Source: Bacteroidales bacterium CF | GTDB lineage: Bacteria; Bacteroidota; Bacteroidia; Bacteroidales; UBA932 | Assembly: GCA_000473305.1 (NCBI GenBank) | Contig: CP006772.1 | Span: 806,001 to 870,000 of the forward strand | DNA: 64,000 nucleotides | Direction of reading: 5' to 3' | Part shown: one piece after another, positions 1-64,000 of the stretch | Position numbering within the stretch: position 1 is the stretch's first letter | Layout: every line of letters starts with the position of its first letter | Notes under the pieces: model-generated | Told to the model about the DNA's origin: nothing | The model's input: the letters and a program-made list of their open reading frames with translations, nothing else | The model's database searches: none | Made by a program: the position numbers and the translations under genes

Positions 1-419
1 GAAAGCTCTTCGATCTTTTCAATATCCCGGGAGGTAATCTGAATTGACTGAGTCAGTTTATACCCTGTAAAATCTTCGCCCATATATTCTCCTGATGCAG
101 AGTACTTTCTTTTTACCTGCTCGTTTATCTCTATTGCGCTGAATACTATGTCTTTCTTTTCAATGCCGTTCTTTTTAAGGTACTCTCCGATAAGTTCCTT
201 GTCCTTGTTTAGTTCGTATGATGCACTCTTAAGGTCCACTCTTACTTTTGAGAAATATCCCTCCCATACAATCAGGTCTGAGGTAAAGTTTTTCTCACTC
301 AAGCCTGTAACGGTAATTTGTCTCTCTGCCTGACTCCTTTTTACATAGGCATTACCCAGGACAATCGCGGCAATCACTGTTGCAGCGGAAATCAGGATGT
401 ATTTGTAGCTGTTATTCAT
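1..419 (-). CDS. SIMPL (DUF541) domain protein, 3' part cut by window edge
   Basis: The reverse strand reads open from an ATG at 419 to the window edge, giving about 139 residues with no stop, so the C-terminus lies outside. The N-terminus has a short charged start, then a hydrophobic segment at about residues 7-22 that could be a signal peptide or membrane anchor. It is followed by QITVTGLSEKNFTSD, a pattern typical of the SIMPL/DUF541 family of periplasmic or outer-membrane proteins of poorly defined function. It lies 13 bp downstream of the glycerol dehydrogenase gene on the same strand and probably shares its transcript. Family assignment is from pattern recognition; the cellular role is not known. 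Confidence 0.8.
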   Translation of the reverse strand, partial: MNNSYKYILISAATVIAAIVLGNAYVKRSQAERQITVTGLSEKNFTSDLIVWEGYFSKVRVDLKSASYELNKDKELIGEYLKKNGIEKKDIVFSAIEINEQVKRKYSASGEYMGEDFTGYKLTQSIQITSRDIEKIEEL

Positions 420-432
420 ATATTTTGGATTA

Positions 433-1530
433 TTATTGTTTTTTTCTCATTCTGCCTGTAGCATCTGCGGCAATCATTGCCGCAATGATACTTTCCGGTT
501 CAATACTGCAGGCCTCATGGTGTATGCTCTCTTCCGGCCTGCAAGTTGCAACAGCAACTTTCATAAGGTCATCATAACCTACATTTTTTATGTTTAACTC
601 TCTGAAGGTAGTAGGAAGTCCTACACTTTCGCAGAATTGATATACAGTTTCGTTCTCACATGGATCATTGTCAGTAAGGTGCAGAGATGTCAACACTCCG
701 AAAGCAACCTTTTCACCATGATAAAGACCATGAGTCTGTTCCAGGGCAGTCAGGCCATTGTGTATTGCATGAGCTGCACCAAGTCCTGAACTTTCAAAAC
801 CTATGCCGCTCAGTAGTATGTTTGCCTCAACAATATGGTTGAAAGCCGGTGTCACGATATTGTTCTCATTCGCAATCCTGGCAGATATACCATATTTAAG
901 CAGGGTGTCGTAACATAATCTGGCAATGCTCAAACCGGTAAGTGTGCTGTAACCTCCGCAGGCGTTTTCCGAATTAGTACGCTCGCATGATCTTGCCTCG
1001 AACCATGTGGCCAGCGCGTCTCCCATACCAGATACAAGAAAGCGTGAAGGAGCACAAGAGATGATTTTTGTATCGACAAGCACAACCTGTGGGTTCATTT
1101 TCTGATAATAAACATAGTCAAAAACCCCATTCATAGTGTAGACCACTGCACAGCCGCTGCAAGGGGCATCGGTGGATGCAATAGTGGGAACTACAATCAC
1201 CGGTATTCCGTTTTTATCTGCCGAAATTTTTGCGGTGTCAATTGTTTTTCCGCCACCCATACCGACAATTACATCAATCTTTTCATTCTGAATCAGAGAG
1301 CAGACTCTCTCTATCTCCTTTTCGGAGCACTCGCCGTTAAATTCACATATAACGAGTGACTCTTTCAATTCCTCTCTTACACTATACCTTGGTAGTATGC
1401 TCTTCACTACTGTCGATGAAGCAAGGATAAGGCTTTTTGTGCCCAGTAATCTTATTAGCTCAGGTAATTGTGCCACTGCACCTTCTGCCTGTATGTACTT
1501 ACCCGGAAAAACTGCTTTAAATGGTTTCAT
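433..1530 (-). CDS. gldA: Glycerol dehydrogenase (iron-containing alcohol dehydrogenase family)
   Basis: A protein of 365 residues, close to the 367 of E. coli GldA. It would oxidise glycerol to dihydroxyacetone with NAD+ in the cytoplasm. Visible features are the N-terminal FPGKYIQ, the nucleotide-binding GMGGGKTIDTAK (about 90-101), PTIASTDAPCS (115-125), and three likely metal ligands Asp171 (GMGDALATWFEAR), His254 (AAHAIHNGL) and His271 (HGLYHGEK). The reading frame is open to 1554. I chose the ATG at 1530 because it overlaps the stop of the upstream antiporter gene as ATGA and begins at the family's normal N-terminus. The overlap suggests translational coupling with the antiporter. Confidence 0.93.
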   Translation of the reverse strand: MKPFKAVFPGKYIQAEGAVAQLPELIRLLGTKSLILASSTVVKSILPRYSVREELKESLVICEFNGECSEKEIERVCSLIQNEKIDVIVGMGGGKTIDTAKISADKNGIPVIVVPTIASTDAPCSGCAVVYTMNGVFDYVYYQKMNPQVVLVDTKIISCAPSRFLVSGMGDALATWFEARSCERTNSENACGGYSTLTGLSIARLCYDTLLKYGISARIANENNIVTPAFNHIVEANILLSGIGFESSGLGAAHAIHNGLTALEQTHGLYHGEKVAFGVLTSLHLTDNDPCENETVYQFCESVGLPTTFRELNIKNVGYDDLMKVAVATCRPEESIHHEACSIEPESIIAAMIAADATGRMRKKQ

Positions 1531-2999
1531 AGTTGTTGCTTTATGTTTACACAATCAAAAACGTAATTGAGTGAATCCCTGTTTTCCGCCAGCAGGAACA
1601 GTCTGTCTCCCTTCTCCAGTTTTGTCGCTCCTGTCGGAATAAAATACTTGCCGTCTCTCTCTATCGTAGATATTACAATGGTTGTGGGCCACCCAAGCTG
1701 TACTATTTTTTTACCGGCTGCAGGACACCCCTCTTTAACTATCACCTCTGTCAGGAGAGACTTGGGACTCTCTGTAAATTCTATATCGCTTTTATTTCTC
1801 TGTTTGAGATTGACCGGAAGTGTAAGGTGAAGCCAACGTGCAACTTTTGCCAGAGAGGTTCCTTGAATGACAACAGATGTCAAGGAAACGAAGAAAACTA
1901 TATTGAAAATGGTTCCTGCTTTCTCTGCTCCGGCCAGCAGGGGGTATGTGGCGAATACAATCGGGACTGCACCCCTCAAACCTCCCCAGGATAGAAAAAG
2001 TTTTACACGGCTGGTTATCCTGAAAGGCATCAGAGAAAGGAAAATACTGAGAGGCCTTGCTACAAGTATAAGGAATCCGGCTACTAGCATACCTATACCC
2101 ATTACTTCCAAAAGTTGACTAGGAAGCACTAATAGTCCCAGCGTGAGAAACAGGATTATCTGCATCAACCAGGCAAAACTGTCAAAGGATTTTAGAATCT
2201 TCTTTTTGTGAATAACATCATGATTCCCGATATAGATGGCACAGATATATACTGCAAGAAACCCGTTTCCCTTAAGAAAATCTGTGAGAGAGAAGCTGAA
2301 GAACATGATCGCAATTACCAATGCTATATAGAGACCTTCATAGTCAAATCGTATCCTGTTGATTACTATTGTTCCGGCCATGCCTATAATCAAGCCCAAG
2401 GCGCCTCCCAAAATAAGATCCTTTGAAAAAAGGGTTATTATCTCTGCAGCAGATGAATTCTGGTGCATCACCAATCCTGTACATATCAGGGTCATAACAT
2501 AAGCCATAGGATCATTGCTCCCGCTTTCAAGCTCCAGTATAGATCTTATGTTCCCTTTCAAAGCAAGATTTTTAGATCTCAATATAGAGAATACGGAGGC
2601 AGAATCTGTCGAGGAGACAATGGAACCGAGCAGAAGTGCTTCTATAAGTGTAAAGTCTGTTATCAACCATACAAAAAGAGCCACAGAAAAAGCTGTAATC
2701 AATACCCCTGCAGTGGAGAGGAGCACTCCCTGCCACAAGACCGGTTTTACATGCCCCCAATCTGTATCCAGACCACCAGAAAAGAGTATGCAGCACAAGG
2801 CTATAACTCCTATGAACTGTGTCGTTTTAGGATTACTGAAAAGTATCCCACCTATACCCTCTGAGCCGGCCAGCATACCAACCGAAATGAAAAGTATAAT
2901 AACAGGAACTCCAAATCTGCTGGATGTTTTTCCGGCAAAAAGAGATATGAAAAGTAAAATTGATCCTACCAGAAGTATGTTATGATAAGTGAGATCCAT
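1527..2999 (-). CDS. nhaP2: K+/H+ antiporter, NhaP2/CvrA-like
   Basis: A 490-residue integral membrane protein of the CPA1 cation/proton antiporter family. About 12 hydrophobic segments fill the first 390 residues, including the family-typical SSTDSASVFSILRSK and LFLSWGGLRGAVPIVFA stretches. The last 90 residues form a soluble TrkA-C (RCK-C) domain (EGCPAAGKKIVQLGWP, then TKLEKGDRLFLLAEN), as in NhaP2/CvrA proteins. The expected role is potassium-proton exchange and cell-volume or pH homeostasis. It is the first gene of an apparent operon with gldA and the SIMPL protein. Confidence 0.9.
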   Translation of the reverse strand: MDLTYHNILLVGSILLFISLFAGKTSSRFGVPVIILFISVGMLAGSEGIGGILFSNPKTTQFIGVIALCCILFSGGLDTDWGHVKPVLWQGVLLSTAGVLITAFSVALFVWLITDFTLIEALLLGSIVSSTDSASVFSILRSKNLALKGNIRSILELESGSNDPMAYVMTLICTGLVMHQNSSAAEIITLFSKDLILGGALGLIIGMAGTIVINRIRFDYEGLYIALVIAIMFFSFSLTDFLKGNGFLAVYICAIYIGNHDVIHKKKILKSFDSFAWLMQIILFLTLGLLVLPSQLLEVMGIGMLVAGFLILVARPLSIFLSLMPFRITSRVKLFLSWGGLRGAVPIVFATYPLLAGAEKAGTIFNIVFFVSLTSVVIQGTSLAKVARWLHLTLPVNLKQRNKSDIEFTESPKSLLTEVIVKEGCPAAGKKIVQLGWPTTIVISTIERDGKYFIPTGATKLEKGDRLFLLAENRDSLNYVFDCVNIKQQL

Positions 3000-3082
3000 T
3001 CTGTATAATAATAAATCACTTAAAGATAATTACAAATTTTGTAATAAATAACTATCTTGTAAATCTAAAAATACCTATTGAT

Positions 3083-4513
3083 ATGAGACCTGTAACAGAA
3101 AACACAGACAGAAAACCTGCAGTTGCAGGACTGTTTTATCCCGCAGAAATTGAAAAGTTGCAGGAGGAGGTGGAACGGTTGTTCAAAACGGCTATACCAT
3201 ATAAAGGAGACCACGTAAGGGCGATAATTGCACCCCATGCCGGATATCAGTTTTCCGGAGGTGTAGCTGCCTCTGCTTACAATCAGATAAATGGAGATAC
3301 GCGCTATAAGCGAGTTTTCATAATTGCATCATCTCATCACCATAAGTTCAGGGGGGCATCCGTCTGGTGTGATGGTGATTATATTATGCCGTACGGAAAG
3401 GAGAGGGTTGATAAGGCTTTCTGTAAGATGCTCGTCGGAAATTTCCCTGACGTCTTCACTTCAGACCAGACTCCTCACTTAGAGGAGCACGGTATTGAGA
3501 CTCAATTGCCGTTTCTGCACCATGTCATGAAGAGCAGATATTCTATTGTTCCTATTATTATCGGTACTGACGATCCATATATCTGCCGTGAGATTGCAAA
3601 AGTGCTGACTCCCTATTTCTCGCCGGAGAATCTCTTTATTGTCAGCTCTGACTTCTCTCACTATCCGGGATATGATGATGCGGTGGAGAATGACAGGAAA
3701 ACAATGGAATCAATCGTATCCGGCAATCCGGAAAGATTGTTGAGGAGACTCCGAAAAAATGAAGAGGAGGGCATCCCAAATCTAGTGACAGGTTTGTGTG
3801 GATGGACTTCTGTTTTGATACTGCTTGAGATTTCAAAAAATGATGAATCTGTCAGATATTATCCGGTAGAGTACAAGAATTCAGGAGACGAGCCTTTGTA
3901 CGGAGATCATGAGAAGGTTGTCGGTTACTGGGGTATAAAAATTGTCCAGGACAGTACGGAAGGAGATGGATTTGAACTAACTGAAGATGATAAACAGACT
4001 CTTCTGGGCATAGCAAGAAAATCCATTGAGGCTGCCGTAAATCATAATAAACTTCTATTCAGGGATAACCGGGATTTGTCAGAAAATCTGCAGGCTCAGT
4101 GTGGCCTTTTTGTCACTTTACATAAAAATGGAGAGCTTAGAGGCTGTCTTGGCCGTATGAAGGGTGATATGCCTTTGTGGAAGCTTGTACAGGAGATGGC
4201 ATCTATCGTACCGGAGCATGATTACAGGTTTGATCCTGTCTCTCCTGATGAGTTGGACGAGATTGAAATCGAGATTTCTGTCCTTTCACCTTTGAGGAGG
4301 ATTCATGACATATCAGAAATAAAGCTTGGTGTTCATGGAATATATATAGTGAAGGCCGGAGCTTCCGGGGTTTTCCTGCCTCAGGTGGCAACAGAGACAG
4401 GATGGAGTGTTGATGAGTTCCTCGGTTATTGCTCTCGTGATAAGGCGGGAATAGGATGGGAGGGGTGGAGAGATGCCGAGGTATATGTGTTTACGGCATC
4501 AGTTTTCAAATAG
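3083..4513 (+). CDS. AmmeMemoRadiSam proteins B and A fused (Memo + AMMECR1)
   Basis: This 476-residue protein carries two domains that are separate genes in many organisms. Residues 1 to about 290 are a Memo-like domain (KPAVAGLFYP at the N-terminus, AIIAPHAGYQFSGG with His52, SSDFSHYPGYDD), related in fold to class III extradiol dioxygenases. Residues about 300-476 are an AMMECR1 domain with the signature ELRGCLGRM near residue 352. Its 3' end faces the radical SAM partner, with only 2 bp between the two stops. Co-occurrence of the three modules defines the AmmeMemoRadiSam system, whose chemistry remains poorly defined. A cytoplasmic location is inferred because no export signal is seen. 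Confidence 0.92.
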   Translation: MRPVTENTDRKPAVAGLFYPAEIEKLQEEVERLFKTAIPYKGDHVRAIIAPHAGYQFSGGVAASAYNQINGDTRYKRVFIIASSHHHKFRGASVWCDGDYIMPYGKERVDKAFCKMLVGNFPDVFTSDQTPHLEEHGIETQLPFLHHVMKSRYSIVPIIIGTDDPYICREIAKVLTPYFSPENLFIVSSDFSHYPGYDDAVENDRKTMESIVSGNPERLLRRLRKNEEEGIPNLVTGLCGWTSVLILLEISKNDESVRYYPVEYKNSGDEPLYGDHEKVVGYWGIKIVQDSTEGDGFELTEDDKQTLLGIARKSIEAAVNHNKLLFRDNRDLSENLQAQCGLFVTLHKNGELRGCLGRMKGDMPLWKLVQEMASIVPEHDYRFDPVSPDELDEIEIEISVLSPLRRIHDISEIKLGVHGIYIVKAGASGVFLPQVATETGWSVDEFLGYCSRDKAGIGWEGWRDAEVYVFTASVFK

Positions 4514-4515
4514 AA

Positions 4516-5568
4516 CTATTTCCAGACACCGGGAATCTTTTCATTGCAAGATGGGCAGATGCCGTTGGAGCCGATGTCGCTTCTTACTATATATCCGTCA
4601 CGTCGTATCAGACATGTTCCACATACCGGACACGATGTGTTCCCGGAATCAGGAGTATGTATGTTGCCAAGATAGACATATTTTAATCCACACTTAAGAG
4701 CCATATTTTTTGCTTCGTACATAGTCTTTTCGGGCGTGGACGCGGTATCGGCAAGCTTGTAATTTGGGAAAAACCGGCTGAAATGAATGGGCGTGCTGCT
4801 GAATCCATTGTCAAACAGCCATTCGCACATCCTCTTAATAGTTTGCAAATCATCAGACCAGCCAGGTATTATAAGGTTGGCTATCTCAAGCCATATTCCC
4901 CTGTCTCTTAAGACTCCGAGACTTTTGAGAACAGGCTTCATTGATCCGCCTGTAAGCTTTTTGCAAAGAGCATCGTCAAAGCATTTAAGATCAATATTGG
5001 CGGCATCCAGCCAGTTGCATAGTTCCAGAAGCGGTTCTCTTTCTATAAACCCGTTGGATACCATTACAGTATGAATACCGGTACTCCTTGCAATGCGAAA
5101 TGTATCGAGCATATATTCAAAGTAAACGGTTGGCTCACTGTATGTAAATGCTATGCTTTTGCTTTTGATCCGGATAGCCTCCTCTATCACCTCTTCAGGC
5201 ATAAGGGTGTATCTCTCCTCTCTGTCCGGGATGTTTTGGGAAATAGTCCAGTTCTGGCAATTCAGGCATCTCAGATTACAACCCTCAATGGCAAGTGAAA
5301 GGATGTCAGTCCCCGGAAGAAAATGATAGAGAGGTTTCTTCTCCATAGGGTCTACCGATATTGAACATGGATTGGCATATGCTATTGATATCAACTCCCC
5401 GTCCATGTTTATCCTTACCCTGCAAATCCCGCTCTGCCCGTCATCCAACTGGCATTTATGAGGGCAAAGGAGGCATCCTGCTCTGCCCCCGGCTTTAGTT
5501 TGTTGATATTTTGCAGTAATTTCCATCTTCGGCAGTAAATTTAACATCTTTTTTGTGCTTTTTGTCAT
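4516..5568 (-). CDS. amrS: AmmeMemoRadiSam system radical SAM enzyme
   Basis: A radical SAM protein of 350 residues from the ATG at 5568. The cluster motif CxxxCxxC is EGCNLRCLNCQNW (Cys97, Cys101, Cys104). An N-terminal four-cysteine region has the family pattern CLLCPHKCQLDDGQSGICRVR split over residues 32-52, and a C-terminal zinc-ribbon-like CPVCGTC...CPSC follows. The frame is open to 5703, but those extra 45 residues run into the divergent PurF-like gene and are unlike the family. A start at 5547 is also possible. It is convergent with the Memo-AMMECR1 fusion, so the complete three-part system is present. The substrate is unknown. Confidence 0.9.
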   Translation of the reverse strand: MTKSTKKMLNLLPKMEITAKYQQTKAGGRAGCLLCPHKCQLDDGQSGICRVRINMDGELISIAYANPCSISVDPMEKKPLYHFLPGTDILSLAIEGCNLRCLNCQNWTISQNIPDREERYTLMPEEVIEEAIRIKSKSIAFTYSEPTVYFEYMLDTFRIARSTGIHTVMVSNGFIEREPLLELCNWLDAANIDLKCFDDALCKKLTGGSMKPVLKSLGVLRDRGIWLEIANLIIPGWSDDLQTIKRMCEWLFDNGFSSTPIHFSRFFPNYKLADTASTPEKTMYEAKNMALKCGLKYVYLGNIHTPDSGNTSCPVCGTCLIRRDGYIVRSDIGSNGICPSCNEKIPGVWK

Positions 5569-5583
5569 TTTCGGGTACATTTG
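5552..5583 (+). promoter_or_regulatory. Bacteroidota promoter for the PurF-like gene
   Basis: TTTG at 5552-5555, a 20-bp spacer and TACATTTG at 5576-5583 match the Bacteroidota primary sigma factor consensus (TTTG, 19-21 bp, TAnnTTTG). Transcription should start near 5589, about 27 bp before the ATG at 5616. The element overlaps the 5' end of the divergent radical SAM gene. Confidence 0.75.
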
Positions 5584-5615
5584 CGGCTTAATCCAAAATC
5601 TAAAATAAGAGATCA

Positions 5616-7025
5616 ATGAGTGGCTTTTTTGGAAGTGTATCCAAAACCGATTGTGTCGGTGATGTATTCTATGGGACAGACTACCATTCCCATTTGGGAA
5701 CAAAGAGGGCAGGCCTTGCCTATTTCAATAAACAGAAAGGCTTTCAGAGGGCAATACATAGCCTTGAGGACGGCTATTTCAGAAACAAATTCGAGAATGA
5801 TATCAAGAACTTCTCGGGTAACAGCGGAATAGGAGTAATAAGTGATACTGAGGCGCAACCGATAGTGGTGAATTCTCACATGGGGAGATTTGCTGTGGCA
5901 ACTGTCAGTAAAATTGTTAATGCAGAGGAGATAGAGCGCTACTTCCTCGAGAAGCATCACACATTCTCAGAGACAAGCCAGGGAACAGTCAATCCTACGG
6001 AGATGATAGCCATGTTGATAGCTGAGGGGAAAGATTTTATTTCAGGTATAGAGAATGTATCTGAGAGGATCAAAGGTTCGTGCTCAATGCTGATTCTTAC
6101 TGAAAATGGAATTATTGCTTCCAGAGACAAGCTTGGAAGAACTCCGGTGATTATTGGAAAAAAAGATGGCGCATATGCCGTGACCTTCGAGACATGTGCT
6201 TTTTCCAACCTAGATTATGAGATTGAGAAATATCTGGGACCGGGAGAGGTTGTTATGGTAACTGCCGATGGATATGAGCAATTGCGCAAGCCTAATGAAA
6301 AGATGCAGATTTGTTCTTTCTTGTGGGTCTATTACGGTTATCCGCCTTCATACTATGAGGGAATAAATGTAGATGAATGCAGGTATAAGTGCGGTGCTGC
6401 CCTTGCAAAAAGAGATAACCTTAAGGCTGATTTTGTTGCCGGAATACCGGACTCGGGAGTGGGCCATGCAATGGGATACAGCCATGCAACAGGAATTCCT
6501 CTTAAAAGGCCGTATTCAAAATATACACCTACATGGCCGCGCAGTTTTATGCCTCAGAGCCAGAATATGAGGGAGCTGGTTGCAAAGATGAAGCTGATTC
6601 CAAATAAGGCAATTATTGAGGGGCACAGTGGCGTTTTTCTGGATGACTCTATTGTTAGAGGAACACAATTGAAAGACAATGTCAGCGATTTGCATCATGC
6701 CGGGATCAAAGAGGTAAATATGCGTATTGCATGTCCCCCTTTGACATATCCGTGTGAATTTGTGAATTTCAGTCGCTCACGTTCGAGTCTTGATCTTGCC
6801 ACTCATAAGGCAATCAAGAAATTGGAGGGAAGTACCGATAATGTCGATTTTAAAGAGTACTCGGATTGCAATAGTGAGAAATACAAGGCAATGGTCGAGG
6901 AGATAAGAAAGACACTTGGACTCACAACTCTGACCTTCCAGAGACTGGATGATCTGGTGGAGGCTATCGGGCTTTCAAAGGAGAAACTATGTACTCATTG
7001 CTGGGATGGGTCAAGCTATTTTTAA
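5616..7025 (+). CDS. Amidophosphoribosyltransferase (PurF)-like protein with Ser instead of catalytic Cys
   Basis: A 469-residue protein with the PurF architecture: an N-terminal class-II glutamine amidotransferase domain (about 1-230) and a C-terminal phosphoribosyltransferase domain. The latter carries the PRPP loop LDDSIVRGTQ near residues 343-352, plus IPDSGVGHAMGY, KYTPTWPRSF and the C-terminal cysteines CTHC. It begins MSGFFG, whereas active enzymes begin MCG with the catalytic cysteine at position 2. The glutaminase activity is therefore expected to be lost or changed, and the protein may use free ammonia or do something else. It is followed by gltX 39 bp downstream and is probably transcribed from its own strong promoter. 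Confidence 0.85.
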   Translation: MSGFFGSVSKTDCVGDVFYGTDYHSHLGTKRAGLAYFNKQKGFQRAIHSLEDGYFRNKFENDIKNFSGNSGIGVISDTEAQPIVVNSHMGRFAVATVSKIVNAEEIERYFLEKHHTFSETSQGTVNPTEMIAMLIAEGKDFISGIENVSERIKGSCSMLILTENGIIASRDKLGRTPVIIGKKDGAYAVTFETCAFSNLDYEIEKYLGPGEVVMVTADGYEQLRKPNEKMQICSFLWVYYGYPPSYYEGINVDECRYKCGAALAKRDNLKADFVAGIPDSGVGHAMGYSHATGIPLKRPYSKYTPTWPRSFMPQSQNMRELVAKMKLIPNKAIIEGHSGVFLDDSIVRGTQLKDNVSDLHHAGIKEVNMRIACPPLTYPCEFVNFSRSRSSLDLATHKAIKKLEGSTDNVDFKEYSDCNSEKYKAMVEEIRKTLGLTTLTFQRLDDLVEAIGLSKEKLCTHCWDGSSYF

Positions 7026-7032
7026 AATTGTT

Positions 7033-7040
7033 TATTTTTG
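7033..7040 (+). promoter_or_regulatory. -7 element for gltX
   Basis: TATTTTTG fits TAnnTTTG and lies 25 bp before the gltX ATG. No convincing TTTG is seen 19-21 bp upstream, so this may be a secondary promoter in addition to readthrough from the PurF-like gene. Confidence 0.45.
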
Positions 7041-7064
7041 CAAATTGAAATATAAGACAGAGAG

Positions 7065-8588
7065 ATGACAAACAAGAGAGTTCGGGTAAGATTTGCACCA
7101 AGTCCAACAGGCCCGTTACATATAGGCGGAGTCAGGACAGCATTGTTCAACTATTTTTTTGCCAGACAGAACGGGGGAGATTTTATTCTCAGAATCGAGG
7201 ATACCGATTCTCAGCGTTTTGTGCCCGGTGCTGAAGAGTATATTAACGAATCACTCAGATGGTGCGGCATTAAGATTGATGAAGGTGTTGCGGAGGGGGG
7301 AAAACATGCACCATACCGCCAGAGTGAACGAAGGGCAATATACAGGCAATATGCAGATCAACTTGTTGCTAACGGTTATGCATACTATGCCTTTGATTCT
7401 GCAGAGTCGCTCGATAACCTGAGAAAAGAGGCTGAGTCAAGAGGAGATGCCTTTACATATAATTTCAAGATAAGAAATAGTATGGAAACCTCTCTGGTTA
7501 TGAGCGAGCAGGAGGTACTGGAGAGAATTGCAAAGGGAGATCAGTGGGTAATCCGTTTCAAGATGCCCGAAAATGAGGAGATTCACATGACAGACCTTAT
7601 CCGTGGAGAGGTAACTGTAAATACTTCAACACTGGACGACAAAGTGCTTTTCAAGAGTTCCGACCTTTTGCCTACATATCATCTGGCCAATGTAACAGAT
7701 GATTACCTGATGGAGATAACCCATGTAATCAGGGGAGAGGAGTGGCTGCCGTCGCTGCCTCTGCATGTAATGCTATACAGGGCTTTCGGTTGGACAGAGA
7801 GTATGCCTCAGTTCGCACACCTTCCTTTATTACTTAAACCTACCGGGAATGGTAAACTGAGCAAGAGAGACGGAGACAAGATGGGATTCCCTGTTTTTCC
7901 GCTTCTCTGGAAATCACAGGATGGAGAGACATCGCGCGGCTACAGGGAGGATGGATACTTTCCTGAAGCTTTTGTAAACCTTCTTGCCCTGCTTGGATGG
8001 AATCCCGGAACCGAACAGGAGCTCTTTTCGATGGATGAACTTATCGAAACATTCTCTTTCGAGAGGGTAAACAAGGCCGGCGCAAGGTTCGACCCGGAGA
8101 AGGCAAAGTGGTTCAATCATCAATATTTGGTTGAGAAGAGTGATGATGAACTCTCGACTCTCTTTATGGACTTCATGAATACAAAAGGTATAGAAGTTAA
8201 CCCCCAAAAAGCCTTGAAGATTGTCTCATTCATGAAAGTCCGTGTAAATTTCATACATGAGATATGGGAAAAGGCTCAATTTCTCTTTGTAAGACCTGAG
8301 TCATATGATGAGGCATCAGTTAAGAAATTCTGGAAAGAGGAGTCACCGGCGATAATGAAGGAGGTTGTTGCTGTTCTTCAAGGCGTTGAAACCTTCAGCT
8401 CGGAAAATGTCGAAAAGAGTCTGGAATCATTTATTGCTGAGAAGGGCTATGGTATGGGAAAGGTTATGAACGCACTGAGACTTGGTCTGCTGGGTATTTC
8501 TAATGGTCCCGGTGTGGCTGATGTCTGTGAGGTTGTAGGTAAACAGGAGACAATTGCAAGGATTGAGAATGTAATCTCTAAACTATAA
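7065..8588 (+). CDS. gltX: Glutamyl-tRNA synthetase
   Basis: A class I aminoacyl-tRNA synthetase of 507 residues that charges tRNA-Glu with glutamate. The N-terminal catalytic domain shows RFAPSPTGPLHIGGVRTALFN (HIGH-type motif at His19) and FILRIEDTD. The second signature KLSKRDG is near residues 264-270, followed by the helical anticodon-binding region. Length and motifs match bacterial GluRS with no oddities. A tRNA-Glu gene lies 70 bp downstream on the same strand, so enzyme and substrate RNA are neighbours. Confidence 0.97.
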   Translation: MTNKRVRVRFAPSPTGPLHIGGVRTALFNYFFARQNGGDFILRIEDTDSQRFVPGAEEYINESLRWCGIKIDEGVAEGGKHAPYRQSERRAIYRQYADQLVANGYAYYAFDSAESLDNLRKEAESRGDAFTYNFKIRNSMETSLVMSEQEVLERIAKGDQWVIRFKMPENEEIHMTDLIRGEVTVNTSTLDDKVLFKSSDLLPTYHLANVTDDYLMEITHVIRGEEWLPSLPLHVMLYRAFGWTESMPQFAHLPLLLKPTGNGKLSKRDGDKMGFPVFPLLWKSQDGETSRGYREDGYFPEAFVNLLALLGWNPGTEQELFSMDELIETFSFERVNKAGARFDPEKAKWFNHQYLVEKSDDELSTLFMDFMNTKGIEVNPQKALKIVSFMKVRVNFIHEIWEKAQFLFVRPESYDEASVKKFWKEESPAIMKEVVAVLQGVETFSSENVEKSLESFIAEKGYGMGKVMNALRLGLLGISNGPGVADVCEVVGKQETIARIENVISKL

Positions 8589-8608
8589 TGACGTTTTTAA
8601 TCGCGGAT

Positions 8609-8639
8609 TTTGTAAATTAATATAAATATCATATTTTTG
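8609..8639 (+). promoter_or_regulatory. Promoter for tRNA-Glu
   Basis: TTTG at 8609-8612, a 19-bp spacer and TATTTTTG at 8632-8639 form a full Bacteroidota promoter. The predicted start of transcription is near 8645, about 14 bp before the mature tRNA 5' end. Confidence 0.75.
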
Positions 8640-8658
8640 CACCCACAAAACCGGAAAT

Positions 8659-8730
8659 GGCGCATTCTTCTAACGGTTAGGAAGCGGGATTCTCATTCCT
8701 GAAATAGCAGTTCGATTCTGCTATGCGCTA
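8659..8730 (+). tRNA. tRNA-Glu (anticodon CTC)
   Basis: The 72 bases fold as a full cloverleaf. The acceptor arm pairs GGCGCAT with ATGCGCT, with a G-U at the first pair. The D arm pairs TTC with GAA. The anticodon arm CGGGA/TCCTG holds the loop TTCTCAT with anticodon CTC. The T arm AGCAG/CTGCT holds the loop TTCGATT. The discriminator base is A, and the CCA end is not encoded in full. It reads GAG codons. It has its own promoter upstream and a strong terminator directly after. Confidence 0.95.
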
Positions 8731-8731
8731 C

Positions 8732-8770
8732 AAAAAGAGAGGCTACAATAATATGAAGCCTCTCTTTTTT
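8732..8770 (+). terminator. Rho-independent terminator after tRNA-Glu
   Basis: AAAAAGAGAGGCT pairs with AGCCTCTCTTTTT around a loop of about 12 bases. The 3' arm ends in a run of six T. It lies right after the tRNA and before the convergent ferredoxin-like gene. Confidence 0.88.
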
Positions 8771-8793
8771 GCAGGTATTGACCATCGCCATTA

Positions 8794-8970
8794 TTACGAG
8801 TTTACATCCTTCAGGATATCTTCTATGTCCGGGATACAACCTCCGCAAATAGTGCCGGCTCCTGTTGCCTCTCCAACTTCTTCAACACTCTTGAGACCCT
8901 TCTCCTTGATTGCCTGAACGATTTCGCTTTTCATTATGCCATTGCAATGGCAAATTTCTATGTCTTCCAT
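8794..8970 (-). CDS. BFD-like [2Fe-2S]-binding mini-protein
   Basis: A short gene of 58 codons from the ATG at 8970 to TAA at 8794. The protein has Cys-His-Cys-Asn-Gly at residues 7-11 and CGGC at 42-45. This is the four-cysteine C-x-C...C-x-x-C arrangement of the BFD-like [2Fe-2S] domain, named for bacterioferritin-associated ferredoxin. The same domain occurs in NifU, NirB and nitrite-reductase-type proteins. As a free-standing protein it could be an electron carrier, an iron-storage partner or a cluster carrier. No bacterioferritin gene is in this window, so its partner is unknown. It does not overlap any other candidate gene. Confidence 0.85.
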   Translation of the reverse strand: MEDIEICHCNGIMKSEIVQAIKEKGLKSVEEVGEATGAGTICGGCIPDIEDILKDVNS

Positions 8971-9021
8971 AATAAATTGTTATTTTAACATAGAAACAGA
9001 GCATTTTGAAAAAGGTTCACA

Positions 9022-10149
9022 TTAGTTATTTAGATGAAACCCCTGGCTGTTGAGTTCAGACGATATGAATTGATTGTACTCAGCCGGTTTCAATGGATAA
9101 TCCCAGCATCCCAGCCCATGGTACAAATCTCCGCCGAAACCTATCTTGAATTTATACAGTCCGTAAAGAGGGTGTGACGGATCTGGTCCCGGAGATACTC
9201 CAAACATATCGTATTCGGTACATCCCATTGCTTTGGATATTTTTATCGCCTCCCACTGGAGCGCATAGGTTGCCATCAGATTCCTGTGCTCTGATGATGA
9301 GGCTCCATAAAGATAAGATCCCCTGTGGCCTGTGATTATCAAAAACATTGCGGCGAGAGGCATTCTGTCATATACGGCAGCAAGAAGATATACTTTTGCA
9401 GGCGATTCTGTATTGTCTGCATTAGATGAGAGAACCGTCTCAAAATACTTGATGTCATTGATTAGTATTCTGTTTCTTCTTGCGGTCTCCTGATATAGTG
9501 AGTACCAAATGTCAAGGTTTTCAAGACCGAGTTGTACTACATTAACACCCTTTCTTTGAGAAAGTCCTATGTTGTAACGTGTTTTAGATCTCATCCTGTT
9601 TAAAATCACATCTGTATCCGGGGTGAGATCAAGGTAGATTGTATTTGATGGCAGAATATTGTAATATGCCTTTTTAAAGTTCCAGTTGATTGTGTTGAAA
9701 TTAAATCTCATCTCCTGAGTATTCTTTGCCGGTTCACCAATCCAGACTCCTTCCGTATCAAAGAAATCAGTCTCTTTTGCCCAGTATGACTCCCAGCAGA
9801 GATCATAGCGGATCATTATGCAATCTTTTGGCAGGAAATCCCTTAATGACTCGGAAAGCTCTTCAAGAAACATCCCCTGAAACTCTTCGTCCGGTTCAAG
9901 TTCAGGACCATATGGTACATATGCAATAGAGTTTTTGCTGTCTAAACGCCTGATAATAACTGATATGTCCGAGAGGATGGAAGATTCATCCTCAACTGAA
10001 TTAAATATCAGAGAATTTTTTGACTTGAAATTTACTGCCAGGGTTGATGCCCCAAGCCGTTTCTTTACAACGGACCAGAATGCTGTCTGCTGTGCTATTG
10101 GTGTCGCATAAAGATTTTCTATCTCTTTTCTGTGAATATCGGTAAGCAT
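9022..10149 (-). CDS. FemAB-like peptidoglycan bridge aminoacyltransferase (GNAT fold)
   Basis: A 375-residue protein resembling the FemX/FemAB family, which adds amino acids from aminoacyl-tRNA to lipid II or peptidoglycan peptides. Typical stretches are TPIAQQTAFW at the N-terminus, RSKTRYNIGLSQRKGV in the middle, and LYGASSSEHRNLMATYALQWEAIKISKAMG split over the C-terminal GNAT-like half, ending with GLYKFKIGFGG. No signal peptide or membrane segment is seen, so it is cytoplasmic. Bacteroidota usually have directly cross-linked peptidoglycan, so the acceptor may differ and the family name should be read as structural. A full promoter lies almost on top of the start codon. Confidence 0.82.
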   Translation of the reverse strand: MLTDIHRKEIENLYATPIAQQTAFWSVVKKRLGASTLAVNFKSKNSLIFNSVEDESSILSDISVIIRRLDSKNSIAYVPYGPELEPDEEFQGMFLEELSESLRDFLPKDCIMIRYDLCWESYWAKETDFFDTEGVWIGEPAKNTQEMRFNFNTINWNFKKAYYNILPSNTIYLDLTPDTDVILNRMRSKTRYNIGLSQRKGVNVVQLGLENLDIWYSLYQETARRNRILINDIKYFETVLSSNADNTESPAKVYLLAAVYDRMPLAAMFLIITGHRGSYLYGASSSEHRNLMATYALQWEAIKISKAMGCTEYDMFGVSPGPDPSHPLYGLYKFKIGFGGDLYHGLGCWDYPLKPAEYNQFISSELNSQGFHLNN

Positions 10150-10153
10150 CGGG

Positions 10154-10185
10154 CAAAGTTAGCCCTTAAATAAGAGATTACCAAA
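10154..10185 (-). promoter_or_regulatory. Promoter for the FemAB-like gene, predicted leaderless
   Basis: Read on the minus strand: TTTG at 10185-10182, a 20-bp spacer and TAACTTTG at 10161-10154. The -7 box ends only 4 bp before the ATG at 10149, so the transcript would begin at or within the start codon. Confidence 0.65.
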
Positions 10186-10205
10186 TATATAGCTTAACAG
10201 CCAGG

Positions 10206-11030
10206 CTATCTGGGGACAACAGTCTCTTTTAATGAGTCAAGATACTTCATATCCTCTCCTGAAATCGTGAAGTTGATATCAAAGTTTTGCTGGATTCTTT
10301 CCGGTGTCACAGATTTAGGTAGTGGAAGCACCCCTTTTTGAAGCACATAGCGGATACAGATTTTAGGTAACGTTGTCCTGTATTTCTCTGCAATTTCCTT
10401 AATATGACCGTTCCCGAGTATCTTTCCAGTAGCCAAAGGAGAGTAACCTTCAACAAGTATGTCGTTTTTCATACAAAAATCGGTAATCTCCTCCTGTGTG
10501 TTGCCGATGTAGTATTTTATCTGGTTGGCCATAGGTTTTATCTGACCATTGTCCATTATAGCATTCAGATCCTTGATATTGAAGTTTGATACCCCAATCG
10601 CCCTGCATCGCCCGCTTTGGTATATCTCCTCCATAGCCTTCCATACAGATATATTCTCTTTCGTGCAGTCCTTTCCTATTTCTGTCCATGGCCAAGGCGC
10701 GTGTATCAGATAAAGATCCAGATATCCTGTATCAAGATTCTCCAATGTTTTGTTGAAGTTTTCCCAGGCACCCTCATAACTTTTGATTTCGGCCGGGAGT
10801 TTAGAAGTGATGAAAATCTCATCCCTCCTTAAGCCTGAATCTTTGACGGCTCTTCCTACGCTCTTTTCATTGTTGTAAGCCTTTGCGGTATCAATGTGTC
10901 TGTATCCGCTCCTTAAGGCATTAGCTACAGCGTTGTAACAAATTTCACCATCAGGTACCTGCCACGTTCCGAAACCTATTGCAGGAATCATGACTCCGTT
11001 ATGTAACTCGAAAAAACTATTGTTATCCAT
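10206..11030 (-). CDS. Aldo/keto reductase
   Basis: A 274-residue NAD(P)H-dependent oxidoreductase of the aldo/keto reductase superfamily, similar in size to the 2,5-diketo-D-gluconate reductase group. The full catalytic tetrad is visible: Asp47, Tyr52, Lys77 (ITSKLP) and His110 (LDLYLIHAPWPW). Further family marks are IPAIGFGTWQ near the N-terminus, AIGVSNFN, and VLPLPKSVTPERIQQNFD for cofactor binding near the C-terminus. No signal peptide is seen. The substrate cannot be deduced. It lies 40 bp after the M1 peptidase on the same strand and may be the last gene of a truA-M1-AKR transcript. Confidence 0.92.
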   Translation of the reverse strand: MDNNSFFELHNGVMIPAIGFGTWQVPDGEICYNAVANALRSGYRHIDTAKAYNNEKSVGRAVKDSGLRRDEIFITSKLPAEIKSYEGAWENFNKTLENLDTGYLDLYLIHAPWPWTEIGKDCTKENISVWKAMEEIYQSGRCRAIGVSNFNIKDLNAIMDNGQIKPMANQIKYYIGNTQEEITDFCMKNDILVEGYSPLATGKILGNGHIKEIAEKYRTTLPKICIRYVLQKGVLPLPKSVTPERIQQNFDINFTISGEDMKYLDSLKETVVPR

Positions 11031-11070
11031 ATCTATTTTTTTCTTTAAACAAAAAACGGTGTCCCAAAGT

Positions 11071-12960
11071 TTAATCTAAATCCAATAAATTATCCCTGTT
11101 GTCTGAATCTGCAATAAGGTTGTTTCCGAGGATTATACGTGTGACTTTACCGGAATATTTAACAGGTACCAGAATTTCATTACGCTCTTTCCATAAAATT
11201 GCAGGCCTGAAAATGGTTGTGACTAATTTGTCATTATCATATAATGAGATAATTACGGGCATAGGAAGAGTTCCTTTATTCTCAATGATAATGTTGATTC
11301 TCTCATTTTTTATCTTGGCACTTTTTATAGAGAGGTCGGGAATACCGCCCTGGCGGTAATACCACGCAAGCCAGAACCAATCCAGATCTCTTCCCGATAC
11401 ATCATTGAATGTGTTGAAGTAGTCATAAGGAGTAGGGTGTTTGTACTTCCACCTATAAATAAACTGAAGAAGGCATTTTCTGAAGGTTTCTCTTCCCAGC
11501 TCTAGTTCCAGCATTCTTAAAGCCTGCTCTGTCTTTGCATAGTTAAGGTAGAAGTAGACCTTCGGGTCGAGATAGAAAGTAGGTGTGATAAGAGCCGGTT
11601 CATCTTCCATCCCGGAGTATGCAGAAAAGGATTTTGTGTTGTGAACTTTGATATCAAGTGTGGGCTCAAGATCGTTTTGCATCTTTTCAGGGAGTAATAC
11701 GGTAAGCCCCTCGTCTATCCATCCGTTTTTGGTCTCATTTGTGCCTACATAGAACGGAAAGTATGCATGTGCAATCTCATGTGAGTTGGCGTAGACGGTC
11801 ATACCAAAATCAGTCTCTGCTCCGACATTTGTTATCATTGGATACTCCATGCCAAAATCACCGTTGTAAACTGTAATGTATGGGAATGGATATGGCACTC
11901 CGGGCGAATCCAGTGACAGTGATCTGACACTCTCCCTTGCAATCTCAGCAACTTTATTGAAATTTGGTGACTTTGCATTATAGGCAACTCCTACAATGGT
12001 TCTGCGCTTGTTTTTCTTATCCACCTCTACGCTACAAACGTCCCAGAGATAGTGGTCACTTAGCCCGAATGCAAAATCTGTTACATTTTCAGCCTTGTAT
12101 TTCCAGGTGTTTTTTTCCGTAGTAATCTCTCCTTTTTCCAGATCCTTTTCTGTTATTACATTGGTGACTTTTTCAGATTGGATGGCTTTATTGTATAAAT
12201 CACAGTAATTAGGGTGCAGCACCTCTGACATATTCTGTAGTTCGCCGGTAGCCCATACCATAAAGCCTTTAGGAACAGATATCTCAACTGAAAAGTCAGA
12301 GAAGTCATTGTAGAATTCGGCCATGCCATTGTATGAGCGTGTATCCCATCCGTAAACATCGTCATATACTGCTATCTGAGGATACCATTGACCGACGAAC
12401 AGGCTTGAGCTGTCTATGGTTCCCATCCTTATCAAAGTGTTTACTGGAAAATCAAATTCCCATCCTATCTGTAATTCCGCCTTCTCTCCGGGTGCTAACT
12501 TTTTAGTCAATTTTACCGTCATTATTGTCCCGCTTCTATTTATACGGGAACTATTGGCAGGATTGACACTCTCACCGGTTACCCGCAGGTCATTTATCCT
12601 TACCCCCTCATTTATGTCTGAAGGATTGACATTTACTATGGAATTTCTGTTAGCCCCCTTTTTGAATATGTCCTGATATAGCCTTACAACGATTTTTGAA
12701 AGAGAATCCGGACTATTGTTCAAATAGCTAATTGTCTCATGTCCGCTGATTATTTTGTTCTTCACATCGACATTCACCCGGATATCATACACTGCCCGGT
12801 TCTGCCAGTATATCTTGCCCGGCCTTCCATCCGTCTGCCTTGTCAATTTGTCATAAGCCATTGTTAAGGCTTTTGGAATGACAATCCTATCCTGGGCTGT
12901 GCAATATGAACTTATTGCCGCTAATAGCAGTACAATAGACACAAATATTATTTTTTTCAT
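11071..12960 (-). CDS. Exported M1-family metallopeptidase
   Basis: A 629-residue protein with a clear signal peptide (hydrophobic residues 4-20, likely cleaved after CTAQ or nearby). The zinc motif HExxH is HEIAH near residue 391. The third ligand lies in WIDEGLTVLLPE about 19 residues later, the gluzincin spacing of M1 aminopeptidases. The N-terminal half is the beta-rich M1 N-domain (DIRVNVDVKNKIISG, LRVTGESVNP). Upstream of the zinc site the usual GAMEN-like exopeptidase loop reads YNGDFGMEYPM. It should trim peptides in the periplasm or at the surface. Confidence 0.9.
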   Translation of the reverse strand: MKKIIFVSIVLLLAAISSYCTAQDRIVIPKALTMAYDKLTRQTDGRPGKIYWQNRAVYDIRVNVDVKNKIISGHETISYLNNSPDSLSKIVVRLYQDIFKKGANRNSIVNVNPSDINEGVRINDLRVTGESVNPANSSRINRSGTIMTVKLTKKLAPGEKAELQIGWEFDFPVNTLIRMGTIDSSSLFVGQWYPQIAVYDDVYGWDTRSYNGMAEFYNDFSDFSVEISVPKGFMVWATGELQNMSEVLHPNYCDLYNKAIQSEKVTNVITEKDLEKGEITTEKNTWKYKAENVTDFAFGLSDHYLWDVCSVEVDKKNKRRTIVGVAYNAKSPNFNKVAEIARESVRSLSLDSPGVPYPFPYITVYNGDFGMEYPMITNVGAETDFGMTVYANSHEIAHAYFPFYVGTNETKNGWIDEGLTVLLPEKMQNDLEPTLDIKVHNTKSFSAYSGMEDEPALITPTFYLDPKVYFYLNYAKTEQALRMLELELGRETFRKCLLQFIYRWKYKHPTPYDYFNTFNDVSGRDLDWFWLAWYYRQGGIPDLSIKSAKIKNERINIIIENKGTLPMPVIISLYDNDKLVTTIFRPAILWKERNEILVPVKYSGKVTRIILGNNLIADSDNRDNLLDLD

Positions 12961-12999
12961 AGTCGTTATTGTTAGGGAGATTTTTCTGCTCCCTTATAT

Positions 13000-13830
13000 T
13001 TAAAATGTCTTGTAGGGGTAATATACCTTAGTCAGGAAAAGTGGATGAGCCGGAACCGAACTTCCGGCAATATTACGGTTCTTTTGTTTTAATATTTCAC
13101 CTATCCATTCGGGTTCTCGTTTTCCCCTGCCTACCTCAAGCAGGGAGCCGACAATTGCCCTTACCATATTTCTAAGAAATCTGTTTGAAGAGACATTAAA
13201 ACAAAATGTGTCAGATTCATCATATTTTCTGCCATGACATAAGGGTGTCACACCCTGAAAGGATGTCGGGGCAAGTGGAGTTATGCCCAAAGGTGCGCCT
13301 GATTCCCAAAATGCCTCTGTTATTGTACAGATATTGGTTTTGGTAGGAGAATGAAGCTTTGCCATAGTTGTAAAGTCTTTTTCTCCAAGCAGATATTCGG
13401 CTGCAAGGTTCATCTTCTCCAAGTCCAGCTTATAGGGAAAGTAATATGAGTAATCAGAAAGGAAAGGATCTTTGCGGGTGTGTATGAAGTAGCAGTAACT
13501 CCTGCTTATTGCATCGAAACGTGCATGAGCAGTCGATGATACCTGACAGATGTTGTGAATGGTAATGTCATTAGGCAGAATGGCATTTATTTTGTAAATC
13601 ACTCTACCGATATCCAGAAAAGGTAATGGTTTGTCAGAGTCAAAATGGGCGACATAGTTTACAGCATGGACTCCGGCGTCTGTCCTTCCGGCTCCGGTTA
13701 CTTCGCATCTCTCTCCGAGCAGGACGGACAGGGCTCTTTCAACCTCCCCCTGTACTGAAAGCTGTTCGTTTTGTATCTGCCAGCCGCAGTAACGGGTACC
13801 CCTGAAGGATATTAATATAAAAAAACGCAT
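13000..13830 (-). CDS. truA: tRNA pseudouridine(38-40) synthase
   Basis: TruA converts uridines 38-40 of tRNA anticodon arms to pseudouridine. The catalytic aspartate is in GAGRTDAGVHAVNYVAHF (about residues 46-63). The N-terminus FRGTRYCGWQIQNEQLSVQGEVE and the C-terminal RFLRNMVRAIVGSLLEVGRG both match the family. Its 276 residues are slightly longer than usual, owing to an insert around LGITPLAPTSFQGVTPLCHG before the last conserved block. It is divergent from moxR with a 58-bp intergenic region. Confidence 0.95.
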   Translation of the reverse strand: MRFFILISFRGTRYCGWQIQNEQLSVQGEVERALSVLLGERCEVTGAGRTDAGVHAVNYVAHFDSDKPLPFLDIGRVIYKINAILPNDITIHNICQVSSTAHARFDAISRSYCYFIHTRKDPFLSDYSYYFPYKLDLEKMNLAAEYLLGEKDFTTMAKLHSPTKTNICTITEAFWESGAPLGITPLAPTSFQGVTPLCHGRKYDESDTFCFNVSSNRFLRNMVRAIVGSLLEVGRGKREPEWIGEILKQKNRNIAGSSVPAHPLFLTKVYYPYKTF

Positions 13831-13846
13831 TACTTAAAAATTGGAC

Positions 13847-13854
13847 TAAATTTG
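13847..13854 (+). promoter_or_regulatory. -7 element for moxR-bat operon
   Basis: TAAATTTG fits TAnnTTTG, with predicted transcription start near 13860, about 29 bp before the moxR ATG. No TTTG at the ideal upstream distance is seen. Confidence 0.5.
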
Positions 13855-13866
13855 TGAATTATCCTA

Positions 13867-13874
13867 CAAAAATA
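13867..13874 (-). promoter_or_regulatory. -7 element for truA
   Basis: On the minus strand this reads TATTTTTG, which fits TAnnTTTG. Predicted start of transcription is near 13861, about 30 bp before the truA ATG. Together with the box at 13847 it gives face-to-face promoters in a 58-bp gap. Confidence 0.5.
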
Positions 13875-13888
13875 CAAAATCAAACAAT

Positions 13889-14881
13889 ATGGAAACCGTA
13901 AACATCAAAGAACTAAACGAAAAGATTCAGAGAGAGAGTGCTTTTACCGATATGATCACTCTCGAGATGAACAAAGTAATCGTTGGGCAGAAGCAGTTGG
14001 TGGAGAGTCTTCTGATAGGCCTTCTTGCTGATGGGCACATACTCCTCGAGGGTGTTCCGGGTCTTGCAAAGACATTGGCCATCAATACTCTTGCTTCAAC
14101 AATGGATGCTAAATTCAGCCGTATTCAGTTCACGCCTGACCTGTTACCTGCTGACCTCATCGGAACACAGATTTACAGCCAGAAAAGTGAGCAATTCCAG
14201 ATTAAAAAGGGTCCTATATTTGCAAATTTTGTATTAGCAGATGAAATAAACAGATCACCTGCAAAGGTTCAGTCAGCTTTGCTTGAGGCGATGCAGGAGA
14301 GACAGGTGACAATAGGCGACCAGACATTCCCTTTACCTCAGCCATTTCTTGTAATGGCAACACAGAACCCGATAGAGCAGGAGGGTACATATCCGCTTCC
14401 GGAGGCACAGGTTGACCGTTTCATGCTTAAGGTTGTTGTCTCTTACCCGAAGAAGGAGGAGGAGAAACTGATTATCCGTATGAACAATAGTGGCACATTC
14501 CCTAAGGCAAACACAATACTAAAGCCTGAGGATATAATAAGGGCCCGTCAGATAGTGAGAGAGGTATACATGGATGAGAAGATAGAGAAGTATATTGTGG
14601 ATATAGTCTATGCAACAAGGACTCCTGAAGAGTACGGACTTAAGAATTTGAAAGACCTGATATCATTCGGAGGCTCACCTCGTGCAAGCATAAGTATGGC
14701 GATGGCTGCAAAAGCATACGCATTTATCAAGAGAAGGGGCTATGTTATTCCAGAGGATGTGAGGGCCGTCAGCTATGAGGTGCTCAGACACAGGATTGGT
14801 CTTACATACGAGGCAGAGGCAGAAAATGTAACTACTGAGAACATTATTACCGAGATAATGAATAAAGTGGAGGTTCCATAA
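13889..14881 (+). CDS. moxR: MoxR-type AAA+ ATPase
   Basis: A 330-residue AAA+ ATPase of the MoxR family. Walker A is GVPGLAKT near residues 54-61, Walker B is VLADEINRSP, and sensor/arginine regions include MATQNPIEQEGTYPLPEAQVDRFMLKV. MoxR proteins act as chaperone-like ATPases for partners with von Willebrand A (vWA) domains. It heads a run of eight same-strand genes (moxR, DUF58, BatD-like, batA, batB, batC, batD, batE) separated by a few bases each, so it most likely works on the Bat proteins encoded behind it. Confidence 0.95.
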   Translation: METVNIKELNEKIQRESAFTDMITLEMNKVIVGQKQLVESLLIGLLADGHILLEGVPGLAKTLAINTLASTMDAKFSRIQFTPDLLPADLIGTQIYSQKSEQFQIKKGPIFANFVLADEINRSPAKVQSALLEAMQERQVTIGDQTFPLPQPFLVMATQNPIEQEGTYPLPEAQVDRFMLKVVVSYPKKEEEKLIIRMNNSGTFPKANTILKPEDIIRARQIVREVYMDEKIEKYIVDIVYATRTPEEYGLKNLKDLISFGGSPRASISMAMAAKAYAFIKRRGYVIPEDVRAVSYEVLRHRIGLTYEAEAENVTTENIITEIMNKVEVP

Positions 14882-14882
14882 T

Positions 14883-15761
14883 ATGACCAACGAGTTATTG
14901 AAGAAAGTCAGGAAGATAGAGATCAAGACCAAAGGGTTGTCACGTCAGATCTTTGCGGGTGAGTACCACTCTGCCTTTAAAGGAAGGGGAATGGCTTTCA
15001 GCGAGGTGCGTGAGTACCAGTATGGGGATGATGTGAGGAGCATGGACTGGAACGTCACTGCAAGGCTCAATGCTCCCTATATAAAGGTGTTTGAGGAGGA
15101 GAGGGAGCTCACGGTGATGCTGCTTGTCGATGTCAGTGGTTCAAGGCTTTTTGGAACCACAGACAAGCTCAAAAGAGAGCTTATTACCGAGATTGCTGCA
15201 GTGCTTTCATTTTCGGCGTCTGCGAACAATGACAAAGTGGGGGCACTTTTTTTCAGTGATCATGTCGAGAAGTTTATTCCGCCAAAAAAGGGAAGAAGCC
15301 ATTTGCTGAGAATTATCCGTGAGTTGCTAGAATTTGAACCTACAAACAAGGGTACAGATATCGGAGAGGCGCTCAGGTTTCTTACAAATGCCATAAAAAG
15401 AAGATGCACTGCATTTTTGCTCTCGGACCTTATTGATATGGACGGAGATATTAAACCAAGATATGAAGAGGCTCTCAAAATAGCTGTCAACAGACACGAT
15501 ATATCAGTTGTATCCGTTTATGACCCTCGGGAGAGAGAGTTGCCTGATGTCGGTTTTATCAGAATCAGTGATGCTGAGACCGGCAAGGAGGAGTGGGTTG
15601 ATACATCCAGCAAAAGTGTACGCCGGTACTTCGTTGACTGGAACAATAAGATACAGGCAGCCACTCAGCAATGTCTGAGGAAGTATAAAGTAGATTCTGT
15701 AAGTATAGCAACTAACGGGGATTATGTAAAGGGACTAATTGCCCTCTTTAACAAGAGATAA
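14883..15761 (+). CDS. DUF58 domain protein (vWA-like)
   Basis: A 292-residue cytosolic-looking protein with the DUF58 signature GEYHSAFKGRGMAFSEVREYQ YGDD (about 22-46, interrupted here) and DWNVTARLNAPYIKVFEEER. A vWA-like metal-site motif VDVSGS follows. It starts 1 bp after the moxR stop, so it is co-transcribed. MoxR-DUF58 pairs are widespread and are assumed to form a chaperone and adaptor unit; the client is not known. No signal peptide or membrane helix is seen. Confidence 0.92.
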   Translation: MTNELLKKVRKIEIKTKGLSRQIFAGEYHSAFKGRGMAFSEVREYQYGDDVRSMDWNVTARLNAPYIKVFEEERELTVMLLVDVSGSRLFGTTDKLKRELITEIAAVLSFSASANNDKVGALFFSDHVEKFIPPKKGRSHLLRIIRELLEFEPTNKGTDIGEALRFLTNAIKRRCTAFLLSDLIDMDGDIKPRYEEALKIAVNRHDISVVSVYDPRERELPDVGFIRISDAETGKEEWVDTSSKSVRRYFVDWNNKIQAATQQCLRKYKVDSVSIATNGDYVKGLIALFNKR

Positions 15762-15766
15762 ATCAT

Positions 15767-16633
15767 ATGGACCAGAAAGATACACTTCTTATAGGAGATC
15801 AGACAGTACTTCATTTTAAGACTACTGTGCCAAAAGGTACAAAGTTTGTTTTTCCGACTCCGGAGAATCCCGTGACACAAGGGGTGGAAATTGTAGGGCA
15901 ACCGCAGACAGATACCATTTCAAACAAAGGTGGCAATCTGGAACTGGATACAAGGGTTACTTTGACATCATTTGACAGCGGCTCATATGTCATTCCGCCT
16001 TTTCCTGCCTATCTCAACAGGGCTGACGGTACGATAGATACTGTATGGTATGATGCGGGAAAACTTGAGGTTACAACCATTCAGATTGATACTACCACAT
16101 ATAAGCCTTTCGATATTAAAGGACAACAGACATATAAATACACAGTCGGGGAGTTTCTTCCATTGTTTGGTATCCTTGTAGCCATTGCAGCGTTGTGTTA
16201 TATCCTGTACAAGTTCATAAAGAACAGGAGAAAGATGAGATCGATGTTCACTAAACCGGAACCGGATGATCCTCCACATATTCTGGCTTTGAGAGATCTC
16301 GAGAGAATAAGAGGAGAAAAATTATGGCAGAATAATCAGGAAAAAAGGTATTATACTGAGATTTTTGACACAATCCGTATATACCTGGAAAGAAGGTATG
16401 GTATTCAAACCATGGAGAAGACATCTGCAGAAATACTTGACATGATTTCGGAATTTAAGATAGAGCCAAAGGAGTACAAAGAGCTAGAGGCACTTTTTAC
16501 ACTTTCGGATCTTGTGAAATTTGCCAAGTACAAGGCAACACAACAGGAAAACGAGGAGGCTGTACCGACAGCTGTCAGGTTTGTTAATGCAACTTTCCTA
16601 CAGGGAATGGAAGATGAAAAAGGGAGGGATTAG
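15767..16633 (+). CDS. BatD-like membrane protein of the bat operon, without visible signal peptide
   Basis: A 288-residue protein with an N-terminal beta-rich region (KDTLLIGDQTVLHFKTTVP, resembling the oxygen-tolerance BatD repeats). One membrane helix is near residues 128-149 (EFLPLFGILVAIAALCYIL), and the C-terminal domain is cytosolic. Proteins of this layout normally have a signal peptide so that the N-terminus reaches the periplasm. Here the ORF begins directly at the core domain, and an in-frame TAA at 15749 leaves no room upstream. Translocation would have to rely on the single helix, or the start is degenerate. Its position between DUF58 and batA is typical of Bacteroidota bat operons. 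Confidence 0.8.
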   Translation: MDQKDTLLIGDQTVLHFKTTVPKGTKFVFPTPENPVTQGVEIVGQPQTDTISNKGGNLELDTRVTLTSFDSGSYVIPPFPAYLNRADGTIDTVWYDAGKLEVTTIQIDTTTYKPFDIKGQQTYKYTVGEFLPLFGILVAIAALCYILYKFIKNRRKMRSMFTKPEPDDPPHILALRDLERIRGEKLWQNNQEKRYYTEIFDTIRIYLERRYGIQTMEKTSAEILDMISEFKIEPKEYKELEALFTLSDLVKFAKYKATQQENEEAVPTAVRFVNATFLQGMEDEKGRD

Positions 16634-16635
16634 TT

Positions 16636-17622
16636 ATGTTTTTTGAATATCCAGGATTACTGTATCTCGAGTTGATACTCATACCGCTCATAGCTCTTTA
16701 TATATGGAGAGAGATAAGAGGTTCTTCACCTTCTTTACGCGTGGCTTCAACCGCACCATGGATGGGGAATGGCGGTAAAATGAAAAAGATGATGAGGCAT
16801 CTGCCCTTTGTTGCAAGATGTATTGCTATATCAATGATAATTGTTGCCATTGCAAGACCCAGATCTTCGACCAATTTTGAAAAAGTTAATACCGAGGGAA
16901 TCGATATTGTATTTGCATTGGATATTTCCACCAGTATGCTTGCAAGAGATTTTAACCCTGATCGTATAAGTGCAGCAAAGGATATTGCAATAGAGTTCAT
17001 TGCACAGAGACCTAACGACAGAATGGGTATAGTCGTCTTTGCCGGTGAGAGTTTTACTCAATGTCCCATTACATCTGACAGGGCAACACTGATAAATATG
17101 ATGAAAGAGGTTGAAACAGGACTCATAGAGGATGGTACTGCATTGGGAAATGGTCTTGCGACAGCTGTTGCAAGATTGAAGGATTCAAAGGCGAAAAGCC
17201 GTGTTATAATTCTTTTGACAGATGGTGTCAACAATAGGGGAGAGATATCTCCGCTTATGGCTGTCGAAATTGCAAAAACCTATGGAATAAGGGTTTATAC
17301 AATTGGCGTTGGTGCTATGGGCATGGCTCCATATCCTGTACTGACTCCGTTCGGGATAGATATACAGCAGGTTAAGGTGGAGATTGACGAGCCGTTACTT
17401 CAGCAGATTGCTGAACAGACAGGAGGCAAATATTTCCGCGCAACTGACAACACAAAACTTCTTGAGATATACGGGGAGATAAACAAGATGGAGAAGAATA
17501 AGACCGCGGTTGACTCATTTCCTGTATATCAGGAGAAATTTATGATATTTGCATGGATAGCCCTTATTGCAGTAGCTTTTGAAATACTCACAAGACTTTT
17601 CATAACAAGAAGAATAGCTTAG
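16636..17622 (+). CDS. batA: BatA, membrane vWA-domain protein
   Basis: A 328-residue protein with two N-terminal hydrophobic segments (about 8-25 and 55-75), a vWA domain and a C-terminal helix (about 300-320). The metal-ion-dependent adhesion site is complete: ALDISTSM near residue 94, the threonine in the middle of the domain, and LLTDGVNN. BatA and BatB face the periplasm through these domains in the model for Bat proteins. The operon was linked to aerotolerance in Bacteroides fragilis, but the molecular role is unsettled. It starts 2 bp after the preceding gene. Confidence 0.93.
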   Translation: MFFEYPGLLYLELILIPLIALYIWREIRGSSPSLRVASTAPWMGNGGKMKKMMRHLPFVARCIAISMIIVAIARPRSSTNFEKVNTEGIDIVFALDISTSMLARDFNPDRISAAKDIAIEFIAQRPNDRMGIVVFAGESFTQCPITSDRATLINMMKEVETGLIEDGTALGNGLATAVARLKDSKAKSRVIILLTDGVNNRGEISPLMAVEIAKTYGIRVYTIGVGAMGMAPYPVLTPFGIDIQQVKVEIDEPLLQQIAEQTGGKYFRATDNTKLLEIYGEINKMEKNKTAVDSFPVYQEKFMIFAWIALIAVAFEILTRLFITRRIA

Positions 17623-17626
17623 GATT

Positions 17627-18628
17627 ATGTTACAATTTGCACAACCGCAGTTTTTACTGCTTATTTTGACAATTCCTCTACTTTTTATAGCATACGCTGT
17701 TATGAGAAGAGGAAGGAGGAAAAGAATAGAGCTTTTCGGTAATCCCGATTTGGTAAGCACTCTTATTCCAAGAGCTTCAAAAAGCAGGGGTTGGATTAAG
17801 CTTTCAATATACTCATTGGCTCTTTTCTTCTTTTCCCTGGGGCTTGCAAGACCTCAACTGGGTGCTAAAATAAAGGAGATTGAGACACAAGGAGTAGAGA
17901 TTATGATTGCTCTGGATGTTTCAAACTCAATGCTTGCAGAAGATTACACTCCTAACAGGCTTGAGAGGGCAAAACTAGCCATCTCCCGTTTGGTTGACAA
18001 GATGAAAGAAGACAGAATCGGACTGATAGTATTTGCCGGTCAGGCTTTTGTTCAACTTCCGGTGACAACCGATTATGTCTCTGCCAAAATATTCCTTAAT
18101 AATATAACAACCGGCTCTGTGCCTGTTCAGGGAACAGCATTAGCAGATGCCATCAATACCTCTGTCAAGAGTTTTAGTCAGGATAGTAAGAACAGCAGGG
18201 CAATAATTCTGATTACAGACGGAGAAAACCATGAGGATAATCCGGTTGATGCCGCCTCTACCGCAAAAGAGCTTGGCATTCAGGTTTACACCCTGGGAAT
18301 CGGCTCCTCTGAAGGTAAGCCTATTCCATTACCCGGAGGGGACTTTCTCAAAGACAAAGACGGCAATATGGTCGTAACCAAACTTGATGAGAAAACTCTT
18401 GCCGAAGTTGCAAAAGCAGGAGACGGTATCTTTGTAAAGGCGGGGAACAGCGATTTTGGCCTTGATGCGCTTGTTGAGAAAATCCATAATCTGGACAAAC
18501 AGAGTTACAAATCTGTCGTTTTTGAGGATTTTGACGAGCAATACATGTATTTTTTCGCTATAGCACTATTTTTTCTGATATTAGACTTTATGATTGTTGA
18601 CAGAAAAGGAAAAAACTTTTTTAAATAG
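17627..18628 (+). CDS. batB: BatB, membrane vWA-domain protein
   Basis: A 333-residue paralogue of the preceding gene with the same layout: hydrophobic segments near 8-25 and 58-75, a vWA domain and a C-terminal helix near 305-325. The metal site reads ALDVSNSMLAEDYTPNRLERAK (split here; near residues 95-116), and ITDGENHED follows. The two vWA proteins are likely products of an old duplication and may act as a pair. It lies 4 bp after batA. Confidence 0.93.
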   Translation: MLQFAQPQFLLLILTIPLLFIAYAVMRRGRRKRIELFGNPDLVSTLIPRASKSRGWIKLSIYSLALFFFSLGLARPQLGAKIKEIETQGVEIMIALDVSNSMLAEDYTPNRLERAKLAISRLVDKMKEDRIGLIVFAGQAFVQLPVTTDYVSAKIFLNNITTGSVPVQGTALADAINTSVKSFSQDSKNSRAIILITDGENHEDNPVDAASTAKELGIQVYTLGIGSSEGKPIPLPGGDFLKDKDGNMVVTKLDEKTLAEVAKAGDGIFVKAGNSDFGLDALVEKIHNLDKQSYKSVVFEDFDEQYMYFFAIALFFLILDFMIVDRKGKNFFK

Positions 18629-18638
18629 ACAGAGAGAT

Positions 18639-19370
18639 ATGAGAGGAATATATACTACAATACTTTTTCTTTTTTTATTTACCAGCTCCTGGGGTCAGAG
18701 TGAAAGATGGCAGTTAAGACAAGGTAACAGCTCTTATGGCAAGGGTAAGTATCAGGATGCTGAACTGGAGTACAGAAGGGCACTTGAGAAGAATCCCAAA
18801 TCTGTAAAGGCTGCCTACAATCTCGGTAATACCATGTATAAACTGAACAACCCTGCTGAAGCAGAAAAGATAATGACCCATGTTGCTGATTCAACTAATG
18901 AGAGTGAAATCAGATCTGCATCTTTCCATAATCTTGGCAATTTTAACCTTGCCCAAAAAAAATATAAGGAGGCAATAGAAGCATATAAAAATTCTCTAAG
19001 AGTCAATCCGGAAGATGTGGAGACCAAATCCAATCTGGCATACGCACAAAAAATGCTGAAAAACCAGGAACAGAACAAGGACCAAAATAAAGATCAGAAC
19101 AAGGACCAGAACAAGGACCAGAACAAAGACCAGAACAAAGACCAGAACAAAGATCAAAATAAAGACCAGAATAAAGATCAGAATAAAGATCAGAACAAAG
19201 ACCAGAATAAAGATCAGAACAAGGACCAAAACCAACAACCTCAGATTTCGCCGCAAACCGCAGATCAGATGCTGCAGGCTATCCAGAACAAGGAAAACGA
19301 GACTCAGGATAAGGTGAGAAAAGAGAAGGCTAAGGTTCTTGAGAGCAGACAAAAAGAGAAGAATTGGTAA
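18639..19370 (+). CDS. batC: BatC, exported TPR protein with NKDQ repeat tail
   Basis: A 243-residue protein from the ATG at 18639. The frame is open upstream to 18594, but the signal peptide starts at the later ATG (MRGIYTTILFLFLFTSSWGQ). Tetratricopeptide repeats cover about residues 25-135 (SYGKGKYQDAELEYRRALEK, then AAYNLGNTMYKL). Residues 146-197 are thirteen perfect tandem copies of the tetrapeptide NKDQ, a highly polar, probably disordered linker. A short Gln/Glu-rich end follows. TPR proteins of the bat operon are thought to serve as periplasmic scaffolds for the vWA proteins. Confidence 0.92.
   Translation: MRGIYTTILFLFLFTSSWGQSERWQLRQGNSSYGKGKYQDAELEYRRALEKNPKSVKAAYNLGNTMYKLNNPAEAEKIMTHVADSTNESEIRSASFHNLGNFNLAQKKYKEAIEAYKNSLRVNPEDVETKSNLAYAQKMLKNQEQNKDQNKDQNKDQNKDQNKDQNKDQNKDQNKDQNKDQNKDQNKDQNKDQNKDQNQQPQISPQTADQMLQAIQNKENETQDKVRKEKAKVLESRQKEKNW
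19074..19229 (+). repeat. 13-copy 12-bp tandem repeat inside batC (NKDQ)
   Basis: Thirteen consecutive 12-bp units of the form AAY-AAR-GAY-CAR encode NKDQ without interruption. Units differ only at third codon positions, so the protein repeat is perfect while the DNA repeat is not. This suggests selection on the peptide and makes slippage-based length change less likely at present, although array length may vary between strains. Confidence 0.97.
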
Positions 19371-19382
19371 ATAATCATATAT

Positions 19383-21203
19383 ATGACTATCAACTGCATT
19401 AAAAAGTTATTACTATTGTCGTGTGCAATGCTGATTTCACTAGCATTATCGGCTCAGACATCATTCACAGTGGATGTCCCGCGTGTAGTAGGATCAGACG
19501 AGAATTTCAGATTGGTCTTTATTGCAGAAGGGGAGCCATCAAGCTTCAATCCTCCTCAGTTGAAGGATTTTGATGTTCTTGCCGGCCCTTCAACATCTAC
19601 AATGACTAGTACACAAATAATAAACGGAAAACGCACGGACAGCTATCAGGTAAGTTATACATACATACTGCAGGCCAGGAGTGTAGGGACATTCTCTATC
19701 CCATCAGCCTCAGCTGTTATAGGGGGTAAAACTTACCACACCAATCCGGTATCTGTTGAGGTTGTCAAGGGTGATGCAAATAATTCGGGCAACTCTTCCG
19801 GAGCTACTTCGCAAAAAAGCAGTGGCACAATCTCTTCTGACGACATTTTTATGAAGATGTCGGTAAGTAAGGGAAAGGTGGTGAAAGGAGAGAGCCTTCT
19901 GGCCACCCTGAAGCTCTATACTAAAGTTCCGATAGGTGGATTTGAAAATGTCAAGTTCCCTACATTCAACGGATTTTGGAGTCAGGAAGTTGATACGCCG
20001 TCAAATATAGAGTTTACAAGAGAAACTGTCAATGGTAAAATATACAATGCTGCTGTTTTGAGGAGGTATATGCTCATTCCGCAACAAACAGGCAATCTTG
20101 TAATAGACCCGTCAGAGATGACCTGCCTTGTTCAGGTGAGAGCATCTTCCGGAGGGTCAAGATCAATGTTCGATGACTTCTTTGACAGCTATCAGACCAT
20201 TAAGAGAAAGATTACTGCACCTTCGATACATGTAAATGTCTCTCCGCTTCCGTCAGGCGCCCCGGCCTCTTTTGCGGGAGGTGTGGGTGAATTCCAGCTT
20301 TCAGCAAGACTGACCAAGGATACAATTAATGCAAATGAGGCTGTATCTCTTGAGGTATCTGTTTCAGGATCGGGAAACCTCAATCTGGTTGAGGCACCTA
20401 AAATCACCTTCCCGGCTGATTTTGAAGTCTACGACACAAAGATAAATGACAATACAAGCAAATCCGGCAGAGGTACATCAGGGACAAAGGTGTTTGAATA
20501 TCCGCTTATACCGAGAGGGGCAGGAGTGTTTGAATTAGGGCCTGTTGTATTTAGCTATTTTGATATAGGCGCAAAAAAATATAAAACCCTTACCTCAGAA
20601 AAACTTACCCTGAGAGTAGGACAGGCTGTCGAGGGATCTGAAAACTCTTCGGCATCACTTCCAATGGGTGTTAACAAACAATCAGTAAAAAGTATAGGAA
20701 GCGATGTCAGATATATCCGTTCAGGGTTATCCGGCCTTGTAAGGGGCAATAGCTTCTTTTTCGGATCTGTTACATTCTTTGCGCTGATAGTCCTGATAGC
20801 AGCCTCATATATTCTCATGGACAAATTCCTTTCAAAGAGAATAGAGAGAAACAGGGACATTGCAGGTGTCAAGAACAGAAGAGCGAACAAGGTTGCCAGG
20901 GCAAGACTCAAAAACGCGGAGTCGTTAATGAAACAAAATTTGTATAGTGCTTTCTTCGAAGAGTTGCACAGGGCAATACTGGGCTATTGTTCGGATAAAC
21001 TCAATCTCTCTCTTGCAGATCTCTCCAGAGAGAAGATAGCATCCTCACTTGAAGAGAAGAGCGTTTCAAAAGAGCATTCGGAGGAGCTTCTGGCTTTAAT
21101 TGAGGTTTGTGAATATGCAAGATATGCACCTGATCAGGACAAACCTGAGATGGGGCAGAATTATCAGAGAGCAATCAAATTAATTTCAGATTTGGAGGTA
21201 TAG
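19383..21203 (+). CDS. batD: BatD, exported oxygen-tolerance family protein
   Basis: A 606-residue protein with a signal peptide (hydrophobic about residues 7-22, ending LSAQ). It has long beta-rich BatD repeats in the periplasm and a membrane helix near residues 455-477 (FFFGSVTFFALIVLIAASYI). A cytosolic helical tail of about 130 residues follows (ARLKNAESLMKQNLYSAFFEELHRA, split across the segment). This is the usual size and layout of BatD in Bacteroidota. It follows batC by 12 bp. Biochemical activity is not known; it is presumed to sit in a complex with BatA, BatB, BatC and BatE. Confidence 0.92.
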   Translation: MTINCIKKLLLLSCAMLISLALSAQTSFTVDVPRVVGSDENFRLVFIAEGEPSSFNPPQLKDFDVLAGPSTSTMTSTQIINGKRTDSYQVSYTYILQARSVGTFSIPSASAVIGGKTYHTNPVSVEVVKGDANNSGNSSGATSQKSSGTISSDDIFMKMSVSKGKVVKGESLLATLKLYTKVPIGGFENVKFPTFNGFWSQEVDTPSNIEFTRETVNGKIYNAAVLRRYMLIPQQTGNLVIDPSEMTCLVQVRASSGGSRSMFDDFFDSYQTIKRKITAPSIHVNVSPLPSGAPASFAGGVGEFQLSARLTKDTINANEAVSLEVSVSGSGNLNLVEAPKITFPADFEVYDTKINDNTSKSGRGTSGTKVFEYPLIPRGAGVFELGPVVFSYFDIGAKKYKTLTSEKLTLRVGQAVEGSENSSASLPMGVNKQSVKSIGSDVRYIRSGLSGLVRGNSFFFGSVTFFALIVLIAASYILMDKFLSKRIERNRDIAGVKNRRANKVARARLKNAESLMKQNLYSAFFEELHRAILGYCSDKLNLSLADLSREKIASSLEEKSVSKEHSEELLALIEVCEYARYAPDQDKPEMGQNYQRAIKLISDLEV

Positions 21204-21205
21204 CT

Positions 21206-21961
21206 ATGAAGAGAGTATTACTGATTATTACAACTGTTCTTATCTGTCTGTCTGTAAATGCACAATCTCCGAAAGAGATATGGACAGAGGCAAACAACAA
21301 CTATTCACAGGCAAACTATCAGGCCGCTCTTGAGGGATTCCTGAAAATCGAAAAATCAGGTTATGTCTCTTCGGCTCTATTTTATAATATAGGAAATACC
21401 TACTTCAAGATGAAAGAGGTGGGCAAGTCTATTCTATATTATGAACGCGCCTTGAAATTGGACCCCGCAGACAAGGATGTTATAAATAACCTTCAGCTGG
21501 CAAGAGATTTCTCATTGGACAAGATAGAGGAGATTCCCGATTTTATCCTGAAAACGTGGATAAAGGAGGTAAATTACTCTCTGTCATCTGATGCCTGGGC
21601 CTATTTGTCAATAATTTCAATGGCGTTATTGGCCTTATTGCTCCTCATGTTTCGTTACGGACCGACACCGAGAGCGAGGAAGAGTTCATTCTTCGGCGCC
21701 ATGGCTGCCATCTTGATGATATTCTTCTCTGTATATTTCTCATGGAGCCAGAAACATGAATATTACAAGAAAGACACGGCAATAGTCATGAAACCGGTAA
21801 GTACTGTAAAGAGTTCACCGGATAATTCCGGCAATACGCTCTTTATACTACATGAAGGTACAAAGGTCTCTTTGATAGAGGAGATAGGTCAGTGGAAAAG
21901 GGTTGAATTGACAGACGGAAGACAAGGTTGGATCAATTCACTTGACATTGAGGTCATATAA
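21206..21961 (+). CDS. batE: BatE, TPR and SH3-domain protein
   Basis: A 251-residue protein with a signal peptide (about 1-19, ending VNAQ) and TPR repeats (residues 28-105: ALFYNIGNTYFKMKEVGKSI). Two membrane helices follow near 133-148 and 160-175. A C-terminal bacterial SH3-like domain (VMKPVSTVKSSPDNSG, KVSLIEEIGQWKRVEL, GRQGWI) closes the protein. It ends the bat operon. The last 24 bp overlap the 3' end of the convergent M28 peptidase gene. Confidence 0.9.
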   Translation: MKRVLLIITTVLICLSVNAQSPKEIWTEANNNYSQANYQAALEGFLKIEKSGYVSSALFYNIGNTYFKMKEVGKSILYYERALKLDPADKDVINNLQLARDFSLDKIEEIPDFILKTWIKEVNYSLSSDAWAYLSIISMALLALLLLMFRYGPTPRARKSSFFGAMAAILMIFFSVYFSWSQKHEYYKKDTAIVMKPVSTVKSSPDNSGNTLFILHEGTKVSLIEEIGQWKRVELTDGRQGWINSLDIEVI

Positions 21962-23509
21962 CCCCTCCCTTGAGAGCAGGTGATCTAAATTAGCAAGATT
22001 GTACAAGACAATAGCTGTCACCACAGACGTATGATTCATATATTCAGGGATACTTATATTGTAAGTATCCCTTTCTGTATGCCATATTTCATAGTAATTG
22101 AAGTCATAGCCTTTCGGGTCACTATTGTCAAAACTGATTGTAGGCACGCCGTTCATCGCAAAGTATGCGTGGTCTGAACCTCCTGCGTTTTTTGGCAGCG
22201 GCTGTGGTTTTCCACCTCTTTTCTTTAACAGGAACTGAAAGTCGGGATTGACTGAGTTCAGAGGCTCACATACCTTCTCGAAATCACTGTACATCGCTTC
22301 CGGTACAGTTATACCACTGGTTACGGTAGGACCTCCGTCTCTGTTGAAGTAGTTGCTAATGCTGCCCAGCTTATCCCTGTTTGTCCTGACCCAGAATTCC
22401 GATCCCCACAACCCGAACTCTTCAGCGGCCCACAGACAGAAAAGTATGGATCTTTGTGGTTTGGCTCCAGACATCGAAATTAGACGGGCTGCCTCAAGGG
22501 TCGGCGCCACACCTGATCCGCAATCAATGGCCCCTGTGCCGACATCATAGGAGTCCAGGTGTCCGCCGCACATTACATATTCATCAGGAAATCTGGTGCC
22601 TTTTATCATTCCTATGACATTGTGGATTACTACCGGGCCCGGTTTGAAGTGATTTCTTATATCAAATTCGAGTTGGAAATATCTTCTCTCTTTGACCTTT
22701 TTCAGTATTATATTGTACTGATCCTCGTCCAGCTTGATATCAGGGCATGTTGGCAATGAGTCAAAACTCATGTAGAAGAGGTTTCTTCTGTCATAAAGGG
22801 CTCTTAATGGTGTCTTTGCAGATTGTATCAGCCCAAGAATTCCGGCCTCTCTCATCTCTTTGTAGAATAAAGCAGGAGACTCCCTGAGAGCCTTGAAACT
22901 CTTTGATTCTTTTCCGGAGTGTTCGAAATTCCACCTTTTTATTGAGTCATTGTATTTAGAAATGGCCTCATTCTCTTTTATAATCCTCTCTCTTTCCTCA
23001 TCTGCAAATGGAGAGAAATCGATCGGAAAACCGTCGCTCTCTCCTGTAATAAGAACCCAGGCACCTTTCAGTTTCCCCTTCATCCTTTCAAACTCTCCCC
23101 TGGTTTTCGGTTCAAGCACAACATGGCCTCTTTGCACACCTTTTGTCCCGGCCGTATATGATGGTGTCACAAAATGAAGGACAAAGCCGTCTTCACTCAG
23201 CATCCGGCCGAACCAAGGGCCTCTGTTGAAACCGACAGGAAGCGTATCAACAGCCTGAAGTGTAACTTCGAGTCCCCATTTGCTGAACAATCCTGCAGCC
23301 CAGTATGTCGCATTTTCATAAGCATCAGAACCCACAAGCCTGCCACCGATTCTGTTGGACAGAATATCGAGATGGTTCATTGTCCTGTTATCTGTCCTGG
23401 CTGCCTGTATTATCCTGGATACAACGGAGTCATTCTGCGCTAGTATTATATTTGTCTCAAATTGCAGACATACCAGCAGAAAAGCAAAAAGGGATGTTTT
23501 CTTTATCAT
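21938..23509 (-). CDS. Exported M28-family zinc peptidase
   Basis: A 523-residue protein with an N-terminal signal peptide (hydrophobic residues 5-24). The catalytic M28 domain shows MCGGHLDSYDVGTGAIDCGSG (His-x-Asp and bridging Asp; near residues 317-336, split here), CLWAAEEFGLWGS for the general base, and late histidines in GGSDHAYF and EIWHTERDTYN. A PA-like insert lies between the N-terminus and the catalytic core. The family includes carboxypeptidase Q-like and aminopeptidase enzymes. Its start overlaps the stop of the S41 gene as ATGA, so the two are co-translated. Confidence 0.9.
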   Translation of the reverse strand: MIKKTSLFAFLLVCLQFETNIILAQNDSVVSRIIQAARTDNRTMNHLDILSNRIGGRLVGSDAYENATYWAAGLFSKWGLEVTLQAVDTLPVGFNRGPWFGRMLSEDGFVLHFVTPSYTAGTKGVQRGHVVLEPKTRGEFERMKGKLKGAWVLITGESDGFPIDFSPFADEERERIIKENEAISKYNDSIKRWNFEHSGKESKSFKALRESPALFYKEMREAGILGLIQSAKTPLRALYDRRNLFYMSFDSLPTCPDIKLDEDQYNIILKKVKERRYFQLEFDIRNHFKPGPVVIHNVIGMIKGTRFPDEYVMCGGHLDSYDVGTGAIDCGSGVAPTLEAARLISMSGAKPQRSILFCLWAAEEFGLWGSEFWVRTNRDKLGSISNYFNRDGGPTVTSGITVPEAMYSDFEKVCEPLNSVNPDFQFLLKKRGGKPQPLPKNAGGSDHAYFAMNGVPTISFDNSDPKGYDFNYYEIWHTERDTYNISIPEYMNHTSVVTAIVLYNLANLDHLLSREGLYDLNVK

Positions 23510-24861
23510 ATAGGTCTTTTATCTTTGTAAACGCCGTAATTATCAGCGTCTTCATCAATTTTTATGCGTCCGGCAGGATACTGCGGTATAGCTGTGGATC
23601 TGGCAGCAGGAATCTCCGGCCAGGCTCCGGTTGATATAAATGTCAGGGCAGATCTTAACCAATCCTCCTCCAATCCGAAATCATGATAAAGATCATCAGG
23701 TCTTTGTTGGTCAGGTACCAGACCATCCTCGTAATTCCCCTCTCCGAGGCTGTTAACACTATAGAATGCTATAGGCAGGAATACAAAATCCGGATATATC
23801 TCCTCATCCTCAGGGTAAAACCATACATACATGCCATTTGGCTTACCATAAGTAGTCCTTCCTATTTGCAGGACATTCATCAGAGGGCGGAACCCGTTTA
23901 TTATTATCTCACTTGCCGAGGCTGTCCCACCTCCTGTCAAAATGATCAGCCTGTCCAGATCCAGAGAGTTGCTGACTCTGCTTACAATGGTCATCGTACT
24001 TGCCTGTGTGTCGTAAGATGCAAGTTTGTCATTGTGTTTCTTGCGGGCTACTATCTTTCCGTTTGCACTTGCCGGAGCAATATAGTTTGAAAGCAATTGT
24101 GCAGCAGAACCATCACCTCCACCATTGTACCTGAGGTCAAGTATGAGTTCCCTTACGTTTGCAGCTTTGAAAACAGTCATGGCGCTCTCAATATCAGATA
24201 GCATACCGGCCTTAAATGCATAATAGTTGAAATATGCTACAGGATAAGGTAGTCCCGGAAAATCGGCTGAAGTTATGACCATACTCTTCAGTACGGATCT
24301 GGTACTTACCTCTCTGGCATTTGCAGTGAATGTAAATGAAGTCCCGTCATATTTTTTGAATGTGAAGGAATTCGAGTTATTGTTAATCTGTGCATTGAAG
24401 GTCCCATTCCGGATCAGATCAGCGACAGGAGTTCCGTTCAGATGTGTCAGTTCATAACCTCTTTTTACCCCCTTTTCAGACATCGGGGAGTTCTCAAATA
24501 CATATCTTACCCTCACACTATAGTCATTGTAGTGATCGATAGGCTGGGCATAACTTGCACCATAGGTGAGATACACACCTGTCTCTGAATCGGTGTACTC
24601 CTCACCGGACATCATCCATGACCATCTGTCCTTAGTTACTAAGAGTGTATCGAAATACTCATATAGTGAAGATATGGGAGCCGGATCTATATTAGTCGGA
24701 ATTTCCCTATACCAGTAATAGACATCATTCATTAGAGAGTGCAGATAGCTTTTTTCAGCACTCAGTTTATCGGGATTATCCTTTTCACATGATGTGAATG
24801 TGAACGGAAAAACGATAAGTATTGCGAAAAAAAACAGAATTTTCTTAAATGAAGTTGCCAT
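23506..24861 (-). CDS. S41-family peptidase lipoprotein
   Basis: A 451-residue protein from the ATG at 24861; the frame is open to 24894, but the lipoprotein signal starts cleanly at MATSFKK with a lipobox ending FTSC near residue 24. A PDZ-like segment (ENSPMSEKGVKRGYELTHLNGTP) precedes the S41 core with LDLRYNGGGDGS and GGGTASASEIIINGF, where the nucleophile serine lies in the TASASE stretch. Such tail-specific-protease relatives act in the periplasm or on the cell surface. It is translationally coupled to the M28 peptidase (ATGA overlap). Confidence 0.9.
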   Translation of the reverse strand: MATSFKKILFFFAILIVFPFTFTSCEKDNPDKLSAEKSYLHSLMNDVYYWYREIPTNIDPAPISSLYEYFDTLLVTKDRWSWMMSGEEYTDSETGVYLTYGASYAQPIDHYNDYSVRVRYVFENSPMSEKGVKRGYELTHLNGTPVADLIRNGTFNAQINNNSNSFTFKKYDGTSFTFTANAREVSTRSVLKSMVITSADFPGLPYPVAYFNYYAFKAGMLSDIESAMTVFKAANVRELILDLRYNGGGDGSAAQLLSNYIAPASANGKIVARKKHNDKLASYDTQASTMTIVSRVSNSLDLDRLIILTGGGTASASEIIINGFRPLMNVLQIGRTTYGKPNGMYVWFYPEDEEIYPDFVFLPIAFYSVNSLGEGNYEDGLVPDQQRPDDLYHDFGLEEDWLRSALTFISTGAWPEIPAARSTAIPQYPAGRIKIDEDADNYGVYKDKRPI

Positions 24862-24944
24862 TATTGATAAGATTTGAATAATAAAGGTAAACAATTTAAT
24901 TTTATTGGTGTTTTATAGAAAAACTAAATACAAAAATAAATATT

Positions 24945-25475
24945 ATGAAAGAATTGGAATCAATAGAGACAAAAAATATATTTACATCTAAAGGGACACC
25001 CCTGACACTCCTTGGCAAACAGATTGAGGTTGGAGAGGATGCTCCCGAGATAGTTGCAACAGATATATCAATGAAGGAGGTAAAACTCTCTGACTACAAA
25101 GGAAAAGTTGTAGTTATAAGTGTATTCCCATCAATAGACACAGGAGTGTGTGCAACCCAGACCAGGACATTCAACAAAAAGGCAACCACACTTTCGGATG
25201 ATGTTGTCATACTTACAATATCAAAGGATCTCCCGTTTGCGTTAGGCCGCTTTTGTGCTGCAGAGGGGATTACAAACATATTTCCGCTCTCTGATTACAA
25301 GCAATCTAAATTTGGACTTGAATATGGATTTCTCATAAAAGAGAACCAGCTTCTTGCAAGGGGCGTGGTAGTAGTTGACAAAGATGGTAAGGTCCGCTAC
25401 AAGGAGATAACAAAGGATATTGTTATTGAGCCTGACTACGACAGCGCAATTGAAGCGGTTAAAAAATTGCTCTGA
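24945..25475 (+). CDS. tpx: Thiol peroxidase (Tpx, atypical 2-Cys peroxiredoxin)
   Basis: A 176-residue peroxiredoxin. The peroxidatic cysteine is in FPSIDTGVCATQTRTF, and the resolving cysteine is in LGRFCAAEGITN, the standard Tpx pair. It reduces alkyl hydroperoxides and H2O2 using thioredoxin. The N-terminus is about ten residues longer than in E. coli Tpx; the first ATG is kept because the frame is open and the codons look normal. Its stop directly abuts the stop of the convergent DUF454 gene with no gap. Confidence 0.95.
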   Translation: MKELESIETKNIFTSKGTPLTLLGKQIEVGEDAPEIVATDISMKEVKLSDYKGKVVVISVFPSIDTGVCATQTRTFNKKATTLSDDVVILTISKDLPFALGRFCAAEGITNIFPLSDYKQSKFGLEYGFLIKENQLLARGVVVVDKDGKVRYKEITKDIVIEPDYDSAIEAVKKLL

Positions 25476-25847
25476 TCAAAAATTTTCCGGACGGGTTTTC
25501 TTCATCGCAATGTGAATTGTGACTCCGATACCAACTCCTGCAAGGATTAGTTTTATCCAGAGTGAAGAGGCGATGAATATAATACACAGAATAAGCGTTA
25601 ACCATAACATTGTTATGGTTTTTGCTTTTTGTCTCAAAGGCATTCCCCTTTTTGAATAATAGTCCCTGATGTACGGCCCGAGATATGGATTACGGATCAA
25701 CCAGTATAGCTTTCTCGGGGATGAGTTCATATAAAAATAGGCAGCAAGGAGCAAAAATGGTGTAGTGGGCAATACTGGAAGGAATATCCCGAATGTGCCG
25801 CAGGCAACGCAAATTGATGCTAAAATAATATAAACCGATTTCTTCAC
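25476..25847 (-). CDS. DUF454 (YbaN-like) inner-membrane protein
   Basis: A small membrane protein of 123 residues if started at GTG 25847. Three or four hydrophobic segments are seen, with the DUF454 hallmark GTFGIFLPVLPTTPFLLLAAYFY (about residues 16-38, split in this note) and NPYLGPYIRDYY. E. coli YbaN has 125 residues. The frame continues upstream to another GTG at 25883. That start would lie upstream of the likely transcription start (-7 box at 25880-25873), so I prefer the shorter form. Function is unknown. Confidence 0.78.
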   Translation of the reverse strand: MKKSVYIILASICVACGTFGIFLPVLPTTPFLLLAAYFYMNSSPRKLYWLIRNPYLGPYIRDYYSKRGMPLRQKAKTITMLWLTLILCIIFIASSLWIKLILAGVGIGVTIHIAMKKTRPENF

Positions 25848-25864
25848 TTGGTGCGAAATTTCTT

Positions 25865-25880
25865 TATATTTGCAAATATA
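25865..25880. promoter_or_regulatory. Palindromic bidirectional -7 element (agcS / DUF454)
   Basis: The 16-bp sequence TATATTTGCAAATATA is a perfect palindrome. Each strand carries a complete TAnnTTTG box (TATATTTG) meeting at the centre. It is placed between the divergent symporter gene (ATG 25892) and the DUF454 gene (GTG 25847). No convincing TTTG at -33 is seen on either side. Confidence 0.6.
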
Positions 25881-25891
25881 CACTTAAAACT

Positions 25892-27274
25892 ATGAATTCA
25901 TTTGCTTCTATCGTGGAGGGCATAAGTGCCTTCCTGTGGGGTTGGCCTATGATTGTACTCCTTTTAGGCACTCATATTTATCTTACAATTATTCTAAAAT
26001 TTCCTCAGAGAAAAATATTCACTGGGATAAAATTGTCTGTTACGAAAGATAAGGGAGCAAACGGAGATGTGAGTCAGTTCGGGGCATTGGCTACTGCGCT
26101 GGCTGCAACTATCGGTACAGGTAATATTGTTGGAGTAGCCACAGCCGTTGCACTCGGAGGTCCGGGAGCGGTTTTATGGTGCTGGCTTACAGGAGTATTC
26201 GGGATTGCAACAAAATATTCAGAAGGTTTGCTGGCTATAAAATACAGGGTCAGAACTTCGGACGGAACTATGCTGGGCGGCCCAATGTATGCGCTTGAAA
26301 GAGGGCTTAACATGAAGTGGCTCGGTATTTTGTTTTGTATTTTTACTGCTGTTGCTGCCTTTGGAATAGGGAACACAGTTCAGGCAAACTCTATTTCCAT
26401 GCTTTTAACTGAGACATATTCTGTTTCAAAATACATAACAGGAGTAGCAATAGCGCTTCTCACTGCCCTCGTAATACTTTTCGGAGTGAAGGGAATTGCA
26501 AAGGTATGCGGTACCTTGGTCCCTTTCATGGCCTTTTTTTATGTTTTAGGTTGTGTGTATATTCTGGCGATGAACTATAATTTTCTTGGAGAAACAATCC
26601 GTGTAATCTTTGAATCTGCTTTTAGCGCAAAGGCGGCGGGTGCGGGCTTTATTGGTACAACTATCATGATGGCTGCAAGATACGGTATTGCAAGGGGGCT
26701 CTTTTCAAATGAGTCCGGTCTCGGTTCTGCACCTTTAGTTGCAGCCGCAGCACAGACGAGAAATCCTGTAAGGCAAGCCCTGGTGTCGTCAACAGGAACT
26801 TTTTGGGATACAGTTGTCGTTTGCGCATTGACCGGCTTAGTCGTTGTTAGCTCTGTAATTGCGTTTCCCGATATTGACCATACAGACGGAGCCGCATTGA
26901 CAAAAGCTGCATTTTCAAAAATTCCGTTAGGATCTATTATTCTTTCGGTGGGAATAATAACTTTTGCTTTCAGCACAATACTGGGATGGAGTTATTACGG
27001 AGAGAAAGCCGTAGAATATCTCGGAGGTAAGAGATTCATAATTTGGTACAGGGTGGCATGGATAATTGCCGTATTTGTAGGTTCGGTAGCAAACCTTTCA
27101 CTGATTTGGAATATCGCAGACAGTATGAATGCACTTATGGCAATTCCAAACCTGATTGCTCTGCTACTCCTTTCAAAGGTTTTAGTCAAAGAGACAAACA
27201 AATATCTCTGGTCGAAAAAGCTTGACGAGACATCAAACGAAGAGATCCCTCTGATAACAAAGGGATCCCGATAG
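25892..27274 (+). CDS. agcS: Sodium:alanine/glycine symporter family protein
   Basis: A 460-residue transporter of the AgcS family with about ten to eleven hydrophobic segments. Family-typical motifs are ALATALAATIGTGNIVGVATA (about residues 65-85, split), GGPGAVLWCWLTGVFGIATKYSEG, MGGPMYALERGL (here LGGPMYALERG) and LFSNESGLGSAPLVAAAA. It imports alanine or glycine with sodium, or possibly protons. It is transcribed divergently from the DUF454 gene. The last codons contain the inverted repeat GATCCCT/AGGGATC, which may help end transcription. Confidence 0.93.
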   Translation: MNSFASIVEGISAFLWGWPMIVLLLGTHIYLTIILKFPQRKIFTGIKLSVTKDKGANGDVSQFGALATALAATIGTGNIVGVATAVALGGPGAVLWCWLTGVFGIATKYSEGLLAIKYRVRTSDGTMLGGPMYALERGLNMKWLGILFCIFTAVAAFGIGNTVQANSISMLLTETYSVSKYITGVAIALLTALVILFGVKGIAKVCGTLVPFMAFFYVLGCVYILAMNYNFLGETIRVIFESAFSAKAAGAGFIGTTIMMAARYGIARGLFSNESGLGSAPLVAAAAQTRNPVRQALVSSTGTFWDTVVVCALTGLVVVSSVIAFPDIDHTDGAALTKAAFSKIPLGSIILSVGIITFAFSTILGWSYYGEKAVEYLGGKRFIIWYRVAWIIAVFVGSVANLSLIWNIADSMNALMAIPNLIALLLLSKVLVKETNKYLWSKKLDETSNEEIPLITKGSR

Positions 27275-27293
27275 TTTTAAAACAGTATTAAGT

Positions 27294-29312
27294 TTAGTTC
27301 TCTACTGGTAAAAAGCTGTACTTTTTGCCGTAGTCTCTCATTTGTTGCAGGAAGTCCTTAGGGTAATCCACCTTGTAGTCAATAATCTTACCATCCTTCT
27401 CGACAGGGGTGATGTCAGGATTTATAAAACCACCGTAAGGCTTGAGGTCTAAAGCTGCATATCTCTCTTTGAGCTCTTTATGTAACTGTGGATCTATATT
27501 GATTCCATAGGTTGTGACAAGCTTTTTACCTGCTTCATAGTCTCCCTCGGATTTTATTCTCTGGAGCTCTTTCAGTAACTCGCCGAAGAGAGTCCTTAAT
27601 TTAGCATAATCGTTGATTACGAAATATGTTTTCCCGTCACGAATGCGCTTTTCTATAACATTATCGGCTTTCCCTTTCTCGAAGCACCATTCGGAAATCA
27701 TTTTTCTGCCCTGCATATGAGCCTGAGTCACCTTCTTTCCCAGATCTATACGAACAAACTGTGTGAAAATACCATTCCTTATATAGCTGATATATTCTGC
27801 CTTATAGGCTGTGTCATTTGGTGTGATTCCAAGTTCGACAAGCTTTGGATCGGCCAGATAGTACAGTGCAAAAAGATCGGCTCTCGACTCTTCAAGTGTT
27901 GAGCTGTAATCCTTCAGAGCGTTTGGAGACGTGCCCTCACGTAACTGCCCCGAGCCGTGTCCAAGACATTCATGAAGGTCTGTGTGAAGATTGCCTGTAA
28001 GACTTCCGTACTCTTTTAGAAGCTGAACTTCAGACTCATCCCATGAAAACTCTCCGCTCATAGTCTTAGGGGACTCTTCCGCAGCTTTTTCGTATGCATC
28101 TGTAATGTTTGCAATCGTTACAGACTTAGAACCATGTTCTTTTCTGATCCAATCTGCATTAGGGAGATTTATTCCAAGAGGAGAGACAGGGTGACAGTCG
28201 CCGCCAAGTTGCACGGCATTGATTACCTTGGCAGAAACACCCTTAATCTCTTTCTTCCTGTATTTAGGATCGATAGGAGAGTTATCCTCAAACCACTGAG
28301 CATTTTCGCTGATTATTTGTGTTCTCTTTGATGCCTCAAGATCCTTGATATTGACCAGCCCTTCCCAGGTAGCCTTTCTCCCGAGGGGATCGTTGTAATT
28401 TTCTATGAAACCATTGATAAAGTCAACCTGAGATCCGGTCTCACTTACCCATGCAATATTGTAGTCATCCCATATCTTGAGGTCACCGCTCTTATAGTAA
28501 TCGCAAAGGAGCTTAATATACTCCCTCTGATTTGCGTTCTCGGCAACAGATGCTGCTTTCTCCAGATGATAGATGATTTTTTCTATTGCAGCTCCGTAAA
28601 GTCCGCCTGCCTTATATACCCTCTCCTCGATTTTGCCATTTTGTTTGACGAGTTTTGAATTAAGACCATACGATAAAGGTTTGGGATCGTTAGGTTTTTC
28701 CAATTTTGCGTAGAACGATTCTGCCTCTACGGCTGTAATACCGTCATAGAAGTTAACTGCACTTTCTGTAATCAAATCCCCCTTACCGGAAATATTCTTC
28801 CTGTAAGGTGCAATTGCAGGATCGAAAATGATTGGAAGCATCTCGTCTTTAAGAGAGTCCAGCCCACTTTGGGACATCAGGCCGGCAAAATACTCTTTTG
28901 AACAGCCGGGTAAAATCTTCTCCTCAGCATAGTGATGATGAATGCCGTTGCTGAAAAAGACTCTTTTGGCATATACCATGAATTCATTATAATCCTTACT
29001 CTCTTTTTCGCCATTGTAATTGTCAAGTATTTGTTCCAGTACTTTCCTTACCTTCAGACCATACTTTGAGTTCTGATCCCAGAAAATATCACGGCCGCAC
29101 TTGACTGCCTCACTTAGATGGTAGATGTACTCCTTTTGTTGAAGGGTGAGAGAATCCCATCCGGGAATTTGAAAACGGATGACTTTTATATCGGCAAATT
29201 CATCTGCCAGATATTTGAAAGGTTCCTGCGTCTTTTCAGGAGCCCTCTGTTTACATGAGCACAGTGAAAGCCCTGTAATTGTTGCAATAAGCATGATTTT
29301 AACGTAGTTCAT
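27294..29312 (-). CDS. Dipeptidyl-peptidase III-like lipoprotein (M49)
   Basis: A 672-residue M49 metallopeptidase. The zinc motif is HECLGH near residues 446-451 (family form HExxGH), with the further ligand in LEESRADLFALYYL. Family stretches NADWIRKEHGSKSVTIANI and FTQFVRIDLGKKVTQAHMQGR are also present. Dipeptidyl-peptidase III removes dipeptides from the N-termini of oligopeptides. Here an N-terminal lipoprotein signal (LCSC, Cys20) predicts membrane anchoring outside the cytoplasm. The start at 29312 is preferred over 29330, because the latter lies inside the TATATTTG box at 29335-29328. Confidence 0.9.
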   Translation of the reverse strand: MNYVKIMLIATITGLSLCSCKQRAPEKTQEPFKYLADEFADIKVIRFQIPGWDSLTLQQKEYIYHLSEAVKCGRDIFWDQNSKYGLKVRKVLEQILDNYNGEKESKDYNEFMVYAKRVFFSNGIHHHYAEEKILPGCSKEYFAGLMSQSGLDSLKDEMLPIIFDPAIAPYRKNISGKGDLITESAVNFYDGITAVEAESFYAKLEKPNDPKPLSYGLNSKLVKQNGKIEERVYKAGGLYGAAIEKIIYHLEKAASVAENANQREYIKLLCDYYKSGDLKIWDDYNIAWVSETGSQVDFINGFIENYNDPLGRKATWEGLVNIKDLEASKRTQIISENAQWFEDNSPIDPKYRKKEIKGVSAKVINAVQLGGDCHPVSPLGINLPNADWIRKEHGSKSVTIANITDAYEKAAEESPKTMSGEFSWDESEVQLLKEYGSLTGNLHTDLHECLGHGSGQLREGTSPNALKDYSSTLEESRADLFALYYLADPKLVELGITPNDTAYKAEYISYIRNGIFTQFVRIDLGKKVTQAHMQGRKMISEWCFEKGKADNVIEKRIRDGKTYFVINDYAKLRTLFGELLKELQRIKSEGDYEAGKKLVTTYGINIDPQLHKELKERYAALDLKPYGGFINPDITPVEKDGKIIDYKVDYPKDFLQQMRDYGKKYSFLPVEN

Positions 29313-29327
29313 AATTCTATATTTACA

Positions 29328-29335
29328 CAAATATA
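29328..29335 (-). promoter_or_regulatory. -7 element for the M49 peptidase gene
   Basis: On the minus strand this reads TATATTTG. Predicted start of transcription is near 29322, about 10 bp before the ATG at 29312. This supports the shorter reading frame. Confidence 0.5.
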
Positions 29336-29357
29336 GCTCTTTGTGGCAGAAAAAGAT

Positions 29358-29365
29358 TAATTTTG
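29358..29365 (+). promoter_or_regulatory. -7 element for the C11 peptidase gene
   Basis: TAATTTTG fits TAnnTTTG and lies 14 bp before the ATG at 29380. A TTTG is found at 29340, but the 14-bp spacing is shorter than the consensus, so support is partial. Confidence 0.4.
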
Positions 29366-29379
29366 ATTCTTAATACCAA

Positions 29380-30543
29380 ATGAAAAAGATGAAGCGGTCG
29401 TTATTTGTATTCACTCTGTTAGCCCTACTAATCCTCCACTCCTGTTCAAAAGATGACATAACTGATGATGGTTATAACAGGGTGGTGATTATCTATTTTG
29501 CGGCAAATAATAACCTGAGTTCATACGCTGAGAACAATATAGAGAGTCTCTCCAAGGGGTATATCCCCGGGGAGGAGAGTGATGATATCCTTCTTGTCTA
29601 TTCTCATACAGAAAATAACCTTCCGGTATTGTTGAGGTTGTATAAAGATAACTCCGGGAGTGTCAAGCAGGATGTTGTCTCTAATTACGAACAACAGAAC
29701 TCGACAACACCAGAGGTTCTTGAGTCTGTACTGGACAAAGTTAAAGTTATATTTCCGGCCAGGGAGTACGGATTGATATTGTGGTCGCATGGCACCGGAT
29801 GGCTTCCTGAAGACTATTATGAAAACTCAAATCAGTACGGAGTTCAGTTCCCGGATCCTTATGCTCACATGGTTAAAAGCTTTGGTTATGAGGATGGTGT
29901 GGAGATGGATATAAAAGATCTTAGTAATGCCATACCATATCATCTTTCATTCATAATCTTTGATTGTTGTCTGATGGGCGGAATTGAGGTAGCATACGAA
30001 ATTAAAGATAAATGTGACTATATTGTCGCCTCTCCGGCAGAGATTCTTGCAACCGGGTTCCCTTATGACAAAGTTGTTGAACCATTGTTTGAGAAAAAGG
30101 CAAACCTTGAGGAGGTGTGTGAGAGATACTATGATTTTTACAACTCGCAAAGCGGAGTATACCGCTCTGCTACCATCGCATTGTACAATACAGAGAAACT
30201 TGAAACACTGGCATCTGTATGCAGGAATATATTCGCGGCTAACAGAGATAAACTTCCAGCCCTCCCTGTGAAGAATATACAGGGGTATTTCAGATTAAAC
30301 AAACATTGGTTTTATGACCTGGAAGATTTTGTTTCGCAATTTGCATCTCAGGAGGAACTCTTGCAGTTTAACAATGCACTCTCACAAGTTGTGACAACGA
30401 AATTCTATACTCCGATATTCCTGGATCTGACCATATCCAGGTATTCTGGGATAAGCACTTATGTGCCAAGCAACGGAAGCGCCTATCTTGATAACTATTA
30501 CAAGGGTTATAAGTGGAATACGGCCACTCAGATGATAAAGTGA
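29380..30543 (+). CDS. Clostripain-family (C11) cysteine peptidase lipoprotein
   Basis: A 387-residue protein with a lipoprotein signal (lipobox LHSC, Cys22) and a C11 catalytic domain. The histidine is in LILWSHGTGWLPEDYY near residue 136 and the nucleophilic cysteine is in IIFDCCLMGGIEVAYE near residue 195. Clostripain-type enzymes cleave after arginine or lysine. Related Bacteroidales proteins are anchored on the cell surface, and some take part in toxin or polysaccharide-lyase processing. It diverges from the M49 gene. Confidence 0.9.
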   Translation: MKKMKRSLFVFTLLALLILHSCSKDDITDDGYNRVVIIYFAANNNLSSYAENNIESLSKGYIPGEESDDILLVYSHTENNLPVLLRLYKDNSGSVKQDVVSNYEQQNSTTPEVLESVLDKVKVIFPAREYGLILWSHGTGWLPEDYYENSNQYGVQFPDPYAHMVKSFGYEDGVEMDIKDLSNAIPYHLSFIIFDCCLMGGIEVAYEIKDKCDYIVASPAEILATGFPYDKVVEPLFEKKANLEEVCERYYDFYNSQSGVYRSATIALYNTEKLETLASVCRNIFAANRDKLPALPVKNIQGYFRLNKHWFYDLEDFVSQFASQEELLQFNNALSQVVTTKFYTPIFLDLTISRYSGISTYVPSNGSAYLDNYYKGYKWNTATQMIK

Positions 30544-30550
30544 CAAATAG

Positions 30551-30580
30551 TTGCTGTCAGTCAGAAATTTTGTATATTTG
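30551..30580 (+). promoter_or_regulatory. Promoter for rplY-pth-hslR
   Basis: TATATTTG at 30573-30580 is a full -7 box. TTG at 30551-30553 sits 19 bp upstream as a partial -33 element. Transcription should start near 30586, leaving a leader of about 77 bases before rplY. Confidence 0.55.
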
Positions 30581-30617
30581 CGCTCTCTAAAAAAGGAAAC
30601 TTTTTTGGTGCAATGGG

Positions 30618-30636
30618 ATCCGGACCATTTCCGGAT
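30618..30636 (+). promoter_or_regulatory. Hairpin in the rplY leader
   Basis: ATCCGGA (30618-30624) and TCCGGAT (30630-30636) form a perfect 7-bp stem around a five-base loop, inside the predicted untranslated leader and 26 bp before the rplY ATG. No T run follows, so it does not look like a terminator. A ribosomal-protein leader that binds L25 is one possibility. Confidence 0.45.
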
Positions 30637-30662
30637 TGAGTAACACATTTTAATTATTTATT

Positions 30663-31247
30663 ATGAAGACATTTAATTTAAAAGGGACACCGAGAAGCGT
30701 GTCAAACAAACAGGCAATCAAAACATTGAGGAGAAACGGAGAGGTTCCTTGCGTACTTTACGGAGCAGGTATCGAAAACGTACTTTTTTCAGTTGATGCA
30801 AAAGAACTTTTGCTTGTAACAAACACACCGAACTCTTACATCGTTGAACTTGAGATTGCCGATAAAAAATATACAGCAGTTTATCACACTGCACAGTTCC
30901 ACCCAGTAACAGACGAAACCCTTCACGTTGATTTTCTGGCAGTTTCTGCAGAGAAACCAGTTTCAATCAATGTTCCTATCATTATCACCGGTAATTCAGA
31001 GGGTGTACGTCAGGGAGGAAAACTCAGTGTGTCAGCAAGAAAGCTTAAAGTTTCAGCTTTAATGGCCAATCTTCCTGATACTCTTACAGTAGATATTACA
31101 AATTTAAGTCTTGGCAAGACAATCGTGGCTGGTGACCTTAAGTATGACAATATTCAGATACTTTCACCTAAGAGTACAATTATCTGTGCTGTCAAGATGA
31201 CAAGGGCGGCTATAGGTGCAGCAGCTGCAGCAGCCGCAGCGAAGTAA
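30663..31247 (+). CDS. rplY: 50S ribosomal protein L25 (Ctc/TL5 form)
   Basis: A 194-residue protein of the long L25/Ctc type that binds 5S rRNA. The N-terminal L25 domain covers about 1-90 (VPCVLYGAGIENVLFS), and a TL5-type C-terminal beta domain follows (SINVPIIITGNSEGVRQGGKL). The C-terminus ends in an alanine-rich tail (GAAAAAAAAK), typical of Bacteroidota. It is followed after 17 bp by pth, the same order seen in many bacteria. Confidence 0.96.
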   Translation: MKTFNLKGTPRSVSNKQAIKTLRRNGEVPCVLYGAGIENVLFSVDAKELLLVTNTPNSYIVELEIADKKYTAVYHTAQFHPVTDETLHVDFLAVSAEKPVSINVPIIITGNSEGVRQGGKLSVSARKLKVSALMANLPDTLTVDITNLSLGKTIVAGDLKYDNIQILSPKSTIICAVKMTRAAIGAAAAAAAAK

Positions 31248-31264
31248 CAATATAATGTTATGGT

Positions 31265-31828
31265 ATGAGCTATCTTATAGTCGGATTGGGAAACATCGGA
31301 GCTGAGTATGCTGATACCCGCCACAATGCAGGATTTTATGTGTTGGATGCCCTTGCAAGGGCATCCAACATATCTTTTATAAGCAGCCGTTACGGATCTA
31401 TAGCCGAGTACAAATTCAAGGGAAAGAGGTTTGTGCTTCTTAAGCCCTCCACATATATGAATTTAAGCGGGAAAGCTGTTAATTACTGGCTGAAGGCAGA
31501 AAACATCGAACAGGAGAACATGCTTGTCGTGGTTGATGATATTGCCATCCCTTTTGGCGAGTTGAGAATGCGCAAGCAAGGCAGCGACGGGGGTCATAAC
31601 GGATTAAAAGACATTATCTCAGTTCTGGGCAACAATAATTTTTCCCGCATAAGAGTTGGAATAGGAGGAGATTTCTCAAGAGGGCAGCAGGTTGACTATG
31701 TACTTGGAACATGGAGCTCTGAGGAGAGACTGGCATTGCCTGCAATTGCAGAAAAGGCCATCGAGACAATCAAGATGTTCGGCACGGTCGGCGTTGACAG
31801 GACAATGAACTATTGCAACACAAAATGA
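31265..31828 (+). CDS. pth: Peptidyl-tRNA hydrolase
   Basis: A 187-residue enzyme that releases peptides from peptidyl-tRNA. Family marks are VGLGNIGAEYADTRHNAGF with the catalytic histidine near residue 20, KPSTYMNLSGKAV, and GSDGGHNGLKDI. It is in an operon with rplY and overlaps the following S4-domain gene by 4 bp (ATGA). Confidence 0.97.
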   Translation: MSYLIVGLGNIGAEYADTRHNAGFYVLDALARASNISFISSRYGSIAEYKFKGKRFVLLKPSTYMNLSGKAVNYWLKAENIEQENMLVVVDDIAIPFGELRMRKQGSDGGHNGLKDIISVLGNNNFSRIRVGIGGDFSRGQQVDYVLGTWSSEERLALPAIAEKAIETIKMFGTVGVDRTMNYCNTK

Positions 31829-32229
31829 GCAGGGTAGATAAATTCCTATGGTCTGTAAGGATCTACAAAACCCGCACAGATGCAACAGAGGCTTGCCGTT
31901 CAGGCAGGATAAAAGTTAACGGATTGGATGCGAAACCATCGAGAGAGGTAAAGCCGGGAAATATATTGAATATCCGGAAAGGAAGCATACATTTCCAATA
32001 CAAGGTGATAGCCGATGTGGAGCGCAGGCAACCGGCAAGGATGGTGGAGGAGTATATATTGAATATAACCCCTAAGGAGGAACTTGAAAAGCTTAATATG
32101 CCCAGAGAGACCTTCTTCCTTGCCAGAGATCGTGGCACAGGCAGACCGACCAAGAAGGAGAGACGTGATATGGACGATCTTCTGGACAGTGTGGACTTTC
32201 TATATGATACAGGCGAGGATGAAGATTAA
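31825..32229 (+). CDS. hslR: S4-domain RNA-binding protein (HslR-like)
   Basis: A basic 134-residue protein whose first 60 residues are an S4 RNA-binding domain (RVDKFLWSVRIYKTRTDATEAC, split near residue 15, then GRIKVNGLDAKPSREVKPG). E. coli Hsp15/HslR recycles stalled 50S subunits carrying peptidyl-tRNA, which fits its place beside pth. The start at 31825 is chosen for the ATGA overlap with pth and the canonical S4 N-terminus; the frame itself is open from 31813. The last 4 bp overlap the convergent manA gene. Confidence 0.9.
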   Translation: MSRVDKFLWSVRIYKTRTDATEACRSGRIKVNGLDAKPSREVKPGNILNIRKGSIHFQYKVIADVERRQPARMVEEYILNITPKEELEKLNMPRETFFLARDRGTGRPTKKERRDMDDLLDSVDFLYDTGEDED

Positions 32230-33215
32230 CTTTTGCCTGTAATCTCCAATATCTGACATTTCGCGCTGTTTTTCAAAATTGTGTATTCTCCCATCGCAGA
32301 TGGAATAAGTACAGTCTCACCTTTAGATACCTTGAGTGAGGACTCTTTTGAATCAATCAAAACCTCACCTTCCAGCACCATATATATAATAAAGCTTTCA
32401 AAAGTACTGCTTTCAAAACGCATCAGCCTCTCCGGATTAAGGAGGGATATCTTAAAATAGTTACAATCATTTATTATCTCACTCTCACTATTTTGTTTGC
32501 CAGAATTGTGATATTGTGAAAGGTCGTATTTATTGTAATCTATGATGTCTATTGCAAGATCGAGATGCATTTCGCGGGCGGTCTTCGGATTATGCTCTCT
32601 TCCCCAGTCATATACCCTGTAAGTCACATCTGATGTTGTCTGTATCTCTGCTACAAGAATACCTCCGGTGGCTGCGTGAATTGTGCCGGGAGTGATAAGA
32701 ACGTAATCTCCCTTTTTTGGAGTGATAACGTTAAGCAGTTCATCGACTGTATCGTTATTACACTTGTCGTACAACTCCTGCGGAGTGGTATCTCTGTTAA
32801 ATCCTAAATAGATTTTTGCATCAGGAGCTGCATCAACTATGTACCATAGCTCAGTCTTTCCGTAAGATTCATGTCTTGAAAGTGCAGTCTCGTCATCAGG
32901 GTGTACCTGGATTGAAAGTCCCTGTTGGATATCCAGATATTTGATGAGAATTGGAAATTCGACCCCGTATTTTTCATAAATCGCATCCCCGGTTATCTCT
33001 CCCAGATAAGTCTCTACCAACTCGTTGATATCATTCTCTTTAAGATAGCCATTTTCTACGACAGACACATCTCCCTGAACACCGCTCAACTCCCAGCTCT
33101 CACCTGTCGGTTTCTCTCCTGTCTTCGGTTTATTCAGCAGCTGAGACAGCTGATCTCCTCCCCATACACGTTCCTTAATTATTGGTTTGAATTTTAGCGG
33201 GTAAAGTGTTGCCAT
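32226..33215 (-). CDS. manA: Mannose-6-phosphate isomerase, class I
   Basis: A 329-residue zinc-dependent enzyme that interconverts mannose 6-phosphate and fructose 6-phosphate, feeding GDP-mannose and fucose synthesis. Motifs are FKPIIKERVWGG at the N-terminus and GLSIQVHPDDE with metal-binding Gln and His. Further along are KTELWYIVDA, and PGTIHAATGGILVAEIQ with the third histidine. The length matches the short Bacillus-type class. It overlaps the upstream CPBP gene by 41 bp and so belongs to a three-gene transcript with it and the nucleotidyltransferase. Confidence 0.93.
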   Translation of the reverse strand: MATLYPLKFKPIIKERVWGGDQLSQLLNKPKTGEKPTGESWELSGVQGDVSVVENGYLKENDINELVETYLGEITGDAIYEKYGVEFPILIKYLDIQQGLSIQVHPDDETALSRHESYGKTELWYIVDAAPDAKIYLGFNRDTTPQELYDKCNNDTVDELLNVITPKKGDYVLITPGTIHAATGGILVAEIQTTSDVTYRVYDWGREHNPKTAREMHLDLAIDIIDYNKYDLSQYHNSGKQNSESEIINDCNYFKISLLNPERLMRFESSTFESFIIYMVLEGEVLIDSKESSLKVSKGETVLIPSAMGEYTILKNSAKCQILEITGKS

Positions 33216-34011
33216 ATTTGTAGTTCATTAAAAAAATGGTAATTATCACAAAAATCAGTGATATTGCGTAATAAATATAATATCCGTTTCCGGGTATAAG
33301 ATCTTTGAATCCTGCATCTGCAGGCAGATTCGGATTGAGAAGCACAACAATGTACGAAAATCCGTTGTTGATAAAGTGAAGGAATATGGTTGCCCAAAGT
33401 GAGCCTGTTTTCCAGTATACCCAGCCCATTAGAGAACCTACCAGAAAAGCTGGGATAGCCTGCCACGGGTTTAGGTGAATCACCCCGAAAATAAAAGCAG
33501 ACCAGAGTATAGCCTTCCATGGTTTCATGTGAAAAAGAAGCCCTCTGAGAATAATTCCGCGGCAGAATGTCTCTTCAAAAAGTGGTGCAAAGATTACCAT
33601 CATAAGAAGGCTGCTGTATCTGTTCTTCGTCACACTTTCCAGCAGATCCCTGATAAAATCGGGAACCGGCATCCATGAAGAGAGCGGCTCTGTAATATAG
33701 TTAAATGCAACCAGAAGCGGAGGAAGCAGCAGAAAAGTAAAGAGTCCGCCAAGACGACCAAAATCAGGTGTATTTAATGGTTGGGAATTTTCTGAAGAAA
33801 ACCTTGTTTTGGACCACCTCATCCAAAGATATGGAGGAAGGAAAATAAAAGGATAAGCAATGGCCGGATGCCAATCAGATATAGACGGAGCTATCATCTG
33901 TAGTAAAAAGGTTACACCGCCGCTTAGAATGCTGCCGCCTATTACCATCATCGCTACAAGTATCCAGCTTTCTTTCAGGTCCGGAATATATGACCAATAT
34001 CTTCTTAACAT
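33175..34011 (-). CDS. CPBP-family intramembrane protease (CAAX-protease/bacteriocin-processing family)
   Basis: A 278-residue multi-spanning membrane protein with about seven hydrophobic segments. The family motifs are FEETFCRGIILRGLL (EExxxR near residue 142), FGVIHLNPWQAIPAF, and FLHFINNGFSY (HxxxN near 219). Members are glutamate-dependent intramembrane peptidases such as Rce1. In bacteria some give immunity to secreted peptides, but most have no known substrate. It abuts the nucleotidyltransferase stop with no gap and overlaps manA by 41 bp. Confidence 0.88.
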   Translation of the reverse strand: MLRRYWSYIPDLKESWILVAMMVIGGSILSGGVTFLLQMIAPSISDWHPAIAYPFIFLPPYLWMRWSKTRFSSENSQPLNTPDFGRLGGLFTFLLLPPLLVAFNYITEPLSSWMPVPDFIRDLLESVTKNRYSSLLMMVIFAPLFEETFCRGIILRGLLFHMKPWKAILWSAFIFGVIHLNPWQAIPAFLVGSLMGWVYWKTGSLWATIFLHFINNGFSYIVVLLNPNLPADAGFKDLIPGNGYYIYYAISLIFVIITIFLMNYKYGNTLPAKIQTNN

Positions 34012-34926
34012 TTAGTTCTTATTAAACAGTGGTGACGGATACACTCCTTCGGCACTCAGGGAGGCAAGCTTGTTAACTACAAATTCCCTGTCTTCCCTGA
34101 AAGTTACTCCAAACCATTGATCTTTCGTATTCAGAACCTTGCATGTTGCATTCCCGCTTTTGATAATCTCATTTACCACATATGGGATGTAGTACTCAGC
34201 AGTAATGTTCTCCCTGTTTGCCACCAGAAATTCCTTGAATAACTCTTCATTCCTTGAGAAGAGATCCGGAGTGAAACCCCATATATTCATTGAAACTAGT
34301 GTACATTGAGATATCGGCACTCTTTCTCCTTTTGAATTAACTCCATAGATTCCGTCATCCTCTCTGGCTATTTTATGATGTTCCTCAACACCTGTCAGAC
34401 AGCAATCCTCATTGACCGAGCAGACTCCCCTGGAGACACTTCCTGACTCGGAAAGTGTATTGTCAACATTAAAGCCAACCATAGAATAGGCTCCCACTTT
34501 TCCTTCATTTTCAACCAGAAAGCGTCCAAGAACTTCAAAAGAGTGACGACCGTAGTAATCGTCGGCGTTTATCACAGCAAAAGGTGTGTCAATCACATCC
34601 TTTGCCACCAGCACAGCGTGTCCTGTGCCCCAGGGCTTACATCTCTCACTATTGTATGTATAGCCTGACGGTATCTTGTCCAACTCCTGTTCTACGAAAA
34701 CCAAATCAATGGAGTTGCCGTAGCGCTCTCTTACACTCTGTTCAAATACCTCTCTGAAACTCCCTCTTATAATAAAGACAATCTTTCCGAATCCTGCCCT
34801 TATTGCATCAAAAACAGAGTAGTCCATTATTGTCTCACCGCAAGGTCCCACACCGTCAAGCTGCTTTAGTCCCCCATATCGGCTTCCCATACCTGCGGCA
34901 AGTATTAGTAAAGTTGGTTTTGTCAT
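34012..34926 (-). CDS. Sugar-phosphate nucleotidyltransferase family protein
   Basis: A 304-residue NTP-transferase-domain protein. The nucleotide-binding signature is LILAAGMGSRYGGLKQLDGVGP at residues 6-27 (split in reading). VINADDYYGRHSFEVL (metal-binding DD-type motif) and late IKSGNATCKVLNTKDQWFGV resemble enzymes making NDP-sugars. The exact sugar is not evident. Neighbouring manA makes a mannose or fructose phosphate link plausible, but this is only context. It is first in the operon, with a -7 box at 34959-34952. Confidence 0.82.
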   Translation of the reverse strand: MTKPTLLILAAGMGSRYGGLKQLDGVGPCGETIMDYSVFDAIRAGFGKIVFIIRGSFREVFEQSVRERYGNSIDLVFVEQELDKIPSGYTYNSERCKPWGTGHAVLVAKDVIDTPFAVINADDYYGRHSFEVLGRFLVENEGKVGAYSMVGFNVDNTLSESGSVSRGVCSVNEDCCLTGVEEHHKIAREDDGIYGVNSKGERVPISQCTLVSMNIWGFTPDLFSRNEELFKEFLVANRENITAEYYIPYVVNEIIKSGNATCKVLNTKDQWFGVTFREDREFVVNKLASLSAEGVYPSPLFNKN

Positions 34927-34951
34927 TATTGGTTATCTTGATTAATAGTGA

Positions 34952-34971
34952 CAAAATTATTATTATTTTTG
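34952..34971. promoter_or_regulatory. Divergent -7 elements (nucleotidyltransferase / divIC-like)
   Basis: On the minus strand TAATTTTG (34959-34952) has a partial ATTG 21 bp upstream and serves the nucleotidyltransferase operon. On the plus strand TATTTTTG (34964-34971) lies 26 bp before the DivIC-like gene. Only 4 bp separate the two boxes. Confidence 0.5.
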
Positions 34972-34997
34972 CGAAAACTACAATTTAGAACCAAAAG

Positions 34998-35306
34998 ATG
35001 TGGGAGAAGATTAAAGAGTCAAGATTGTTAAAGATTGTTAAAAACAGATTCTTTTTAGCCACATTGGTATTTGCCGTCTGGGTCATTTTTTTCGATCAGA
35101 ACAGTCTTATCGACTGGTTCAGGGTAAGGATGCGTATCATGAGGCAAGAACGTCAGATAGAGTATTATAACAGGGAGATAAAATCAATCGATGAGAAGCT
35201 TCAGGAGCTGAGTTCCAATAAAGACAGCCTCGAGAAGTTTGCCCGTGAACAATACTATTTTCATGAAGAGGACGAGGACCTCTATATTATAGAGGAGAAG
35301 AGGTGA
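34998..35306 (+). CDS. Septum formation initiator (DivIC/FtsB-like)
   Basis: A 102-residue protein with a short basic cytosolic start, one membrane helix (about 21-36, FLATLVFAVWVIFF) and then a coiled coil (RQERQIEYYNREIKSIDEKL, continuing to residue 80). The conserved end has LEKFAREQYYF, typical of FtsB/DivIC. These proteins link FtsL and FtsQ/DivIB in the divisome. The final 20 bp overlap the convergent yjjG gene. Confidence 0.9.
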   Translation: MWEKIKESRLLKIVKNRFFLATLVFAVWVIFFDQNSLIDWFRVRMRIMRQERQIEYYNREIKSIDEKLQELSSNKDSLEKFAREQYYFHEEDEDLYIIEEKR

Positions 35307-35994
35307 TTTTCAGCAGGTCCCTTAGGTCATTACTGTTGTATGTAGGTCCGCCGTCACAAGGGATAGATTTATAATTGTAGAAAAACTGATCTATTCCGAA
35401 TATCATTGCACCTTCAATATCATTTACAAAGTCATCGCCTATCATCAAAGTCTCACTCTTATCGCCTCCGATGGCATCCAGGGCCTTTTTAAACAATATG
35501 GGTGAAGGTTTGTGTACACCTTGTTCTTCAGAAATCATAACAGCGTTGAAGAAACCGGCAATTCCCGAATTCTGAAGTTTCCGGTATTGAACCTCTTTAA
35601 AACCATTTGAAACAATAGCAAAGACTCCGCCTCTGCTCTTCAGTTCAGTAAGCACCTCCAGTGCATGAGGCATAAGAGCAGTCTGATCCGGCATTGTTTC
35701 GAGATACTCTTCTCCAAAAACCCCGGCAAAATTAATATCGTCGATTCCGTACCTGAGCAATGTCTGGTGAAACCTCTCAACACGAAGCGTCTCCTTGGAT
35801 ATTATGCCCTTTTCATACTGACTCCAGAGAGTATGATTTATCTCGTTGTATGTGTCGTAGAAAGTGAATTTGTCACCGACAGGCAGATCATATTTATCTA
35901 CCAGCCGTGAAATATTTGTTCTTGCATTAAGGTCAAAATCCCAGAGCGTACGGTCGAGATCAAATAAGAAGTAGTTGTACTTTTTTTGCTTCAC
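35287..35994 (-). CDS. yjjG: YjjG-family HAD nucleotidase
   Basis: A 235-residue HAD-superfamily phosphatase. Motif I is FDLDRTLWDFD (nucleophile and acid/base Asp at the N-terminus), motif II is AIVSNGFKEVQ, motif III has the lysine in KPSPILFKKAL, and motif IV is MIGDDFVNDIEGA. YjjG enzymes remove phosphate from non-canonical pyrimidine nucleoside monophosphates and protect against their incorporation into DNA. It starts 2 bp after the M64 peptidase stop, at the end of a folP-purB-M64-yjjG run. Confidence 0.9.
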   Translation of the reverse strand: MKQKKYNYFLFDLDRTLWDFDLNARTNISRLVDKYDLPVGDKFTFYDTYNEINHTLWSQYEKGIISKETLRVERFHQTLLRYGIDDINFAGVFGEEYLETMPDQTALMPHALEVLTELKSRGGVFAIVSNGFKEVQYRKLQNSGIAGFFNAVMISEEQGVHKPSPILFKKALDAIGGDKSETLMIGDDFVNDIEGAMIFGIDQFFYNYKSIPCDGGPTYNSNDLRDLLKITSSPL

Positions 35995-35996
35995 CT

Positions 35997-37256
35997 CTAT
36001 TTTGTATAATAGTCAATCATCTTATTTATAGCTTTCACACAGACAGGGCAGAATCCCTTTGCAGTATTTGTTTTCATCCTGCAATCCTCGGCCGGTCTGA
36101 AGATACCCTTAGCCATATACCCGCCGCCCTCAAAAGTGCCTACTCCATCTTTTCCGACCATATCTTTCCATTTAGATCCGAAGTCAACCATTGTGGTAAG
36201 ATTTGGTTCCCATGGCTCAGTCTTTAAATTGTAAAACTCCTCATACGCCACTTGCGATGTATAGTACTCATCACCAAGACCGGCGAAAGAGTGGCCGAAC
36301 TCATGTATGAAAACCATAGCCTCAGTAGGGTGATCGGACATGCTAAGTCCGTAGTAGTTGTAAATACCCCCACCTCCGTACTTGTTTGTATTAACAATTA
36401 CATATATGGCATCGAAAGGGGCATTTGAAACAGCTGAACCAACAAGTGAATATTCTGGAGCTGTAAGGTACCTGTCAATTTTAAATGTGTAAAAATTTGA
36501 TGATATGACAGTATTTTTCCAAATACCCTGATGTGGAATATCAGTTCCGCTCTCTTTAGAGACAGATTTCACAGCCCATATGTTGAAATCCTCTTTTCTT
36601 GACTTGTATGGCTCTATGTTGAACAGATATTCTGTGAATTTCCCTGCATCCTTTATGAATTTGTCCATATCTGCTGCAGAATATCCCTCAGCAACAAAAA
36701 GAACGTCTACTTTGTCGGAGTTTTTTCCGTTATTGAGTATGGATATAACCTCAAATTCGTTCTCTTTCTCGCAACTGATAGACAAATCACCCGGGTCAAT
36801 CTCAAAACTGCATAATTGTCCAAGTTTCCCGTCAGTCTTCTTTCTCTCTGAAAAGACAACCTTCACACTCTCTTTTGGCCAGGGTATCCAGCACGCTCCG
36901 GAAAAGGATTTAGAAACAGTTTTAGCTTCGGCTGTTGTTCTCCACTCCTGGAATAGATTGTTGAATCCATTTGTGTAAATTGTCCTGCCGTCTTTGGCAA
37001 CAATCTGGATATTGTATTCGCCGTAACCGAACGGAGATAACAGTTTTGTGCGTGTGCCGCTCCATTCGTTTTCTTTGTGTACACCTTTAAGAAATATCTC
37101 CTGCTTTTCAGAGTTTCCTGCAAAAGTGAGATCAATTCTCATTCTTTGGGATGTGAAATAGCTGTCATAGTCGACATTGCCGACATTGCCGGATTCCTGA
37201 GAGTAAGAGAGCAGCGAGAAAAGTAATAATACAGCTGCCAGTAAATATGTTTTCAT
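35997..37256 (-). CDS. Exported M64-family zinc peptidase (IgA peptidase type)
   Basis: A 419-residue protein with a signal peptide (about residues 1-18, ending SYSQ). An N-terminal beta-rich M64 domain and the catalytic region with HEFGHSFAGLGDEYY near residue 318 follow, a metzincin-like HExxHxxGxxD zinc site. M64 peptidases are named after an IgA-cleaving enzyme of a Clostridium; the substrate here is unknown. It sits in an otherwise housekeeping run between purB and yjjG with 15 and 2 bp gaps. Confidence 0.9.
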   Translation of the reverse strand: MKTYLLAAVLLLFSLLSYSQESGNVGNVDYDSYFTSQRMRIDLTFAGNSEKQEIFLKGVHKENEWSGTRTKLLSPFGYGEYNIQIVAKDGRTIYTNGFNNLFQEWRTTAEAKTVSKSFSGACWIPWPKESVKVVFSERKKTDGKLGQLCSFEIDPGDLSISCEKENEFEVISILNNGKNSDKVDVLFVAEGYSAADMDKFIKDAGKFTEYLFNIEPYKSRKEDFNIWAVKSVSKESGTDIPHQGIWKNTVISSNFYTFKIDRYLTAPEYSLVGSAVSNAPFDAIYVIVNTNKYGGGGIYNYYGLSMSDHPTEAMVFIHEFGHSFAGLGDEYYTSQVAYEEFYNLKTEPWEPNLTTMVDFGSKWKDMVGKDGVGTFEGGGYMAKGIFRPAEDCRMKTNTAKGFCPVCVKAINKMIDYYTK

Positions 37257-37271
37257 ATGTTTTACTTATGA

Positions 37272-38609
37272 TTATATACCGGTATAAGTCGAAGGAGTAA
37301 TGGACCTAAGCTCTTTTTTGACATCTTCGCTGACATTGAGAGTGTCAATAAATTCTGAGATAAGCTCCTGATTCACGGGTCTGTTTGTGCGTGTGAGATT
37401 TTTCAGAGTCTCGTATGGATTAAGGTAGTTTTCCCTTCTCAGAACGGTTTGTATTGCTTCGGCAACAACAGCCCAGTTTGCGTTAAGATCTCTTTCGAGA
37501 GCACTCTCATTGAGGATGAGCTTTGAGAGCCCTTTCTGAATAGATTTGAATGAAATCAGGCTGTGCGCAACAGGAACACCTATGTTTCTCAGTACTGTCG
37601 AGTCGGTTAGGTCTCTCTGGAGTCTTGATACCGGCAGTTTTGATGACAGATGCTCGAAAATGGCATTTGCAATGCCAAGATTCCCTTCAGCATTTTCAAA
37701 GTCAATAGGGTTTACTTTATGAGGCATAGCCGATGATCCTACCTCTCCCTCCTTGATCTTCTGGCGGAAATACTCTATGGAGATATAGAGCCACATATCG
37801 CGGCTGAGATCAATTAAAATTGTATTTATTCTTTTCAGATTGTCAAACAGAGCTGCAAAATAGTCATAATGCTCTATCTGTGTAGTCGGATATGAGCGTT
37901 TTAAGCCAAGCCTCTTACTGATAAAGTCATTGGCAAATTTGTTCCAGTCAATTTCAGGATATGCGACATGGTGTGCATTCATATTTCCTGTTGCTCCTCC
38001 GAACTTAGCGGCAATCGGGAGTGACTTGAGCAACTGAAGTTGCTCGTTAAGCCTTACCACAAAAACATTAATCTCTTTTCCAAGCCTGGTAGGAGAGGCC
38101 GGTTGTCCGTGAGTCCTCGCAAGCATAGGAATATTCTTCCACTCTTCCGCAAGGCTATTCAATTTTTCTATAAGTGACTCCAGTTGAGGTTTGTATGTTT
38201 TTTCAAGAACATCTGCCATCGAGAGAGGAACCGCCGTGTTGTTAATATCCTGTGATGTGAGACCAAAATGTACAAATTCCCTGAATTGAGACAGTCCAAG
38301 TGTCTCGAAGCGTTTTTTTATGAAGTATTCGACAGCTTTTACATCGTGGTTTGTAACAGACTCAATCTGTTTGATCTCTTCTGCATCTTCCAGAGAGAAC
38401 TCTTTATAGATATTCCTGAGAGCCCATATGCTCTCGCTCTTTACCCCTGAAAGCTGAGGTAGAGGAACCTCACAAAGCGATATAAAATATTCAATCTCAA
38501 CATATACCCTGTATCTGATGAGTGCATATTCTGAGAAAAAATCGGATAGTTCTTCAACCTGTTTGTAATATCTGCCGTCAACAGGGGAGATTGCAAGTAT
38601 GTTCTTCAT
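37272..38609 (-). CDS. purB: Adenylosuccinate lyase
   Basis: A 445-residue enzyme acting twice in purine synthesis: SAICAR to AICAR, and adenylosuccinate to AMP. The N-terminus LAISPVDGRYYKQVEELSDFFSEY (split), the catalytic-histidine stretch MLARTHGQPASPTRLGKE, and the superfamily signature GSSAMPHKVNPIDFENAEG are all present. The length and N-terminus resemble the E. coli form. It follows folP by 12 bp. Confidence 0.96.
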   Translation of the reverse strand: MKNILAISPVDGRYYKQVEELSDFFSEYALIRYRVYVEIEYFISLCEVPLPQLSGVKSESIWALRNIYKEFSLEDAEEIKQIESVTNHDVKAVEYFIKKRFETLGLSQFREFVHFGLTSQDINNTAVPLSMADVLEKTYKPQLESLIEKLNSLAEEWKNIPMLARTHGQPASPTRLGKEINVFVVRLNEQLQLLKSLPIAAKFGGATGNMNAHHVAYPEIDWNKFANDFISKRLGLKRSYPTTQIEHYDYFAALFDNLKRINTILIDLSRDMWLYISIEYFRQKIKEGEVGSSAMPHKVNPIDFENAEGNLGIANAIFEHLSSKLPVSRLQRDLTDSTVLRNIGVPVAHSLISFKSIQKGLSKLILNESALERDLNANWAVVAEAIQTVLRRENYLNPYETLKNLTRTNRPVNQELISEFIDTLNVSEDVKKELRSITPSTYTGI

Positions 38610-38621
38610 ATATGGATAAAA

Positions 38622-39443
38622 TTAAGCGATAAAGTTAGTAAAGATTTTCACAATCTGTCGGGCCTCTCTTACATCGTGAACCCGGAGGATATCAGCGCCC
38701 TTGATAATGGCTTGAAGATTAAGGGCTGTTGTTGCCGGAAGTGATTCTTCCGGAGTGATTCCGAGAAACTTGTGAATCATACTTTTTCTTGAAATACCCA
38801 CCAGTATGGGCCAGCTTCCGGAGTTGTCACCCTTTTCGATTTTAAGTTCAGGTAGTCTCTCCAGAAGTTGATAGTTCTGAGAGATATCCTTTGCAAAACC
38901 AAATCCGGGATCAAGTGTTATATCTTTAATTCCTTTGTCTGTAGCTTTTTTAATAAACTCTATAAAATAATCCCGGACCTCCGTTACAACATCGTTGTAC
39001 TGGCAGTAGCTCTGCATGGTCTCCGGAGTCCCTCTTTTATGCATTGCTATATATGGCAACTCCAGTCTGGCAACCATGTCAAGCATCCCGGAATCATCCT
39101 CTCCGGCAGAGATGTCATTTACAATGAAGTCACCGATAAAATCATAAGCCCTCTCAACAATCGAAGCCCTGAAAGTGTCAATTGACACAGTACACTGCGG
39201 GAAGCTTTTCATAAGGACCTTCAGCCCGGGTTTGAGGTATTCCCACTCAAGATCCTCCGGGATGCTTTTGAGTCCGGGCCTTGTAGAGCATGCTCCGAGG
39301 TCAATTATGTCTGCATCCTCCCGAACCATCATCTCAAACCTCTCCTCAATCTGTTTCTCTGTTGTACAACGGCTTTCAGTGTAAAAGGAGTCCGGATTGA
39401 GATTGATTATGCCCATCACAGACGGCGATTTTGTATGTGCCAT
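38622..39443 (-). CDS. folP: Dihydropteroate synthase
   Basis: A 273-residue folate enzyme that joins p-aminobenzoate to the pterin. Conserved parts are VMGIINLNPDSFY near the N-terminus, DIIDLGACSTRPG, VSIDTF, IVNDISAGEDD, DPGFGFAKDISQNY and ILVGISRKSMI. The frame is open to 39479. The ATG at 39443 is preferred because the upstream codons overlap the presumed promoter TATATTTG (39484-39477, minus strand) and the tmk region. It is first in the folP-purB-M64-yjjG run. Confidence 0.94.
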   Translation of the reverse strand: MAHTKSPSVMGIINLNPDSFYTESRCTTEKQIEERFEMMVREDADIIDLGACSTRPGLKSIPEDLEWEYLKPGLKVLMKSFPQCTVSIDTFRASIVERAYDFIGDFIVNDISAGEDDSGMLDMVARLELPYIAMHKRGTPETMQSYCQYNDVVTEVRDYFIEFIKKATDKGIKDITLDPGFGFAKDISQNYQLLERLPELKIEKGDNSGSWPILVGISRKSMIHKFLGITPEESLPATTALNLQAIIKGADILRVHDVREARQIVKIFTNFIA

Positions 39444-39458
39444 ATTGTTTTTATTAAC

Positions 39459-39484
39459 TAACTTTGCTTGATCACACAAATATA
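39459..39484. promoter_or_regulatory. Divergent -7 elements (tmk / folP)
   Basis: The plus strand has TAACTTTG at 39459-39466, 27 bp before the tmk ATG. The minus strand has TATATTTG at 39484-39477, 33 bp before the folP ATG. No good -33 TTTG is seen for either, so the calls rest on the -7 boxes. Confidence 0.42.
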
Positions 39485-39493
39485 GGACTAATT

Positions 39494-40171
39494 ATGCTTA
39501 TTGTACTTGAAGGATTGGACGGAGCGGGGAAATCGACGCAGATATCATTGATGCAGAGCTATTTTCAAAATTACGGCAAAGATGTCAGGTTACTTCACTT
39601 TCCACGTTTTGATGCACCTGTTTATGGAGATATGATAGCAAGATTTCTCAGAGGTGAACTCGGGGCAATCGATCAGGTTCACCCTCTGGTGATAGCTCTT
39701 CTGTTTGCAGGAGACAGAAATGATGCCGCTCCTATGCTGAGAAAATGGCTGGATGAGGGGAGCATTGTGATATTGGACAGATATGTTTATTCAAACATTG
39801 CATTTCAGTGTGCAAAGGCAAAAAACGAGAAGGAGGAGGAGATTGTCAGAGAGTGGATTTTAAATACAGAATTCTCTGTATTCTCGATTCCGAAGCCGGA
39901 TCTCAATATTTTCCTGGATGTCCCGATCGGTTTTGTTAATAAGAAACTCAATGAAAACAGAGAGGGGGAGGAGAGAGAGTATCTAAAGGGAAAGCGGGAT
40001 ATACATGAGGCGGATATTTTATTTCAACTGAGAGTGAGGGAAATATACCTCTCTCAGTGTGGGAGAGATAGCAGTTTTATCAGGCTGGACTGTTCGGATT
40101 CAAATGGAGAGATGTTAGATTCAAATTCGATATTCAAAATGATATTATCTCAAATACAAAAGATAGACTGA
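39494..40171 (+). CDS. tmk: Thymidylate kinase
   Basis: A 225-residue kinase converting dTMP to dTDP. The P-loop is LEGLDGAGKST at residues 5-15, the DRY motif is ILDRYVYSNIAFQ, and a Leu-Asp-Val-P stretch (NIFLDVPIGFV) precedes the lid. The frame is open to 39464, but the ATG at 39494 puts the P-loop at its normal place. It is 1 bp from the next gene, so it heads a three-gene run with the MauE/DoxX protein and murB. Confidence 0.94.
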   Translation: MLIVLEGLDGAGKSTQISLMQSYFQNYGKDVRLLHFPRFDAPVYGDMIARFLRGELGAIDQVHPLVIALLFAGDRNDAAPMLRKWLDEGSIVILDRYVYSNIAFQCAKAKNEKEEEIVREWILNTEFSVFSIPKPDLNIFLDVPIGFVNKKLNENREGEEREYLKGKRDIHEADILFQLRVREIYLSQCGRDSSFIRLDCSDSNGEMLDSNSIFKMILSQIQKID

Positions 40172-40172
40172 A

Positions 40173-41438
40173 ATGAATATTCTAAGAGCTTTTTCAAGAG
40201 TCCTGCTAGGACTGGTCTTTATCTTTTCCGGGTTTACCAAAATCATTGATCCGGTAGGTGTGGGTCTTATTGTAGCTGAGTATATGAAGATACTCGGGAT
40301 TACATCAATTCCGCAATTGTGCCAATTTATGGGAATAGCACTTTCTGCAATAGAGCTTCTCCTTGGAATATGCCTTTTATCCGGTATAAAAATGAAGGTG
40401 AGCAGCACCGTTGCAATGGCTTTTATCTCTGTTTTTCTCATCGTCACACTTTTCCTGGCAATTTTCAACCCCATTCACGATTGCGGTTGCTTCGGAGAGG
40501 CCCTGAAATTGACGAACTGGCAGACTTTCTTCAAAAATATTGTACTTTTCGTTTGCGCCTTTATTGTTTTCAGGCAGAGAGAGAAGTTTATCCCAATTGC
40601 GCCGAATCACTGGGAGTGGATTCTGGCAGCCATTTACGGTCTGTCGGTGATGATTATATCCCTATACTGCATGCGGCATCTTCCGTTCATTGATTTCACG
40701 GAATACAAGCCAGGTTCGGATCTGAGGGAAAAGATATTACTTCAATCATCTACAACAGATCAGCCTGTGTTTGAAACTGTACTGATTTATAAAAAGGGGA
40801 AAACTATAAAGGAATTTACGGTAGAGAATATCCCGGATTCAACTTGGACTTTTGTCGATTCAAGAAGCAAGCAGATAAACAAGAGAGTGGAACCGGAGTC
40901 CGGCACATTCGCCATTTCGGACAGGAGCGGAGAGTATCTTACAGATTCAATAGTTTCTATTAAGGGAGCACTATTTGTGACTTCAATTCCGTTTATGGAA
41001 AATCTCTCTTCAAAAAAAGCCGATCAGATAAAAATGAGAGATCAGAATCTCAGATCTTCAGGTGTGCGTCACATAATACTCTGCGGCTCCTCTTTCGACA
41101 GCATTGATTCTGTTTTCGCCGATTCCGAAGGATATCAGATATACTATACAGATTATAAAACATTAATTACCCTCAATCGTTCCAACGGAGGTATGATATA
41201 TATCTATGACGGGCAGATTGCGGCAAAGTGGTCTTACAGCGATGCCGACAGACAAAATATCGGCGATGTTTTGAAGGAGGACCCTGAGCTTATATCTGCA
41301 AACAGAGTCATAAAAGAGCATGTGACTATAGAGGTGGCCATAGCAGTTCTGTTGCTGTTGATAGTAGTGATGAGGCTGACTCTGCGGCTCACATATAAAC
41401 ATAATGAGAAATCAGATGAAGATATTTCAGAACTTTGA
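40173..41438 (+). CDS. MauE/DoxX-family membrane protein with C-terminal soluble domain
   Basis: A 421-residue protein. The first 190 residues hold five or so membrane helices (SRVLLGLVFIFSGFTKIIDP near the N-terminus) and the conserved DCGCFGEALKL pair of cysteines found in MauE/DoxX-like proteins linked to disulfide or quinone redox. A soluble domain of about 180 residues follows (KADQIKMRDQNLRSSG, resembling a thioredoxin-like fold in placement only). A last helix near 382-402 is followed by a short cytosolic tail. The role is likely respiratory or redox membrane work; it is not proven. Confidence 0.8.
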   Translation: MNILRAFSRVLLGLVFIFSGFTKIIDPVGVGLIVAEYMKILGITSIPQLCQFMGIALSAIELLLGICLLSGIKMKVSSTVAMAFISVFLIVTLFLAIFNPIHDCGCFGEALKLTNWQTFFKNIVLFVCAFIVFRQREKFIPIAPNHWEWILAAIYGLSVMIISLYCMRHLPFIDFTEYKPGSDLREKILLQSSTTDQPVFETVLIYKKGKTIKEFTVENIPDSTWTFVDSRSKQINKRVEPESGTFAISDRSGEYLTDSIVSIKGALFVTSIPFMENLSSKKADQIKMRDQNLRSSGVRHIILCGSSFDSIDSVFADSEGYQIYYTDYKTLITLNRSNGGMIYIYDGQIAAKWSYSDADRQNIGDVLKEDPELISANRVIKEHVTIEVAIAVLLLLIVVMRLTLRLTYKHNEKSDEDISEL

Positions 41439-42426
41439 TTTAAAAGAGAGAAATACCCTTGGACTTAGGGCAAATACAAAGTATTACACAGAACCGGAAT
41501 CAGTTGAGGAGCTGAAAGCAATCCTCTCAGATGATTCATATAACGAAATCCCTAAAATGGTAATGGGAGAAGGATCAAATATTCTTTTCACAGGGGATTA
41601 TACAGGACTTATAATACACCCTTCCATAAAGGACATAAGAATAACTGACGAGGATGCAGATTACATATATTTGAGGGCGGGTGCAGGAGTTGTATGGGAT
41701 AAGCTTGTGGAGTTCGCTGTTGACAGAGGTTGGGGTGGAATAGAGAATCTTTCGTCAATTCCCGGCTGTGTAGGAGCTGCTCCGGTTCAGAACATAGGTG
41801 CATATGGTGCTGAAGCAAAAGATACAATATTCAGGGTAGAATATCTAACCTTTGAGGGGCTGGTTGATAAAACACTTTCATGTGAGGAGTGCCGTTTCGG
41901 TTACAGAGATAGTATATTCAAGAGGGAACTGAAGGGCCGGGGTGTAATTACCTATGTTACATTCAGACTATCCAAGATACCGGCAATTAATGCCGGATAT
42001 GAAGATGTAAAACAGGCTATGAAAGGTGTCTCAGAACCAACAATATTTCAGGTGAGGGAAGCAATCTCTTCTATCCGGGCAAAAAAACTTCCGGATCCGG
42101 CAGTTGTTGGCAATGCAGGCAGTTTCTTCAAAAATCCTGTTGTGAATAAATCACTGGCATTGCAACTTAAAGAGTCATATCAGGATTTAAAACTGTTCCC
42201 GGCAGGAGAGAATGAGTACAAACTGCCGGCCGCGTGGTTGATTGATAAATGCGGATTCAAAGGAAGCAGGACCGGCAACGTGGGTGTTCATGCGAATCAG
42301 GCTTTAGTCCTTTTAGCTTACGAGGGAGCAACAGGGGAAGAATTGATAAATCTCTCCAAAACAATTATAAAAACTGTTAAAGAGAGATTTAATGTTGATA
42401 TAGAGCCGGAAGTCAACATTTGTTGA
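41416..42426 (+). CDS. murB: UDP-N-acetylenolpyruvoylglucosamine reductase
   Basis: A 336-residue FAD enzyme of peptidoglycan precursor synthesis. The FAD-binding part shows VMGEGSNILFTGDYTGLII (near 50-70). Catalytic marks are FGYRDSIFK (Tyr/Arg), the serine in VVGNAGSFFKNPVV, and the C-terminal glutamate in IEPEVNIC. It is the E. coli-like long type. The ORF is open from 41404; the ATG at 41416 gives the family N-terminus and overlaps the previous gene by 23 bp. Confidence 0.94.
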   Translation: MKIFQNFDLKERNTLGLRANTKYYTEPESVEELKAILSDDSYNEIPKMVMGEGSNILFTGDYTGLIIHPSIKDIRITDEDADYIYLRAGAGVVWDKLVEFAVDRGWGGIENLSSIPGCVGAAPVQNIGAYGAEAKDTIFRVEYLTFEGLVDKTLSCEECRFGYRDSIFKRELKGRGVITYVTFRLSKIPAINAGYEDVKQAMKGVSEPTIFQVREAISSIRAKKLPDPAVVGNAGSFFKNPVVNKSLALQLKESYQDLKLFPAGENEYKLPAAWLIDKCGFKGSRTGNVGVHANQALVLLAYEGATGEELINLSKTIIKTVKERFNVDIEPEVNIC

Positions 42427-42432
42427 CCTCCG
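42407..42432. terminator. Bidirectional hairpin between convergent murB and infB
   Basis: CGGAAGTCAACA pairs with TGTTGACCTCCG around a TT loop, with 11 of 12 positions paired. It overlaps the murB stop and ends 9 bp before the infB stop. The downstream side on the plus strand is T-rich (ATTTTCTATAGTTTTC). It could end transcription in both directions. Confidence 0.5.
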
Positions 42433-42441
42433 CTCCATTTT

Positions 42442-45414
42442 CTATAGTTTTCTCTTGACCTCAACTATGGTGTATGCTTCAATCATATCACCAGTCTTAA
42501 TGTCATTGAAGTTTTCCACGTTCAGACCGCAATCGTAACCGGCAGATACCTCTTTAACATCATCCTTGAATCTTTTGAGAGATCCCAACGATCCTTGGTA
42601 AACTACTATACCGTCCCTGATTACACGGATTTTTGCATTTCTTATCAGCTTGCCCTCTTTAACCATACAGCCGGCAATTGTTCCAACCTTTGATATCTTG
42701 AATACCTCGCGGACTTCTGCTGTAGCTGTAATCTCCTCTTTCTCCTCAGGTGCAAGCATACCCTCGATACCACTCTTAACCTCGTTAATCGCATCGTAGA
42801 TAACAGAGTAGAGACGAATCTCAATCTCCTCCTTCTCGGCCAGTTTTCTGGCATTTGACGAAGGTCTTACCTGGAATCCGATGATAATTGCATTGGATGC
42901 GGCTGCAAGGAGAACATCACTTTCAGATATTGCACCAACAGCTTTGTGAATTACATTGACATGTATCTCCTCATTAGAGAGTTTGATAAGTGAATCAGAG
43001 AGTGCCTCGATAGATCCGTCAACGTCTCCTTTCACTATTATATTAAGCTCCTGGAAGTTTCCGATTGCGATACGGCGACCGATCTCCTCAAGGGTAATAT
43101 GCTTCTGGGTTTTAAGACCCTGGATTCGTAGAAGCTGCTCTCTCTTGTTGGCAAGATCCCTTGCCTCCTTCTCATCTTCCATCACATTGAATGTCTCACC
43201 GGCAGCCGGAGCTCCGTTAAGACCGAGAATTGACACAGGAGTTGAAGGACCGGCCTCTGTGACCTTCTGGCCCCTCTCGTTGAACATGGCTTTCACTCTT
43301 CCGGTATGGCTTCCGCTAAGCATTACATCTCCGATTTTCAATGTGCCGGATTGAACAAGAATCGTTGCCAGGTATCCGCGTCCTTTATCAAGTGATGACT
43401 CTATAATTGACCCGTGAGCTCTCTTGTTGGGGTTCGCCTTTAATTCAAGAAGCTCAGCCTCGAGAAGAACCTTTTCAAGAAGCTTGTCTACGTTGAGACC
43501 TTTCTTTGCAGAGATCTCCTGGCATTGGTACTTACCGCCCCAATCCTCAACAAGCAGATTCATTGTCGATAGTTGTTCACGGATTTTTTCGGCATTTGAC
43601 CCCGGTTTGTCAATCTTGTTTATTGCAAATATCATAGGGACACCGGCCGCCTGAGCATGGTTGATAGCCTCTCTTGTCTGTGGCATCACAGCATCGTCGG
43701 CTGCTATTATGATAATTGCAAGGTCTGTTATCTTTGCTCCACGTGCACGCATCGCTGTAAATGCCTCGTGACCCGGAGTGTCGAGGAATGTGATCCTTTG
43801 GCCGTCCGGTAATTTAACATTGTATGCACCGATGTGCTGGGTAATACCTCCGGCCTCTCCGGCTATCACATTCGCTTTACGTATATAGTCGAGCAGCGAT
43901 GTTTTACCATGGTCTACGTGTCCCATTACAGTGACAATCGGTGGACGCGGCATGAGATTCTCATCGGCATCATTATCTTCTTGTATTGCCTCCTGTATAT
44001 CGGCTGATATGAATTCCACCTTAAATCCGAACTCTTCTGCAACGAGAACCATAGCCTCAGCGTCAAGACGCTGGTTTATCGAAACCATAAGACCAAGATT
44101 CATACAAGCCTCTATTACCTTTGTAACAGGAACATCCATCATCACAGAGAGATCATTTACAGTTACAAATTCGGTAACTCTCAAAATGTTGCTCGCAAGT
44201 TCCTGAAGTTCCTGCTCCACCAACATCTTCTGATTTGCTATCTCTCTCTTATCCTTACGGTATTTTGACCCCTTTGTCTTGCCTTTGTTCTCAATCATCT
44301 TGGCATAGGTCTCCTTGATCTGCTTCTGAACAGCATCCTCATCGACCTCATTCCTTACAGGTTTGAACCTCTCGTTCCTCAAATGTTTGACTAGCTTCTG
44401 AGGCGGGTTGGCCGGACGGTTTTTCTGTGAAGGATCACTCACTCCTTTCGACTCTTTGGAAAGATCAATCTTCTCCTTGTTGGGTTTGTGAATTCTCTCC
44501 CGCTTTCCTTTATTGGCGTTATTGTGAGGATTCTGCCTTTGCTCCGGTTTTTTCTTCTCAAACTGAGAAAGATCCATTGTGCCATTTATCTTAAGTCCTG
44601 AAAGCTTTTCAACTTTTGTTTCAATGTGTATTGGTTCAGGTCTTTTATAGTTTTCTGTTCTCTCGGTATGGGTCACTATATTTTCGTTTCGTTCTTTATT
44701 CTCAGTGAATTTGATCTCTTTAGCCGGAGTCTCGGACTTTATGATTTCTGGCTTTTTAGGCTCTTCAATTGGCTTAACCTTCTCTTCAGGGGCTATTGGA
44801 GTTTCGGTTTTCTGAACAATCTCAACAACAGGAGCCGGTTTTTCTTCTTTCACAGGTTTAACCTCCTCTGCTATTATCACAGGGGCAGATCCCTCTATTG
44901 GTTTTTCCGGTTCAGGAACGACTACCTCGGCTTTTACCGGTTCTGCCGGGCGCTCCTCTTCCTTGTGGATGACACTCTCGACCTTTATAGGAGCACTCTC
45001 TTCAGGTTGTACTGTAGGAGCAGGTGGTTGAACAGTGGCATGCGATGCCGGCTTATTCAACTTGTCAAGGTCTATTTTTCCCAGAACTTTTGGAGGAGTA
45101 GGGGGTTCTACAAGACTTGTCTTTATGAATACCTCTTTAACAGAAACATAGTCATCGCCGTCTTCTGATTTTGACCCTTCTGACTTTTCGGTAATATCTT
45201 TAACCTTTATAGCAACCTTTTTTGATTGCTCCTTAATAATCTGCTCCTTGCCGAACTCTTTCTGTACAAGAGCATATATCTCAGGAGTCACCTTTGTTGT
45301 CGGAAGAGGTTCAATCTCAATTTTCTTACTTTTAAGATAGTCAATAAGGGTCCCCATCCCGATATTGAACTCTTTAAGTATTCGGTTTATTCTTATGTTT
45401 TCGTTTGCTGTCAT
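42442..45414 (-). CDS. infB: Translation initiation factor IF-2
   Basis: A 990-residue GTPase that brings initiator tRNA to the ribosome. The first 400 residues are a long Pro/Glu/Lys-rich extension ([16 protein letters not shown] and similar), low in complexity and usual for Bacteroidota. The G domain has [33 protein letters not shown] and [13 protein letters not shown], followed by the C-terminal beta barrels. It is the last gene of rimP-nusA-infB. The large shadow frames on the other strand in the acidic/basic extension are not genes. Confidence 0.97.
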
Positions 45415-45435
45415 TAACTATCCTCCAGATAAATA

Positions 45436-46671
45436 TTATTCTTCAAATTCAGCCCTCAATATACGCTGCACCTCTGCGACAGTCTCGTCGTCGAGGTCTG
45501 CTCTTCTAACTATTTCTGATGCTGGCAGTGCAAGAACACTCTTTGCTGTATCGCATCCTATGTTGTTCAAAGCGGTTATTATCCACTCATCTATCTCATC
45601 ACTGAAGTCGCTGAGAAGTACGTCCTCCTCATCTTCATCCTCTAGATCACGGAATACATCAATCTCCATTCCGATTAGCATACCTGCGAGCTTAATGTTA
45701 CTTCCCCCTTTTCCTATGGCAAGAGAGACATCGTTTGGCTTAAGATATACTCCGACTTTTTTCTCCTCTTCGTTAATCTTGATTGAAGATATCTTGGCCG
45801 GGCTGAGTGCTCTCTGGATGAGAAGCTGCATATTGGAAGTCCAGTTTATGATGTCTATGTTCTCATTTCTCAACTCTCTCACAATACCGTGTATCCTTGA
45901 GCCCTTAACGCCCACACATGCTCCTACAGGATCTATCCTCTCGTCATAAGACTCAACGGCAACTTTTGCCCTTTCACCGGGCATACGGACAATCTTCTTA
46001 ATTGTAATCAGACCGTCGAAAATCTCAGGAACCTCCTGCTCAAAAAGTCTTTCAAGGAAGACCGGAGATGTCCTCGACAATGTGATAATTGGTTTGTTGT
46101 TCTCCATCTCTACTTTTGAAACGACAGCCCTTATAGAATCGCCCTTTCTGAAAAAGTCAGATGGAATTTGTTCTGTTTTAGGAAGAAGAAGCTCATTTCC
46201 CTCCTCATCCATGACAAGAACCTCTTTTCTCCATGCCTGATAAACCTCGCCTACGATAATCTCACCTATACGGTCTTTATATTTATTGTAAAGATTTGCC
46301 TTCTCAATATCCATTATCCTTCCGGAGAGGTTCTGACGAAGGTTGAGAATCCCTCTTCTCCCGAAGCTGGCCAGTTTTACCTCTTCAGTATACTGTTCAC
46401 CTATCTCGTAAGAGTCATCAATCTTTGACACCTCATCCAAGGATATCTGAGTACTTGGGTCTTCTACTGTATCAACAACCTCACGGTTTCGCCAAATCTC
46501 AAAATCCCCCTTGTCAATATTTATAATAATGTCAAAATTATCTGCAGTTCCATACATTTTGATCAGCTGATTGCGGAAGACATCTTCCAGAACGCTCATC
46601 ATTGTAGGGCGGTCGATGTTCTTTAACTCTTTAAATTCTGCGAATGTGCTTACTAAATTTAACCCTTCCAT
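45436..46671 (-). CDS. nusA: Transcription termination/antitermination factor NusA
   Basis: A 411-residue factor that binds RNA polymerase and nascent RNA. The N-terminal domain is followed by S1 (GEIIVGEVYQAWRKEVLVMD), KH1 (RVDPVGACVG form: RIDPVGACVGVKGSRI) and KH2 (KKVGVYLKPNDVSLAIGKGGSNIKLA, split). A short acidic helical end with DDETVAEVQRIL closes it. Gene order with rimP and infB is conserved across bacteria. NusA often limits its own operon, which is of interest given the leader hairpin at 47183-47204. Confidence 0.97.
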   Translation of the reverse strand: MEGLNLVSTFAEFKELKNIDRPTMMSVLEDVFRNQLIKMYGTADNFDIIINIDKGDFEIWRNREVVDTVEDPSTQISLDEVSKIDDSYEIGEQYTEEVKLASFGRRGILNLRQNLSGRIMDIEKANLYNKYKDRIGEIIVGEVYQAWRKEVLVMDEEGNELLLPKTEQIPSDFFRKGDSIRAVVSKVEMENNKPIITLSRTSPVFLERLFEQEVPEIFDGLITIKKIVRMPGERAKVAVESYDERIDPVGACVGVKGSRIHGIVRELRNENIDIINWTSNMQLLIQRALSPAKISSIKINEEEKKVGVYLKPNDVSLAIGKGGSNIKLAGMLIGMEIDVFRDLEDEDEEDVLLSDFSDEIDEWIITALNNIGCDTAKSVLALPASEIVRRADLDDETVAEVQRILRAEFEE

Positions 46672-46693
46672 ATAGGTTGTCTGATTTAAAGTA

Positions 46694-47164
46694 TTATCTA
46701 AAATTTATAAATGGCTTGGTAGATTTTATATCAGAAAGAGGGAGTCTCTCACGGGTCTCTCTCTTCTCTTTTCTTTTCTTACCTTCAACAGCCACCATTT
46801 TTGTGTATTCTATGTCAATATATTCTTCAGAGGCTTCTGCAAGGATACCTGTTATCTTCGCACCATCTTTCCTGAGAACGGTTACCTCTTTTCCCAGGTA
46901 CTTCCTGTATTGCAACAAAACCCTGAAAGGCTGGTCAAGTCCGGCAGATGTTACTGTCAATGAGTAATCTTCAATATCCCTGTCCACAGCATCGAGTATT
47001 ATCCTGTTGATATCAGTGCAGTTGTCGAGGTTAACATCTGAATCCAGTGATTCAACTGTAATTTCTATATCGTTATCAGGGCTGATTGTTATATCAACCA
47101 GGAATAACGAATTGTCTGCCAGGTATTTCTCAATCAGAGATGCCAACTTTTCTTTCTGGATCAT
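46694..47164 (-). CDS. rimP: Ribosome maturation factor RimP
   Basis: A 156-residue protein needed for 30S subunit maturation. Features are the N-terminal LFLVDITISPDNDIEITVES, the central LDNCTDINRIILDAVDR and SAGLDQPFRV. The C-terminal Sm-like domain has LRKDGAKITGILAEA. It starts the rimP-nusA-infB transcript, with a 55-base leader and a full promoter upstream. Confidence 0.94.
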   Translation of the reverse strand: MIQKEKLASLIEKYLADNSLFLVDITISPDNDIEITVESLDSDVNLDNCTDINRIILDAVDRDIEDYSLTVTSAGLDQPFRVLLQYRKYLGKEVTVLRKDGAKITGILAEASEEYIDIEYTKMVAVEGKKRKEKRETRERLPLSDIKSTKPFINFR

Positions 47165-47182
47165 AATACTGAATTTACAAAA

Positions 47183-47204
47183 TAAGGGGACTCCCGTCCC
47201 CTTA
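47183..47204 (-). promoter_or_regulatory. Leader hairpin (possible attenuator) of rimP-nusA-infB
   Basis: On the minus strand TAAGGGGAC and GTCCCCTTA form a perfect 9-bp stem with a four-base loop, followed by TTTTG. It lies between the promoter at 47256-47226 and the rimP start at 47164, so it is inside the leader and not behind another gene. This is the layout of an attenuator, although the T run is short. Confidence 0.55.
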
Positions 47205-47225
47205 CATCTTTTCCTTAAACCGGTG

Positions 47226-47256
47226 CAAATATAGAAATTATATTATTAACATCAAA
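47226..47256 (-). promoter_or_regulatory. Promoter for rimP-nusA-infB
   Basis: Read on the minus strand: TTTG at 47256-47253, a 19-bp spacer and TATATTTG at 47233-47226, a full Bacteroidota consensus. The start of transcription should be near 47220. Confidence 0.75.
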
Positions 47257-47285
47257 ATAATTTTATATTTTCATAACTTTACATT

Positions 47286-48461
47286 ATGGTAAATAACAAT
47301 AAAATAATTAATGATCCTGTCCATGGTTTTATAAATATACCATCAGGACTTATACAGGAGATCATAGAACATCCATACTTCCAGCGCCTGAGAGACATAA
47401 AGCAACTTGGTATGACCAATCTTGTCTATCCGGGGGCTACACATTCAAGACTTATCCATGCTATAGGGGCGATGCACCTTATGAAAGAGGCTATTGTAAC
47501 GCTCCGAAGCAAAGGGGTGGATATCGACTCTTCGGAGGAAGAGGCATCAATGTGTGCAATGTTGCTGCATGATATCGGACATGGTCCGTTCAGTCATACT
47601 CTCGAGCACAATATCCTCAGAGGAATTTCGCATGAGGAGATCTCTCTGGCTATGATGAGGCAGATAAACAAAGAGAAGGAGGGACGGCTGGAAAAAACCA
47701 TTCAGATATTTGAAGACGGATATCCTAAGCATTTCCTGCACCAGCTTGTATCAAGCCAGCTGGATGTGGACAGGCTCGATTATCTTCGCCGTGACAGTTT
47801 TTTTTCCGGTGTTGCAGAGGGAATGATAGGGCATGAGAGAATCATCAAGATGCTAAATGTGCATGATAACTCCCTTGTGGTTGAGGAAAAAGGGATATAC
47901 TCTGTTGAGAAGTTCCTTATCTCAAGGAGATTGATGTACTGGCAGGTATATCTCCATAAAACCGTTATTGCTGCAGAGCAACTGTTAATTCAGATTTTGA
48001 TAAGGGCAAGTGAACTGGTAAATAATTCAGTTGATTTACCGGGTTCTCCGGCTATTATATATTTTATGAAAAACACATTTTCCCGGGAAGATCTTAATAA
48101 CAAAGCCCTTTTGGATAAATTTGCCCTTCTTGACGACAACGATTTTATATCGGCTATCAAGCAGTGGCAGTCATGCGACGACAAGATACTGTCATCTCTC
48201 TGCAGGGATCTTACAATGAGGCGATTGCCCAAAATAGTCCTATCTTCCGAACCTGTTGATTATGAAGGTTCTGACGGTAGTGGCTATCTAGTCAGGAGTG
48301 GTGAGGTGTTAAACAGTGGGTATGACATTAAGGGTGAATATATAGGGATTCTCTCCAAAGACGGGATTGTCAGGAATATATACGATATATCAGATATGCT
48401 ATCTGCCAAGGCTTTTTCTCAAGTCACAAAAAAATACTTTCTTTGCACAGCCAAATCATGA
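47286..48461 (+). CDS. HD-domain phosphohydrolase (dGTPase-like)
   Basis: A 391-residue cytosolic protein with an HD metal-dependent phosphohydrolase domain. It begins NDPVHGFINIPSGLIQEII, followed by HSRLIHAIGAMHLM, the HD pair in MLLHDIGHGPFSHTLEH, and a late LVSSQLDVDRLDYLRRDSFFSG. This is the pattern of the dNTPase/SAMHD1-like group. It would remove triphosphate from dNTPs, but the substrate is not established here. Its stop overlaps the lpxD start (ATGA), so it heads the lipid A gene run. Confidence 0.88.
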   Translation: MVNNNKIINDPVHGFINIPSGLIQEIIEHPYFQRLRDIKQLGMTNLVYPGATHSRLIHAIGAMHLMKEAIVTLRSKGVDIDSSEEEASMCAMLLHDIGHGPFSHTLEHNILRGISHEEISLAMMRQINKEKEGRLEKTIQIFEDGYPKHFLHQLVSSQLDVDRLDYLRRDSFFSGVAEGMIGHERIIKMLNVHDNSLVVEEKGIYSVEKFLISRRLMYWQVYLHKTVIAAEQLLIQILIRASELVNNSVDLPGSPAIIYFMKNTFSREDLNNKALLDKFALLDDNDFISAIKQWQSCDDKILSSLCRDLTMRRLPKIVLSSEPVDYEGSDGSGYLVRSGEVLNSGYDIKGEYIGILSKDGIVRNIYDISDMLSAKAFSQVTKKYFLCTAKS

Positions 48462-49462
48462 AAAAACAGATGAAAATAACAGCGAAAACAATAGCTGAGT
48501 TAGTACAAGGTGAAATTGTTGGCGATCCCGAGACAGTTGTAAGCACAATTACCAAGATAGAGCAGAGCAAGAAAGGTTCTATCAGTTTTTATGCTAATCA
48601 CAAATACGAGAAGTACCTATACAATACAAAGTCTAGCATAATCCTTATTAACAGGGATTTTTCCCCGACACAGCATATTCCTGCACAATGTATTATTAAA
48701 GTAGATAATGCATATCAGTGCATGCCGGCTTTACTCGATCTATTCAATACAATCAAGGCCAAGAATAAAAGAGGGAGGGGTTTCTTTACCAAGATTTCAT
48801 GGACTGCAAAGATCGGTAGGAACGCCTATGTGGGTTCTCACTCCTATGTGGGAAAACGGGCTGTAATAGGCAATGGCTCGCAGGTATATCCTCACTCATA
48901 CATAGGTGACAATGTGGTTATCGGAGAGAATACAATTATATATCCCGGGGTAAAGATCTATGCAGCCTGCAGGGTCGGATCAAACTGTATTATACATGCT
49001 AATGCTGTGATAGGAGCTGACGGGTTCGGTTTTTCACCGGACAGTGACGGAGTTTACAGAAAAGTGCCCCAGATTGGTAATGTAGTGATAGAAGATAATT
49101 GTGAGATTGGAGCAAATACAACAATTGACAGGGCAACAATGGGATCAACCATTATCAGGAGAGGCGTTAAACTTGACAACCTGATTCAGATAGCCCACAA
49201 TTGCGATATAGGGGAGAATACTGTTATTGCTGCTCAGGCGGGCATAGCAGGCTCGACAACAATCGGAAAGAACTGTATGTTGGGAGGACAGGTAGGAGTT
49301 GGCGATCACATTGTGATAGCAGATAACACTATAATTACGTCTCAGGCAGGTATACTCAGCAGTATAAAAGTGCCGGGAAGAATGTTGGCCGGATCACCTG
49401 CCATAGATTACAAGGATTACATGAAGTCTTACGCAATCTTCAAGAATCTGCATAAAAGATAG
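48458..49462 (+). CDS. lpxD: UDP-3-O-acylglucosamine N-acyltransferase
   Basis: A 334-residue acyltransferase that adds the second acyl chain in lipid A synthesis. The N-terminal uridine-binding domain ends near residue 100. Then come left-handed beta-helix hexapeptide repeats (IGRNAYVGSHSYVGKRAVIG; IGADGFGFSPDSDG; LIQIAHNCDIGENTVIAAQ), with the catalytic histidine in IAHNCDIG. The start at 48458 overlaps the HD gene as ATGA; an in-frame upstream ATG at 48443 would overlap more. Confidence 0.94.
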   Translation: MKKQMKITAKTIAELVQGEIVGDPETVVSTITKIEQSKKGSISFYANHKYEKYLYNTKSSIILINRDFSPTQHIPAQCIIKVDNAYQCMPALLDLFNTIKAKNKRGRGFFTKISWTAKIGRNAYVGSHSYVGKRAVIGNGSQVYPHSYIGDNVVIGENTIIYPGVKIYAACRVGSNCIIHANAVIGADGFGFSPDSDGVYRKVPQIGNVVIEDNCEIGANTTIDRATMGSTIIRRGVKLDNLIQIAHNCDIGENTVIAAQAGIAGSTTIGKNCMLGGQVGVGDHIVIADNTIITSQAGILSSIKVPGRMLAGSPAIDYKDYMKSYAIFKNLHKR

Positions 49463-49465
49463 ATC

Positions 49466-50845
49466 ATGCAGAGTACAATAGCAGATGTAGTGGCATTTTC
49501 CGGAAAAGGACTGCATACCGGAGCTTCGGTCAGGATGGAGATACATCCCGCATCCGGAAACCATGGTATTGTATTCCGCCGGATTGATTTGCCGGGCGAA
49601 CCTGAGATTCCTGCTCTTGCTGAATTTGTCTCTACAACAAAAAGGGGAACCACAATAGCAAAGGGAGAGGCCAGTGTCTCGACAATCGAACATATAATGG
49701 CAACATTGTTTGCTTGTGGAATTGACAACGCCTTAATAAAGATTAATGGGCCAGAGGTCCCGATAATGGATGGCAGTGCTGAAGAGTTTGCGGGTCTCAT
49801 TTATAAAACAGGTGTCAAAAAACTGGACAAACCCCGCAAATCCTATACGCCAAGAAAGGAAATACATTACAAAGATGATAGCAGCGAGGCTGAGATACGT
49901 ATAATACCTGCTAAAGATTATTCAATTGATTTAGAGATAGATTTTAATTCGGATATTATTGGAAGACAGAGGGCACACTTTGATCAAACAAGCGATTTCC
50001 TCAAAGATATTGCTCCATGCAGGACATTTGTATTTCTTGAAGATGTAATGCCTCTTTTAAAGAGCAACCTGATAAAAGGAGGGGACATAGATAATGCAAT
50101 AGTGATTGCCGATAAGGAAATCCCAAATGAGGAGAAGGAATATTTAAAAAGTGCACACCCCGAGATTTTTACAAGCGATATTAAAAGAGGATATATCAAT
50201 ACCTCGGGCTTGAGATGCGAGAATGAATGTGCAAGGCATAAACTGCTTGATATTCTCGGAGACCTCTCTCTGGTGGGAATTCCTATAAACGCCAGAATAG
50301 AGGCTAAAAAATCTGGACATAGTATTAACACAATAGTAGCAAAAATTATGAGAAATGATTTAATGGAGTCTGGAGCCATTCCACAATATGACCCAAACAA
50401 GGAACCTGTTGTAGATATTAATGGAATAAAGAAACTTTTGCCCCACAGACCTCCATTCCTTATGGTTGACAGAATTTCTGAGATGTCAGAAAATGTTGTA
50501 GTCGGGATAAAGACTATCGGCATAAATGAAGGATATTTCATCGGACACTTTCCTGATGAGCCTGTAATGCCGGGTGTATTGATTCTTGAGACAATGGCTC
50601 AGGTTGGCGGAATATTGGTACTCAACGGTGTTGATGAACCGGAAAAATACTCTACATACTTTGCTAAGATAGACAAGGTGAAGTTCAAAAAGAAGGTAGT
50701 TCCCGGTGATGTACTGGTGATAAAGATGGTATTGACACAACCACTCAGAAGGTCAATCGTATGTATGAGAGGTGAGGTATATGTCGGCAATACTCTGGTT
50801 TGTGAAGGGGAGATGGTTGCTCAGGTTATCAAGAACAAGGAATAA
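49466..50845 (+). CDS. lpxC/fabZ: Bifunctional LpxC/FabZ: UDP-3-O-acyl-GlcNAc deacetylase and hydroxyacyl-ACP dehydratase
   Basis: A 459-residue fusion. Residues 1 to about 300 are LpxC, the zinc deacetylase committing to lipid A: VSTIEHIMATLFACGIDN and GHSINTIVA hold metal and catalytic histidines. From about residue 310 the FabZ part begins: LLPHRPPFLMVDRI, then GHFPDEPVMPGVLILETMAQVGG with the catalytic histidine and glutamate. This fusion is common in Bacteroidota and couples lipid A and fatty acid steps. It sits between lpxD and lpxA with 3 and 12 bp gaps. Confidence 0.96.
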   Translation: MQSTIADVVAFSGKGLHTGASVRMEIHPASGNHGIVFRRIDLPGEPEIPALAEFVSTTKRGTTIAKGEASVSTIEHIMATLFACGIDNALIKINGPEVPIMDGSAEEFAGLIYKTGVKKLDKPRKSYTPRKEIHYKDDSSEAEIRIIPAKDYSIDLEIDFNSDIIGRQRAHFDQTSDFLKDIAPCRTFVFLEDVMPLLKSNLIKGGDIDNAIVIADKEIPNEEKEYLKSAHPEIFTSDIKRGYINTSGLRCENECARHKLLDILGDLSLVGIPINARIEAKKSGHSINTIVAKIMRNDLMESGAIPQYDPNKEPVVDINGIKKLLPHRPPFLMVDRISEMSENVVVGIKTIGINEGYFIGHFPDEPVMPGVLILETMAQVGGILVLNGVDEPEKYSTYFAKIDKVKFKKKVVPGDVLVIKMVLTQPLRRSIVCMRGEVYVGNTLVCEGEMVAQVIKNKE

Positions 50846-50857
50846 AATAGATTCATT

Positions 50858-51649
50858 ATGAGTGAGGCTTACATTCATCCAAAGGCTAAAATAGGCAAAA
50901 ATGTCACTATTGGCCCTTTTTGCTATATAGCAGAGCATGTAGAAATCGGAGACGGAACCATTCTGGATCCTCATGTTACAATCCTTGATTATGTTAAAAT
51001 CGGGAAGAACAACAAAATTTCCTCAGGTGCTGTTTTGGGTTCACTGCCTCAGGATGTTGGATTTGCCAATGAAGAGACCTGGCTTGAGATTGGAGACAAC
51101 AATCTCTTAAGAGAGTTCTCAAACATGGCCAGAGGTACCTTTCACGGCAGAGGTAAGACTGTTATGGGAAATGACAATATGCTGATGGCATATTCCCATG
51201 TGGCTCATGATTGCATAATCGGCAACGGGACTATAATAGTAAGTTATGTTGCCCTCGCCGGTTTTTCAGAGGTGCATGATTATGCCACTATCGGTGGACA
51301 GGCAGGTGTTCATCAGTTTAACCGAGTTGGAGCTCACTGTATGATTGCCGCCTCTTCTAGAATATTGAAGGATGTTCCTCCTTATGTCCTGACAGGACGA
51401 AATCCTGTAGCTTTTTACAAGCTTAATCTTGTCGGACTTCGGAGAAGAGGTTTTACCAGAGAGCAGATTGACAGAATAGAGAGCATTTACAGGACTCTGT
51501 ACGACTCTGGTCTGAATGTGTCGGATGCCTGCGTAAAAATAGAGAATGATTTTGAGGAGAGTATCGAGAAAAGGACAATACTCGACTTTATAAAAAGTTC
51601 AAAGAGGGGTATAGTTCCCAAGGTTTCCAAGTTTTTGTCGCATGATTGA
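50858..51649 (+). CDS. lpxA: UDP-N-acetylglucosamine acyltransferase
   Basis: A 263-residue trimeric enzyme for the first step of lipid A synthesis. It starts HPKAKIGKNVTIGPFCYIAE and continues with hexapeptide repeats. The catalytic histidine region is MLMAYSHVAHDCIIGN and the late conserved part is GGQAGVHQFNRVGAHCMI. The C-terminal helices are typical of LpxA. It overlaps the next gene by 8 bp. Confidence 0.95.
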   Translation: MSEAYIHPKAKIGKNVTIGPFCYIAEHVEIGDGTILDPHVTILDYVKIGKNNKISSGAVLGSLPQDVGFANEETWLEIGDNNLLREFSNMARGTFHGRGKTVMGNDNMLMAYSHVAHDCIIGNGTIIVSYVALAGFSEVHDYATIGGQAGVHQFNRVGAHCMIAASSRILKDVPPYVLTGRNPVAFYKLNLVGLRRRGFTREQIDRIESIYRTLYDSGLNVSDACVKIENDFEESIEKRTILDFIKSSKRGIVPKVSKFLSHD

Positions 51650-52259
51650 ACCTGAGGTTGACAACTACTATCTCTCAACGGCATATTTGCCCCCTGTCGC
51701 TTATGTAAAAGTGATCTCAGGCTCTTCTGCAACTTTTATAGAGAAGTCTGAAAACTATCAGAAGCAGTCATACAGGAACCGATGTTACATATACAGTGCA
51801 AATGGTCCGTTACCTTTAATAATACCGATAGTCAGGGGAGGTGATGACCGAAAGATTGACACGATAAGGATTGATTATTCCAAAGAGTGGCAAAAACAGC
51901 ACTGGAGGGCAATCTTCTCAGCATACAACACTTCACCTTTTTTTGACTATTATAAAGATGATATTTATCCGTTTTATTGTAATCAGGAGCCATATCTTCT
52001 TAATTTCAACACAAAAATACTAAACACCATTCTTGAGCTCGTCGGTCTGGATGCCAGACCAGGGTTCACAAATGAATTCAGAGATTGTGTCGATGGGGTG
52101 GATTTGAGAGATGCCATCCACCCGAAACGAGATGAAGAGACTGAAAATAAATATGGGCAATACCATCAGGTATTTGCCCATAAATACGGATTCATTCCGA
52201 ACCTCTCCATAATTGACCTCCTCTTCAATGAGGGGCCAAATGCCATCACATACCTTTAA
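51642..52259 (+). CDS. WbqC-like family protein
   Basis: A 205-residue protein of the WbqC-like family, often near polysaccharide genes. Motifs are STAYLPPVAYVKVI at the N-terminus, KQSYRNRCYIYSANGPLPLIIPI, and EWQKQHWRAIFSAYNTSPFFDYY. The family has an uncertain enzymatic role. It closes the lpx run, overlapping lpxA by 8 bp and sharing 4 bp, including stop codons, with the convergent FadL-like gene. Confidence 0.85.
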   Translation: MIEPEVDNYYLSTAYLPPVAYVKVISGSSATFIEKSENYQKQSYRNRCYIYSANGPLPLIIPIVRGGDDRKIDTIRIDYSKEWQKQHWRAIFSAYNTSPFFDYYKDDIYPFYCNQEPYLLNFNTKILNTILELVGLDARPGFTNEFRDCVDGVDLRDAIHPKRDEETENKYGQYHQVFAHKYGFIPNLSIIDLLFNEGPNAITYL

Positions 52260-53806
52260 AACCTAAAACCAATAGTTGCCAATACTTTCCAGGCAGAATA
52301 GGTTGATTTGCCTATAGGTGCTGCAATAACCGGCTCTCCCGGAACACTTATGTCGTTATAAAGTGAAAACTCTTCAGAGTTGGAAACTCTCTTTTGAATA
52401 CCAAAATCAGCAAAAAATCCATTCCCAACTTTAAAACCTGCACCACATGAGAGATACTGCATATCAAAGCCGTAATCTCTTTCAGGATTTTGATAGTAGG
52501 CATATCCTGCTCTCAATGACAAAGATTTAGTAGGACGGAATTCAGCTCCCATTCTTATGTTGCTTGTGTTTTTGAACTCATTGCCAATGAGGTCGTTCTC
52601 ATCTTCAAAGTCATTAAAATTGCTTTCAGTGTCATCCATCCTTATCCCTGCATAGTTGACAGCTTCGTAGTCGAACGATAGTGCACCTCTTGTGCCGAAT
52701 ATATATGAAACACCGATATTGGCTTTGGCCGGAGTTATGACTATATAGTCATAAGAACCGAGAGGAGAATCAATTGATACGTTGTAATTGTCGCTATATG
52801 AGGCATATATATTCTCCTGCCACTCATCTGTGAGAGTCATATAGGTTGGAGTTGCCACACTGACACCTAACCTGAAACCATTGCCGGGGGCAAAGATTAT
52901 TCCAGCCTTGGCGTTAATACCCGTACCGGTGGTGGTCTGTCTGAATATATGCTCGAACTCCTCAAATTTTGAGTCAAATTGAGAGGTGCTGACAGCAGTC
53001 TCTCCATATGATTGCCAGTCTGTGTACTTCAAGGATTGTAAACCTAAGCTCAATCCGAAAAAGAACTTTTCATTCATATTACCACTGATTGTGAGAGCAT
53101 ATTCGGACAATCCTCCTGTTGTCTCTCTTACAAAACGCTGGTCAAGAGGTCCTCCTATAACTATACTGTTTCCGACGATATTTTCAGTAGCAGCAATGTA
53201 ATCTGAATTGGAATCAGGCAGCCTGTCGAGAAGATTTGAATTCCATGCAAGTACAGATCTCCATGAGGCCCCGCTGTGATAAAAAGGATATGTGTCACCT
53301 GCACTTTGGATATCAAGTTCAGAAGAGTTAATCCCATTTGTATTGAAAGCCACCGATGACAACCAACTGCTTTGATCTGTAGTGCCTCTGGCTGTGCTTC
53401 TGTTATTGTAGTTGTTGAGCTTGTTCATTGTTATTGAGAAGTTCAACCCCTTCATGTTGCTCCTTTTCTTGTTATATTTCAGGGCGTTGACATATCCTAT
53501 TGAAGATATTCCTAATCTGCTGAAACCTTCATCAGAGCTGACTCCTAAATATTTGCTCCCGACAAGTGTCTTTGTCAGAGACGGAGTAAACATAAATTCG
53601 GAATAACGATAAACACCTGCTGAAGCCGGATTTATACTTATTGAGCCAAGATCTCCGCCAATAGAGGTCATAGCATTTCCCATCGAAATACTTTTCGCAC
53701 TACCCTCGTAAAAATTCTGGGAATATCTTAAGGCATCATACCTGTTCTGGGCCGTCATTAATGTTGTTAATAAAACGGCAATTGTGAGTGTTATTGTTTT
53801 TTTCAT
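52256..53806 (-). CDS. Outer-membrane transport protein, OmpP1/FadL-like
   Basis: A 516-residue outer-membrane protein with a signal peptide (about 1-19, ending MTAQ). The FadL-like plug or N-terminal region is AKSISMGNAMTSIGGDLGSISINPAS (about 37-62), with the NPA motif common to this group. Alternating polar and nonpolar strands and a terminal aromatic (KVLATIGFRF, a typical OMP sorting end) complete it. FadL relatives let hydrophobic molecules cross the outer membrane. It follows the Tyr-rich lipoprotein by 8 bp and is likely co-transcribed. Confidence 0.85.
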   Translation of the reverse strand: MKKTITLTIAVLLTTLMTAQNRYDALRYSQNFYEGSAKSISMGNAMTSIGGDLGSISINPASAGVYRYSEFMFTPSLTKTLVGSKYLGVSSDEGFSRLGISSIGYVNALKYNKKRSNMKGLNFSITMNKLNNYNNRSTARGTTDQSSWLSSVAFNTNGINSSELDIQSAGDTYPFYHSGASWRSVLAWNSNLLDRLPDSNSDYIAATENIVGNSIVIGGPLDQRFVRETTGGLSEYALTISGNMNEKFFFGLSLGLQSLKYTDWQSYGETAVSTSQFDSKFEEFEHIFRQTTTGTGINAKAGIIFAPGNGFRLGVSVATPTYMTLTDEWQENIYASYSDNYNVSIDSPLGSYDYIVITPAKANIGVSYIFGTRGALSFDYEAVNYAGIRMDDTESNFNDFEDENDLIGNEFKNTSNIRMGAEFRPTKSLSLRAGYAYYQNPERDYGFDMQYLSCGAGFKVGNGFFADFGIQKRVSNSEEFSLYNDISVPGEPVIAAPIGKSTYSAWKVLATIGFRF

Positions 53807-53814
53807 AATATTCG

Positions 53815-55044
53815 TTATCTACGATATACAGATCCGCCGCTGCCAGATGAGCTTCTTGAACTTCCTCCTGAAGAGCTTCCAGAAGAACCGGCGTTAAAAG
53901 AACCTGAATTTCTGGTAGGTTGAGAGTAGTTATTGTTGTTGTTTCTCTGGTAATCTGATCTGGTTGAAGCGTTGGATGAATTGTTTGATGTTCTGTTATA
54001 ATCTGATTTCTGATCTCTGCCGGTTACATCACTCTGACGTGCCGGAGCCCTGTAAGATGAACTCTTTTGGTTGCTATTGGCTGTCGCAGTCCTTGAATAA
54101 GAGGAGCCACTCACATTCCTTTGCGGGTTTTGTCTTGTAGAGACAACATTCTGGTTGTAAACCGCACCATTTGAAACGCGACTCTGATTATTATCCCTTC
54201 TGTAGACACTCTCAGAGGTTCTTGCTCCCTGATTCGAGCTGTTTTCAGATATGTTGTACCCCCTTATCTGGCTAATGTTAGCATTTGACCGGCGTGTATA
54301 ACTTCCTGATGACGGAGTGCCGTTACCAATGTTTCTCTCATCAGAGCCTCTTCTTCCGTAAAAGTATGAATCAGCTACGTTGCCGTTATTATGATGGTCA
54401 TGGTGCCATCCCGGTCCCCCCCAATTGTAGTAGTTCCAGTAGTACCAGTTATCGTACATTCCGTAGTAGTATGGATAATAACCATAATATCCATAATAAC
54501 CATAGTAACTGTAGTAATCGTAAAATCCGTAATAGCCGGGATAGTACCAAGGATCCCAGTAACTGTAATAACCCGGATATCCGTAATAACCGTAATTACC
54601 ATAGAAGTAAGGGTATCCAAAGCCTCTTCCCCAGGCGTGATTCCAATAATAATATGGATTGTTCCAATACCATTGATAATTCCAGTTCTCGTCATCTTCA
54701 GCAACTACAACCTGAATCTGATATTCCGGAGAATTGAATTTTGTAAGCAGTTCCTCAAATGAATCGTATTCGTTGATGTCAACAAAAACAGTATCGGCTT
54801 TGGACAGAGGGAGGATTGTCTTGCCGCTGTTCTCGTCCACAACGATAACTTCCCTTGTTTTTTCTTTAAGGGCTTGAAGTTCCTGATCGGTTGCCTCATC
54901 AGTTACATTACGGACAATCTTAACCTCGGTCCCCGGCCTGTAATATGCAGGGTCTTCGTAAGAGGTTGATGAGTAGTAATTTGCGGTGCCGCAAGAACTC
55001 AGTAAAAAAGTAAGGGCTACTAAGGGATAAAATTTGTTTTTCAT
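53815..55044 (-). CDS. Tyr/Gly-rich, Ser/Asn-tailed lipoprotein of unknown role
   Basis: A 409-residue protein with a lipoprotein signal (lipobox LSSC near residue 18). The first 130 residues look like a folded region. Residues about 130-210 are extremely rich in tyrosine with glycine, proline and tryptophan (YYGYYGYYGYY and similar). The last 180 residues are Ser/Asn/Gly/Arg-rich and probably disordered, ending SSGSGGSVYRR. I do not recognise a family. Such tails suggest surface or matrix contact. A full promoter and an unusually good AGGAGGT site stand before the gene. Confidence 0.8.
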   Translation of the reverse strand: MKNKFYPLVALTFLLSSCGTANYYSSTSYEDPAYYRPGTEVKIVRNVTDEATDQELQALKEKTREVIVVDENSGKTILPLSKADTVFVDINEYDSFEELLTKFNSPEYQIQVVVAEDDENWNYQWYWNNPYYYWNHAWGRGFGYPYFYGNYGYYGYPGYYSYWDPWYYPGYYGFYDYYSYYGYYGYYGYYPYYYGMYDNWYYWNYYNWGGPGWHHDHHNNGNVADSYFYGRRGSDERNIGNGTPSSGSYTRRSNANISQIRGYNISENSSNQGARTSESVYRRDNNQSRVSNGAVYNQNVVSTRQNPQRNVSGSSYSRTATANSNQKSSSYRAPARQSDVTGRDQKSDYNRTSNNSSNASTRSDYQRNNNNNYSQPTRNSGSFNAGSSGSSSGGSSRSSSGSGGSVYRR

Positions 55045-55049
55045 AGCAC

Positions 55050-55056
55050 ACCTCCT
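55050..55056 (-). promoter_or_regulatory. Strong Shine-Dalgarno site of the Tyr-rich lipoprotein gene
   Basis: AGGAGGT on the minus strand, five bases before the ATG at 55044, is a perfect match to the anti-Shine-Dalgarno core. It is exceptional here: neighbouring starts have A/T-rich upstream regions without such a site. Confidence 0.8.
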
Positions 55057-55075
55057 GTGTATTAAATATTATTTA

Positions 55076-55083
55076 TACTTTTG
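55076..55083 (+). promoter_or_regulatory. -7 element for proS
   Basis: TACTTTTG fits TAnnTTTG, with a predicted start near 55089, about 51 bases before the proS ATG. No ideal -33 TTTG is visible. It faces the minus-strand promoter at 55126-55095. Confidence 0.42.
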
Positions 55084-55094
55084 TGCTGTTTATA

Positions 55095-55126
55095 CAAAAA
55101 TACACAAAAATTGTACCACTCACAAA
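55095..55126 (-). promoter_or_regulatory. Promoter for Tyr-rich lipoprotein / FadL-like pair
   Basis: Read on the minus strand: TTTG at 55126-55123, a 20-bp spacer and TATTTTTG at 55102-55095. Transcription should begin near 55089, giving a 45-base leader that includes the AGGAGGT site. Confidence 0.72.
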
Positions 55127-55139
55127 TATTTAAATTATA

Positions 55140-56612
55140 ATGGCAAAAGAAGTTAGCAACAAAGAAGAGAACTATTCATTATGGTATAATAATTTGGTAA
55201 TCAAGGCTGATCTGGCTGAAAATTCGGCAGTTAGAGGATGTATGGTGATAAAGCCCTATGGTTACGCAATTTGGGAAAAAATGCAGGCACAGCTCGACAG
55301 AATGTTCAAAGAGACAGGACATCAGAATGCTTATTTCCCGTTATTTATACCGAAATCTTTTCTTAGCAAGGAGGCCGAGCATGTGGAAGGTTTTGCCAAA
55401 GAGTGTGCTGTGGTGACACACCACAGATTAATGACAAATCCAGATGGTCCAGGAGTTGTAGTCGATCCTGATGCAAAACTAGAGGAGGAGCTCGTGGTAA
55501 GGCCAACATCTGAAACAATCATATGGAATACCTATAAAAATTGGATCAAATCATACAGGGATCTTCCCATTCTTGTCAACCAGTGGGCAAATGTGGTTCG
55601 CTGGGAGATGCGTACAAGACTGTTTCTGAGAACAGCTGAATTCTTGTGGCAAGAGGGGCACACAGCACACTCTACTAAGGAGGAGGCTATTGAGGAGACA
55701 ATGAGGATGGTCAATGTATATGCAGAGTTTGCAAGAAAGTATATGTCTATGCCTGTTATTATAGGGCATAAAACTGAAAGTGAGCGGTTTGCAGGCGCAC
55801 TGGATACGTTGTGCATCGAGGCTATGATGCAGGATGGTAAGGCTCTTCAGGCAGGAACATCACATTTTCTGGGTCAGAATTTTGCAAAGGCATTTGATGT
55901 ACAATTTGCAAACAAAGAGGGGGCACTTGATTATGTATGGGCAACATCATGGGGTGTATCTACAAGGTTGATGGGCGCTCTTGTTATGGCTCACAGTGAC
56001 AACAACGGTCTGGTACTGCCTCCGAAGCTTGCTCCTATACAGGTTGTCATGGTGCCAATATTCAAGACAGATGAGGATTATAAGCAGATTCTTGACAGAA
56101 TGGCTGATATGAAATCAAAGTTGGTTGCCGCAGGTATAACAGTTAAGATTGACGACAGGGATAATCTACGTTCAGGCTTCAAATTTGCAGAGTGGGAACT
56201 TAAAGGGGTGCCTGTAAGGATTGCGATGGGCCCGAGAGACCTTCAGAACGGAACAGTAGAGATTGCAAGAAGAGATACACTGACAAAAGAGTCTGTCAGC
56301 CAAGAGGGGTTGGAGAACAGGATAACTGCGTTACTAGATGAAATTCAGGAGAACATTTATAACAAAGCATTGAAATTCAGAGAGGAAAATACCTTCAAGG
56401 TAGATGACTACAAGACTTTCAAAGAGAAAATTGAAGAGGGAGGATTTTTGATGTGCCATTGGGATGGGACATCTGAAACAGAGGAGAAGATAAAAGATGA
56501 GACCAAGGCAACAATACGCTGTATCCCTATCGATGCTGAAGAGGAGGATGGATTCTGCATTTATAGCGGAAAGCCTTCAAAAAGAAGAGTTATATTCGCC
56601 AGAGCATATTAG
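55140..56612 (+). CDS. proS: Prolyl-tRNA synthetase, short archaeal/eukaryotic-type
   Basis: A 490-residue class II synthetase charging tRNA-Pro. It has the short form without the editing insertion: [58 protein letters not shown] (motif 2 region), and [13 protein letters not shown]. The anticodon-binding domain and a zinc-like C-terminal part ([19 protein letters not shown]) follow. This type is frequent in Bacteroidota. It heads a plus-strand run ending with tilS. Confidence 0.96.
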
Positions 56613-56665
56613 TTTAAACATATTTACTATTTTTACAGAACAAAAATCATAAAATCAAATTAGAA

Positions 56666-57364
56666 ATGGCAGCAGATTTACCGTCCCGACAGCAGGAGAT
56701 TCTAGATGGTCTAAACAAGAAATCTCACTTGAAACTTAAGGTTTTCAACCAGACTGCTGAGGTTTTTTCACAATTGAAGGATATTCTGAACGAGATGAGC
56801 AACGATCTTAATGATCTCCTGGACAACAACGACAGGCGTGTAAGGCTTGAGTACAGGGACAGAGGAAAGTTTGAGGCTGAGTTCAAATTTGCAGATGACG
56901 TACTTATATTCAGTATGCACTCTGACATTTTCCAGTTTGACAGGAATCATTCAATCTGGAAAAATGAATTTGTAAAGAAGGATATCAATAACTCTTATTG
57001 TGGTGTTATAAGCATCTATAATTTTCTGTCCGATTCTCTCAAATACAATAGAGGGGATGATCTGGGATACCTTGTAGCTAGAATATTTGTGAACAAGGAT
57101 AAATTTTTCCTTGTAGAAGGAAAAAGACAGAGAAATAAAGCAGTCAGTGCTTTCGGAAAGATTTCACTTGGACGTGAGGAGCTGGTTCAGATAGTCGAGG
57201 CAGCTGTTCTGTACTCACTATCTTTCGATCTCCTTGTTCCGCCTTTTGACCTTGTTAAGGTGGCTAGCGTTGAACAGATGAACGACAAGATTGAGAGCGC
57301 CAAATTGCAGACAGGTAAAAGAATGGGATTCAAATATAATTCTGATGATGTGCTGGAAGAGTAG
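56666..57364 (+). CDS. Conserved hypothetical protein
   Basis: A 232-residue protein that I do not recognise as a named family. It is soluble, with no signal or membrane segment. A helical N-terminus (residues 20-50: VFNQTAEVFSQLKDILNEMS) precedes a mixed region with RLEYRDRGKFEAEFKFADD and a central IFVNKDKFFLVEGKRQRNK. A helical end contains KISLGREELVQIVEAAVLYS. Codon use matches its neighbours. It follows proS by 53 bp and its last 20 bp overlap the DUF3078 gene, so it is probably a real and co-transcribed gene. Confidence 0.72.
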   Translation: MAADLPSRQQEILDGLNKKSHLKLKVFNQTAEVFSQLKDILNEMSNDLNDLLDNNDRRVRLEYRDRGKFEAEFKFADDVLIFSMHSDIFQFDRNHSIWKNEFVKKDINNSYCGVISIYNFLSDSLKYNRGDDLGYLVARIFVNKDKFFLVEGKRQRNKAVSAFGKISLGREELVQIVEAAVLYSLSFDLLVPPFDLVKVASVEQMNDKIESAKLQTGKRMGFKYNSDDVLEE

Positions 57365-58328
57365 AGTTGCATTAATCTTTATGTCCCTTATGGCTGTTCA
57401 TGCGACATACTCTCAGGAGGTCAGGAAAACCGAAATGAGTGTCGGACATGAGCTTTGTACAGTCATTGCTTCAAAATTCAAAGTACCACAACTCACGCCG
57501 CCTCCACCTAAACCTAGTAACTGGAAAAGAGGAGCACTGCTTGATATGGGTTTAACCCAGACATCTTTCACCAACTGGGCTGCCGGAGGGAATCCCTCAT
57601 TGGCTATGAACGGTGCTGTAAATATGTATGCCAACTATGCTGTCAAGACACTTTTCTGGGAGAGCCGCCTTCAGGTTGCATACGGTTTTATTCAGCAATT
57701 CGGAGCCCAGAATAAGAAGAGTGACGATAAATTCATACTGGACTCAAAATTTGGATACAAGGCATGGGGAGATAAATTCTATTTTTCAACCCTCTTTAAT
57801 TTCAAGTCACAATTGGTAAACGGCTACAACTATACTTCCGACACGACCCGCGTGCTGGTCTCCGGCCCATTTTCCCCGGCTTATGCATCTCTTGGTGTCG
57901 GTATCGATTACAGACCATTAAAAAAACTTGCAATTAACTTTTCTCCTCTTACAGGAAGTATGACTGTGGTGAATAAAAGGACATTGAGGACAAGATACGG
58001 CAATCTGATTGACCAAAAGGTAAAACTAAAACTTGGGGCCCAGCTTAAGATGGATTATAGTGCCAAACTTTTTAAGAGAATAGATTTGATTACAAGTGCA
58101 ACATTCTTCTCAGATTTCCTGGACGATCCTCAGAATCTTATGGTGAACTGGGATATGACTCTGACATCTAAGCTCAATAAGTTCTTCTCTACAAACATAA
58201 AGACAAACCTTATCTACGATGACGATATTCTCATTGAAGATTCAAAGGGAGTTGCTGCTCCGAGGATTCAATTCAAGGAGATTTTTACATTCGGTTTTTC
58301 GTACACGTTCGGAGAATTTAAAAAATAA
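57345..58328 (+). CDS. DUF3078 domain outer-membrane-like protein
   Basis: A 327-residue protein from the ATG at 57345 with a signal peptide (hydrophobic about residues 5-20, ending TYSQ). The DUF3078 core begins at WKRGALLDMGLTQTSFTNWAAGGNPSLAM (split) and continues as amphipathic strands (GSMTVVNKRTLRTRYGN; KEIFTFGFSYTFG at the end), suggesting a beta-barrel. The family is restricted mainly to Bacteroidota and has no settled role. The ORF is open from 57291; the later start gives the signal peptide directly. The stop overlaps the tilS start as TAATG. Confidence 0.85.
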   Translation: MMCWKSRVALIFMSLMAVHATYSQEVRKTEMSVGHELCTVIASKFKVPQLTPPPPKPSNWKRGALLDMGLTQTSFTNWAAGGNPSLAMNGAVNMYANYAVKTLFWESRLQVAYGFIQQFGAQNKKSDDKFILDSKFGYKAWGDKFYFSTLFNFKSQLVNGYNYTSDTTRVLVSGPFSPAYASLGVGIDYRPLKKLAINFSPLTGSMTVVNKRTLRTRYGNLIDQKVKLKLGAQLKMDYSAKLFKRIDLITSATFFSDFLDDPQNLMVNWDMTLTSKLNKFFSTNIKTNLIYDDDILIEDSKGVAAPRIQFKEIFTFGFSYTFGEFKK

Positions 58329-59671
58329 TGCTTTCAAAATTCAAAGAGAATCTTGGAGCTGCAGACAGCAGATGCAAGATACTTGCAGCAGTCAGCGGTG
58401 GTATTGACTCTATGGTCATGGCTTCGCTGCTGTATGAATGCTTTAATACCGATTTTGCAATTGCAACAGTTAATTTCAAACTGAGAGGCGAGGAGAGCGA
58501 TGCAGATCAGAGGCTTGTGTGCGGCTGGGCAAACGACAGGGGAATTAAGGTGTTCGCGACATCATTTGATACATCGGACTATGCTGTATCAAAGGGGATA
58601 TCTATAGAGATGGCAGCAAGAGAACTAAGGTATGGCTGGTTCTATGGACTGATGGATGAGCTGGGGTATGAAACCCTTGCTATCGCTCACAATTTAAACG
58701 ATTCTGTTGAGACATTGTTCCTGAATATTCTCAGGGGTACCGGAATCGAGGGGCTAGGAGGGATTAAAATGAAAACCGGTAGGGTAATAAGACCCATGTT
58801 GTCTTTCACCAGAGGAGAGATAGTGAATTATGCCCAACGAGAGGGAATACCTTTCAGAGAAGACAGCACCAACAGGGAGGATATTTATGCCAGAAACAGG
58901 ATAAGGAACAGGGTCTTCCCTGAACTTCAGATGATAAATCCTTCGTTTCTAAGGACAATTGAACGTGATATGGTCTACTTCACGGAGGCCTCGGATATTA
59001 TTAGAAAACAATTGCTACAGGTCCGGGCGGAAATTGTGGAGAAGGATAGCTCCAGAGCATCATTGAAGATCAGGATTGACAGACTCCTTTCACAGGAACA
59101 CTCGGTTTATTGGTTATATATGATTTTGAGTGACTATGACTTCAATGCGTCGCAGGCAAAACAAGTTCACGATTCTTTGACCGGACAGTCAGGAAAGGAG
59201 TTCCATTCACGGAATTATATGATTGTCAAGGATAGGGACTATCTTCTGATATATTCAAAAGAGGAAAAGGATGTGAGTGAGCCGGGGGAAAGGTTGGTGG
59301 AGAAGCCTTCAGAAACCCGGTCTCATATAGCGATACACTCGCAGAGAGTTTCGTTCAGGATGTTTATTAAGGAAAAAGGATTTATTCCCGAGCCATCGAA
59401 AGAGAAACTCTACGTTGATGCCGATAAAATTAACTTTCCGTTGACATGCCGGATATGGAAAGATGGTGATCGCTTTATACCTCTGGGTATGAGAGGATTT
59501 AAAAAACTCAGTGATTTTTTTATTGATGAGAAGCTTGATATAAAAAGCAAAGAGCACCGCCTGGTGCTCTCTGACAATGATGATATTGTTGCTGTACTTG
59601 GTCACCGTATTGATGACAGGTATAAAATCACTCCATCAACAAAAGAGGTTCTTGAGATAATCCTTAATTGA
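58328..59671 (+). CDS. tilS: tRNA(Ile)-lysidine synthetase
   Basis: A 447-residue enzyme that attaches lysine to C34 of tRNA-Ile(CAU) so it reads AUA. The ATP-pyrophosphatase loop is LAAVSGGIDSMVMASLL near residues 20-36. Also present are AIATVNFKLRGEESDADQ, LAIAHNLNDSVETLFLNILRG, and the RNRIRNRVFPEL stretch. The C-terminal TilS domain has CRIWKDGDRFIPLGMRGFKKLSDFF (split in reading). It is translationally coupled to DUF3078 (TAATG) and overlaps the convergent sppA by 8 bp. Confidence 0.95.
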   Translation: MLSKFKENLGAADSRCKILAAVSGGIDSMVMASLLYECFNTDFAIATVNFKLRGEESDADQRLVCGWANDRGIKVFATSFDTSDYAVSKGISIEMAARELRYGWFYGLMDELGYETLAIAHNLNDSVETLFLNILRGTGIEGLGGIKMKTGRVIRPMLSFTRGEIVNYAQREGIPFREDSTNREDIYARNRIRNRVFPELQMINPSFLRTIERDMVYFTEASDIIRKQLLQVRAEIVEKDSSRASLKIRIDRLLSQEHSVYWLYMILSDYDFNASQAKQVHDSLTGQSGKEFHSRNYMIVKDRDYLLIYSKEEKDVSEPGERLVEKPSETRSHIAIHSQRVSFRMFIKEKGFIPEPSKEKLYVDADKINFPLTCRIWKDGDRFIPLGMRGFKKLSDFFIDEKLDIKSKEHRLVLSDNDDIVAVLGHRIDDRYKITPSTKEVLEIILN

Positions 59672-61430
59672 AGTAGATATTGTAGGGTAATCTTGCAAAG
59701 GTCTTAACTCCCTTCTCCTTTGACAGCTTCATATATGTTCTCTCGAGTGCACCGGCAGGGTCTGAAATTACCTTTGCGGCATTACCACTGGCCTGCAGTT
59801 GCTCAATAATCTTGTCAAGCTGAGTCTTCTGGATCGGATACTCAACAATCCTGTAGCCCTCCAGTGAACTCATTGCTGCAGCTGACTGAATGGCTTCGTG
59901 GATACCTCCTACCTCATCAGCAAGTTTAATCTTTATTGCATCCAAGCCTGACCATATCCTTCCCTGAGCTACAGAATCTATCTGCGATACGGAGAGATTC
60001 CTGCCTTCAGCTACCAGATTCAGGAACTGATCATATATAATCTCAACCTCTTTCTGCATGAAAACAATCTCTTCGTTGTCCATCGATCTGTATAAAGAGA
60101 GAATGTCGCTGTGTTTATGCGTTTTAACAGTTTCAGGTTTTATTGAGAGGTGTTTCTCAATTGTCTTCTGGGCATTCAGAGCCAGGCTGAACACACCAAT
60201 GGAACCTGTGAGAGTTGTATTGTTGGTTATGATCTTGTCGGCATTTGCTGCAATCCAGTAGCCTCCCGATGCTGCATAGTCTCCCATGCTTACTACAACC
60301 GGCTTTTTCTCTCTTAGCAGTTTCAACTCTCTCTCAATTATATCCGCACATTGAGCCGAGCCTCCCGGAGAGTTGACTCTGAGCACAACAGCCTTTATCG
60401 TGCTGTCCTTTCTTATTTTTGATATCATTGCAACAAAATTGTCGGATGAGATGTCGTCGGTACTTTTGCCCATAACAATTTCACCGTTTGCATAAAGGAT
60501 CGCTATCTTGTTCTTCTCCTTGAGGTTAATCTTCTTGGTCGCTGTGATGTAATCAGCCAGAGAGACCGTCTTCAGCTCTTTTTCCTTCTCGACTCCAAAG
60601 AGCGACACAAGTGTATCAGTGAGCTGATCCTTATACATCAGACCGTCCACAAACCCCAGATCTTTAACTTTTTGGGCATTTATCATCTCGAGGTTGTCGG
60701 TTATCTCATTCAACCTCTCTACAGATATGCCTCTTGATTTGGATATGTCTTCAGCCCAAGTATTCCATACTGCATTTATGTATGCCTGAAGTTGCTCCCT
60801 GTTCTCGTCACTCATCTTGTTGCTAATATATTGTTCTGCAGCAGCCTTGAATTTTCCGTGACGGATTAATTGAGCCTGAACACCTATCTTGTCAAGAAGG
60901 TCTTTAAAAAACAAAGAGTTGACTGAGAGACCTGTGAGAGCAAGAGAGCCTGCTGGATTCAGAAATATTTTATCTGATACTGTTGCAAGATAGTATGCTC
61001 CTTGTGAGAAATTCTCTGCGTAAGAGATGATGGCTTTTCCACTGTCGTGAAACCTGGAAAGAGCAGCCCTGATCTCTTCAATATGAGAAATCCCTGCATC
61101 TATATCATTCAGATTCATATATATGAACTTAATCCTCGGGTCAGATGCGGCAGCATCAATTGCATCAACAACGCTCAAAATGCCGAGACTTTTCGACGAA
61201 AGCTCGAGATTCATAAGGGAAGCGTCAGCAAACGGGTCATCTATCGATTGTTCTGTTATGCGGTTTGCAAAGTTTAAACTAAGAATAGCAGATGACGGAA
61301 CGGTCGGGGTGCTTTTGTCTGCTACTGAGGCTATGGAGCTGAATATCCCGATAAGCAGGAAAACTCCGAGAACCATAGCGATTATAGAACCGACAAATGT
61401 GCCGGCAACAATTTTTAGAAAATTTTTCAT
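59664..61430 (-). CDS. sppA: Signal peptide peptidase SppA, 67-kDa type
   Basis: A 588-residue S49 peptidase that degrades cleaved signal peptides at the inner membrane. An N-terminal membrane helix (about 8-33) is followed by the tandem S49 domains. The catalytic lysine lies in the N-terminal domain (QLIRHGKFKAAAE near 200) and the nucleophile serine in MGDYAASGGYWIAANADK near 387. It has its own -7 box at 61460-61453 behind the response-regulator gene, and overlaps tilS by 8 bp at the end. Confidence 0.94.
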   Translation of the reverse strand: MKNFLKIVAGTFVGSIIAMVLGVFLLIGIFSSIASVADKSTPTVPSSAILSLNFANRITEQSIDDPFADASLMNLELSSKSLGILSVVDAIDAAASDPRIKFIYMNLNDIDAGISHIEEIRAALSRFHDSGKAIISYAENFSQGAYYLATVSDKIFLNPAGSLALTGLSVNSLFFKDLLDKIGVQAQLIRHGKFKAAAEQYISNKMSDENREQLQAYINAVWNTWAEDISKSRGISVERLNEITDNLEMINAQKVKDLGFVDGLMYKDQLTDTLVSLFGVEKEKELKTVSLADYITATKKINLKEKNKIAILYANGEIVMGKSTDDISSDNFVAMISKIRKDSTIKAVVLRVNSPGGSAQCADIIERELKLLREKKPVVVSMGDYAASGGYWIAANADKIITNNTTLTGSIGVFSLALNAQKTIEKHLSIKPETVKTHKHSDILSLYRSMDNEEIVFMQKEVEIIYDQFLNLVAEGRNLSVSQIDSVAQGRIWSGLDAIKIKLADEVGGIHEAIQSAAAMSSLEGYRIVEYPIQKTQLDKIIEQLQASGNAAKVISDPAGALERTYMKLSKEKGVKTFARLPYNIYFN

Positions 61431-61452
61431 AATATTCCGAATAATTAATAAG

Positions 61453-61485
61453 CAAATGTAATAAAAACATTACATTTTTCTCAAT
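61453..61485 (-). promoter_or_regulatory. Promoter for sppA
   Basis: On the minus strand TACATTTG at 61460-61453, with a partial ATTG at 61485-61482 (21-bp spacing). Predicted start is near 61447, 17 bases before the ATG. The box is also one arm of an inverted repeat (AAATGTAAT/ATTACATTT) that includes the stop codon of the response-regulator gene. Confidence 0.5.
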
Positions 61486-62147
61486 CTGTAGCCCACACCC
61501 CTGATATTCTCAATATTGACAGGTGTTGATGCAAGCTTTTTCCTGAGATGAGAGGCGAGAGCCTCAAGAGATTTTTTGGTGTCGATATCTTTATCTTCCC
61601 ATATAGATATCACGAGGTCTGAGACTTTGCAAATCTGGTTGAAGTTGTTACACAAAATCTGCAGCAACTTGTTCTCATAAAACGAAAGTATGGTAGCTTC
61701 GCCATCCTGCATCATCAGACACCTCTCTTCAGGGGAGTAATTGATGTTTCCCAGAGTGAATATATCGTTGTTCTTGCTCGAAATCTGCATGCACTTCTGC
61801 ACTCTTATCAACAACTCTCTCAATCCGAAAGGTTTTTTCAGATAATCACTGCATCCTATCTCAAAACCATTAGCAACACTGCTGTCGTCACTGATAGAGG
61901 TTATGAATATGATGGGGATATTCTTGTCAACGGCCCTAATGAGCCTGGCAACCTCAAATCCGTCGATTTCAGGCATATTCACATCAAACAGGCAAAGGTC
62001 CGGATGGAATTGATTGTATTGTTCCAACGCAGAACGACCGTCGCTTACAAATGAGAGTTCATAACCGCTCATTTTAAGAAACTCGCACATGGCATAGCCA
62101 AAGTTCAATTCATCATCGGCTAGAAGTATCCTCTTTCCCATGCTCAC
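61470..62147 (-). CDS. OmpR/PhoB-type response regulator
   Basis: A 225-residue regulator. The receiver domain has Asp11-Asp12 (LLADDEL), the phosphorylated Asp55 in CLFDVNMPEIDG, and the lysine in YLKKPFGLREL. The C-terminal winged helix is of the OmpR type, ending ASHLRKKLASTPVNIENIRG and then VGYRLRK. It overlaps the kinase gene by 35 bp and is therefore co-expressed with it. Its DNA targets are not known, but direct repeats with 11-bp spacing occur in front of the kinase gene and of the C39 exporter gene, which is the usual form of OmpR-type sites. Confidence 0.95.
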   Translation of the reverse strand: MSMGKRILLADDELNFGYAMCEFLKMSGYELSFVSDGRSALEQYNQFHPDLCLFDVNMPEIDGFEVARLIRAVDKNIPIIFITSISDDSSVANGFEIGCSDYLKKPFGLRELLIRVQKCMQISSKNNDIFTLGNINYSPEERCLMMQDGEATILSFYENKLLQILCNNFNQICKVSDLVISIWEDKDIDTKKSLEALASHLRKKLASTPVNIENIRGVGYRLRKM

Positions 62148-63489
62148 AATTTATTGATAAAGTAAAAGTGCTTCCCTTTCCCACTTCGCTGACAAGAGTG
62201 ATCTTACCTTTATGGGCTCTGACCACCCACATTACATAGTTAAGGCCAAGTCCGAAACCTTTGCCTTTCTGTGCATGCTCTTTCTTGCTGCCTCTGTAGA
62301 ATTTTTCAAACACTTTGGCTTGTTCCTCTTTTGGAATGCCAATGCCATTGTCTTCTACAGATATATAGAAATATTTGCCCTCTTTGCGGGTAGAAACATT
62401 AATTCTAACTGAATCGTTCGAGTACTTGATTGCATTATCTATCAGATTGCCAATTGCATTCGAGATATGAAGTTCATCACCGTATATCTCATCTCCTCCT
62501 ATGGGTATCTGTGTAGTAATAACAATACTCTTTTTGGGGTCTACATTGTGTCTGGCTATGTGCGGGTCTATAGCCTCGTGGATATTGAATACTTTTTTCT
62601 TTAGCGGGGCTTGTCTTTTTTCAAATTTGTTAATATCAAGTATATTCTCTATCAGACCATTAAGGAAATAGAGCTGTTCTTTAGACTTTCCCAGGAAGTA
62701 AGGTGCAGATTTGGAGTCTGCCATCTCAGCAACCTCTAGGTTTGTTATAGATGATTGTAACGGGGATCTCAGTTCATGCGTAAGGAAGTGTGTAATATTC
62801 TCCTTCACTTTGGCAAGCGATACCTGCTTGTACAACATTCGTGTCTGGAGTACTATACTTACCATAATAAATATGGTCAAGACGAGTGACGAGAGCAGCA
62901 TTATCAGAAGGTCTCCCTTGAAAACCGTCGGTGGATATAAAATATGAGCTGAAACAATCAGATCTTTTGACATACTTATAGGAAGAGATGTTTCAAAGGA
63001 GGATTTGATCAATATATTCTTAAATACCTTATCGCTCTCTGCACTGTATGTCGATGATGTGGTTGAATCGAGATATGTAAGTTTGAAATTTGTCTCTTTT
63101 CCATCTGCTTTCAGAAGATCTGCAAAATATTTCGATAGTGTGTCAATCTCTAAAGGTAGAATGTTTTTGTATGCATCTTGAAGTGCAGCCTCAATCGATA
63201 CTTTGGTAAAATTATTACCCTCTTTTATACCAACATCCTTGTATTTTTCCTCATTTTGAGATATGTCAGATGGAGCATTATTCGAAATAACAACAGAAAA
63301 ACCATCGCTTTTGCTGATTTTTTTCATTCTGGAGTTAAGCTCCTTGTTTACAGCATCCTTAAGTATAGACTCCGTTTGGGTTCGATAATCAACCTTCTCA
63401 CTGTCAATGAGTCTGTATAGCCATACACCCTGGATGCCCAGAAGAAAAAATATTGCAATAATAGATATTGTAAGTGCTCTGTTAAGCAT
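62113..63489 (-). CDS. Sensor histidine kinase
   Basis: A 458-residue kinase. Two membrane helices (about residues 7-25 and 195-218) enclose a 165-residue periplasmic sensor with no recognised fold. The HisKA box is THFLTHELRSPLQSSITN (His near residue 237). The ATPase domain shows the N-box AIGNLIDNAIKYSND, DNGIGIPKEEQ, and GFGLGLNYVMWVVRAHKG. It is divergent from the GG-leader peptide gene, and its start codon lies 3 bp from a repeat element. It probably senses an extracellular cue; the encoded secreted peptide is one candidate. Confidence 0.95.
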   Translation of the reverse strand: MLNRALTISIIAIFFLLGIQGVWLYRLIDSEKVDYRTQTESILKDAVNKELNSRMKKISKSDGFSVVISNNAPSDISQNEEKYKDVGIKEGNNFTKVSIEAALQDAYKNILPLEIDTLSKYFADLLKADGKETNFKLTYLDSTTSSTYSAESDKVFKNILIKSSFETSLPISMSKDLIVSAHILYPPTVFKGDLLIMLLSSLVLTIFIMVSIVLQTRMLYKQVSLAKVKENITHFLTHELRSPLQSSITNLEVAEMADSKSAPYFLGKSKEQLYFLNGLIENILDINKFEKRQAPLKKKVFNIHEAIDPHIARHNVDPKKSIVITTQIPIGGDEIYGDELHISNAIGNLIDNAIKYSNDSVRINVSTRKEGKYFYISVEDNGIGIPKEEQAKVFEKFYRGSKKEHAQKGKGFGLGLNYVMWVVRAHKGKITLVSEVGKGSTFTLSINCEHGKEDTSSR

Positions 63490-63492
63490 TTT

Positions 63493-63519
63493 TCAGCAAA
63501 TTATCAGTAAATGGTCAGC
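63493..63519 (-). promoter_or_regulatory. Three 11-bp-spaced direct repeats before the kinase gene
   Basis: On the minus strand, GCTGA, ACTGA and GCTGA begin exactly 11 bp apart (plus-strand positions 63515-63519, 63504-63508, 63493-63497). Each of the last two is preceded by TTT. Tandem half-sites at 11-bp spacing are typical for OmpR/PhoB-family binding. A 22-bp part of this element (63493-63514) recurs before the exporter gene. Confidence 0.6.
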
Positions 63520-63591
63520 GTTCTGTATGCAAATGTAACAATTATTCTTAATTTATTTGTACAACAAAAAACAAATAAAAACATCAAAGCC

Positions 63592-63723
63592 ATGAGAACA
63601 AATTTTGAAAAACTGAATGAACAAGAGATGATTAACGTAGTAGGTGGTGATCAAGTTATACGAGTAACTGATTCTGATGGTAGCGTATATTACATTATTA
63701 TTCGTGACGGTAGGAAGAATTAA
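63592..63723 (+). CDS. Double-glycine leader peptide precursor (secreted peptide)
   Basis: A 43-codon gene. Residues 1-19 (MRTNFEKLNEQEMINVVGG) match the double-glycine leader pattern Lxx-xE-[LM]xx-[IV]xGG, cut after Gly-Gly by C39 peptidase transporters. The predicted mature peptide has 24 residues, no cysteine, about neutral charge, a VYYIII hydrophobic core and a polar end GRKN. A longer frame from 63511 exists, but the GG leader begins at ATG 63592. The next gene encodes a C39 exporter, which fits a precursor-exporter pair. The activity (signal, bacteriocin or other) is unknown. Confidence 0.82.
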   Translation: MRTNFEKLNEQEMINVVGGDQVIRVTDSDGSVYYIIIRDGRKN

Positions 63724-63750
63724 ATTAAGTCTTTTATCTGAAGTTTGCCC

Positions 63751-63784
63751 CCATTTAATGATAATTTGCTGATTTTCAGCAAAT
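63751..63784 (+). promoter_or_regulatory. Shared 22-bp element plus hairpin before the C39 exporter
   Basis: 63751-63772 matches the minus-strand element at 63514-63493 in 21 of 22 positions. It contains AATGA and GCTGA 11 bp apart. Its end also forms a perfect 9-bp inverted repeat with a 3-base loop (ATTTGCTGA at 63764-63772, TCAGCAAAT at 63776-63784), not followed by a T run. A regulator site is the likely reading; an RNA structure between peptide and exporter genes is the alternative. Confidence 0.58.
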
Positions 63785-63814
63785 AAGGATTCCTTTGATT
63801 GTGAAATTTAAATA

Positions 63815-64000
63815 ATGTACAGGAGACCATTCAGACATTTCCATCAGCTGGACTCCATGGATTGCGGCCCCACATGCCTGAGAATGGTTGCCATGCATTA
63901 TGGACACCATTATACATTAGAGACACTGAGGGAAAAGTGTGAATTTTCCCGGGAAGGTGTAAATCTGTTCGGTATTGCAAAAGCCGCAGAGAGCATTGGG
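63815..64000 (+). CDS. C39-peptidase-domain ABC exporter (PCAT), N-terminal part only
   Basis: An open frame of 62 codons from ATG 63815 runs off the window. It starts HQLDSMDCGPTCLRMVAMHYG, with the oxyanion Gln11 and catalytic Cys17 of a C39 peptidase domain (split here across the motif). Next come LETLREKCEFSREGVNLFGIAKAAE, matching the following helix region of the family. Peptidase-containing ABC transporters cut double-glycine leaders and export the cargo. This fits the precursor gene 91 bp upstream. The membrane and ATPase domains must lie beyond 64000. Confidence 0.9.
   Translation, partial: MYRRPFRHFHQLDSMDCGPTCLRMVAMHYGHHYTLETLREKCEFSREGVNLFGIAKAAESIG

Follow-up and report, generated by a model that had tools for sequence, protein, structure and literature searches.

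A tandem array of 11-bp half-sites between a two-component operon and a double-glycine peptide gene in Bacteroidales bacterium CF, predicted to be the operator of the adjacent OmpR/PhoB-type regulator

The window, a stretch of 64,000 nucleotides, belongs to the 2.66 Mb genome of Bacteroidales bacterium CF, for which the genome-wide counts given here rest on pattern searches. A response regulator of the OmpR/PhoB type was identified at 61470-62147 on the minus strand, with a receiver (Pfam Response_reg, 1.1e-25) and a winged helix (Trans_reg_C, 9.4e-13), the two domains required in the cognate regulator of an OmpR/PhoB-type operator, and its recognition helix is KKSLEALASHLRKKL. The nearest named regulator model in NCBIfam was RprY of the Bacteroides RprXY system; the score was 153.8 bits, below the curated equivalog cut-off of 370, so the regulator was not assigned as RprY. 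Unlike in RprXY, the kinase was not recognised as RprX, and the neighbourhood was different. This membrane sensor histidine kinase (62113-63489, minus strand, 458 aa, HATPase_c 1.8e-26) possesses a sensor domain without recognised family between two predicted membrane helices. A Pfam search gave no match for the domain, and a fold search with a low-confidence model returned nothing usable, the best hits being ribosomal proteins (E 0.016, TM about 0.3). The kinase was present in 23 of the 24 other genomes of the genus, with distant matches only outside the genus, and a search of genome contigs with it led to a single near-identical MAG.

On the plus strand, a gene at 63592-63723 encodes a 43-aa peptide with a double-glycine leader, whose predicted mature form, DQVIRVTDSDGSVYYIIIRDGRKN, would have about 24 aa and no cysteine. 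The leader matched TIGR01847 and TIGR04149 weakly, both below cut-off, and the gene was kept at the same position in the relatives that could be read through. It is followed by the exporter, a C39-peptidase ABC transporter of 732 aa, which starts at 63815 on the plus strand and continues beyond the window end at 64000 (L002:815-3013), and then by an HlyD-type adaptor (L002:3006-4316). In relatives with readable flanks, the peptide gene and exporter also come after the kinase. Downstream of the exporter operon (L002 4706-7390) were a His/Cys-rich small protein and a TonB-dependent receptor, and the small CxxC protein after the receptor had, by eye, the look of a heavy-metal-binding domain.

A double-glycine-leader peptide adjoining a C39 ABC exporter is the mark of double-glycine pheromone circuits, and the kinase and regulator were present in the same locus; their control of the peptide promoter is deduced from the operator geometry described below. 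The streptococcal ComABCDE and BlpABCRH systems likewise keep a double-glycine peptide, a C39 ABC exporter, a kinase and a regulator together, and the likeness would include autoinduction, which is predicted here. The streptococcal Com and Blp regulators are of the LytTR type, whereas the host here is Gram-negative, the kinase is of the HisKA/HATPase kind, the regulator is of the OmpR/PhoB type and the peptide is a candidate ligand. The general design nevertheless resembles that of the streptococcal double-glycine peptide circuits (PMC7595303). Bacteroidetocins, which are also double-glycine-leader peptides of Bacteroidota, have 42-48 aa with cysteines and are defined by two or more cysteines in a mature form of about 35-50 aa (PMC6671954), so the present peptide fell outside the definition in both length and cysteine content. 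Its conserved core would suit a signal better than a toxin. No description of peptide signalling via a two-component pair in Bacteroidota was found in the literature searched, to which most subscription papers and preprints did not belong.

Two copies of a 22-bp element, CCATTTACTGATAATTTGCTGA at 63493-63514 on the minus strand and CCATTTAATGATAATTTGCTGA at 63751-63772 on the plus strand, flank the peptide gene in opposite orientation and agree at 21 of 22 positions, exactly as described in the first-pass annotation. With up to three mismatches only these copies were found in the window, while shuffles expect 0.00, and an inverted 22-mer match as good as theirs (21) within 501 bp was reached by 0 of 300 simulated regions. 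When the whole genome was searched with TTTNCTGATAATTTGCTGA, both copies were recovered at 0 and 1 mismatch, the next match had 2 mismatches and the others 3, and these remaining matches were near the level of the reversed-pattern control; the genome thus holds two close copies, not an element scattered many times over random sites. A recent duplication or a mobile repeat without regulatory meaning would account for how unusually alike the copies of this genome are, even in their spacers, but it is hardly credible with only two close copies in the whole genome, and with half-sites and register conserved across the genus while the spacers diverge.

As had been claimed, the minus copy continues into a series of three (C)TGA half-sites, each exactly 11 bp from the next (63493-63519): GCTGA at 63493-63497 (TCAGC on the plus strand), ACTGA at 63504-63508 and GCTGA at 63515-63519. 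The array goes one unit further than was annotated, with a fourth, degenerate half-site GCATA at 63526-63530 in the same register, read on the plus strand as TATGC followed by AAAT and present in relatives as TRTGC or TGGGC with AAAT. The two or more same-orientation half-sites at 11-bp steps that characterize a tandem operator were therefore present. The direct repeats had been ascribed to both copies, and this held for the minus copy; the plus copy has one intact (C)TGA half-site together with AATGA. The length of 22 bp was overstated as well: relatives keep the half-sites, while between their two copies the spacers are identical at 2 to 6 of 6 positions, and since spacer identity is lost in this way, the functional unit would be the half-site array rather than the 22-mer. 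The genome has two more perfect arrays of four half-sites, one at C1:1505294-1505331 (L093 ~7294-7331), which is flanked by convergent genes and conserved in G006, and the other at C1:2406883-2406920 (L094 ~7883-7920). The arrays had no match in Rfam, which returned only cobalamin riboswitches elsewhere, and sigma-70 and terminator scans gave nothing above shuffles.

Towards the peptide gene, the array leads to a -7 box, TTTATTTG, at 63552-63559 on the plus strand, in a fixed layout of GCAAAT, 17 bp and -7 box; the Bacteroidales -7 consensus is TANNTTTGY (PMC12632263). In 18 genomes of the same genus, three TSAGC-N6 half-sites, TRTGC-AAAT, 17 bp and TTTATTTG followed one another with invariant spacing, the third TSAGC half-site being degenerate in some of them and of the ATAGG type in G005, while a deep subclade with the core CTTA has its own array with slightly different spacing. 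Wherever this region was readable, the kinase-regulator genes lay on one side of the array and the peptide gene on the other. A search pattern that combined a pair of half-sites, the GCAAA-bearing terminal half-site and, across the fixed gap, a -7 box matched 35 times in 25 genomes and 0 times when reversed, and a few of its two-mismatch matches, including the second one in this genome, look like chance. Beyond the peptide gene, this promoter class was found before a 7TM-PAS histidine kinase in four species (L097:7486-9240, also L105, L108 and L113), which suggests a second kinase in the regulon, and upstream of 6-bladed beta-propeller or small secreted-peptide genes. The fixed position relative to a promoter that is expected of a tandem operator was thus seen at the peptide promoter of the 18 genomes and at other genes. 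Among arrays picked by half-sites alone, six outside the peptide locus had a perfect TANNTTTG at the exact predicted offset, and in two more a fourth full half-site brought it closer by one 11-bp step; some of these arrays are orthologues and so not independent. The promoter model does not hold for all arrays: no -7 box was found at the expected place beside the two others in this genome, which were dropped as further members of the class. At the peptide locus, the array was at first read as an operator of the kinase operon, a reading which was replaced once the peptide -7 box was seen to stand at a conserved distance from it. The row of half-sites would very probably be the switch by which the adjacent regulator controls the peptide gene, and the peptide promoter, a target absent from the first-pass annotation, would be the principal one.

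The first-pass annotation had also predicted that the regulator controls its own operon. The operator does lie beside the kinase gene, and its position suggests feedback repression rather than activation. A kinase-directed -7 box, TACATTTG, was located at 63530-63537 on the minus strand, upstream of the array in the direction of the kinase and overlapping the fourth half-site. The motif TANATTTG overlapped the terminal half-site on the kinase strand in 18 genomes, and CAAANNTA was found in 14 of 14 kinase-adjacent promoters versus 2 of 16 other promoters of the class (p = 8e-7, relatedness ignored), so that TANATTTG is likely the kinase -7 box. Because this box abuts the array, the array would cover the kinase start region: the three good half-sites would fall around the start site and within the leader, 3 bp away from the ATG. 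Positive autoregulation is common among two-component operons, and the regulator could in the same way activate the kinase operon from the array, so that all parts would be positively autoregulated. This is unlikely here, as the -7 box on the kinase strand is upstream of the array with the good half-sites at the start and leader, whereas regulators of this family activate from sites upstream of the -7 box, the arrangement found at the peptide promoter. Feedback repression of the kinase-regulator operon, its sign read from position only, is probably the better description, since the array lies downstream of the kinase -7 box.

The core of the half-site was CTGA in most species, CTCA in G019, G018, G002 and G009, mixed in G014, CTAT in G005 and CTTA in the deep subclade. 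In its recognition helix, the adjacent regulator carried ASH with CTGA, (A/T)SN with CTCA (G009, G018 and G002), VLN with CTAT, and VHK, LHK or VYK with CTTA, and the mixed-site species G014 had an intermediate helix, KRSLETLASHV, which keeps ASH with a neighbouring Lys-to-Arg change. Core and helix thus changed together in each of the four core classes, among some 20 related genomes, a covariation made up of few lineage changes, with CTCA having arisen once or twice (weakly supported nodes). The G019 regulator was left out of this comparison on account of a stop. In that genome the response regulator (L143 5622-6224), close to the end of a contig, is interrupted within its recognition helix by this stop, which may reflect a pseudogene or an assembly error. 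Reciprocal genome scans gave 25 perfect CTGA triples in the CTGA set (13 genomes) versus 0 in 11 others, and perfect CTCA triples numbered 12 across the 8 genomes of the CTCA set, one triple being inside a coding region, versus 2 in 12 CTGA genomes, overlapping registers of one array being counted separately. Since other arrays were found switched, the change of core is not confined to the peptide locus.

Direct repeats of 11 bp, a winged-helix regulator and a proximal half-site in the -35/-33 region are shared with the pho box and with the PhoP direct repeat of M. tuberculosis (a 7-bp motif with a 4-bp spacer); unlike these, the predicted operator here has a TCAGC half-site, four units, a Bacteroidota -7 promoter and a core that varies among species. 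TGTCA-type words at 11-bp steps are generally read by PhoB-like proteins. The array with its TGTCAGC words, which resemble the pho box, could then be the site of another OmpR-family regulator, PhoB or the partner of the 7TM-PAS kinase, and be here by chance, all the more as arrays also stand at unrelated genes, that of the 7TM-PAS kinase included. We consider this rather improbable: it is the helix of the adjacent regulator that changes with the core in all four classes, and the array keeps its place between the kinase-regulator and peptide genes wherever it can be read. The claim that a tandem 11-bp operator of the OmpR/PhoB type is read by the neighbouring regulator thus gains support from the joint change of core and helix and from the other arrays that follow it, and the assignment to this regulator is well supported for these two reasons. 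In M. tuberculosis PhoP, Tyr220 contacts C at the second position of the motif TCACAGC (PMC4832192). The His/Asn/Lys position of the helix corresponds to Tyr220 in a by-eye alignment, and if the motifs are laid TCA on TCA, the contacted base would be the one that changes here.

Between the peptide and exporter genes, the plus copy has the half-sites AATGA (63757-63761; GATGA, GCTTA or GCTCA in relatives) and, 11 bp on, GCTGA (63768-63772; GCTCA in the CTCA species G018, G002 and G019). It is followed by an inverted copy, TCAGCAAAT, at 63776-63784, so that 63764-63784 on the plus strand reads as an inverted repeat, ATTTGCTGA-TTT-TCAGCAAAT, which could be an inverted half-site, a 9-bp RNA hairpin or both. 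In 16 genomes two tandem half-sites were kept, with the inverted one in most, and they switched to CTCA in three CTCA genomes and partly in a fourth. A box like TATGTTTG, degenerate in some genomes, was present about 37-42 bp downstream of the element in 13 of 16 genomes (in G018 it was read by eye, the script having picked a nearer match), and no such box was seen in this genome, its close relative G006 or G004. It is a distinctly possible, though not a likely, reading that this copy is an RNA hairpin of 21 nt which determines how much exporter is made relative to peptide or makes the peptide mRNA more stable, and that it resembles the operator only secondarily. Such a reading would fit the perfect 9-bp stem of this genome and its want of a clear exporter promoter, the stems of relatives, which differ in sequence and reach beyond the half-sites (five relatives had z-scores of -2.2 to -3.3), and the short peptide-exporter gaps of CTTA and CTAT species, in which the element is missing. 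It does not explain why the half-sites keep 11 bp and switch to CTCA in G018, G002 and G019, nor why G002 has half-sites without a hairpin; moreover, the fold signal of this genome was not above shuffles (z -0.2), and no terminator T-run follows the hairpin. Control of the exporter by the regulator, as had been predicted, is accordingly plausible from the conserved and co-switching half-sites, and is weakened here by the missing in-register promoter and by the hairpin. A second, weaker site which tunes exporter expression, as operator, as hairpin or as both, is a plausible description, and the two roles may coexist. A palindrome, ACATAAT..ATTATGT, was observed around the exporter -7 box in L017, L020, L022, L023, L026 and L034, its two arms varying in matching fashion between species, and was absent in the window genome.

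Taken as a whole, the array is probably the operator of the adjacent regulator, serving peptide activation, kinase feedback, exporter tuning and an autoinduction loop. We infer from the layout that phosphorylated regulator molecules would line up head-to-tail on the 11-bp half-sites (TCAGC-N6, towards the peptide gene). With the proximal half-site TRTGC-AAAT occupying the -33 region and separated by a constant 17 bp from the -7 box of the peptide gene, the regulator would activate the peptide promoter in the manner in which PhoB replaces a -35 element. The bound array would cover the start region of the divergent kinase-regulator operon, which would thereby probably be held down as negative feedback. 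The weaker second site, with two tandem and one inverted half-site, would tune exporter expression between the peptide and exporter genes, and the exporter would cut the peptide after GG and secrete it. The mature peptide would most likely be sensed by the kinase as its ligand, and the autoinduction loop would be closed.

At the scale of the genus, we propose, as a reading somewhat less likely to be right than wrong, a peptide quorum-sensing circuit of Bacteroidales in which a GG peptide acts on a periplasm-facing kinase, the kinase on an OmpR/PhoB-type regulator, and the regulator on a private promoter class (four 11-bp half-sites, a fixed 17-bp gap and TANNTTTG), with operator word and helix rewritten together at least three times in one genus and a mixed-site intermediate species. 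The locus would be a concrete candidate in which signal, exporter, sensor, regulator, operator and regulon are all predicted. The CTGA, mixed, CTCA, CTAT and CTTA species of one genus form a natural series for the joint change of regulator and site, in which both the protein position and the DNA base of the specificity change are named.

Two other layouts of arrays were observed in relatives. At L098 (~7041) and L100 (~7346), an array with a perfect -7 box, TATGTTTG, stood before a conserved stretch without clear ORF that itself precedes small secreted-peptide genes, and this stretch is possibly a small RNA or a long leader. At L099 (7020-7201) and L101 (3086-3266), two arrays in opposite orientation, about 155 bp apart, lay upstream of a DMT-type permease gene, in an arrangement that echoes the peptide-exporter layout.
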